This document shows positions 1 to 37,787 of a DNA stretch of 37,787 nt, piece after piece. This DNA comes from an uncultured bacterium (GTDB lineage: Bacteria; Pseudomonadota; Gammaproteobacteria; Burkholderiales; Burkholderiaceae_E). The notes under the pieces were generated by a model. That model did no database searches. It was given only the letters and a program-made list of their open reading frames with translations, and had not been told where the DNA came from. The DNA is taken from positions 1-37,787 of the forward strand of contig CAIPNM010000457.1 of NCBI GenBank assembly GCA_903866395.1, in the 5' to 3' direction. The position numbers and the translations under genes are program-made. The number at the start of each line of letters is the position of its first letter. The stretch's first letter is position 1.

Positions 1-176
1 GCGATTCGCACCACCACGGTGTCATCGGGCTTGATCACCACCCAGGCGTTCACCTCGGGTGTGGCCGCGCCCTGCGCGAGTGCTTCTGAGGCAAACGGCA
101 GATGGAATGCGAGGCTGAGTCCGCCAGCGGCGGAAGAAGCCAGAAACTGGCGGCGGGTGACAGTCAGTTCGCTCAT
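1..176 (-). CDS. Molybdopterin-binding large subunit of an isoquinoline 1-oxidoreductase-like hydroxylase (N-terminus only)
   Basis: Only the first 58 or so residues are inside the window; the gene runs off the left edge. The protein starts [19 protein letters not shown], a classic twin-arginine signal (R8-R9 followed by QFL), and continues through a hydrophobic stretch to an ALAQ-type cleavage region. The mature part begins with [17 protein letters not shown], which matches the start of IorB-type aldehyde/xanthine oxidoreductase large subunits. The ATG overlaps the stop of the upstream [2Fe-2S] subunit as ATGA, indicating translational coupling. In this family the large subunit binds the molybdenum cofactor and hydroxylates N-heterocycles or aldehydes, with electrons leaving through the small subunit. 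The Tat signal implies a periplasmic, folded, cofactor-loaded enzyme. The substrate cannot be told from this fragment. Confidence 0.85.
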
Positions 177-679
177 GTTGCGCTCCCGTCAGCGTGCTGG
201 ATCGAAAGACCTGCGGTGCGGGGATTGCCGCCCTCGGCGACTACCTTGATGGCAGCGCGAACGCGGTTGTAGGTGCCGCAGCGGCAGATATTGGTCATGG
301 CCTCATCGATGTCGCGATCAGTGGGCTTGGGCTTGTCGCGCAGCAACGCGACCGCCGCCATGATCATGCCGCTCTGACAGTACCCGCACTGCGGCACATC
401 GAGGGCTACCCAGGCCTTTTGCACCGGGTGCGAGGAATCGGGCGACAGACCCTCGATGGTGACCACCTTTTCATTGGCGCTGACGGTAGACACCGGCCGC
501 ACGCAGCTGCGCGTGGGGACGCCATCGATATGAACGGTGCAGGCGCCGCAGGCTGCGACCCCACAACCGTACTTGGTGCCGGTGAGGCCGAGCTGCTCGC
601 GCAGCACCCACAGGAGCGGTGTAGTCGGATCGGCTTCGAACTCCCGAACCGATCCGTTGACGTTGAGACGGGACTTCAA
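173..679 (-). CDS. (2Fe-2S)-binding small subunit of a molybdenum hydroxylase (IorA-like)
   Basis: The 168-residue product has the full two-cluster architecture of IorA/CoxS-type small subunits. The plant-type ferredoxin cluster is held by C39, C44, C47 and C59 ([12 protein letters not shown]). The second cluster is held by C98, C101, C132 and C134 (CGYC and ICRC). Length is normal for the family. It passes electrons from the molybdenum site of the large subunit, which follows with a 4-bp ATGA overlap, toward an external acceptor. No FAD subunit lies between them, which fits the two-subunit isoquinoline 1-oxidoreductase type and not the three-subunit CO dehydrogenase type. There is no signal peptide, so it would travel with the Tat-targeted partner. 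The gene is divergent from the HlyD-family adaptor. Confidence 0.95.
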
Positions 680-840
680 GTGTCACCTCCAGGGGTTGTC
701 ATGACTGAGTGGACGGGCGATCCGCTCCGGAACGAGCCGACCGCGGCCAGTCATTGTCGCCGGTGCCCGGGAAATCCTGCAAGCCCCTGAGGGGATCTGG
801 GTGAATCAACGATAATCGGCAATCCGGTGCAAAGCGTTGG

Positions 841-912
841 CCCGCCCATCACGCCGCCCATCACGCCGCCCTCCCACCCGCCTTCCCGCCGCCCCTGCCC
901 CCTGACCACCCG
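841..912 (+). promoter_or_regulatory. C-rich, G-poor leader of the efflux operon, possible Rho utilisation site
   Basis: The 72 bases just before the adaptor start codon contain 47 C and only 11 G by direct count, with two tandem 12-bp copies of CCATCACGCCGC. No Shine-Dalgarno sequence is visible before the ATG at 913. Unstructured C-rich, G-poor RNA is the known property of Rho loading sites, so a regulated Rho-dependent attenuator is possible. A GATAAT at 811-816 could be a -10 element, but no good -35 accompanies it. This is inference from composition. Confidence 0.3.
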
Positions 913-2136
913 ATGCGCCGAATCACTCTCGCTGCCGTTGCCATCATCCTGCTGGGGACAGCGGCCGGCTGGTTCTTGCTGGCCGACCCCGCATCCGACG
1001 CGCCGCCGGAGAAATACCGGTTCGCAGCGGTTGATCGCGGCCGCATCCTGCAGAACGTGGCCACCACGGGAACGCTCAATCCCGTGGTGTTGGTCAACGT
1101 CGGCACACAGATTTCGGGGCGAATTAGACGGGTTCTGGTCGATTTCAATCAGCCAGTGCGCGCGGGCGAATTGCTCGCCGAACTCGACTCCTCTCTGATT
1201 GAGGCCCAGATCGCGCAGCTTGAAGCCAATTTTCAGGAGATGCGCACGCAGCTTTCGGTCGCTCGTCGCAAGCTCGAGCGTAGCGAGGGGCTCGCCGCGC
1301 GCGGCTTCATCTCTGCCGCTCAGGTCGAGGATGAACGCCAGGCGGTCGAACTGGCGCAGGCTCGCGTGCGAGCCATCGAAGCCCAGGTAGCCCGTGAACG
1401 CACTAACCTCGCCTACACGGCCATCCGCTCGCCGATCGACGGCGTGGTGATCGCGCGCAGCGTTGACGTAGGCCAAACGGTGGCGGCCAGCTTCCAGACA
1501 CCGACCCTCTTTCTGATTGCGCGAGATCTGCGCGACATGCAGATCGATACCAATGTGGCTGAGGCGGACGTCGCGCTGCTCACCGTCGGCATGCAGGCGC
1601 GATTCCGGGTGGATGCCCTCGGCGAGCGCAGCTTCGAGGCCTCGGTGCGGCAGATCCGGCTCAATCCCAAGATCGAACAGAACGTGGTGACCTACAACGT
1701 CGTGCTCGCCACCCGCAATGAAGACGGGCTGCTGCTGCCGGGCATGACTGCAAACGTGCAGGTGGAAATCGCGCGGCGCGATGCTGCCCTTCGGGTGCCC
1801 AATCTGGCACTCCGATTCCGACCTTCGGACGCCAACGATGTGGCGCCGGCGGGTGCCACGGGTGCGGCGGCGCAGCCCTCGGGGGCACCGGCCGATCGCG
1901 CTGCCCGCACGCCCCCGCAGGCGCGCACCCGGATCGCTGAGGTGCTCGTCGCCCAAGACACCCCGGGCGGGCAGCCGCTGCGCAGGCAGCGCGTGACACT
2001 CGGTATCACCGACGGCACCTTCACTGAAGTGATTGCCGGCAGCGGCATCGCCGAGGGCGATCGCATCGCAATCGGGGAGTTCGTACAGGCGTCGAACGCG
2101 TCCGCACGGGGCGGCCTGCGCTTCCGGCTCTTCTGA
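913..2136 (+). CDS. Efflux RND/ABC periplasmic adaptor subunit, HlyD/MacA family
   Basis: The 407-residue protein has an N-terminal membrane anchor (about residues 5-24). It then has the first lipoyl half (about 62-95, containing ISGRIRRVLVDFNQPVRAG), an alpha-helical hairpin (about 95-165), the second lipoyl half (RSPIDGVVIARSVDVGQTV, about 172-190) and the beta-barrel with the MacA-like LPGMTANVQVEIARR segment (about 275-290). An Ala/Pro-rich linker near 305-340 precedes the C-terminal membrane-proximal domain. Adaptors of this kind link an inner-membrane transporter to a TolC-like outer-membrane channel. The next gene, 27 bp downstream, is a MacB-type permease, so the two probably form one macrolide/peptide-type exporter. 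The start is weakly supported because no ribosome-binding site is visible. No outer-membrane factor is present nearby. Confidence 0.92.
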   Translation: MRRITLAAVAIILLGTAAGWFLLADPASDAPPEKYRFAAVDRGRILQNVATTGTLNPVVLVNVGTQISGRIRRVLVDFNQPVRAGELLAELDSSLIEAQIAQLEANFQEMRTQLSVARRKLERSEGLAARGFISAAQVEDERQAVELAQARVRAIEAQVARERTNLAYTAIRSPIDGVVIARSVDVGQTVAASFQTPTLFLIARDLRDMQIDTNVAEADVALLTVGMQARFRVDALGERSFEASVRQIRLNPKIEQNVVTYNVVLATRNEDGLLLPGMTANVQVEIARRDAALRVPNLALRFRPSDANDVAPAGATGAAAQPSGAPADRAARTPPQARTRIAEVLVAQDTPGGQPLRRQRVTLGITDGTFTEVIAGSGIAEGDRIAIGEFVQASNASARGGLRFRLF

Positions 2137-2163
2137 TTTCGCCCCGGCGCCACGATCGTCGTC

Positions 2164-3384
2164 ATGTTTTCCGCCCTGCCTGCCGAAGCCTGGAGAGCCC
2201 TGGGCGCACACCCGCTTCGGACCATTCTCGCCATGCTCGGGATGATCGTCGGCGTCGCCTCGGTGGTGGTGATGCTGGCGGTCGCGCAAGGGTCGCAGGA
2301 GCGCGTGCGCCAGATGATGCGCACGCTCGGTTCGAACGTGCTGGTGGTCAACTCGGGCGCAAGCGTGGCGAGCGGCGTCCGCCAGGCCTCGGGCGCAACG
2401 CCCACGCTCACGCTCGGCGACGTGGACGCGATCAGGGGGCTCGACTCGGTACGAGCCGTCTCGCCCACCACCTGGAATACGGCGCAGATCATGTTCGACA
2501 ACCAGAACTGGCTGGGACCCGTGCAGGGCGCCTACCCGGACATCATCGAGGTCCGTGACTGGACCCTGGCTGCTGGTGGAATCTTCGACGAACACGATGT
2601 CCGCACAGCCGCCCGCAAGGCGGTCATGGGCGGTACGATCGCCGAGAAGCTCTTCGGTCACCGCAATCCGGTGGGCGAGACGATCCGGATCCGCAATGTT
2701 CCCTTCACCGTCGTGGGACTCCTCGGCCGCAAAGGCCAGACGCTGGACGGCTGGGATCTGGATGACATTATTTACGTGCCGCTCAGCACGGCTCGGCGCG
2801 ATCTGTTCGGAAGCGCATTCCCCGACCGGGTCAACCGCATGATGGTGGAGGCCGTGTCGGCGCAGGCGCTACCGCAGGCCGAGGCCGATATCCGACTGCT
2901 GCTACGCACCCGTCACCGTATCGCCGAAGGTCTGGAAGATGACTTCGTAGTCCGGCGGCAGGACGCGTTCTATGAAGCAGAGCAGAAAACCGCCGGCACC
3001 ATGCGCACGCTTCTTGCCACCATCGCCTCGGTCAGTCTGTTGGTGGGCGGGATCGGCATCATGAATATCATGCTGGTCACCGTCACCGAGCGAACCCGCG
3101 AAATCGGCCTGCGGATGGCGGTGGGCGCGCGCCGGCGCGACATCGCGCTTCAGTTTCTCTATGAGTCGGTGGTGGTCTGCGTAGCGGGGGGTTTACTGGG
3201 CCTTGCGATCGGAATTCTGGGCGCCTGGATCGCGGTGGAACATTTTGCAATGGCGGCCATTGTCACTGCACCCGCTGCGCTCGCAGCGGGTGGGGCAAGC
3301 GTCATGGCGGGCCTCTGCTTCGGCCTTTATCCCGCACTACGCGCAGCGTCGCTATCGCCCGCGCAGGCCCTACGCGCCGAGTGA
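2164..3384 (+). CDS. MacB-like ABC transporter permease (FtsX family), no ATPase domain
   Basis: The 406-residue product has the FtsX/MacB permease layout. A transmembrane helix lies near the N-terminus (about 19-42, LRTILAMLGMIVGVASVVV), followed by a large periplasmic MacB_PCD domain (about 45-275). Three C-terminal helices follow, starting at the family signature GGIGIMNIMLVTVTERTREIG (about 297-317) and ending SLSPAQALRAE. E. coli MacB is a fusion with an N-terminal ATPase; here the nucleotide-binding domain is absent, as in the split type. Split systems normally have a separate ATPase gene between adaptor and permease, but here the two are only 27 bp apart and no ATPase reads on this strand in the window. 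It ends 9 bp from the oppositely oriented DUF1854 gene. Confidence 0.92.
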   Translation: MFSALPAEAWRALGAHPLRTILAMLGMIVGVASVVVMLAVAQGSQERVRQMMRTLGSNVLVVNSGASVASGVRQASGATPTLTLGDVDAIRGLDSVRAVSPTTWNTAQIMFDNQNWLGPVQGAYPDIIEVRDWTLAAGGIFDEHDVRTAARKAVMGGTIAEKLFGHRNPVGETIRIRNVPFTVVGLLGRKGQTLDGWDLDDIIYVPLSTARRDLFGSAFPDRVNRMMVEAVSAQALPQAEADIRLLLRTRHRIAEGLEDDFVVRRQDAFYEAEQKTAGTMRTLLATIASVSLLVGGIGIMNIMLVTVTERTREIGLRMAVGARRRDIALQFLYESVVVCVAGGLLGLAIGILGAWIAVEHFAMAAIVTAPAALAAGGASVMAGLCFGLYPALRAASLSPAQALRAE

Positions 3385-3393
3385 GCGCCGAGG

Positions 3394-3894
3394 CTAGAGA
3401 AAGCGGTCGAGCAGCCGCCGGCTGTTGCGGTCGAGCGCCGCGGTATCACGCACCAGATAGTGAATGCCGTCGCTGTCGGTAATGAGGAGCGCACCGTTTC
3501 CGATCCGGCGAATGTCTTCTTCGCCCTTCAGAACGAAGCGGGCGGGTCCGCGGTCGGTGTCCACCCGCCACGTGCAGGGTGTGACGAACCCCGATACCTC
3601 CAGAAGCTGCGCGATCACCGGCATAAATTCGCGCTCATCGAGCGCCTCCTGCACCAGCGACCGGACAGCGGGCTCGAGCGCTGAAATCTGCTCGATCCAG
3701 AACAGCTCATGGCCCTCTGCACTCATCAAGGACAGCCCACGCTCGGGCGCCGAGATGGGAAAGGCGCGCACCGCCAGGACCGGCTCATGCACCACCCCTT
3801 CGGGCGTGGTGAGCCGCAGCCGGCCGGCAGGCGTGCGCTCTAGCGTGGCGCCGGAGAGGAGCCGCGCAAGGACAGGAGCGGGCGTGACGGACAT
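3394..3894 (-). CDS. DUF1854 protein associated with cyanophycin metabolism
   Basis: This 166-residue soluble protein belongs to the DUF1854 family. Recognisable features are a middle FWIEQISAL segment and a conserved C-terminal part, WRVDTDRGPARFVLKGEEDI then LITDSDGIHYLVRDTAALD. It has no signal peptide or membrane segment. The ATG lies 3 nt after the TGA of the upstream ABC transporter gene, with GAGG 8 nt before it, so the two are translationally coupled. In cyanophycin-making betaproteobacteria this family is regularly found with that transporter and with cphA/cphA'. Its biochemical role is not known. A cytosolic partner or regulator of the transporter is my inference from coupling and conservation of the pair. 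Confidence 0.88.
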   Translation of the reverse strand: MSVTPAPVLARLLSGATLERTPAGRLRLTTPEGVVHEPVLAVRAFPISAPERGLSLMSAEGHELFWIEQISALEPAVRSLVQEALDEREFMPVIAQLLEVSGFVTPCTWRVDTDRGPARFVLKGEEDIRRIGNGALLITDSDGIHYLVRDTAALDRNSRRLLDRFL

Positions 3895-3897
3895 CGA

Positions 3898-6300
3898 TCA
3901 GACCTCGGCCGCCACCCGCACCGGATGCGGCGTCTCCGCGCGCCAGTCGGGCAGCGCGTCCTCCGTGTCCACATTGCGGGCTTGGGCCTGATAGAGCCGG
4001 AAATAGGCACCTTCACGCGCCATCAGTTCCTCGTGCGCACCCACCTCGACCACCTGGCCGCGATCGAGCACCACCAGCCGGTTGGCGCGACGCAGCGTGC
4101 TCAACCGGTGCGCGATCGCAATGGTGGTACGGCCCGCCACCAGGTTGTCGAGCGCGCGCTGGATTTCCTTTTCGGTCTGCGTATCAACCGACGAGGTGGC
4201 CTCGTCAAGAATGAGGATGCGCGGGTCGATGAGCAGCGCGCGCGCGATCGAGATTCGCTGGCGTTCGCCCCCAGACAGAGCCTGACCACGCTCTCCCACC
4301 AGCGAGTCGTAGCCGTGCGGCAGCCGCAGGATGAAATCATGGGCATGCGCGGCGCGCGCCGCAGCGATGATTTCCTCGCGCGTCGCCTCGGGCTTGCCGT
4401 AGGCAATGTTGTCCGCAATGGTGCCAAAGAACAGGAAGGGCTCCTGCAGCACCAGACCGATGCTGCGCCGATAGTCAGCCACCGGGAGTGACCGCACATC
4501 CACGCCATCGACCAGCACCGCGCCCTCGGTGACATCGTAGAAGCGACAGATCAGATTCACGAGCGTGCTTTTCCCCGAACCGCTGTGGCCGACCAGGCCA
4601 ATCATCTCGCCCGGCTCGATGGTGAGCGAGATGCCGCGCGTGACGGAGCGGCTGCCATAACGAAAGCCGACGTTCCGCAACTCGATCCGTCCGCTCACGT
4701 GGGTGAGCGCCACCGGCCGAGTGGCCTCTGGAACACTCGACACGTGGTCCAGGATGTCGAAGATCCGTTTGGCCCCGGCGGCCGCTTTCTGCATGAACGA
4801 TACAAACCGGCTCATTGAGTCGAGTCGGGTGTAGAAGCGGCCGATGTAGGCAAGAAATGCCGTGAGTACCCCGACGGTGACCTGATCACGCGTAACCAGC
4901 CAGATTCCGAAGCCCCAGACGATCAGAAGCCCAATTTCAGTGAGCAGCGTGACGGTGGGCGAAAACAGCGACCAGACGCGGTTCACCCGATCGTTTACCG
5001 CACGATTGAGCCGGTTGGCTTCCCGGAACCGATTGGACTCACGCTTTTCCTGAGCGAAGGCCTTGACCACGCGGATGCCGGGAATGGTGTCGGCCAGCAC
5101 GTTGGTGACCTCTCCCCAGATCCGGTCGACTTTCTCGAAGCCGTGCTTCAGGCGATCACGGACCAGGTGGATCATCCAGACGATGAGGGGTAGCGGCAGG
5201 AGCGTCACCATCGCAAGCCAGGGGTCGATCGACACGAGCACCGCGGTGGTCATCACAATCACCAGCACGTCGGTGGCGAAGTCAAGCAGATGAAGCGACA
5301 GGAACAGATTGATGCGATCGGTTTCCGCGCCGATGCGGGCAATCAGGTCGCCGGTCCGCTTGCCGCCGAAATACTGCAGCGACAGGTGCATCAGATGGTC
5401 GTAGGTGGCGGTTCGCAGATCGGCGCCGATTCGCTCGGACACCAGCGCGAGAATGTAAGTGCGCGCCCATCCAAGCGCCCAGGCAACCAGTGCCGACGCG
5501 AGCAGGCCGGTGAGCAGCCAGCCCACCAGCGTGGTGTCGAGCGGCGTGCCGTTCTGATAGGGGATCAGCACCCGATCCATGAGCGGCATGGTGAGGTAGG
5601 GCGGCACCAGCGTGGCCGCCGTGGCAGCCAGCGTGAGGAGAAAGCCGATCAGGAGTTGCGACCGATAAGGGCGGGCAAATCGCCAAAGCCTGAACAGGGT
5701 TCGGGACGAGGGCGCAACAGCAAGCTCTGCCTCGCACTGTGGGCATTCTTCTACGTCAGCCGGCAGGTCGGCACCGCAGCGCTCGCAGTGGGTGGTGGTG
5801 TCGGCACTCGGCTGCTGCACCTCAGGCGACTGTCCGCGCAGCTCGTCAAATCGGCGAACCAGCCGCAGCGCTGCCGGGTTACTGCCCAGCGTAAAGCGCC
5901 AGACATCGAGCCGACAGTCGGCTTCAAACAGCTCGAGCGCGCCCGCTCCCGCGTGATCATGCAGTTCGAGCCGGGTATCCGCTCCCAGCGAATGGCGGTG
6001 CCAATCGGCATCACCAGCGGCCTTCGCCACCAGCGCGCGGTCGGTGAGCACCACCAGCCCCGCGCCATAGCGCAACCGCCGGTCAAGGTCGAGTTCGAGG
6101 GCAACCAGCACCCGCTCGCCCGCCTGCAGGCAGGCGGCGACGACATCGCGCCAAGACTCGGCGATCGACGCATGCGCCGGATCAGCGGCCGGCACGGGCG
6201 GCAGGGACACACTCACGGGAGAAGGCGATTTTCGTTGTTCGGTCGACAAGCGTACAGTATCTAACTGTTCCGGCCCGACCCCGTGCCCACGCACCGACAT
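3898..6300 (-). CDS. Cyanophycin metabolism-associated ABC transporter (fused TMD-NBD with N-terminal accessory domain)
   Basis: Taking the ATG at 6300 gives 800 residues. Residues about 40-155 form an unusual soluble domain with the pattern of a bacterial PH-like fold (GAGLVVLTDRALV, then WHRHSL, then a final helix ALRLVRRFDEL). A zinc ribbon follows (C172-x2-C175 and C186-x2-C189). Residues about 210-500 are an exporter-type six-helix domain. The nucleotide-binding domain has Walker A GHSGSGKST (571-579), the Q-loop, LSGGE (675-679), Walker B ILILDE (695-700) and an H-loop His731, so it should be an active ATPase working as a homodimer. The open frame continues to 6417 inside cphA', but that start is unlikely. 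ATG 6300 has GGAGG 14 nt upstream; GTG near 6216 is another choice. The substrate is unknown. The divergent cphA'/cphA and the coupled DUF1854 gene tie it to cyanophycin. Confidence 0.88.
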   Translation of the reverse strand: MSVRGHGVGPEQLDTVRLSTEQRKSPSPVSVSLPPVPAADPAHASIAESWRDVVAACLQAGERVLVALELDLDRRLRYGAGLVVLTDRALVAKAAGDADWHRHSLGADTRLELHDHAGAGALELFEADCRLDVWRFTLGSNPAALRLVRRFDELRGQSPEVQQPSADTTTHCERCGADLPADVEECPQCEAELAVAPSSRTLFRLWRFARPYRSQLLIGFLLTLAATAATLVPPYLTMPLMDRVLIPYQNGTPLDTTLVGWLLTGLLASALVAWALGWARTYILALVSERIGADLRTATYDHLMHLSLQYFGGKRTGDLIARIGAETDRINLFLSLHLLDFATDVLVIVMTTAVLVSIDPWLAMVTLLPLPLIVWMIHLVRDRLKHGFEKVDRIWGEVTNVLADTIPGIRVVKAFAQEKRESNRFREANRLNRAVNDRVNRVWSLFSPTVTLLTEIGLLIVWGFGIWLVTRDQVTVGVLTAFLAYIGRFYTRLDSMSRFVSFMQKAAAGAKRIFDILDHVSSVPEATRPVALTHVSGRIELRNVGFRYGSRSVTRGISLTIEPGEMIGLVGHSGSGKSTLVNLICRFYDVTEGAVLVDGVDVRSLPVADYRRSIGLVLQEPFLFFGTIADNIAYGKPEATREEIIAAARAAHAHDFILRLPHGYDSLVGERGQALSGGERQRISIARALLIDPRILILDEATSSVDTQTEKEIQRALDNLVAGRTTIAIAHRLSTLRRANRLVVLDRGQVVEVGAHEELMAREGAYFRLYQAQARNVDTEDALPDWRAETPHPVRVAAEV
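6235..6268. promoter_or_regulatory. Divergent promoter/operator region of the cyanophycin locus
   Basis: The 85 bp between the chosen transporter start and cphA', plus adjacent bases, contain the only AT-richer patch of this area. It carries the inverted repeat ACAGT-atcta-ACTGT (6254-6268). On the plus strand, TTGTTC (6235-6240) and TATCTA (6258-6263) are 17 bp apart, a weak sigma-70-like pair. On the minus strand GATACT could be a -10, but it would favour a transporter start downstream of 6247. The stretch 6301-6385 is C-rich (46 C, 19 G) and has no ribosome-binding site for cphA'. This is a weak prediction. Confidence 0.25.
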
Positions 6301-6385
6301 CCTTGCCCCAGCCACCTCCGCGAACCGCGTCCGCACTGTCCCGCGCCCAGCGCCTGCGGGCCCAACGCCTGACTCCCCACCCCAG

Positions 6386-8569
6386 ATGAAGCGCGATATC
6401 GAGATTCTCTCGGTCACCTACCTGCGTGGCCCGAACATGTGGTCCTACCTGCCGGCCATGGAGGCGCTGATCGATATCGGCGAGCTCGAGGACTGGCCGT
6501 CAGACAAGGTGCCGGGACTGCCCGAGCGGCTGGAAAGCTGGCTCCCGACGCTGATCGAACACCGTTGCAGCTATGACGAGCGCGGCGGCTTTCTGAAGCG
6601 CCTGCGTGAGGGCACCTGGCCGGGCCACATCATGGAACACGTCACGCTCGAGCTGCAGTCGCTTGCCGGTCTGCCAGGCGGCTTCGGGCGCGCCCGCGGC
6701 GTTGACGTGCGCGGCCGCTACAAGGTGATCGTCACCCTTTGGGAAGACACTGTCACACTGCGCGCCATGCAGCTCGCGCGCGAGATGGTGCTCGCCGCCT
6801 ATGACGATCGCAGCTTCGACCTGCGCGCGGCGGTTGACGAATTGCGCGACATCGCCGACTCCAACTGCCTGGGCCCCAGCACCGCGGGCATCGTGAAAGC
6901 CGCCGAGCTTCGCGGCGTTCCCGCCATCCGCCTGAACGACGGCAACCTCGTGCAGCTGGGCTACGGGCGAAATCAGCGCCGCATCTGGACCGCCGAAACC
7001 GACCGTACCAGTGCCATTGCCGAGGGTATTTCGCGCGATAAGCAGCTCACGAAGACGCTGCTCGAAGCCTGTGGCGTGGCCGTGCCACCGGGCCGCATGG
7101 TGAGCGGGGCCGACGACGCCTGGGCCGCGGCCGAGGACATCGGGGTACCGGTGGTGGTGAAGCCCTACGACGGCAATCATGGCCGGGGGGTCTGCCTCAA
7201 CCTCGGCACGCGCGAGCAGGTGCTCGCCGCCTATCCGGTGGCCGCGGCAGAAGGTAGCGGCGTCATCGTCGAAAAATACATGACCGGAAACGAGCATCGT
7301 CTGCTGGTAGTGGGTGGGCGGCTTGCCGCTGCCGCACGCGGCCTGCCAGCCTGGGTCACGGGCGATGGTCGACAGACCATCCGCGAACTGATCGAGTCGC
7401 AACTGAATTCCGACCCGCTGCGGGGCGGAACTGGCTGGAGCGACGCCCCCCTCAACCGTGTCGGCATCGACTCCGCGACCCGCCTCGACCTCGCCAGCCA
7501 GGGCTTTGAGCCCGACTCGGTTCCCGGCGAAGACGTACGCGTGCTGGTGCAGCGGAACGGCAATGTCTGCTTTGACTGCACCGCGCTCGTTCACCCCGAT
7601 ACCGCCCGACAAGCGGTACTCGCGGCACGCGTGGTGGGTCTCGATATCGCTGGCGTCGATCTGGTGGCCAACGACATCGCGCAGCCGCTTGCTGGGCAGG
7701 GCGGCGCAATCGTTGAAGTCAACGCAGGCCCGGGCCTTTCCACCCATCTGCGCCCGCCCGGCCTGCCACCCAAGCCGGTTCCCGAGATGATCATCGAACA
7801 CCTGTTCGGCGCCACTGATGATGGTCGCATTCCGGTCATCGGCATCGCTGGCACCGGCGGCACGCGGCTGGCTGCGCGAGTCGTCGCCCATCTGCTCCAG
7901 ATGTCCGGGAAAAAGGTGGGGCTCGCCTGCAGGGACGGTCTGTTCCTGGGCTCGCGCTGCATCGATCACCGCGACAGTGCGAATTTCCTGGCTGGCCAGC
8001 GACTGCTCGTGAACCGCGCCATCGAGTCGGCGGTGATCGAAAACGGGCTCGATGTGCTCCTCGATCAGGGGCTTGCTTACGACTGGTGCCAGGTGGGCGT
8101 CATCACACGCATGAATCCCGACCGTCTGGTGCCCGAGCGCTACATCGATTCAGTCGAGCAGCTCTACAAGGTTTTTCGCACCCAGGTCGATATCGTTCTT
8201 GAAAAGCATGGCACTGCAGTGCTCAACGCCGACGACGATCAGCTGGTTGAAATGGCCTCGCTTAGCAAAGGCCATGTGATGTATTTCAGCGCCAACGCTG
8301 CAGCCGCCGTGCTGGCGAGTCATGCCGCAGCGGGGGGGCGCGCGGTGGTCCTCACGGAAGGCCTGATCAGGCTGCTGGAGGGCGAGCGCGAAATCGCCCA
8401 ACTCCGCGCGGGTACGCTCGAACTGCCCATCGAAGGCGACCCCCGCTCTGCCGACGACGGGCTGCTCGCGGCGATCGCGGCTGCATGGGCCATTGGCATC
8501 CCTCCCGAGCGCATCCAGGCGGGCCTGGAAACACTCGAGCCCATGCCCGCGCCACAGGTCGCCGCCTGA
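6386..8569 (+). CDS. cphA': Cyanophycin synthetase-like protein CphA' (Mur-ligase half degenerate)
   Basis: The 727-residue product matches cyanophycin synthetases from the N-terminal domain (EILSVTYLRGPNMW) through the ATP-grasp domain (about 205-475). The ATP-grasp domain keeps its lysine motif VVVKPYDGNHGRGV (257-269) and metal ligands IVEVNAGPGL (442-451). The following Mur-ligase-like domain is broken. Where CphA has GTNGKTTT, this protein has GTGGTRLA (489-496), so the P-loop lysine and following threonine are replaced by Thr493 and Arg494. It also ends at the position equivalent to residue about 710 of CphA and lacks the C-terminal domain with the DYGHNPDA motif. The ATP-grasp half of CphA adds aspartate and the Mur half adds arginine. 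An enzyme with only the first resembles CphA2-type polymerases of beta-Asp-Arg dipeptides. It sits 64 bp upstream of cphA in the same transcription unit. The start is fixed by homology, with no clear ribosome-binding site. Confidence 0.93.
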   Translation: MKRDIEILSVTYLRGPNMWSYLPAMEALIDIGELEDWPSDKVPGLPERLESWLPTLIEHRCSYDERGGFLKRLREGTWPGHIMEHVTLELQSLAGLPGGFGRARGVDVRGRYKVIVTLWEDTVTLRAMQLAREMVLAAYDDRSFDLRAAVDELRDIADSNCLGPSTAGIVKAAELRGVPAIRLNDGNLVQLGYGRNQRRIWTAETDRTSAIAEGISRDKQLTKTLLEACGVAVPPGRMVSGADDAWAAAEDIGVPVVVKPYDGNHGRGVCLNLGTREQVLAAYPVAAAEGSGVIVEKYMTGNEHRLLVVGGRLAAAARGLPAWVTGDGRQTIRELIESQLNSDPLRGGTGWSDAPLNRVGIDSATRLDLASQGFEPDSVPGEDVRVLVQRNGNVCFDCTALVHPDTARQAVLAARVVGLDIAGVDLVANDIAQPLAGQGGAIVEVNAGPGLSTHLRPPGLPPKPVPEMIIEHLFGATDDGRIPVIGIAGTGGTRLAARVVAHLLQMSGKKVGLACRDGLFLGSRCIDHRDSANFLAGQRLLVNRAIESAVIENGLDVLLDQGLAYDWCQVGVITRMNPDRLVPERYIDSVEQLYKVFRTQVDIVLEKHGTAVLNADDDQLVEMASLSKGHVMYFSANAAAAVLASHAAAGGRAVVLTEGLIRLLEGEREIAQLRAGTLELPIEGDPRSADDGLLAAIAAAWAIGIPPERIQAGLETLEPMPAPQVAA

Positions 8570-8633
8570 GGTTCGCCGCCCGCCGTTTGTCCGATCTCAC
8601 CCGCGCCCACCCCTCGTACGCAGGAACCTGCCG

Positions 8634-11231
8634 ATGGACGTCACCCGAATCCGCGCGCTTCGCGGTCCGAATCTCTGGAGCCGACACACTTCGATCGAAG
8701 CGATCGTGCGCTGCGCGCCCGACGAACTGTCGATCGACCGGATCCCCCGCTTCGAGGTGCGGCTGCGCGCCCGGTTTCCGCTGATCGGTGCCATCCGCCC
8801 GATCGGATCGCGTGATGACGTACCGATCGCACAGGCGCTGCAATTCGCCGCGCTCCGGCTGCAAGCTCAGGCGGGATGCCCGGTCACCTTCAGTCGCACC
8901 GCGCCCACACGGGAGCCGGGCCTCTTCCAGGTGGTGTTCGAGTACACCGAGGAACCGGTCGGTCGGCTGGCGCTCCAGCTTGCCGAGGCGCTCTGCCTCG
9001 CCGCGCGCGACGACCAGCCCTTTGACCTCGATGCCGCCCTCAACCAGCTGCGTACGCTCGACGAGGATATCCGGATGGGCCCCAGCACCGGGTCGATCGC
9101 CGACGCGGCGCGCGCCCGTGACATCCCCATCCGCCGCCTGACCGAAGGTAGTCTGGTGCAGTTCGGTTGGGGCAGCCGCGCGCGACGCATCCAGGCGGCC
9201 GAGATCGATGCCACGAGCGCTATCGCCGAATCAATCGCGCAGGACAAGGAACTCACCAAGAAACTGCTTGCTGCCGCGGGGGTGCCGGTCCCGGAGGGAC
9301 GGGTCGTCCGCTCCACCGACGAGGCCTGGGCCGCAATGCGTGAGCTCGCCTCACCGGTCGTGGTCAAGCCGCGCGATGGCAACCAGGGTAAGGGCGTCAC
9401 CGTCAACATCGTGAGCCGTGACCATCTCGAAATCGCCTTCAACGCCGCGTCGCAGTTCAGCTCCAACATCATGGTCGAGCGCTTTATTCCCGGGCACGAT
9501 CATCGGCTGCTGGTGGTGGGCGATCGGCTGATCGCGGCCGCGCGACGCGATCCACCGCACGTCATTGGCGACGGCGTACAGACCATCCGTCAGCTGGTCG
9601 AGGAAATCAATCGCGACCCGCGTCGCGGCGAGGGACACGCCACCTCGCTCACCAAAATTCGTCTGGACGAAATCGCTCATGCCCGCATGCGCGTGCAGGG
9701 CTTTGAGGCCGACTCGATACCGCCCAAAGGCGCGCGAGTGGTACTTCGCAACAACGCCAATCTCAGTACCGGCGGCAGTGCCACCGATGTGACCGACGAT
9801 GTTCATCCCGACCTTGCGGCACGCGCGATCGAAGCAGCGCAGATGGTGGGTCTTGAAATTGCCGGAGTCGACGTGGTGTGCCAGACGGTTCAGCAGTCGC
9901 TGGAGGAACAGGGCGGCGCAATCGTCGAGGTCAATGCCGCGCCGGGCCTGCGCATGCACATCAGCCCTTCGTACGGCAAGGGACGCGAGGTGGGCGAAGC
10001 GATCGTGCGCCTCCTCTATGGCGATGCCGACAGCGGACGTATTCCGGTCGTGGCGGTCACCGGCACCAATGGCAAGACCACCACCGTTCGTCTGATTGCC
10101 CATCTGATCGCGCAATCGGGCCTGCGCGTGGGCATGACCAACACCGACGGCGTTTATGTGAACGGCGTTCAGACCGATAGCGGCGACTGCGCGGGCCCTC
10201 GCAGCGCCCGCAACGTGCTGATGCACCCCGAGGTGGACGCCGCAGTGTTCGAAACCGCGCGCGGCGGCATTCTGCGCGAAGGCCTGGGCTTTGACCGCTG
10301 CCAGGTGGCCGTGGTGACCAACCTGGGTAAGGGCGACCACCTGGGCATCAACCATATTGATTCGATCGATGACCTTGCGCTCGTCAAGCGGGTAATTGTT
10401 GCCAACGTTGCACCCAACGGATTTGCCGTCCTGAATGCGGCCGATCCTTTGGTCGCCTCCATGCAGGCGGTCTGCCCTGGAGGCACGATTTTCTTTGCTC
10501 GCGACAGCGCCCTCCCGGCGATGCGGCGCCAGGCCGCCACCGACCAGCGGGCCGTGCGGCTGGACGGCCAGTCAATCGTCGCGTTTCAGGGCACGCGCGT
10601 GGTTCATCGCTTCGACCTCGCACGCATACCGCTCACGGGGGGCGGCACGATTCCGTTTCAGATCGACAACGCAATGGCCGCGGTGGCGGCGGGCTGGGCG
10701 CTGGGGCTCGACTGGGCACTGATCGCAGCCGGCCTCGCGACATTCGACAGCAATCCCGACACCGTTCCGGGCCGCTTCAATCGCTTCAGCTACCGCGGCG
10801 CCACCGTCATCGCCGATTACGGCCACAACCCCGATGCGATTCTCGCGCTCTCTCAGGCAATTGATGCGATGCCGGCCGGGCACCGCTCGATCGTGATCAG
10901 CGCCGCCGGCGACCGCCGCGACCAGGACATCATCGAGCAGGGTGAAATCGTTGGCCGATTCTTCGATCACGTCATCCTGTACCAGGACGCCGCACAGCGC
11001 GGCCGCGCCGATGGCGAGGTCATGGGGCTCCTGCGGCAGGGACTCGCGAATGCTCCGCGCACCACCCGGATTGAGGAAATCCGCGGCGAGTTTCTCGCCA
11101 TTGATACCGCGCTTGGCGAGCTGAAACCCGGTGACGTCTGTCTGGTGCTGATCGATCAGGTGGACGAAGCACTGGCCCATCTCACTGCGCGCGCAGCAAA
11201 CGCCGCAGCCGATCACGCGTCGAAGCCCTGA
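8634..11231 (+). CDS. cphA: Cyanophycin synthetase CphA
   Basis: This 865-residue enzyme polymerises aspartate into a backbone and attaches arginine to each side chain, using two ATP per Asp-Arg unit and forming cytoplasmic nitrogen-storage granules. Domains in order: N-terminal domain (1-160, beginning IRALRGPNLW), ATP-grasp domain (about 195-465, VVVKPRDGNQGKGV at 242-255 and IVEVNAAPGLR at 430-440) and Mur-ligase central domain with an intact P-loop GTNGKTTT (477-484). The C-terminal Mur domain has DYGHNPDA (728-735) and SAAGDRRD (756-763). Length and motifs are those of a full active enzyme. The ATG at 8634 is preceded by AGGA at 8622-8625, and homology to CphA begins there. The frame is open back to 8493 inside cphA', but that extension is not conserved-looking. 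No cyanophycinase gene is in the window. Confidence 0.97.
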   Translation: MDVTRIRALRGPNLWSRHTSIEAIVRCAPDELSIDRIPRFEVRLRARFPLIGAIRPIGSRDDVPIAQALQFAALRLQAQAGCPVTFSRTAPTREPGLFQVVFEYTEEPVGRLALQLAEALCLAARDDQPFDLDAALNQLRTLDEDIRMGPSTGSIADAARARDIPIRRLTEGSLVQFGWGSRARRIQAAEIDATSAIAESIAQDKELTKKLLAAAGVPVPEGRVVRSTDEAWAAMRELASPVVVKPRDGNQGKGVTVNIVSRDHLEIAFNAASQFSSNIMVERFIPGHDHRLLVVGDRLIAAARRDPPHVIGDGVQTIRQLVEEINRDPRRGEGHATSLTKIRLDEIAHARMRVQGFEADSIPPKGARVVLRNNANLSTGGSATDVTDDVHPDLAARAIEAAQMVGLEIAGVDVVCQTVQQSLEEQGGAIVEVNAAPGLRMHISPSYGKGREVGEAIVRLLYGDADSGRIPVVAVTGTNGKTTTVRLIAHLIAQSGLRVGMTNTDGVYVNGVQTDSGDCAGPRSARNVLMHPEVDAAVFETARGGILREGLGFDRCQVAVVTNLGKGDHLGINHIDSIDDLALVKRVIVANVAPNGFAVLNAADPLVASMQAVCPGGTIFFARDSALPAMRRQAATDQRAVRLDGQSIVAFQGTRVVHRFDLARIPLTGGGTIPFQIDNAMAAVAAGWALGLDWALIAAGLATFDSNPDTVPGRFNRFSYRGATVIADYGHNPDAILALSQAIDAMPAGHRSIVISAAGDRRDQDIIEQGEIVGRFFDHVILYQDAAQRGRADGEVMGLLRQGLANAPRTTRIEEIRGEFLAIDTALGELKPGDVCLVLIDQVDEALAHLTARAANAAADHASKP

Positions 11232-11328
11232 GCGCCATTCGGACTTTTCCGCGTGTTTCCCCCCAACTCGGTATCCTGAAAACTCTGTCCCGCCCAGACG
11301 GCCCACACCCCGCTAAACAGGAAATCTG

Positions 11329-13488
11329 ATGGTCGAGCGAATTGAAAAATATGGCCTGCGCGTTGCCCGCAGCCTTCATGACATGATCGAACAGGAAGCG
11401 CTGCCGGGAACCGGCGTTGCACCTGAGCGTTTCTGGCGGGGGTTTTCGGAGCTGATCCACGGCATGGCACCGCGTAACCGCGAGCTGCTCGCCCGTCGCG
11501 ACGAACTGCAGGCAACGATCGACAAATGGCATCGCGCGCGCGCCGGCCAGCCGCACGACGCGGCAGCCTACAAGGCATTCCTGATTGAAATCGGCTACCT
11601 GGTCTCTGAGGGGTCCGATTTTCAGATTGAAACCGCCAACGTCGACCCCGAGATTGCGCGCATCCCGGGCCCGCAGCTGGTCGTGCCGGTGATGAACGCA
11701 CGCTATGCGCTAAACGCTGCCAATGCACGCTGGGGAAGCCTCTACGACGCACTTTATGGCACCGACGCCATGGGTGATGCTGCGCCCGCCGGCGGCTACA
11801 GCAACGAGCGCGGCGCGCGCGTCATCGCCTGGGCCAAAGGTTTTCTTGATGAACACCTGCCGCTTGCCGGGGCGAGCCATGCAACGGTGACCACCTATCG
11901 AATCGAGGGCGACCGACTGGTCGCCGAGACCCCCGCTGGCGCGCTGCGCCTGGCGGATCCGTCGGCCTTCGTGGGCTATCGCGGCTCAGCGGCTGCGCCA
12001 GTGGGCGTGCTGCTGCGTCACCACCGTCTCCATGCCGAACTGATCATCGACCGCGGCCATCCGGTGGGCGCCACCGACCGCGCAGGCGTGGCCGACGTGC
12101 TGCTTGAAGCGGCGGTCACCACCATCATGGACTGCGAGGATTCGGTTGCGGCGGTCGACGCCGACGACAAGGCGCTCGCCTATCGCAACTGGCTGGGTCT
12201 CATGAAGGGCACACTGGTTGAAACCGTTCAGAAGGGCGGGCAGAGCTTCCAGCGCCGGTTGAACGCCGACCGCTCGTATCTGGCCCCCGATGGCAGCACC
12301 TTCACGCTGAAGGGCCGCTCGCTCATGTTGGTGCGAAACGTGGGTCACCTGATGACCAACCCCGCGGTACTCGATCGAGATGGCCGTGAAGCCCCCGAGG
12401 GTCTGATCGATGCCATGTGCACGACGCTCATCGCGATCCACGATCTCAAGAAGCGCGAAGGCTCGCGCAATTCGGTGAGCGGCTCCGTGTACGTGGTCAA
12501 GCCCAAGATGCACGGTCCTGACGAAGTGGCCTTTGCCGATGCGGTGTTCAGCAAGGTTGAACAGTCGCTTGGGTTACCCGCCGACACCGTCAAGCTCGGC
12601 ATCATGGACGAAGAGCGGCGCACCACCGTCAACCTCAAAGAATGCATCCGCGCGGCGCGCCGCCGGGTGGCATTCATCAACACCGGCTTTCTCGATCGCA
12701 CGGGCGATGAAATCCACACGTCGATGGAAGCGGGCCCCATGGTCCGTAAGAACGACATGAAGAAGCAGGGCTGGATTGCCGCCTACGAACTCTGGAACGT
12801 TGATGTCGGCATCGCCTGCGGCCTCACCGGCAAGGCGCAGATCGGCAAGGGCATGTGGGCCATGCCCGACCTGATGGCGGCCATGCTCGAACAGAAGGTG
12901 GGTCACCCGCAGGCAGGCGCGAACTGCGCCTGGGTCCCCAGCCCCACCGCTGCCACGCTGCACGCCACCCACTATCACCAGGTCGACGTGATGGCGCGTC
13001 AATCCGCCATTGCGGCACAGGGGCGCCGTGCAACCCTCGATCAGATTCTCGCTATTCCGCTGGCCCAGTCGCCTTCCTGGAGTGCCGAGGAACTCACCGC
13101 CGAGCTTGAGAATAACGCGCAGGGCATCCTGGGCTACGTGGTGCGCTGGGTGGATCAGGGTGTGGGTTGCTCCAAGGTTCCCGACATCCACGACGTGGGT
13201 CTCATGGAAGACCGCGCCACCTGCCGCATTTCCTCACAGCACATTGCCAATTGGCTGCGTCACGGCGTGGTCACCGAGCAGCAGGTGATGGAGGTGATGA
13301 AGCGCATGGCCGCCGTGGTCGATCGCCAGAATTCGGGCGATTCTGCCTACACGCCCATGGCACCGGCGTTCAACGGCCAGGCGTTTCAGGCCGCGTGCGA
13401 CCTGGTGTTCAAAGGCACGGCTCAACCCTCGGGCTACACCGAGCCGGTACTGCACGCGCGGCGGCTGCAGTTCAAGGCTGCGCTCTAG
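11329..13488 (+). CDS. glcB: Malate synthase G
   Basis: The 719-residue protein is the monomeric G isoform that condenses glyoxylate with acetyl-CoA to give malate, for growth on glycolate, C2 compounds or fatty acids. Length matches E. coli GlcB (723). Seen motifs are [16 protein letters not shown] (about 266-281), [14 protein letters not shown] (about 384-397) and [18 protein letters not shown] (about 458-475). [19 protein letters not shown] near 624-642 contains Asp628, the counterpart of the E. coli catalytic base Asp631. The ATG has AGGA six bases upstream. The gene lies 97 bp after cphA on the same strand and probably has its own promoter there, though none is convincing. No glycolate oxidase or isocitrate lyase gene is adjacent. 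Confidence 0.97.
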
Positions 13489-13500
13489 GCGCAGAGCGCA
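13479..13500 (+). repeat. Inverted repeat over the glcB stop codon
   Basis: TGCGCTCT and AGAGCGCA (8-bp perfect arms, 6-nt loop) bracket the TAG of glcB. There is no T-run after it. The 13-mer GGCGCAGAGCGCA in its right half recurs exactly at 30407-30419, again at the 3' end of a gene and again in a hairpin. It may stabilise the mRNA end or belong to a small REP-like family. Confidence 0.45.
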
Positions 13501-13504
13501 CGAA

Positions 13505-13535
13505 AACCCGCCCGCCTCCCGAGTGCGGAGGCGGG
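13505..13535 (-). terminator. Rho-independent terminator after the Old Yellow Enzyme operon
   Basis: Between two convergent genes, CCCGCCTCC (13511-13519) and GGAGGCGGG (13527-13535) form a perfect 9-bp stem with a 7-nt loop. Read on the minus strand, the stem is followed by CGGGTTTTCG, giving the short U-tract expected of an intrinsic terminator, so it best serves the minus-strand operon. On the plus strand the A-tract precedes the stem, so for glcB it would be only a weak, U-less stop. Confidence 0.65.
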
Positions 13536-13545
13536 TGGGGCCCCA

Positions 13546-14670
13546 CTAGTCGAGGGTCGCGAGCGCACTCCGGTCGTAGGCGCGAAGCGAACCCATTTGG
13601 CCGCTCCGAACATGGCTCGCCCATTGCGGGTCGCTGATCAGCGCGCGACCCACTGCCACCAGATCGAAATCACCGCGCTCCAGCCGGCGTAACAGCTCGT
13701 CGATTGAGGCGGGCTGCGACACCTCGCCCCCGAACGAGTTGATGAACTCGCCCGACAGGCCCACCGATCCGACCGTGATCGTGGGCAAGCCAGTGAGCTT
13801 TTTCACCCAGCCGGCGAAATTCAGATCCGATCCCTCGAACTCCGGCTCCCAGAAACGACGCTGCGAGCAGTGAAAGACATCGACACCCGCATCCATCAGC
13901 GGCCGAAGCCAGGCGAGCATTTCATCGGGCGTTGTGGCAAGCCGGGCGGCGAAATCCTGCTGCTTCCACTGCGACAGGCGAATGCACAGGGGAAACGACT
14001 CACCCACTGCGGCGCGCACTGCGCGGATCGTGTCGACCGCAAAGCGGCTGCGTTCAGCAAGCGTGACGCCCCCCCAGCGATCGGTGCGCTGGTTAGTGCC
14101 CGCCCAGAAGAACTGGTCGATCAAATAGCCATGCGCACCGTGCAGCTCAACACCCCCTGCGCCGAGGCGCTTGGCCTGCGCCGCAGCCTGAGCGAACGCG
14201 GTGATCGTGGCTTCAATGTCGGCTTCTGTCATGGCGACGCCATAGTCGCGGCCCGGCTTCACAACCCCCGACGGGCTCTCAGGCGGCGCGGGCGGCGTCC
14301 ACTTCACCATGGGATTGCGGACCGCGCCCACATGCCACAGTTGCGGCCAGAACGCGCTGCCCGTTGCGTTGACCGCGCTCACCACAGGCTGCCAGGCAGT
14401 CAGTGCGTCATCGCCCCAGAAACGCGGCACATCGGGTTCATTTCCCGCTGACGGGCGCCCCACCAGGGTGGCTTCCGAAATCACCAGACCAACATCGGCG
14501 CGTGCCCGACGAGCGTAGTACCCGGGCGCGGCCGCGGCGGGAACGCCGCCGGTGGCAAACGACCGCGTCATGGGTGCCATGACCACCCGATTGGGTAATG
14601 AAAATTTGGCTGACGAAAACGGCGTAAAAAGGGGCGCTGCCGCGCGTGCGGCCGGTGCAGAGAGCGTCAT
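13546..14670 (-). CDS. NADH:flavin oxidoreductase, Old Yellow Enzyme family
   Basis: The 374-residue TIM-barrel flavoenzyme has the family signatures NRVVMAPMTRS (27-37), PQLWHVG (109-115) and GVELHGAHGYLIDQFFW (173-189), whose HGAH (177-180) supplies the His/His pair that binds the substrate carbonyl. TNQRTDRWGG (192-201) and a C-terminal AVGRALISDPQW phosphate-binding stretch complete the FMN site. Members reduce activated C=C bonds of enones, nitro compounds or related electrophiles with NAD(P)H. There is no signal peptide. AGGA seven bases before the ATG supports the start. It is the last gene of a minus-strand unit behind a MaoC-type dehydratase (42-bp gap) and a histidine phosphatase. 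The physiological substrate is unknown. Confidence 0.94.
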   Translation of the reverse strand: MTLSAPAARAAAPLFTPFSSAKFSLPNRVVMAPMTRSFATGGVPAAAAPGYYARRARADVGLVISEATLVGRPSAGNEPDVPRFWGDDALTAWQPVVSAVNATGSAFWPQLWHVGAVRNPMVKWTPPAPPESPSGVVKPGRDYGVAMTEADIEATITAFAQAAAQAKRLGAGGVELHGAHGYLIDQFFWAGTNQRTDRWGGVTLAERSRFAVDTIRAVRAAVGESFPLCIRLSQWKQQDFAARLATTPDEMLAWLRPLMDAGVDVFHCSQRRFWEPEFEGSDLNFAGWVKKLTGLPTITVGSVGLSGEFINSFGGEVSQPASIDELLRRLERGDFDLVAVGRALISDPQWASHVRSGQMGSLRAYDRSALATLD

Positions 14671-14712
14671 GAGGGCGTCCTGTAGGAAAAGCGGCGAGCG
14701 GGTCGCTCGGCC

Positions 14713-15183
14713 TCAGGCCGGACGACAAAGCACCAGATTGGCCGGATTGGCGGTCATCACGACTTCACCGTTCTGATTGCTGACCTCGATCAGCGATTGA
14801 ACAATGCCGCGGTCGGGCCGCGACTGTGACCGGCGCGCGCCCTGCACGGTCACCCGCACCGTGAGCACATCGCCTGGCCGCACGGGCCGTGGCCAGCGGA
14901 GGGTCTCAATGCCAGGCGAGCCCAAGCTCGATTCCGGTGCGAGATAGTTGAGCGCAAGCAGCCGCATCATCATCGAACCCGTATGCCAGCCGCTTGCGAT
15001 GAGCCCCCCGAAGTGGGTCTGCGCGGCCGCCTCCGGATCAACGTGATAAGACTGCGGGTCAAACTGTGCGGCGAACCGACGCATTTCATCGCCATCCACG
15101 GTGATGGTGCCGAGTTCGTGCACCGCACCGGGAACATAGTCTTCGAACCAGCGCGGCCGCGCTCGCGACGTCGAGTTGCTCAT
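14713..15183 (-). CDS. MaoC family dehydratase (hot-dog fold)
   Basis: The 156-residue protein carries the MaoC pattern. It has an N-terminal RWFEDYVPGAVHELGTITV, then DEMRRFAAQFDPQSYHVDPEAA, and GGLIASGWHTGSMMMRLL, in which the Asp and His of the R-hydratase-type active site lie (Asp near 42, His near 47). LRWPRPVRPGDVLTVRVTV follows, and it ends with the NLVLCRP tail common to this group. Homologues hydrate enoyl-CoA thioesters. GGAG seven bases before the ATG fixes the start. It lies 18 bp downstream of the histidine phosphatase and 42 bp upstream of the Old Yellow Enzyme gene, so the three are probably co-transcribed. Which acyl-CoA it uses is not visible. Confidence 0.93.
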   Translation of the reverse strand: MSNSTSRARPRWFEDYVPGAVHELGTITVDGDEMRRFAAQFDPQSYHVDPEAAAQTHFGGLIASGWHTGSMMMRLLALNYLAPESSLGSPGIETLRWPRPVRPGDVLTVRVTVQGARRSQSRPDRGIVQSLIEVSNQNGEVVMTANPANLVLCRPA

Positions 15184-15201
15184 CGAAAGACTCCGGAGAA
15201 A

Positions 15202-15879
15202 TCAGGCAAAGGTGATCGCATGCCGACGCTCGGGGAGGGCCAGATGCGCAATTGCGTTATAGCTGAGGAGCCGCAGTGTGCCTCGGCCGGCAATCAATTC
15301 GCACACGCCTGTATTCCGAAACTGCAGGTTCAGTTCGATGGCGGTGGAGGCCGGCGCATTCATGACATCGGCAATCAGCCGGCCAATCGCTCCACCTGAA
15401 CTCACCAGGAGCACCGTGTCTTCGCGGGCCAAGCCCGCGCTCGCCGAGTCGACCGCGCTGCGCACGCGCGCGCCAAACCCGCTCCAGGACTCCGGCACGC
15501 CGTCGAGCGCATCGTCGGACCAGCACTGCATCGCCTCGCGGAAGGTCCGCCAGTAATCACGAAAGTCGCGCCGTTGGTGGGCCAGTTGATCAGCGCCACC
15601 GGTGTGGATGCGATAAAGCGATTCTCCGTCGTATTCATCGAGACCGGCGTCTTCAGCGAGCGGCACGCTCGCAGAAAGTCCCATGGCCGAGAGGATCTCC
15701 GCTGCCGTATCGCGCTGACGCGCAAGCGTACCGGCCACCGCCCGTACCGGCGACACACCGAGTGCTGCCAGATGTTCACCCAGCCAGCGCGCCTGCTGCC
15801 GCCCCCGATCCGACAAGCGGTCATAGTTGTCCGACCCGAAGGCCGCCTGTCCGTGCCGAACCAGCAATACCATGGCCAT
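15202..15879 (-). CDS. Histidine phosphatase family protein
   Basis: The 225-residue protein opens with VLLVRHGQAAFGSDNYDRLSDRG (R8-H9-G10), the phospho-histidine motif of the phosphoglycerate mutase-like superfamily. It has the second catalytic region VLLVSSGGAIGRLIADVM, where Ser-Gly-Gly replaces the His-Gly usually seen (an S/THGG-type motif in canonical members). The replacement of that second histidine may lower or change activity. There are two ATG candidates, at 15879 and 15873; neither has a strong ribosome-binding site. It heads the unit with the MaoC and Old Yellow Enzyme genes and is divergent from dinB, with only 47 bp between them. The substrate is unknown. Confidence 0.9.
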   Translation of the reverse strand: MAMVLLVRHGQAAFGSDNYDRLSDRGRQQARWLGEHLAALGVSPVRAVAGTLARQRDTAAEILSAMGLSASVPLAEDAGLDEYDGESLYRIHTGGADQLAHQRRDFRDYWRTFREAMQCWSDDALDGVPESWSGFGARVRSAVDSASAGLAREDTVLLVSSGGAIGRLIADVMNAPASTAIELNLQFRNTGVCELIAGRGTLRLLSYNAIAHLALPERRHAITFA

Positions 15880-15926
15880 GCGTGGAGTCCGCCCTGCTAG
15901 GTTGTCGGGAAAGCCGCCATGATAAG

Positions 15927-17291
15927 GTGAACTGCAGGCCGCGCTTGCCGCGACTCAACCCCGCTGACCGCCGCTTGAAAGATTCAGACCCGCCTCGTTC
16001 ACGCAGGATCGCCCATCTCGACATGGATGCGTTTTACGCATCGGTCGAGTTGCTTCGCTATCCCCATCTGCGCGGCCTGCCGGTGGTGATCGGTGGCCGA
16101 CGCCGCTCACCCGAGCGCGATAGCGCGCCCCAGGCAGTCCTTCCGCGACTTCGCGACTACGCCGGCCGCGGCGTCATCACGACCGCCACCTATGAAGCGC
16201 GCGCCTTTGGCGTGCACTCAGGCATGGGCCTCATGAAGGCTGCCGCGCTCTGCCCGGAGGCGTTGCTGCTGCCCGCCGACTTCGATGAATACCGCCGAAT
16301 GTCTCGGATGTTCAAGGCGGCTGTGGCCGAGATTGCCCCGGTCATCGAGGACCGGGGCATCGATGAGATCTATATCGATCTCACCGACTGCGATAGTGTG
16401 CACGACGATGGGGGCCGCGCCCTCGGCGCACAGTTGAAGGCGCGCGTTCATGAGCGCTGTGGCCTCACCTGCTCGGTCGGTATCACCCCCAACAAGCTGC
16501 TGTCGAAAATCGCCTCTGAGCTCGACAAACCCGACGGCCTCACCGTTCTGGATACCAGGGACATTGGCTCACGAATCTGGCCGCTTCCGGCTCGACGTAT
16601 CAACGGCATCGGTCCCAAGGCCTCGGCCCGGCTCGAGGCACTGGGGATCCGGACGATCGGAGAACTGGCCGAGGCGCCGCCAACCCTTCTGATCGATCAA
16701 TTCGGCCGCAGCTATGGCGCCTGGCTTCATGAGGCCGCGCATGGCCGCGACGATCGGCCGGTAGTGACTTATAGCGAGCCGCGTTCGATCAGTCGCGAGA
16801 CCACCTTTGAACACGACCTGCATCCGCGGCGAGACCGCGAGCGGCTATCCGCGATCTTCACCAATTTGTGTGAGAAGGTGGCAGACGATCTGCGGCGCAA
16901 GGGCTATGTTGGCCGAACCATCGGCATCAAGCTTCGCTACGAAGACTTCACCACCGTGACACGCGACCAGACCTTGCCCGAGGGCACCGCCGAGGCCACA
17001 CTCATTCGCGCGGCGGCCGGGCGTTGTCTGAAGCGTGTGCCGCTTGAACGAAAGCTCCGCCTGCTCGGTGTGCGGGTGGGAGCGCTCAGCCGGGCGGATC
17101 AGATCGCGCAACTGGCGAAGTCGTCACTCAATCTGGAAGAATCAACCGCAGGCTACGCGTCCGGTGCGACGCGCTCGCGTACCGCGGCACTGCACGCGGC
17201 TGAACCCGGACCAGCAGCCCAACCCGCAGACGCGCGCCAGTTACCACTCTTTGACGCGCTCAAGCCGCCTCCGACCGGCTCGTGCGGTTGA
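15927..17291 (+). CDS. dinB: DNA polymerase IV (Y-family, DinB)
   Basis: With GTG at 15927 the product has 454 residues. The palm has IAHLDMDAFYASVELL (28-43; catalytic Asp32, steric-gate region F36-Y37) and RGIDEIYIDLTD (143-154; catalytic Asp146 and Glu147). SVGITPNKLLSKIASELDKPDG is followed by a helix-hairpin-helix thumb (RRINGIGPKASARLEALGI) and the little-finger domain with RRKGYVGRTIGIKLRYEDF. A stretch of about 20 extra residues (about 57-80) lies in the finger region after VVIGG compared with E. coli DinB. The enzyme performs error-prone translesion synthesis. No LexA-type operator is apparent in the 47-bp divergent gap. The frame is open back to 15762, but that overlaps the neighbouring gene and has no homology signal. 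Confidence 0.95.
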   Translation: MNCRPRLPRLNPADRRLKDSDPPRSRRIAHLDMDAFYASVELLRYPHLRGLPVVIGGRRRSPERDSAPQAVLPRLRDYAGRGVITTATYEARAFGVHSGMGLMKAAALCPEALLLPADFDEYRRMSRMFKAAVAEIAPVIEDRGIDEIYIDLTDCDSVHDDGGRALGAQLKARVHERCGLTCSVGITPNKLLSKIASELDKPDGLTVLDTRDIGSRIWPLPARRINGIGPKASARLEALGIRTIGELAEAPPTLLIDQFGRSYGAWLHEAAHGRDDRPVVTYSEPRSISRETTFEHDLHPRRDRERLSAIFTNLCEKVADDLRRKGYVGRTIGIKLRYEDFTTVTRDQTLPEGTAEATLIRAAAGRCLKRVPLERKLRLLGVRVGALSRADQIAQLAKSSLNLEESTAGYASGATRSRTAALHAAEPGPAAQPADARQLPLFDALKPPPTGSCG

Positions 17292-17316
17292 GCGCGAGTC
17301 ATGCGGGCAAACGCCG

Positions 17317-18090
17317 CTAGAGTCCGCCCCGGGCATCGACCAGCGCCGCCGTGACGTAGGAAGACTGCGCCCCATCGGACAGCCACACGATCACCCGCGC
17401 GATTTCCTCGGGAGTGCCGACCCGGCCAAGCGGCGCCGAACGCGCCATCTGATCGAGCTGGCCGGGTGGACGGTCGGCATGAATCTCAGTATCGATCGGA
17501 CCGGGGCGCACTGCGTTCACCCGGATCCCATCTGCACCCAACTCGCGGGCCATACCGATCGTCATGGAATCGATCGCGCCCTTGGTGGCAGCGTAGTGCA
17601 CCCACACGCCTGCCGAGCCAAGCTGCGCCGCGCCTGAACTGAGGTTCACGATCGCGCCGCCGGCGCCGCCATGCCGGGTCGACATCCGTTTAACGGCCTC
17701 GCGCGAGCAGAGGAGTGGCGCCCGCACGTTGATGGCGAGCAGCGACTCGAGCATGGCGGCATCGAGCGCCTCGATGCGACTGGCCCCACCGGTGATGCCT
17801 GCGTTGTTGACGAGCGCGGTCAGCCGCCCAAGCGAATCCGCCGCTTCGAACGCTGCCATGATCTGGCGCTCATCGGACACATCGGCACGAATCGCTAACG
17901 CGCGCCCGCCCGTAGCTTCTATGCTTTCAACCAATTGCCCAGCCTCATGCTTCCGGTCGCGGTAGACCAGGGCAATCGTCCAGCCCGCGGCAGCGGCAAG
18001 CCGCGCGGTTGCCGCGCCAATGCCTCGGCTGCCGCCGGTGATGAGCATCACGCCACGATCAGCGCGTGTATCGGACTGCGTCTGCACCAT
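17317..18090 (-). CDS. SDR family oxidoreductase
   Basis: The 257-residue classical short-chain dehydrogenase has the cofactor loop TGGSRGIG (18-25), NNAG (95-98), the catalytic serine in LSSGAAQ (Ser151/152) and YAATK (Tyr166, Lys170). The GPIDTEIH segment follows. Arg22 in the glycine loop and VYRDRK after beta-2 favour NADP(H). The substrate is not predictable from sequence; the nearest well-known type is the glucose 1-dehydrogenase/3-oxoacyl reductase-like group. GGAG five bases before the ATG supports the start. It is 36 bp downstream of the MetE-like gene on the same strand and convergent with dinB (25-bp gap). Confidence 0.93.
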   Translation of the reverse strand: MVQTQSDTRADRGVMLITGGSRGIGAATARLAAAAGWTIALVYRDRKHEAGQLVESIEATGGRALAIRADVSDERQIMAAFEAADSLGRLTALVNNAGITGGASRIEALDAAMLESLLAINVRAPLLCSREAVKRMSTRHGGAGGAIVNLSSGAAQLGSAGVWVHYAATKGAIDSMTIGMARELGADGIRVNAVRPGPIDTEIHADRPPGQLDQMARSAPLGRVGTPEEIARVIVWLSDGAQSSYVTAALVDARGGL

Positions 18091-18126
18091 GCGTTCTCCG
18101 CTCTGCGTCAGGGGCCTGGACGCTTT

Positions 18127-19146
18127 TCAGACGTGCCGCTCGCGCGCAAGCCGGGCGCCCGCCACAAGCGCCTCCAGCTTCGCAAGCGCCACCTCGCGGC
18201 TCATGGGCGCCATGCCGCAGTTGGTGCAGGCAAACAGCCGGTTCGGCGGTACGTGAGCGAGCGCGCGCGCGATGGTGTCGGCCACCTGCGCGGGCGTTTC
18301 GACCGCGTCGGTCGCGACATCAATCACCCCCAGGAGCACATCCTTACCCTCGAGAAGCCGCAGCAGTTCAATCGGTACCTGTGAAGCAATACACTCGAGC
18401 GACACCTGATGGATTCGGCTTCGGGCGAGCGCCGGGAACACCACCTCGTACTGTCGCCACTCGCCACCCAGCGAGCGCTTCCAATCGATGTTGGCCTGGA
18501 TGCCATAGCCATAGCAGATATGAACCGCAGTGGTGCAGCGCAAGCCCTCGATCGCACGGTGCAGCGCCTCGATGCCCCAGTCGCATACCTCGTCCATGTA
18601 GACATTGAAGGCGGGTTCATCGAACTGAATGATGTCGACCCCGTCAGCCTCGAGTGCACGCGCCTCCTGGTTGAGCAGATCGGCAAAGGCCATCGCCATG
18701 CGGACCCTGTCCCCATAGTGCCGATCGGCGATCGTGTCGACGATGGTCATGGGTCCGGGGAGCGTGAACTTAATGCGGCGGGTCGTGTGCGCGCGCAGCA
18801 GCTTTGCTTCCGCTTCATGCACCCGCCCGCGCAGTTTGAGCGGACCCACCACCTGCGGCACCATCGCGTCATAGCGGTTGTTGCGAATGCCCATCTTCAC
18901 CTTGTTCTCGAAGTCGATGCCTTCCACCGCCTCGAGAAAGCCATGCACAAAGTGCTGGCGCGACTGCTCGCCATCGCCGATCACATCGAGCCCCGCGTCT
19001 TCCTGAAGCTTTAGCCACACGAGCGTGGCGTCGGCCTTGGCACGCGCCAGTGCGTCACCCTCGGCGCCCCAACGTGGCCAGAGTTTTCCGGTCTCGGCGA
19101 GCCAGCCGGGTTTGGGCAGACTGCCCGCAATGCTTGTCTCGAACAT
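18127..19146 (-). CDS. MetE-like core methionine synthase family protein
   Basis: The 339-residue protein corresponds only to the C-terminal catalytic barrel of cobalamin-independent methionine synthase; the N-terminal half that binds polyglutamyl folate in full MetE (about 750 residues) is absent. The zinc site appears complete: His209 and Cys211 (VHICYGYG), Glu251 (SLEC) and Cys310 (TNCGMAP). The homocysteine-binding start IAGSLPKPGWL and the DGEQSR and QFDEPAF motifs are present. Core proteins of this kind transfer methyl groups to homocysteine from non-folate donors such as methylcobamide proteins, but several subfamilies have no known reaction. The partner DUF1852 (MesX) of the MesD subtype is not adjacent. 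ATG 19146 is chosen because GGGAG lies 10 bases upstream; the ATG seven codons earlier lacks one. It is divergent from a YeeE/YedE sulfur transporter. Confidence 0.88.
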   Translation of the reverse strand: MFETSIAGSLPKPGWLAETGKLWPRWGAEGDALARAKADATLVWLKLQEDAGLDVIGDGEQSRQHFVHGFLEAVEGIDFENKVKMGIRNNRYDAMVPQVVGPLKLRGRVHEAEAKLLRAHTTRRIKFTLPGPMTIVDTIADRHYGDRVRMAMAFADLLNQEARALEADGVDIIQFDEPAFNVYMDEVCDWGIEALHRAIEGLRCTTAVHICYGYGIQANIDWKRSLGGEWRQYEVVFPALARSRIHQVSLECIASQVPIELLRLLEGKDVLLGVIDVATDAVETPAQVADTIARALAHVPPNRLFACTNCGMAPMSREVALAKLEALVAGARLARERHV

Positions 19147-19226
19147 GAGCTGATAACTCCCGTTCATCTGGAGAAAAAAGGGTTGGTCTCTCGGCGTGCC
19201 GCACACTGCCGGTAAGATGCAAACCC

Positions 19227-20342
19227 ATGGAAACCGCGATCATATCCGTCGGCGCAATCGCCGCGTTGGGCTTTGGCCTCGGTGCCGCCTTTGGTTTCAT
19301 CGGCGCCCGTACGCACTTCTGCACGCTTGGCGCCATCTCCGACATCCTGAACATCGGCAGCTGGACGCGCATGCGCATGTGGCTCCTTGCGATCGGCGTG
19401 GCCGTTCTCGGCGTCTGGGCATTCGAGATCACGGGACAGGTCAGCACCTCGCGCTCGCTTTATGCCGCCAGCCGGCTGCCATGGCTCTCGCATATCGTGG
19501 GCGGCCTGTTGTTCGGCATTGGTATGACGCTCGCTTCGGGCTGCACCAGCAAGACGCTGATCCGTCTGGGCGGCGGCAACCTGAAATCGGTGCTCGTGTT
19601 TCTGGTGGTGGGCATTTCGGCCTACATGACACTCAAGGGTCTGTTCGGCGTCTGGCGCTCAGCCACCGTTGACCAGGTGGTGATTGATCTGGGCACGAGC
19701 CAGGAATTACCGGCGCTGCTCGCGGCCTGGACAGGCACCGAGGCCGCTGTGCTGCAGCGTTGGCTGCCCCCCGTCCTGGGCGTGGCGCTCACACTTGGTG
19801 CGCTCGCAAGCCGCGATATGTGGCGCGACGAACCCTATGCGATTACCGGCGGCGTTCTGATCGGCCTCATCGTGGTGGGCGGCTGGTATGTCACCGGCCA
19901 CATCGGCTTTGTCGAAGAGCATCCCGACACGCTCGAGGCCGCCTACATCGGCACCCAGGGCAACCGCCCCGAATCCCTCTCGCTGGTGGCGCCCTTTGCC
20001 TATACGCTCGAGCTCCTCATGTTCTGGAGTGACAAATCCCGCCACATCACCTTCGGCATCGCCACGGCACTCGGCATGGTGGCAGGCGCGCTCGCATGGG
20101 CCATCGCCACGCGCAGCTGGCGCGAGGAAGTGTTTCCTGATGGTGCCGATTTCCGTCGCCACCTGCTGGGCGGGGTCCTGATGGGGGTGGGCGGCGTCAC
20201 GGCGCTGGGCTGCACCATCGGTCAGGGTTTGAGCGGCTTGTCCACGCTCTCGCTGGGATCGTTCATCACGACGGCCGCAATCATTGTCGGCTGCGTGATC
20301 ACCATGAAAATCGATCTCTGGCGGATGATGCGCGAGGCCTGA
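19227..20342 (+). CDS. YeeE/YedE family sulfur-compound transporter
   Basis: The 371-residue integral membrane protein has about ten helices and both halves of the YeeE/YedE repeat. The first carries FCTLGAISDILNIGSWTRM and later LASGCTSKTLIRLGGGNLKS; the second carries GCTIGQGLSGLSTLSLGSF near the C-terminus. The conserved Gly-Cys cysteines (in SGCTS and LGCTIGQG) line the thiosulfate path in characterised YeeE. Full-length YeeE-type proteins import thiosulfate or another small sulfur species into the cytoplasm. The usual small partner TsuB/YeeD (TusA-like) is not adjacent here. It is divergent from the MetE-like gene across 80 bp, which links the two by sulfur chemistry, though no shared operator is visible. 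The ribosome-binding site is weak. Confidence 0.92.
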   Translation: METAIISVGAIAALGFGLGAAFGFIGARTHFCTLGAISDILNIGSWTRMRMWLLAIGVAVLGVWAFEITGQVSTSRSLYAASRLPWLSHIVGGLLFGIGMTLASGCTSKTLIRLGGGNLKSVLVFLVVGISAYMTLKGLFGVWRSATVDQVVIDLGTSQELPALLAAWTGTEAAVLQRWLPPVLGVALTLGALASRDMWRDEPYAITGGVLIGLIVVGGWYVTGHIGFVEEHPDTLEAAYIGTQGNRPESLSLVAPFAYTLELLMFWSDKSRHITFGIATALGMVAGALAWAIATRSWREEVFPDGADFRRHLLGGVLMGVGGVTALGCTIGQGLSGLSTLSLGSFITTAAIIVGCVITMKIDLWRMMREA

Positions 20343-20377
20343 GCCAGCCGCAGGATGGCTTGAAAAGCCCCATCGCA

Positions 20378-22842
<2,465 letters not shown>

Positions 22843-22907
22843 CTGGTCGGGCCGGTGGCTCGCCGGGCAAGCATGTTGCGTGTAGTGTTGGGCCAGGATA
22901 ATCATCA

Positions 22908-24230
22908 ATGAGCCTTGTTCCCCGACTCGCCCGAGGCCTGCCGTTTTTTTATGGCTGGTTGATCATCGGCATCGCGTTCGTGTCGATGGCCCTTGCAGTC
23001 AACGCGCGCACGTCGTTCTCGCTCGTGTACCCACCCATCCTCGATGAATTCGGCTGGGACCGCGCCGACACAGCGGGCGCGTTCTCGTTCGGCTTTCTCG
23101 TCTCGGCCGCCCTGAGCCCGCTACTCGGCAGGGCAATGGAACGCTTCGGACCGGTACCAGTCATGGAGGCAGGCGCCCTCGCAAGCGGCCTCGGCATGCT
23201 GCTCGCGAGCCAGGCGTCCTCGCTCTGGGAGTTCTATCTGAGCCTGGGCCTGCTGGTGGGATTTGGCAGCGTCTGCCTGGGCTACACCGGGCACGGCCTC
23301 TTTCTGACAGCATGGTTCGAGCGCAGGCGCGGGTTGGCCATCTCGATCGCCTACGCCGGCGCAGGCGCGGGTTCAATCCTGCTGCTGCCGGTCATGCAGG
23401 AGTTGATCGACGCCGCCGGCTGGCGGCACGCCTGCCTCATCCTGGGCAGTCTCATTCTGGCGGTGCTGGTGCCCCTCAATTTGCTGGTGAGAAGACGACC
23501 CTCGGACCTCGGCCTGCAACCCGACGGCGATCCCGTCCCGGTTAACGGCCAGACCAGTGCGCGACGCACCCGGCGCGTCGACCCGGCGTGGACCAGCGTC
23601 GAGTGGACGCTGCGTCTAGCGGTTCGCACGCACCGCTTCTGGTGGATCGCGCTCGGTTACGCCAGTGCGCTCTTCGTCTGGTATGCGGTGCAGGTTCACC
23701 AGACCCGCTATCTGCTCGAGGTCGGGTTTGACGCGACGCTCGCTGCCTGGGCACTTGGCGTGGTGAGTCTTGCAGGCGTGCCCGGACAAATTGCGCTTGG
23801 CTGGCTTTCCGATCGGGTGGGCCGCGAACTCGTATGGGCCATCGGCTGCGCCGGATTTATCGTGTGCTGCCTCCTGCTGATCGCACTCGCCCGCTGGCCG
23901 GTTCTCCCGCTTCTGGGCCTCATGGTGGTGGTGCAGGGGTTGATCGGATACGGGGTGACTTCGGTGTTCGGCGCCATTCCAGCGGATGTGTTCGAAAGCC
24001 CGCACTACGGCCCCATCTTCGGCACGATCAGTCTGCTCGCGATCACTGGCGGGGCGCTCGGCCCTTGGGTGACCGGCCTGATTCACGATGCAGCTGGCAG
24101 CTATCTACCCGCGTTTGCGCTGGGCGCGGCCATGTCGGCACTCGCGGCGTTTGCCATCTGGCGCGCAGCGCCTGGCGCCGTGCGTGCCGTACCCGGCCAG
24201 TCGGGCACCGGATCGGACACAACGGCGTAG
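22908..24230 (+). CDS. MFS transporter
   Basis: The 440-residue protein has about twelve hydrophobic helices and the layout of the monocarboxylate/oxalate-formate antiporter branch of the major facilitator superfamily. Helix 1 is LPFFYGWLIIGIAFVSMAL and the first loop reads NARTSFSLVYPPILDEFGWDRA. GRAMERFGPVPVMEAG, an A-motif-like loop, and a second-half counterpart LGWLSDRVGREL follow. Carriers of this branch move small organic acids. It diverges from pobA over 119 bp, so uptake or export of an aromatic or dicarboxylic acid is a reasonable guess, but it is not the AAHS family to which PcaK belongs. AGGA lies nine bases before the ATG. It is convergent with the ribosome hibernation factor gene. 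Confidence 0.92.
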   Translation: MSLVPRLARGLPFFYGWLIIGIAFVSMALAVNARTSFSLVYPPILDEFGWDRADTAGAFSFGFLVSAALSPLLGRAMERFGPVPVMEAGALASGLGMLLASQASSLWEFYLSLGLLVGFGSVCLGYTGHGLFLTAWFERRRGLAISIAYAGAGAGSILLLPVMQELIDAAGWRHACLILGSLILAVLVPLNLLVRRRPSDLGLQPDGDPVPVNGQTSARRTRRVDPAWTSVEWTLRLAVRTHRFWWIALGYASALFVWYAVQVHQTRYLLEVGFDATLAAWALGVVSLAGVPGQIALGWLSDRVGRELVWAIGCAGFIVCCLLLIALARWPVLPLLGLMVVVQGLIGYGVTSVFGAIPADVFESPHYGPIFGTISLLAITGGALGPWVTGLIHDAAGSYLPAFALGAAMSALAAFAIWRAAPGAVRAVPGQSGTGSDTTA

Positions 24231-24349
24231 GCTACCCGTGAAGCGGCTGGCGCGGGGGGCGAGCAGGGCCCAAGGTCCTTCGCAGGCCTGAGGGCTTAAC
24301 CGCGAGCGAGCGTCAGGCCACTACCAGCGCTGACCGGCACTTGCCTTCA
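24231..24349. other. Convergent intergenic region with a weak inverted repeat
   Basis: This 119-bp gap separates two converging genes. It contains GGCCTGA (24285-24291) and TCAGGCC (24313-24319), a perfect 7-bp inverted repeat with a 21-nt loop and no U-tract on either strand. I see no coding sequence. If it ends transcripts it does so weakly. Confidence 0.3.
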
Positions 24350-24706
24350 CTATGCCGTGGCTTCAACCACTTGCGGCAGCGAATGCTGCTTCACATCGCC
24401 CCGGAGCTTACGCGCATGCTCTTCCAGCTGGCGACGCGCCGCCAGGAAGGCGTCTCGCAGCGCAACGTTCACGTCTTCATGGTGGGCATGGTTGGCGACG
24501 ATGTTGGCGCCCGGCACCGACACGTCGACGCTCACGATGAAGTGTTCGCCGTTTGCCTTATGGTGATGAGGCTTATCGACCACCACTCGACAGCCCGTGA
24601 CGTTGGGATGAAACCGTTCGAGCTTCTCGGTTTTTTCCCGGATCAGCTGCTCCAGAGCGGGCGAAACATCCATGCCGCGGAAATTGATCTGCAGGGTGGT
24701 ACGCAT
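24350..24706 (-). CDS. hpf: Ribosome hibernation promoting factor, HPF/RaiA short form
   Basis: The 118-residue protein has the HPF/YfiA fold pattern: LQINFRGMDVSPALEQLIREKTEKLERF, then CRVVVDKPHHHKANGEHFIVSVDVSVPGANIVAN, then EDVNVALRDAFLAARRQLEEHARKL. It has no C-terminal dimerisation domain, so it is the short type that, with a partner, turns idle 70S ribosomes into hibernating forms. It also ends in a short variable tail (QHSLPQVVEATA). AAAGGA six bases before the ATG fixes the start. It is not next to rpoN, the usual location of the housekeeping copy in Proteobacteria, so it may be a second, stress-linked paralogue. An FNR-like palindrome lies about 150 bp upstream. Confidence 0.93.
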   Translation of the reverse strand: MRTTLQINFRGMDVSPALEQLIREKTEKLERFHPNVTGCRVVVDKPHHHKANGEHFIVSVDVSVPGANIVANHAHHEDVNVALRDAFLAARRQLEEHARKLRGDVKQHSLPQVVEATA

Positions 24707-24949
24707 CGGTCGTCCTTTCGCGCGCGGGGCGCAACGGGGAAAAACCTGTGGCGACGGGTCGTCTCCGCTCCTATCCTACTGCGATTCCATGCGTTGCGGG
24801 GAAGTCATCAGACGGGGTCTTTTCCGGCGCAAATCGTGCGATGATCGATGGCTTGACGCAGGTCAACTGCGGCCTGCTCAGCGTCCCCTCCAGCGCTCCC
24901 TCCAGCGCCCCCGGCTCGTCCACTCCCAACACCCGCGCCCTCGCCGCCC
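24707..24949. other. Intergenic region between pyc and hpf
   Basis: This 243-bp gap holds no convincing coding sequence. It contains the FNR-like palindrome annotated separately and two tandem copies of CCCTCCAGCGCY at 24886-24909. Bases 24870-24949 are strongly strand-biased: C-rich on the plus strand and therefore G-rich in any transcript reading through from pyc. No stem followed by a U-tract is visible for ending pyc transcripts. Confidence 0.5.
24853..24866. promoter_or_regulatory. FNR/Dnr-type palindrome upstream of hpf
   Basis: TTGACGCAGGTCAA is a perfect inverted repeat TTGAC-N4-GTCAA, one base per half-site from the FNR consensus TTGAT-N4-ATCAA and typical of Anr/Dnr/FixK-class sites in denitrifying proteobacteria. 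Its centre is about 153 bp upstream of the hpf start codon on the minus strand. No -10 hexamer is obvious at the class II distance. Control of hpf by oxygen or nitrogen oxides is inference. Confidence 0.4.
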
Positions 24950-27900
24950 TCAGGCGCGCATCTCCACCAGCAGATCGCGCGCGGCCACCGTGTCGCCCGG
25001 ACGCACATTCACCGCCTTCACCAAGCCGTCGCGCTCGGCGCGAATCTGTGTCTCCATCTTCATTGCCTCGATCGAGACCAGAGGATCCCCCTGTTTGACC
25101 GCCTGCCCGGCTTTCACCGCGACCGTCACGATCATCCCCGGCATCGGTGCGGCCACCTGTGCGGGATTGGCTGCATCGGCCTGGGGACGCGCCTGCACGC
25201 GGCGCGCGCCACTGCGCTCGATGCGCATCGTTCGCGGCTGACCGTTCAGCTCGAAGAACACCTTCACGACCCCTTCTTCTTCAGCGGGTGCCGTACCGAG
25301 CAGGCGCACGATCAACGACTTGCCCGGGTCCAGGTCGATGTTGATTTCCTCCAACTCGGCCAGGCCGTAAAAATAGGTGGGTGAGGGCAACACGCTCAGG
25401 TCGCCATAGCGCTTTCGATACGCGGCAAAATCGGCGAACACCTTCGGATACATGAGCCACGAGGACAGTTCGAACTCGCTGATTGCGTGTCCGGCAATCT
25501 TGTGCACCTGCTCGCGCGCCGCATCCAGGTCGACCGGCGCGATCCGCTCGCCCGGCCGGAACGGTCTGGGCGGTTCAGCAACGATGGGCGTTGGGGTATC
25601 GCACTTCAACACCTTGCGAGAAATTTCACGCGGGAATCCATCGGGAGGAAAACCCAGTTCGCCCCGGAAAAGCGACACCACACTTTCGGGAAACGCGATC
25701 TCGCGCTCCGGGTCGAGTACATCGGCCACCGTCAGATCATTCACTGCCATGAAGAGCGCCATGTCGCCCACCACCTTGGAGGTGGGCGTCACTTTCACGA
25801 TGTCGCCAAACAGGCGATTGACCTCGGCGTAGCGCTCGGCCACTTCGGGCCAGCGATGTTCAAGCCCCAGCGCGCGCGCCTGCTCACGCAGGTTGGTGTA
25901 CTGACCGCCAGGCATTTCATGGCGATAAACATCGGAGGTGCCAGCGCGAATATCGGATTCGAAGGGCGCGTAGATCTTGCGTACACCCTCCCAGTAGTGG
26001 CTGAGCGACTGCAGCGACTCGCGATCAAGACCGCAATCACGCTCGCCACCTTCGAGCGCTGCAACGATCGCCCCGAGGTTGGGTTGCGAAGTAAGACCGC
26101 TCATCGCGTCAAAGGCCGCATCGACCGCATCGGCTCCAGCCTCGATCGCAGCCAGGACCGACGCCGTGCCAGCACCACTTGTGTCGTGGGTGTGAAAGTG
26201 CACCGGCAGTCCGGTTTCCTCGCGAAGCGCCCGTACCAGTTCGCGCGCTGCGCGCGGCCGGCACACGCCTGCCATGTCCTTGATGCCGAGCACATGCACA
26301 CCAGCCTGCTGCAGCCTGCGGCCGATGTCGAGGTAATACTTGAGGTCATACTTAAAACGTGCGCGATCGAACAGATCGGCCGTGTAGCAGATCGCACCCT
26401 CACAGAGCGCGCCGCTCTCGAGCACGGCATCGATCGCCACCCGCATGTTGTCCACCCAGTTGAGTGAATCGAATACCCGAAATACATCAATGCCACCGGC
26501 CGCCGCCTGCGCCACAAAATGGCGCACCACATTGTCGGCATAGTTGGTGTAACCCACCGCATTACTGCCGCGTAGCAGCATCTGCAGCAGCAGGTTGGGC
26601 ATGGCCTCGCGCAGCCCGGCGAGGCGTTCCCACGGGTCCTCATTCAGAAACCGCATGGCTACGTCGAAGGTGGCGCCCCCCCAGCACTCCACCGAAAACA
26701 ATTGCGGCAGCATGCGCGCGTAGTAAGGGGCGATGCGCAGCATATCGATTGACCGCATCCTCGTGGCGAAGAGCGATTGATGCGCATCGCGCATCGTGGT
26801 GTCGGTCATGAGCACGCGGCGGCTTGCCCGCATCCACTCGGCGAATTTGGTGGGCCCAAGCTGGCGCAGCAGCTGCCGCGAACCGGGCGGCGGCGGCACG
26901 CTGAGATCGATCCGCTGACCGGGTCTCGCCACCGGGTTGGCCAGCGCCAGCGAACCCGCCACCGAATACGCCGAGGCCTCCGGCGTGAGCGCACTGTTCC
27001 CCTGCGCGGCCCCTGCGGTCGCGGGCCAAACGCGCGGCATCGCGATTTGCAGATGCGACAGGTCGGGCCGGGCTCGGCCCTTGAGATCGGGGTGGCCGTT
27101 GACCGTCACCTCGCCGATGTAGCTGAGCAGTCGGGTCGCGCGATCGCGGCGCTTGCGGAAGGTGAACAGTTCGGGTGTGGTGTCAATGAACCGGGTGGTG
27201 ACCGTGCCCGCCGCGAACTTCGGGTGATTGATCACGTTTTCAACAAACTGCAGGTTGGTGGCAACGCCGCGGATCCGGAATTCGCGCAGGCCTCGGTCCA
27301 TGCGCCGGATCGCCTCGGTTGCACTGGGCGCCCATGCAGTCACCTTGACCAGCAGAGAATCGTAGTAGGGCGTGATCACCGCACCGGTGTAGGCTGTGCC
27401 GCCATCCAACCGCAGGCCGAAACCGGCTGCGCTCCGATACGCCTGGATTCGGCCATAGTCGGGCGTAAACCCGTTCTCGGGATCCTCGGTGGTCAGCCGG
27501 CATTGCAGTGCGTGGCCATTTAGCCGGATGTCTTCCTGCTTCGGGATCGGACAGTCGCTCCCGCCAATTCGCGCACCTTGCGCAATCGCGAGCTGCGACT
27601 TGACCACATCAATTCCGGTCACCATTTCGGTCACCGTATGCTCCACCTGAATACGCGGATTGACTTCGATGAAGTAGAAGCCGCCGGTATCGGCATCCAT
27701 CAGGAATTCGACTGTTCCCGCATTCACATAGCTCACGGCACGCGCGAGCTTAAGCGCCACCTCGCAAAGCGCCGCGCGGGTGGCCTCATCAAGATAAGGC
27801 GCAGGCGCACGCTCCACCACCTTCTGATTGCGTCGCTGCACCGAGCAGTCGCGCTCAAAGAGGTGCACCAGGTTGCCATGCTGGTCGCCAAATACCTGCA

Positions 27901-28540
27901 CCTCCACATGGCGCGCGTTACGCACAAGCTTTTCGAGATAGACCTCGTCGTTACCAAAGGCGGATCGCGCCTCGCGCCGCGCAACATCGAGCTGCGCGTC
28001 GAGATCGGCGGCCGACTCGATCACTCGCATACCGCGCCCGCCGCCGCCCCAGCTCGCCTTGAGCATGAGCGGGTAGCCGATCGATTCGGCAAGCTGCCGC
28101 GCCTCGGCGAGATCCTGCGGCAGGGGCCCGGTGGCGGGCATCACAGGCACCCCCGCGCGCTCCGCCGCCTCGCGGGCGGCAACTTTGTTGCCGAGCGTGG
28201 TCATGGCCTCCGGTGTCGGCCCCACAAACACGATGCCCGCCTTCGCACAGGCGCGGGCAAAGTCCGGATTTTCGGAAAGAAATCCGTAGCCCGGATGGAT
28301 CGCATCGACCTTCGCCTCGCGCGCGATCCGTATGATGTCTTCAATGTCCAGATACGCCTGCAGCGGCTTTCGTCCTTCGCCCACCCGATAGCTTTCGTCC
28401 GCCTTGAAACGATGCAGCGCAAACCGGTCTTCATGCGAATACACCGCCACGGTTCGCATTCCCATCTCGGCAGCGGCACGCATCACCCGAATGGCGATTT
28501 CAGAACGGTTGGCAACGAGAAGGGACTGAATACGGCGCAT
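24950..28540 (-). CDS. pyc: Pyruvate carboxylase, single-chain
   Basis: The 1196-residue biotin enzyme carboxylates pyruvate to oxaloacetate with ATP and bicarbonate. Domains in order: biotin carboxylase (1 to about 450; SLLVANRSEIAIRVMRA, SWGGGGRGMRV, FIEVNPRIQVEHTVTE), carboxyltransferase (about 570-840; DTTMRDAHQSLFATRMRS, ECWGGATFDVAMRFL, DMAGVCRPRAA), the conserved PYC linker domain, and a biotinyl domain ending with IEAMKMETQI, where Lys1161 carries biotin. Length is close to the usual 1150. ATG 28540 has GGAG six bases upstream and fits the family start; the open frame beyond it up to 28741 is antisense to the peptidase gene and is a composition artefact. Its start codon overlaps that of the divergent peptidase. 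It fits a gluconeogenic, acid-using lifestyle with fbp, glcB and sthA nearby. Confidence 0.97.
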   Translation of the reverse strand: MRRIQSLLVANRSEIAIRVMRAAAEMGMRTVAVYSHEDRFALHRFKADESYRVGEGRKPLQAYLDIEDIIRIAREAKVDAIHPGYGFLSENPDFARACAKAGIVFVGPTPEAMTTLGNKVAAREAAERAGVPVMPATGPLPQDLAEARQLAESIGYPLMLKASWGGGGRGMRVIESAADLDAQLDVARREARSAFGNDEVYLEKLVRNARHVEVQVFGDQHGNLVHLFERDCSVQRRNQKVVERAPAPYLDEATRAALCEVALKLARAVSYVNAGTVEFLMDADTGGFYFIEVNPRIQVEHTVTEMVTGIDVVKSQLAIAQGARIGGSDCPIPKQEDIRLNGHALQCRLTTEDPENGFTPDYGRIQAYRSAAGFGLRLDGGTAYTGAVITPYYDSLLVKVTAWAPSATEAIRRMDRGLREFRIRGVATNLQFVENVINHPKFAAGTVTTRFIDTTPELFTFRKRRDRATRLLSYIGEVTVNGHPDLKGRARPDLSHLQIAMPRVWPATAGAAQGNSALTPEASAYSVAGSLALANPVARPGQRIDLSVPPPPGSRQLLRQLGPTKFAEWMRASRRVLMTDTTMRDAHQSLFATRMRSIDMLRIAPYYARMLPQLFSVECWGGATFDVAMRFLNEDPWERLAGLREAMPNLLLQMLLRGSNAVGYTNYADNVVRHFVAQAAAGGIDVFRVFDSLNWVDNMRVAIDAVLESGALCEGAICYTADLFDRARFKYDLKYYLDIGRRLQQAGVHVLGIKDMAGVCRPRAARELVRALREETGLPVHFHTHDTSGAGTASVLAAIEAGADAVDAAFDAMSGLTSQPNLGAIVAALEGGERDCGLDRESLQSLSHYWEGVRKIYAPFESDIRAGTSDVYRHEMPGGQYTNLREQARALGLEHRWPEVAERYAEVNRLFGDIVKVTPTSKVVGDMALFMAVNDLTVADVLDPEREIAFPESVVSLFRGELGFPPDGFPREISRKVLKCDTPTPIVAEPPRPFRPGERIAPVDLDAAREQVHKIAGHAISEFELSSWLMYPKVFADFAAYRKRYGDLSVLPSPTYFYGLAELEEINIDLDPGKSLIVRLLGTAPAEEEGVVKVFFELNGQPRTMRIERSGARRVQARPQADAANPAQVAAPMPGMIVTVAVKAGQAVKQGDPLVSIEAMKMETQIRAERDGLVKAVNVRPGDTVAARDLLVEMRA

Positions 28541-30362
28541 GGCTGACTCCGGGGAAATCCGTTTGACGCACCGCAACATTACGCTTGAGGCGCACCCGCC
28601 GCAATCGCAACAACTGAGCCGGGGCCGCCTCGTCGCCCTCGCCCTCGCCCTCACCCTCGCCGCCACAGGCTGCGGCGGTGGTGGTGGCAGCGGCGGCACG
28701 ACGCCCTCGGTGCCTGCCCCCCCCAGCCCCACGCCGGTCATCGCCGGCTGCAGCCTCCTTTACCCGAGCGCAAGCCAGCCGACGCAGGCCGGGGCCGTTG
28801 ATCCGCTTCTGGCCGCACAGTGGCATCTTCAACCGGCCGACCCACTCGCCGGCACCATGGGCCTGGGCGCGACAATCGCCTGGGCCAAGGCTCAGGGCCG
28901 CGGCGTTCGCGTGGCGGTCATTGACGGACCGGTTGAAACGCTGCACGGCGATCTGTCGCCCAACGCGGTCATAGGCGGCTCGTTCGACTACCGGCTGGGA
29001 AGCGCCACCGCTCCCCTCCCCTGCACATCCCAAGAGGCGCATGGCACGGCGGTCGCGGGCATCCTCGCGGCCGCGCGCAGCAACGGCCTGGCCGGTGCTG
29101 GCGTGGCGCCCCAGGCAAGTGTTGTCGCCTACAACGCGATCGAGGCCGGGGCACGCGCCGAGCTCACGCTCCAGCGCATCGCCAACGCGCTCGGCCGGGA
29201 TGCGGCCAACCAGGTCTACAACCTCAGCTGGGGATCCGATGACGACGGCGCGCTACATCCCGCCGACGCCACTGTCGCTGCGGCCATCGCTCAGGGCGTA
29301 CGCCAGGGCCGCGGCGGACTGGGCGCGATCTATGTGTTTGCCTCAGGCAACGGCGGCTGCCAGACCGTCAACGGCCGCGCCGACGCTGATCCGCTCGACC
29401 CCACCCGCTGCCAATACCGCGACATGACGGGCTTTGACGGGCATCTGAACCTGCCGGGCACTTTCACAGCCTGCGCGGTCGACCGCGAGGGGCGGCTGCC
29501 CCGATGGGCCGAGGAAGGCGAAAATCTGCTGGTCTGCGGACTCTCGGGCGACGGCGCCCAGGGCATCACCACGCTTGCTCCGGGCAATCGCACCCGCACT
29601 GACTTTGGCGGCGCATCCGCGGCCGCGCCCATGGTGTCGGGCGCCATCGCGTTGATGCTGGAGGCAAGACCCACGCTCAGCTGGCGGGACATTCGCCTGA
29701 TTCTTGCCGAGACCGCTCGCGAAAACCAGCCAGATGACCCTTCGTGGGCAGCGACCGCCCTCGACCGATGGCCGGCGCAGTGGCTAGGGGGGCAGCCGGT
29801 TCGGAAGCGTTTCAGCCGACGCTTCGGCTTCGGCGTGGTCGATGCGGCCGCTGCAGTAGAGCGGGCGCTCACTTTCCAACCTCCGCTCGGGGCAGAAGTT
29901 GGGCCAGGCACCGCCGTCAGGACCTGCGAAAAAACCCGCTCCCCAGGCATCACTTTGTCGGACCCCGGCAACACCCTCTTCTGGCAGTCCGACACGCTTC
30001 GTTTTGATGGCAGCGACCCGGCGGATACCGACTGCCCGGACCGCATCGAGTGGGTTGAGGTGATGTTTTCAGCCACCCATCCGTATGCCGCCGACCTGCA
30101 GATCGAACTCATCAGCCCAGACGGGCGGGTGAGCCGGCTTGCCGACTCGCGCGTCTGCGGGGGCGTTGGCAAGGGCGGGGCATCCGGCGGGCCAGACCGC
30201 TGCGGGGCTTACGCTGGATGGCGCTTTCTCGCCAATCGTCATCTGGGCGAGTCGCCGCGGGGCGACTCAGGACAGGGGAATTGGACACTCCGCGTGGCCG
30301 ATGCCGTGGTCGGCGACATCGGTACCTGGCAAAGCTGGACGCTACGCCTCTCGGGTCGTTGA
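28539..30362 (+). CDS. S8 (subtilisin-like) serine peptidase lipoprotein with C-terminal P domain
   Basis: The 607-residue protein has a signal with hydrophobic core LVALALALTLAATGC, giving a probable lipid-modified Cys45, then a Gly/Pro-rich tether. The subtilisin domain (about 110-445) has Asp129 (VAVIDG), His168 (EAHGTAVAGI), oxyanion Asn271 (FASGNGG) and Ser360 (GGASAAAPMVSGA). Residues about 468-605 form a proprotein convertase P domain (HPYAADLQIELISPDGR, GNWTLRVADAVVGDIG). Many cysteines suggest disulfides, consistent with an outer-membrane or surface location. Possible starts are ATG 28539, which overlaps the pyc start codon and lacks a ribosome-binding site, and TTG 28563, with GGGGA nearby. 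Similar architecture occurs in the S8 lipoproteins and autotransporter-like proteases of betaproteobacteria, but there is no autotransporter barrel. The target is unknown. Confidence 0.9.
   Translation: MADSGEIRLTHRNITLEAHPPQSQQLSRGRLVALALALTLAATGCGGGGGSGGTTPSVPAPPSPTPVIAGCSLLYPSASQPTQAGAVDPLLAAQWHLQPADPLAGTMGLGATIAWAKAQGRGVRVAVIDGPVETLHGDLSPNAVIGGSFDYRLGSATAPLPCTSQEAHGTAVAGILAAARSNGLAGAGVAPQASVVAYNAIEAGARAELTLQRIANALGRDAANQVYNLSWGSDDDGALHPADATVAAAIAQGVRQGRGGLGAIYVFASGNGGCQTVNGRADADPLDPTRCQYRDMTGFDGHLNLPGTFTACAVDREGRLPRWAEEGENLLVCGLSGDGAQGITTLAPGNRTRTDFGGASAAAPMVSGAIALMLEARPTLSWRDIRLILAETARENQPDDPSWAATALDRWPAQWLGGQPVRKRFSRRFGFGVVDAAAAVERALTFQPPLGAEVGPGTAVRTCEKTRSPGITLSDPGNTLFWQSDTLRFDGSDPADTDCPDRIEWVEVMFSATHPYAADLQIELISPDGRVSRLADSRVCGGVGKGGASGGPDRCGAYAGWRFLANRHLGESPRGDSGQGNWTLRVADAVVGDIGTWQSWTLRLSGR
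28635..28658 (+). repeat. Hexanucleotide repeat in the peptidase signal peptide
   Basis: Three exact copies of GCCCTC and a fourth with one change (ACCCTC) lie in frame and encode the ALALAL-TL hydrophobic core of the signal peptide. Gain or loss of a unit would change the core by two residues without a frameshift. Confidence 0.6.
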
Positions 30363-30378
30363 CTCACCGGTCATTGAC

Positions 30379-30418
30379 GGGCGCTGCGCCCAACGCGCTC
30401 TGCGCTGGCGCAGAGCGC
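30379..30418. terminator. Double hairpin between convergent peptidase and transhydrogenase genes
   Basis: Two GC-rich inverted repeats lie in the 71-bp gap: GGGCGC-t-GCGCCC (30379-30391) and an 11-bp perfect pair GCGCTCTGCGC / GCGCAGAGCGC (30395-30405 and 30408-30418). Neither is followed by a U-tract, so this is a possible bidirectional transcript end or RNA-stabilising element and not a textbook terminator. The 13-mer GGCGCAGAGCGCA also occurs at the end of glcB. Confidence 0.4.
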
Positions 30419-30433
30419 AGCGAGCCGTAACGC

Positions 30434-31891
30434 TCACACGGTCAGACGATTCAGACCGTCCAACGCGGCCGTCTTGTAACACTCGGCGAGCGTCGGAAAA
30501 TTGAAGACCGCATCGGCCAGATAGTCGATGGTGCCGTTGTGCGCCATCAGCGTCTGGCCGATATGGATCAGTTCACTTGCGCCTTCGCCCATGATGTGCA
30601 CGCCCAGCAGCTTTCGGTCCTCCGGGCTGAACAGAATCTTCAACATCCCGGTCCGGTCGCCAATAATCTGGCCTCGAGAAATCTCCCGGTAATGCGCCTT
30701 GCCGATTTCATAGGGAATCCCGGCAGCGGTGAGTTCATCCTCGTTCTTACCGATGGTTGAAATCTCGGGAACGGTATAGATGCCATAGGGAAACAGCCCG
30801 ATACCGCCCTCGTGCTCCTCGCGCAGGCCAAACGCATGCCGGGCAGCAGCGCGGCCCTGTTCATAGGAGGTCGAAGCGAGCGAAGGAAAGCCGATGACAT
30901 CACCCACCGCATAGATGTGCGGAACATTGCTCTGAAAGTGCTGGTTGACCGGGATGCGGCAGCGCGAGTCCACCTCCACCCCGGCGCGGTCCAGCGCGAG
31001 TCGAGTGGTGGCACCGCTTCGCCCGATTGAGTAGAGAGCCGCTTCCGCATGCAGCACCTTGCCGCTTCCCAACCGGACTTCAACCGGCTTGCTGACCCCC
31101 TCGAGCATATGAATTTCAGCAACCTCTTCGCCCAGACGCATGGTGACGTTGCTCTGTTGCGCAACATAGGTGAGCGCAGCGGAAATCTCATGGTCTAGAA
31201 AGGGCAGCAGCACCGGGCGCTTGTCAACGATGGTGACCCGCACCCCCAGCGCAGCGAACATGGTTGCGTATTCAACGCCCACCACACCTGCCCCCACCAC
31301 GATGATTGAGCGCGGCAGAAACTCAAGCCCCAGCACATCATCACTGGTAAAGACCCGCTGGCCGTCGAACGGGATATGAGGATCTCGTGAGGCTTCGGTG
31401 CCACAGGCGATCACCACCCGCTCGGTGGTGATCTGGCGCCGCCCGTGGCCACTGGCCGAGGACAGCTCAAGCGTGTGTGCGTCAATAAAACTCGCGGTGG
31501 ACTCGATCAGCTCCACGCGATTGCGCGTCATCTGGTTGCGGATCACATCGATCTCGGATCGCACCACCTGCTGGACCCGGTAGAGCAGATCATCAATCGC
31601 AATGTCCTGCTTCACCCGATAAGATGAACCGTAAATGCCGCGCTCGCGATAGCCGGACAGATGCAGCACCGCCTCGCGAAAGGTCTTCGACGGAATGGTG
31701 CCGGTGTTCACGCAGACCCCGCCAACTGTCCGGGCCCGCTCGATCACCGCCACCCGCTTACCGAGTTTGGCAGCCTGAATGGCCGCCCGCTGTCCCGATG
31801 GGCCGGAACCGATCACGACCATCTGATAATCGAACGGAGAGTCTGAGCCCTGCCCGCTGCGCCCCGCCCGTCCAGCCGATGCTGTCGCCAT
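30434..31891 (-). CDS. sthA: Si-specific soluble NAD(P)+ transhydrogenase
   Basis: Starting at ATG 31891 the product has 485 residues. It is a pyridine nucleotide-disulfide oxidoreductase-fold flavoprotein: FAD motif VIGSGPSGQRAAIQAAKLG, a second Rossmann motif VVGAGVVGVEYATMFAALG, and a C-terminal dimerisation domain (GVHIMGEGASELIHIGQTLM). The usual redox disulfide CxxxxC is replaced by CVNTGTIPSKT, with only one Cys, as expected for soluble transhydrogenases. The enzyme moves hydride between NADPH and NAD+ and lets cells dispose of excess NADPH. The open frame extends to 31996, but ATG 31891 is preceded by a G-run and matches family length better. It is divergent from the HDAC-family gene. 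Confidence 0.95.
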   Translation of the reverse strand: MATASAGRAGRSGQGSDSPFDYQMVVIGSGPSGQRAAIQAAKLGKRVAVIERARTVGGVCVNTGTIPSKTFREAVLHLSGYRERGIYGSSYRVKQDIAIDDLLYRVQQVVRSEIDVIRNQMTRNRVELIESTASFIDAHTLELSSASGHGRRQITTERVVIACGTEASRDPHIPFDGQRVFTSDDVLGLEFLPRSIIVVGAGVVGVEYATMFAALGVRVTIVDKRPVLLPFLDHEISAALTYVAQQSNVTMRLGEEVAEIHMLEGVSKPVEVRLGSGKVLHAEAALYSIGRSGATTRLALDRAGVEVDSRCRIPVNQHFQSNVPHIYAVGDVIGFPSLASTSYEQGRAAARHAFGLREEHEGGIGLFPYGIYTVPEISTIGKNEDELTAAGIPYEIGKAHYREISRGQIIGDRTGMLKILFSPEDRKLLGVHIMGEGASELIHIGQTLMAHNGTIDYLADAVFNFPTLAECYKTAALDGLNRLTV

Positions 31892-31998
31892 GTCGCCCCC
31901 CCGTGTCAAGGTCTGCCAGCGGCGGATCATAGGCATGCGGTTTCGCGCTTGTAAACTGCCCACACCTGCGAGTCCCGCCGCTGCCTGCTGAAACAACG

Positions 31999-32922
31999 AT
32001 GAAATTCGCCTACATCACGCACCCCGACTGCGTCCGCCATGAGATGGGGCCGCACCACCCTGAGTGCCCGGATCGGGTCACGGTCATTCACGACCGGTTG
32101 CGCGCATCGGGCCTACTCGATTTCGCAGCTACCTACGAAGCGCCCGCCGCCACTTTCGAGCAACTCGATCGAGCGCACTCCCACGCGCACGTACTCGAGG
32201 TGCAGGCGCTCGCCCCTCAACAGGGCTATGCCGCCATCGACCCCGACACCAGCATGAATCCGTACACCTGGAACGCGGCGCGGCGCGCGGCGGGCGCAGC
32301 CGTCCTCGCCACCGAGCTGGTGCATTCGGGTAGCGCCACGCGCGTGTTCTGTAACGTGCGCCCGCCCGGACACCATGCCACCCGATCAGCCGCCATGGGC
32401 TTCTGCTTTTTCAACAATGTCGCGGTGGGTATGCGGCACGCACTCGATGCGCTCTCCGTTGCCCGCGTCGCACTGATTGATTTCGATGTGCATCACGGCA
32501 ACGGCAGCGAAGACATCGTGGCGGGCGACGATCGCATCCTGATGCTGTCCACCTTCCAGTCACCGCTCTACCCCTACAGTGGCGACGCGCCCAGCGCCGA
32601 CAATCTGGTGAACGTGGCGCTCCCCCCCTACAGCGATGGAGCGGCGCTGCGCGCAGCGGTGCTCGAGCGGTGGCTACCGGCACTGAACGATTTTCAACCG
32701 CAGATGCTGTTCATTTCCGCGGGGTTCGACGCCCATGTGGAAGATGACATCAGTCAGCTGCGCTGGCGTGATGACGATTACGCGTGGGTCACCCGCGAGC
32801 TGGTCACGGTGGCGAGCCGTCACGCGCAGGGACGTATCGTCTCGATGCTCGAAGGCGGCTACGCAATCGGAGCCCTCGCAAGATCGGTGGAGCGGCACGT
32901 TCGCGAGCTGATGGAAATCTAG
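31999..32922 (+). CDS. Histone deacetylase family protein (zinc deacylase)
   Basis: The 307-residue protein has all the class I/II-type HDAC motifs: HHPECPDR near the start (19-26), RPPGHHA (121-127, His125-His126), DFDVHHGNG (161-169) and SAGFDAH (240-246). The zinc ligands would be Asp163, His165 and Asp244. Bacterial members act on acetylpolyamines, acetoin-pathway acetyl-lysines or other acylated amines; it has no signal peptide, so it works in the cytoplasm. It is followed after 29 bp by a GNAT acetyltransferase on the same strand, which suggests an acetylation/deacetylation pair. The ribosome-binding site is weak. It is divergent from sthA. Confidence 0.94.
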   Translation: MKFAYITHPDCVRHEMGPHHPECPDRVTVIHDRLRASGLLDFAATYEAPAATFEQLDRAHSHAHVLEVQALAPQQGYAAIDPDTSMNPYTWNAARRAAGAAVLATELVHSGSATRVFCNVRPPGHHATRSAAMGFCFFNNVAVGMRHALDALSVARVALIDFDVHHGNGSEDIVAGDDRILMLSTFQSPLYPYSGDAPSADNLVNVALPPYSDGAALRAAVLERWLPALNDFQPQMLFISAGFDAHVEDDISQLRWRDDDYAWVTRELVTVASRHAQGRIVSMLEGGYAIGALARSVERHVRELMEI

Positions 32923-32951
32923 CCATCGAGGCACCCGTCAGCACTGTCATC

Positions 32952-33545
32952 ATGGCCCGCGTTCCGACCCTCAATCAACCGGTTGGCAGCCCGCACTTGC
33001 CGCGAATCGTGCAGTTGCGCGATGGGCGTTCATGCCTTATTCGGCTGATCGAAGCGGCCGATGCGGATCGTCTGCAGCAATTTGTCCGCGGCCTCTCGGA
33101 GGCCTCAGCGCAGCAGCGCTTTTTCGGTTCGGTTCACGAGCTGAGCGCAGCGCAGCTCAAGCGCTTTACTGCGAGCCCCGACCCCATGGATTTCGCTGTG
33201 ATCGCGCAAGCCCTCCACACCGGCGTTGATCCAACGCTCGAACCCCTCACGGGCACCGCACGCTGTCTTCGCACACGCCCAGGTGTCGCAGGGAGCGAAC
33301 CAGCGGGTCAGGCGCCCGAAGTTGAATTTGCGGTCACGATCGCCGATGCCTGGCAGGACGTGGGGCTGGGCAGACTGTTGCTGGGCGAGCTGATCGCACT
33401 CGCAAGCGCACGCGGCGTTGCCGCCCTGGTGGGCGAAGCGCTGAGCGAGAACACCCGCATGCTCGAGCTTGTGCGGCAGCTTGGCTTCACGGTGCGGTCC
33501 GATCCATCGGACGCGCGCACAACGCTACTGCGTCTGCAGCTCTAA
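32952..33545 (+). CDS. GNAT family N-acetyltransferase, Pat-like
   Basis: The 197-residue protein begins after a short leader with VQLRDGRSCLIRLIEAADAD and LSEASAQQRFFG. This resembles the acetyltransferase domain of Pat-type protein lysine acetyltransferases (DG...IRxIxxxD, then LSxxSxxxRFF). The acetyl-CoA loop is DAWQDVGLGRLLLGEL, a Q/RxxGxG/A variant, followed by VGEALSENTRMLELVRQLGF. It lacks the large acyl-CoA-synthetase-like domain of full-length Pat. ATG 32952 is the best start, although no good ribosome-binding site precedes it (GAGG is 20 bases away); the frame is open further upstream inside the deacylase gene. Substrates are unknown, but pairing with the HDAC-family gene is suggestive. 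Confidence 0.88.
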   Translation: MARVPTLNQPVGSPHLPRIVQLRDGRSCLIRLIEAADADRLQQFVRGLSEASAQQRFFGSVHELSAAQLKRFTASPDPMDFAVIAQALHTGVDPTLEPLTGTARCLRTRPGVAGSEPAGQAPEVEFAVTIADAWQDVGLGRLLLGELIALASARGVAALVGEALSENTRMLELVRQLGFTVRSDPSDARTTLLRLQL

Positions 33546-33561
33546 CGCGCCCACTGCCCGG

Positions 33562-34572
33562 TCAGGCACCCTGGTGATACCGGGTGACGCGCTCGACCTC
33601 CTCGCGTGAGCCCAGAATCACCGACACCCGCTCATGCAGTTTCGCCGGCACGATGTCCAAAATGGGCTGCAGTCCATTGGTGGCTGCGCCCCCCGCCTGC
33701 TCGATCAGGAGCGCCATGGGGTTGGCTTCGTACATGAGCCGAAGCTTTCCCGGCTTGTCGGGCTCGCGCCGATCGCGCGGATACATGAAAATGCCGCCCC
33801 GCGTCATGATGCGATGCACATCCGCCACCATCGATGCAATCCAGCGCATGTTGAAATCCTGCGCGCGCACGCCCTCACGGCCCGCGAGCAGTTCATCGAT
33901 GTAGCGCTTTACCGGCGGCTCCCAGTGCCGCGCGTTGGAGGCGTTGATCGCGAACTCTCGGGTTTGCGCCGGCACCTGGATACGATCGCGTACCAGCCAC
34001 CACGTGCCCGATTCGCGGTCAAGCGTAAACGAGGCCACACCGTGACCCACCGTCAGCACCATGACCGTGGAGGGCCCGTACACCACGTAGCCCGCGGCCA
34101 CCTGCCGGCGCCCAGGCTGAAGAAAGGCCTCGGCATTCACAACGCCCACCTGCGCCGAATCCGGTGCAGGCAACACCGAAAAAATGGTGCCGATCGAAAC
34201 ATTCACATCGATGTTGGACGAACCATCCAGGGGATCAAACAGCAACAGATAGGGGCCGCGCGGTTCGCCATCGGGAATGGGCCAGGGATCATCCATTTCC
34301 TCGGAAGCCATGGCAGCCAGCGCGCCCCCCCAAGCGTTAGCCGCCAGCATCCGGTCATTGGCAATGACATCAAGCTTTTGCTGCGTCTCGCCCTGCACGT
34401 TGGCGCTACCCGCGGACCCAAGCACATCGCCCAGCGCCCCGCGCGCAATGCTGGCAGCAATGCCGGCACAGGCCTGAGCACAGGTTTCGAGCACGCGGCG
34501 AAGCGCCTCGGGGGCGAGCGACGTCTGTCGATCGCACTGAATCAGATACTGGCTGAGGGTGACACGCTCCAT
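33562..34572 (-). CDS. fbp: Class 1 fructose-1,6-bisphosphatase
   Basis: The 336-residue enzyme hydrolyses fructose 1,6-bisphosphate to fructose 6-phosphate, the committed step of gluconeogenesis. Metal-binding motifs are ASEEMDDP (Glu91, Glu92) and [20 protein letters not shown] (110-129). The substrate-binding and C-terminal parts include [37 protein letters not shown] and [12 protein letters not shown], all typical of class 1. ATG 34572 has GGAG five bases upstream and matches family length; an open frame to 34818 overlaps pepN and is not supported. It lies 58 bp downstream of pepN on the same strand and probably shares its transcript. It converges with the GNAT gene. Confidence 0.97.
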
Positions 34573-34630
34573 CGCGACTCCGTAAGGGGGCAGACCAAAC
34601 TGGCGCCGATTGTATCGAGACCCGAAGCGC

Positions 34631-37381
34631 TCAGGCGCCAGGCGCCAAATCCGCCGCAAGCGCCTTCCCAACAATTTCTGCGACATCGGCCGAGAGCCCG
34701 GGATGCTGCGCCACGCGAGACAACGCGTCGCGCATGCCGGAGGCCCGCTCGGGGCTGTAGCGCGGCCAGCGGTCGAGTGCACGCGCAAGCCTCGCGGCAA
34801 GCTGCGGATTGAGCGCATCGAGCGCCATCACCTGCTCGGCCCAGAACGCGTAGCCCGTGCCATCGGTCTGATGAAACTCAGCCAGATTCCCAGTACAGAA
34901 CGCTGTGATCAGCGAGCGCACCTTGTTGGGATTACGAAGCGAGAACGCAGGGTGGGTCATGAGCCGCTTCACCTGATCGAGCACGGGTGGCTCGCCGGGA
35001 CAGCGCACAGCAGTGGCCTGCATCGAGAACCATTTGTCGAGCACCAGGGGTTCATTGGCGAACTCATGCTCGAACGCGGCAAGCGCCCGATCGCGACGCA
35101 CCCCGCCCGCGCGAACCAACGCGGCGAGCGCGGCCGACCGGTCGGTCATGTTGTCGGCATTCGCGCACTGCGCTGCGGCAGCCTCGACCGCTTCGTCGGC
35201 GCCGGCTTCGACCCACCAGCCCAGTGCTGCGTTCTTGAGCGCACGCCGGCCCGCGGCGGCGAGATCAACCGTCCAGGGCTGGCCGTCGTTGAGCGCGCGA
35301 TAAAGGGCAGACCATCGCCCTTCAAGTTCACGTGCAGCCGCCCCGCGTACCGCCAGCCGCGCCACCCGGAGCGCCTGCGGGTCGACCTGCTCGAGCTGCT
35401 CGGCGATAAACGTTTCCGATGGAAAGGTGATCAGCGCATCAACAAAGGCCGGATCGAGCGACGGATCATCAAGAAGGCGGCCGATCAGCGCGGCCACCGA
35501 AGCACCGGCCACCCCAGGATCAACGCCGTTCATCACCGCGCGAACCGCCCGCAGCATCCGCTGCTGCGTAGCCTCCCAGCGATTGAACGGGTCGCTGTCG
35601 TGAGCGGCGAGAAGATCAAGCTCCGCGTCGCTCCAATTGTGCTCAATGATGACTGGCGCGGAGAATCCGCGTCCGAGCGACACCACCGGGCGGCGGTTGA
35701 TGCCGGCGAACCGAAGGCGATGCGAGGCCTCGCGTAACTCAATGAGGGCGGTGCCCGCCTCGATCGAACGGATCAGCGCGCGGGTGGGCTCATCGGCGGG
35801 AACGATCGGCAGATCGCTCCCGTCGGCCGCGAGCAGACCGATCGCAAAGGGGATCGGTAACGGCAACTTCACCGGCTGACCGGGCGCGGCTGGCGTATGC
35901 TGAGTCACAACGAGTTCGCAGACCTGCTCCGACTCCTGGACGCTCACCGCGACCGCCACACGAGGCGTACCCGCCTGCGAGTACCAACGTGAAAACTGCG
36001 CGAGGTCGAGCTGGTTTGCATCAGCAATCGCCGCGACGAAATCGTCACAGGTCACAGCCGCGCCATCATGACGGGCGAAGTACAGATCCATGCCCTTCCG
36101 AAAGCCTTCTCGCCCGGCAAGCGTCTGCAGCATGCGAATGACCTCCGCACCTTTTTCGTAGACGGTGAGCGTGTAGAAATTATTGATCTCCTGATAGGCG
36201 TCCGGCCGAATCGGGTGTGCCATCGGGCCCGCGTCTTCAGGAAACTGCGATGTGCGAAGCACACGCACATCGTTGATCCGCTTGACCGCGCGGGCGCTCG
36301 CAGCAGCCGATGGGCTTTCGCACTGCGCAGCCATCATGTCGGCGGAGAACTCCTGATCGCGAAATACCGTGAGACCTTCCTTGAGCGTGAGCTGAAACCA
36401 GTCACGGCAGGTCACCCGGTTGCCGGTCCAATTATGGAAATATTCGTGCGCCACCACCGACTCCACCGCTGCAAAGTCTTGGTCAGTCGCCAGCCGCGGA
36501 TGCGCGAACACATAGCGGGTGTTGAAGATGTTGAGGCCCTTGTTCTCCATTGCCCCCATGTTGAAGTCGCCGGTGGCGACAATCATGAATCGATCAAGGT
36601 CGAGTTCCAGCCCATAGCGCGATTCATCCCACCGGATCGAACGTTCAAGCGAACGCATCGCATGTTCGGTCTTGTGCTCGTTGCCGGGCTCGACCCAAAC
36701 CTGGAGGAGCGCCGGGCGCCCCGACCCCCTGACGAAGGTCGATTCCGTGACCACCAGACGTCCCGCCACCAGCGCGAAAAGATAGCTGGGCTTGGGGAAC
36801 GGATCCTCCCAGGTGCACCAGTGCCAGCCGGCTCGCACGGGGCCCGCGTCCGCGTGCACGCCATCGCAGTCGCCCTGGGCGATGAGATTGCCGTTGGAGA
36901 GCAGCACTGGCCAGCGCGCGCGCTCTGCGCGAAGCGTCACGCGATAGCGCGCCATGACATCGGGGCGGTCGGCAAAAAACGTGATCCGTCGAAAGCCTTG
37001 TGCCTCGCACTGGGTGTAGAAATTTTCGTTCGACACATAGAGACCGCTCAGTGCGGTGTTCGCCTCGGGCGAACACCGCGTGGTGATGTCGAGCACAAAC
37101 TGCGCGGGTACACCCGCTATCACCAGCTGATCGTTAGCATGCGTGAAGGCCTCCGGCCCGAGCAGCTGACCGTCAATGGCCACTGCGAGCAACTCCAGCG
37201 CCTCGCCATCGAGCTGCAGCGGCTCGGCGGGGCCCACGCCAGTCGCGCGGCGCACGACGAGGCGCGAGCGCACCAGGGTGGCCTTCGGATCCAGGTCGAC
37301 ACTGAGCTCGACCGTATCAATGGCATAAGCGGGCGGCCGGTAATCGGCCCGATGAATCGTCACGCCCTGATCGGTACGCAT
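34631..37381 (-). CDS. pepN: Aminopeptidase N (M1 family metallopeptidase)
   Basis: The 916-residue cytoplasmic zinc aminopeptidase removes N-terminal residues from peptides. It has the exopeptidase motif GAMEN (276-280), the zinc site HEYFH (312-316) with Glu335 as third ligand (LKEGLT), and the PepN-type C-terminal helical domain. Close neighbours to the motifs, such as [16 protein letters not shown] and [15 protein letters not shown], are typical of the E. coli PepN branch (870 residues), so it is slightly long. AGGAG eight bases before the ATG makes the start secure. It is divergent from a Bug-family receptor gene and probably co-transcribed with fbp. Confidence 0.96.
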
Positions 37382-37405
37382 GGTGAAAGCTCCTTTGATC
37401 GGTTC

Positions 37406-37432
37406 ATTCTAGGCTTTCAGCGAACCGCTCAA
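37406..37432 (-). promoter_or_regulatory. Likely pepN promoter
   Basis: On the minus strand, TTGAGC (37432-37427) and TAGAAT (37411-37406) resemble sigma-70 -35 and -10 elements, but with a short 15-bp spacer. The -10 matches five of six consensus bases and lies about 25 bp upstream of the pepN ATG, leaving room for the AGGAG site. The rest of the 164-bp divergent gap shows no coding sequence. Confidence 0.4.
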
Positions 37433-37545
37433 TCACTGGACACCTGCGCGCTCCGGGGTCAAGATTTCATGCCTGACCCAACCGCCTCGCCACCTGATCG
37501 TCTGATACCAGCACGCAGAGATCGCCAACCAGGAGTACGCCGCTC

Positions 37546-37787
37546 GTGAAACCGCCATCTGTTTGGTCCGCTCGTCGTCGGGCGCTTGCCGGCCTCGCCG
37601 CGTCATCGGCAGTCATGTTGCCCTTACCCACGCGGGCGCAAACCCCGGCCTGGCCCACACGACCAGTCCGCGTGGTGGTGAATTTTCCGGCCGGGGGTCC
37701 CCTGGACATTCTGGCGCGACAGGTGGCAGGTTATCTCACCAACCGGCTGGGTCAGCCATTCGCTGTTGAAAACGTCACCGGCGCAGC
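37546..37787 (+). CDS. Bug/TctC family tripartite tricarboxylate transporter substrate-binding protein (N-terminus only)
   Basis: A GTG start with AGGAG ten bases upstream opens a frame that runs off the right edge after about 80 residues. It begins with a signal peptide containing ARRRALAGLAASSAVM and ending in an RAQ cleavage site. The mature start follows with WPTRPVRVVVNFPAGGPLDI, the hallmark of Bug (TctC) receptors, then LARQVAGYLTNRLGQPFAVEN. These receptors bind small organic acids or aromatic acids and are greatly expanded in Bordetella, Cupriavidus and relatives. The ligand cannot be told from the fragment, and whether TctA/TctB permease genes follow is outside the window. Confidence 0.9.
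   Translation, partial: MKPPSVWSARRRALAGLAASSAVMLPLPTRAQTPAWPTRPVRVVVNFPAGGPLDILARQVAGYLTNRLGQPFAVENVTGA

Follow-up and report, generated by a model that had tools for sequence, protein, structure and literature searches.

CphA' and CphA, adjacent cyanophycin synthetase paralogues with reciprocally lost sites, as a probable two-gene split enzyme

We propose that CphA' and CphA, encoded by adjacent genes in the 37,787-nucleotide stretch of DNA analysed here (hereafter the window), are probably the two parts of a split cyanophycin synthetase, with CphA' as the chain-cutting, primer-making subunit and CphA as the polymerising subunit. Using a combination of approaches (alignment, tree and gene order), we observed that these adjacent sister paralogues have lost their sites reciprocally. 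Judging from these sequence comparisons, the ancestor would have been a complete single-gene enzyme, comprising an N domain with an endo-cyanophycinase site, a G (ATP-grasp) domain for aspartate addition and an M (Mur ligase) domain for arginine addition, which was duplicated in tandem. CphA would have kept G and M but not N, and would slowly start and extend chains, while CphA' would have kept N, lost the aspartate-binding part of G, and be progressively losing M. Because N was lost from CphA, CphA alone is expected to be primer-dependent. We infer that the N site of CphA' binds zinc and cleaves, that CphA' and CphA interact and that cyanophycin is their product.

It has been shown that TmCphA1, which has no N site, no longer needs a primer once a G-M- SuCphA1 or an isolated N domain is provided in trans, and that N-G+M+/N+G-M- heterodimers are active (PMC9262961). 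Our proposal that CphA' cuts and CphA polymerises stems from the resemblance of the gene pair to this engineered N / G+M arrangement. The cphA/cphA' pair itself is already known from Ralstonia eutropha H16; in the part of the literature that was covered, we found no description of a division of the N site between CphA' and CphA. It is worth noting that the R. eutropha H16 genes gave no cyanophycin in the native host or in E. coli (review PMC8560796, which does not state whether they were co-expressed), which counts against our proposal.

Sites retained and lost in the two proteins

The translated window genes are 38% identical across 731 aligned columns, and both proteins exceed the cut-off (877) of the NCBIfam cyanophycin synthetase family NF010623, with 942 bits for CphA' and 1198 bits for CphA, CphA' being below the cut-off of TIGR02068 (687 against 850). 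The AlphaFold2 model of CphA' (mean pLDDT 90.6; pTM 0.86) is closer to CphA1, its best structural match (TM 0.86), than to CphA2 (TM 0.67). The family survey comprised the best 80 matches to CphA' as named loci, many of them from MAGs, plus further relatives, and its counts ignore kinship except where they are tree-based. The resulting alignment, numbered by SuCphA1, contained 99 CphA' and 94 paired CphA, 92 of which were well aligned.

Coordinates of the genes and sites of the pair and of its divergent neighbours in the window
Feature	Position	Strand	Basis or remark
DUF1854 protein, cyanophycin metabolism-associated (NF052234), divergent from cphA'	3394..3894	-	218 bits, cut-off 150
ABC transporter, MsbA-like, cyanophycin metabolism-associated (NF052233), divergent from cphA'	3898..6417	-	1377 bits, cut-off 880
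CphA' (P0001), 727 aa	6386..8569	+	N domain, ATP-grasp (G) domain and Mur core remnant; lacks the Mur C-terminal lobe
CphA', predicted N-domain zinc endo-cyanophycinase site	6560..6640	+	H59-C61-x19-H81-x2-E84-H85, equivalent to SuCphA1 H57, C59, H79, E82, H83; Cx19HxxEH motif (PMC9262961)
CphA', ATP-grasp loop KPYDGNHGRG (SuCphA1 K261, H267, R269)	7160..7189	+	Conserved in all 99 CphA' of the main set; the f142 lineage has lost it
CphA', R318-G319	7337..7342	+	G at the Asp-binding R323 position; G in 96 and S in 3 of 99
CphA', QRNGNVCFD	7550..7576	+	Aspartate-binding large loop (S396 region) short by five residues; deleted in 99/99
CphA', S452	7739..7741	+	At the Asp-binding R458 position; L in 84, S in 6, never R among 99 CphA'
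CphA', degenerate Mur P-loop GTGGTRLA, residues 489-496	7850..7873	+	Alignment with CphA GTNGKTTT
CphA', RTQVD, residues 598-602	8177..8191	+	SuCphA1 S603/E607 positions; R 99/99, D 99/99
CphA (P0002), 865 aa	8634..11231	+	Putative polymerising subunit; G and M domains, N site lost
CphA, N-domain region at the expected zinc site, GAIRPIGSRDDVPIAQALQF	8787..8846	+	Cys loop deleted, H and E lost; HC..HEH in 0/94 paired CphA
CphA, Q251	9384..9386	+	Occupies the catalytic H267 position; all 92 well-aligned paired CphA in the main set have Q here
CphA, intact Mur P-loop GTNGKTTT, residues 477-484	10062..10085	+	Translation and family alignment
CphA, Mur C-terminal lobe, absent from CphA'	10770..11147	+	Pfam Mur_ligase_C, residues 713-838

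The N domain, which was not covered by the first-pass annotation of this DNA, is the home of the one site that CphA' retains everywhere. In CphA1, the Cx19HxxEH motif of this domain corresponds to a zinc endo-cyanophycinase that makes primers (PMC9262961). Each of the residues H57, C59, F67, R70, H79, E82 and H83 (SuCphA1 numbering) occurred in 99/99 CphA', the window protein included; seven of the eight N-site residues are among the 22 invariant positions of the 159 N columns (p = 2.8e-6), and the site undergoes zero state changes on a CphA' tree built from the N and G columns only. The complete N site was found in all 99 CphA' and in none of the 94 neighbouring CphA. Where the N loop of CphA is deleted, the alignment is approximate, and the missing Cys loop is plain nonetheless. 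The MRHEH of five Polynucleobacter CphA was considered as a surviving N site and ruled out, the Cys loop being deleted there.

The G domain of CphA' had been annotated as an intact ATP-grasp half, a description that stands for the residues handling ATP and metal and fails for those handling aspartate. The lysines and metal ligands K219, K259, E296, E444 and N446, as well as H265 and R305, are all retained in the window protein (they correspond to SuCphA1 K220, K261, E300, E450, N452, H267 and R309, respectively), and K220, K261, H267, R269, E300, R309, E450 and N452 are invariant across the main set of 99 CphA'. By contrast, the aspartate-binding loop, R323 and R458 were lost in 99/99. TeCphA1 holds the incoming aspartate with the N394/S396 loop, R323 and R458 (PMC9427784), and it is the loss of these residues that makes the ATP-grasp half of CphA' not simply intact. 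The NLSTGG loop of the S396 region is retained in 92/92 paired CphA and in 20/20 single CphA. Judging from its residues, the G domain of CphA' has probably retained, in most lineages, the ability to bind ATP and the end of the chain, and it is unlikely to add aspartate. Adames is said to have noted in 2013 that the R. eutropha CphA' lacks much of a 'J-loop', which fits the deletion seen in CphA'.

As for the Mur half, Pfam matched neither Mur_ligase_M nor Mur_ligase_C in CphA', and found both of them in CphA. The previously reported change of GTNGKTTT into GTGGTRLA was borne out by translation and alignment, as was the absence of a C-terminal Mur domain: CphA' ends where the C-terminal lobe of CphA starts, and DYGHNPDA is absent. 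The window protein also lacks D585/H586, in addition to the P-loop lysine and the C-terminal lobe. Though real in the window, the dead P-loop was ruled out as a defining feature of CphA', since the lysine (K499) is retained in 54/99. A full Mur half (lysine, DH motif and C-terminal lobe) persists in only 12/99 CphA' (from Cupriavidus, Ralstonia, Achromobacter, Pandoraea and one MAG), the P-loop lysine alone in 42/99, and none of the Mur features in 45/99, the window included; from this distribution, the dead P-loop appears to be one late stage of a gradual loss. On the above-mentioned CphA' tree, K499 switches state 16 times and the C-terminal lobe twice. The Mur core is also the least conserved part of CphA', with mean pairwise identities of 0.655 (N), 0.689 (G) and 0.482 (Mur core), the values for paired CphA being 0.599, 0.707 and 0.682, respectively.

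The Mur remnant of CphA' is nevertheless predicted by AlphaFold2 to be well folded, with pLDDT mostly above 90. The side chains at the SuCphA1 S603 and E607 positions of the Mur core contact the polymer bound in the N site, and the R and D found there in CphA' are two of only 10 invariant columns in the 234 of its Mur core. From the well-folded prediction and these invariant polymer-touching positions, we suggest that the remnant serves as a wall of the N-site groove and as a scaffold.

In the 92 well-aligned paired CphA, S396, R323, R458, GKTT and D585/H586 are all retained, and only H267 is changed, to Q. As SuCphA1 and TeCphA1 become inactive or less active upon the H267A mutation (PMC9427784), paired CphA may not polymerise normally, which counts against the split-enzyme proposal.

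Origin of the pair and family f142

In 92/92 intact loci, CphA' immediately precedes CphA on the same strand; two matches occur in 132 of the 147 matching genomes, and the pairs are retained across Burkholderiales families. In a 66-row tree made by a quick method, CphA' and paired CphA form sister clades (support 100), and the complete enzymes without a partner branch outside them. The most economical history is that a complete enzyme was duplicated once in tandem, after which the two copies lost their sites reciprocally. The unpaired CphA, sampled from the Burkholderiales families f41 and f22 and from other gamma-proteobacteria, were complete for every N, G and M residue examined (20/20), which indicates that the loss of the N site in CphA goes with the presence of a CphA' neighbour. 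The sole case of a paired-type CphA without CphA' occurs in genome G375 (L174, 3834-8835), with a transposase-like ORF directly upstream; it counts against the split-enzyme proposal. A search of plasmids found neither CphA'/CphA pairs nor CphA2. The first-pass annotation had offered two roles for CphA', an extension of chains from dipeptides as in CphA2 or a partnership with CphA; the adjacency, the sister clades and the reciprocal losses strongly favour the latter, and the former is unsupported.

The sites of CphA' come apart in family f142, which stands outside Burkholderiales. There, the ATP-grasp loop of CphA' was lost through N266S, H267R and R269E (one protein carrying K220R, E450D and N452T in addition), while the N site is intact in 12/12, making it the only part of CphA' that is retained everywhere among the sequences compared. 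Six of the CphA partners in f142 have H267 and six have Q, or seven once the similar pair of genome G162 is added. In paired CphA, H267 thus occurs only beside a decayed CphA' G loop (6/13 versus 0/92; p 1e-6, the lineages being related; L186/L201, L220, L217, L219, L222, L227), a pattern that is a possible sign, or hint, of a mutual dependence of the two G domains. The strict version of this idea, in which CphA' donates the catalytic H267 to CphA, fails, as 7/13 partners of a decayed CphA' (f142 and G162) still have Q. Outside f142, the G-site residues of CphA' are fully conserved; on this evidence from sequence, the G domain must do something beyond the split-enzyme account, and this counts against the account.

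Several other CphA-like proteins were met in the survey. The single-CphA genome G108 encodes, near a cyanophycinase gene, a 985-aa ORF (L176:3172-6126, +) with two tandem CphA-type Mur ligase stretches and no ATP-grasp half. Two loci carry a second protein, of 659-720 aa, that has only the Mur half of CphA (L170:1982-3958, -; L171:1570-3729, -) beside a complete single CphA and a cyanophycinase. Two CphA-like enzymes with K at H267, GSIGKTT or GSVGKTT, NH for DH and no N site (L173:3797-6508, +; L199:1132-3783, +) are possibly ligases for a different polymer. Finally, a 771-aa CphA-like protein from genome G039 (L029:1264-3576, -), with KPLKGKVGGG and no Mur P-loop, fits neither the CphA' nor the CphA2 description.

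Neighbouring genes and alternative readings

The ABC transporter and the DUF1854 protein were both present in 62 of the 66 named pair loci with enough flank, and neither was present in any of the 9 single-CphA loci (p 6e-9). The transporter of the window has a zinc-ribbon-like N-terminal stretch, CERCGADLPADVEECPQCEAEL. Cyanophycinase (TIGR02069) occurs in 19/19 single-CphA genomes versus 3/24 pair genomes (Fisher p 2e-9), in which the gene never adjoins the pair, and the genome of the window (98.4% complete) has no cyanophycinase, Peptidase_S51, IaaA or IadA above cut-off. In one survey, beta-proteobacteria account for 903 of the 1,614 complete genomes with cphA1, i.e. over half, and just 2.8% of these 903 have a recognisable cyanophycinase, which Sharon and Schmeing called 'unanticipated', suggesting unknown isozymes (PMC10206079). 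Nitrifiers and phosphate-accumulating bacteria, in which cyanophycin storage is assumed, commonly carry the pair (loci of Nitrosomonas, Accumulibacter and Polynucleobacter, L117/L138 among them). A doubtful though possible reading is that the pair, the ABC transporter and the DUF1854 protein do not operate in storage, CphA building and CphA' cutting short beta-Asp-linked oligopeptides that the transporter exports; such an export, if true, would explain both why cyanophycinase is absent and why no stored polymer has been found.

The scarcity of cyanophycinase in pair genomes, its absence along with IaaA and IadA from the genome of the window, and the isozymes suggested by Sharon and Schmeing could all be accommodated if the N site of CphA' were mainly the missing depolymerase, degrading the stored polymer rather than priming its synthesis. 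We regard this as unlikely: the characterised N site is slow and its products are oligomers rather than dipeptides (PMC9262961), single-copy CphA carries the N site alongside a cyanophycinase, and the known dipeptidases for the next step are absent from the genome of the window. That CphA' act as a scaffold or regulator of CphA without any catalysis of its own, its Mur remnant being folded and inert, would agree with the good predicted fold of this catalytically decaying remnant and with the strict adjacency of the genes. We consider it quite unlikely, since a scaffold has no need for invariant residues in the zinc site and, in most lineages, in the ATP site.

It is very unlikely that CphA' resembles CphA2 in joining beta-Asp-Arg dipeptides at its ATP-grasp site, in spite of the dead Mur P-loop and missing C-terminal lobe of the window protein, as in CphA2, and of the ATP-grasp catalytic residues being conserved in 99/99 of the main set. 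We rejected the membership of CphA' in CphA2 because CphA' retains the N motif, which CphA2 lacks (PMC9262961). Furthermore, CphA' has lost the aspartate-holding loop, R323 and R458, whereas two CphA2 chains have the same net length as CphA1 over the loop stretch, an indirect indication, from lengths alone, that CphA2 kept it. The fold of CphA' is closer to that of CphA1, the genome of the window has no cyanophycinase as a source of dipeptides, the G domain decays in f142 and a full Mur half persists in 12/99 CphA'. Last, the repeated losses of Mur residues (the 16 changes of K499) could suggest a decaying pseudo-paralogue heading for loss, which is hardly credible in view of the intact ORFs, the retention of the pairs across Burkholderiales families and the invariance of the N site.

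Comparison with known systems and significance

Similarly to CphA1 (SuCphA1, 7lg5/7txv; TeCphA1, 7wac-7waf), the paired proteins have the N-G-M domain order, the ATP-grasp and Mur folds and, in CphA', the Cx19HxxEH site; unlike in CphA1, the three sites are distributed between two proteins, CphA' being N+, devoid of the Asp-binding part of G and M-, and CphA being N-, with Q at H267 in G, and M+. The paired CphA is similar to the primer-dependent TmCphA1 of T. morbirosei (7lgn) in keeping G and M without an N site; TmCphA1 differs in having H267, and no CphA' partner has been described for it. CphA2 (7ta5, 8fxh/8fxi) has in common with the window CphA' the absence of a working Mur half (its Mur site is inactive and its Mur lid missing), which is untrue of the 12 CphA' with a full Mur half; the differences lie in the N motif, in the Asp-binding loop and in the closer relation of CphA' to CphA1 in both sequence and fold. 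The same gene pair occurs in R. eutropha (Cupriavidus necator) H16, the Cupriavidus CphA' (L085) having the full Mur half that the window CphA' lacks. Finally, the Group 1 cphA cluster of activated sludge bacteria resembles the present locus in its two cphA copies, its ABC transporter and its lack of cphB, but was described as a possible composite transposon, its role being left open, with no functional division of the copies (PMC10687191).

The split-enzyme reading could explain both the lack of the usual polymer-degrading enzyme and the earlier failure to make polymer. If CphA' and CphA are split enzymes, the two must always be examined together, as one gene cloned alone could yield nothing, and the experiment that gave no polymer from the Ralstonia eutropha genes would have to be done again. 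In view of the linked transporter, one may ask whether the product is stored at all. The pair would be a natural case of the primer-making site of a polymerase turned into a separate subunit, in which the cut-to-prime model could be tested without mutating an enzyme.
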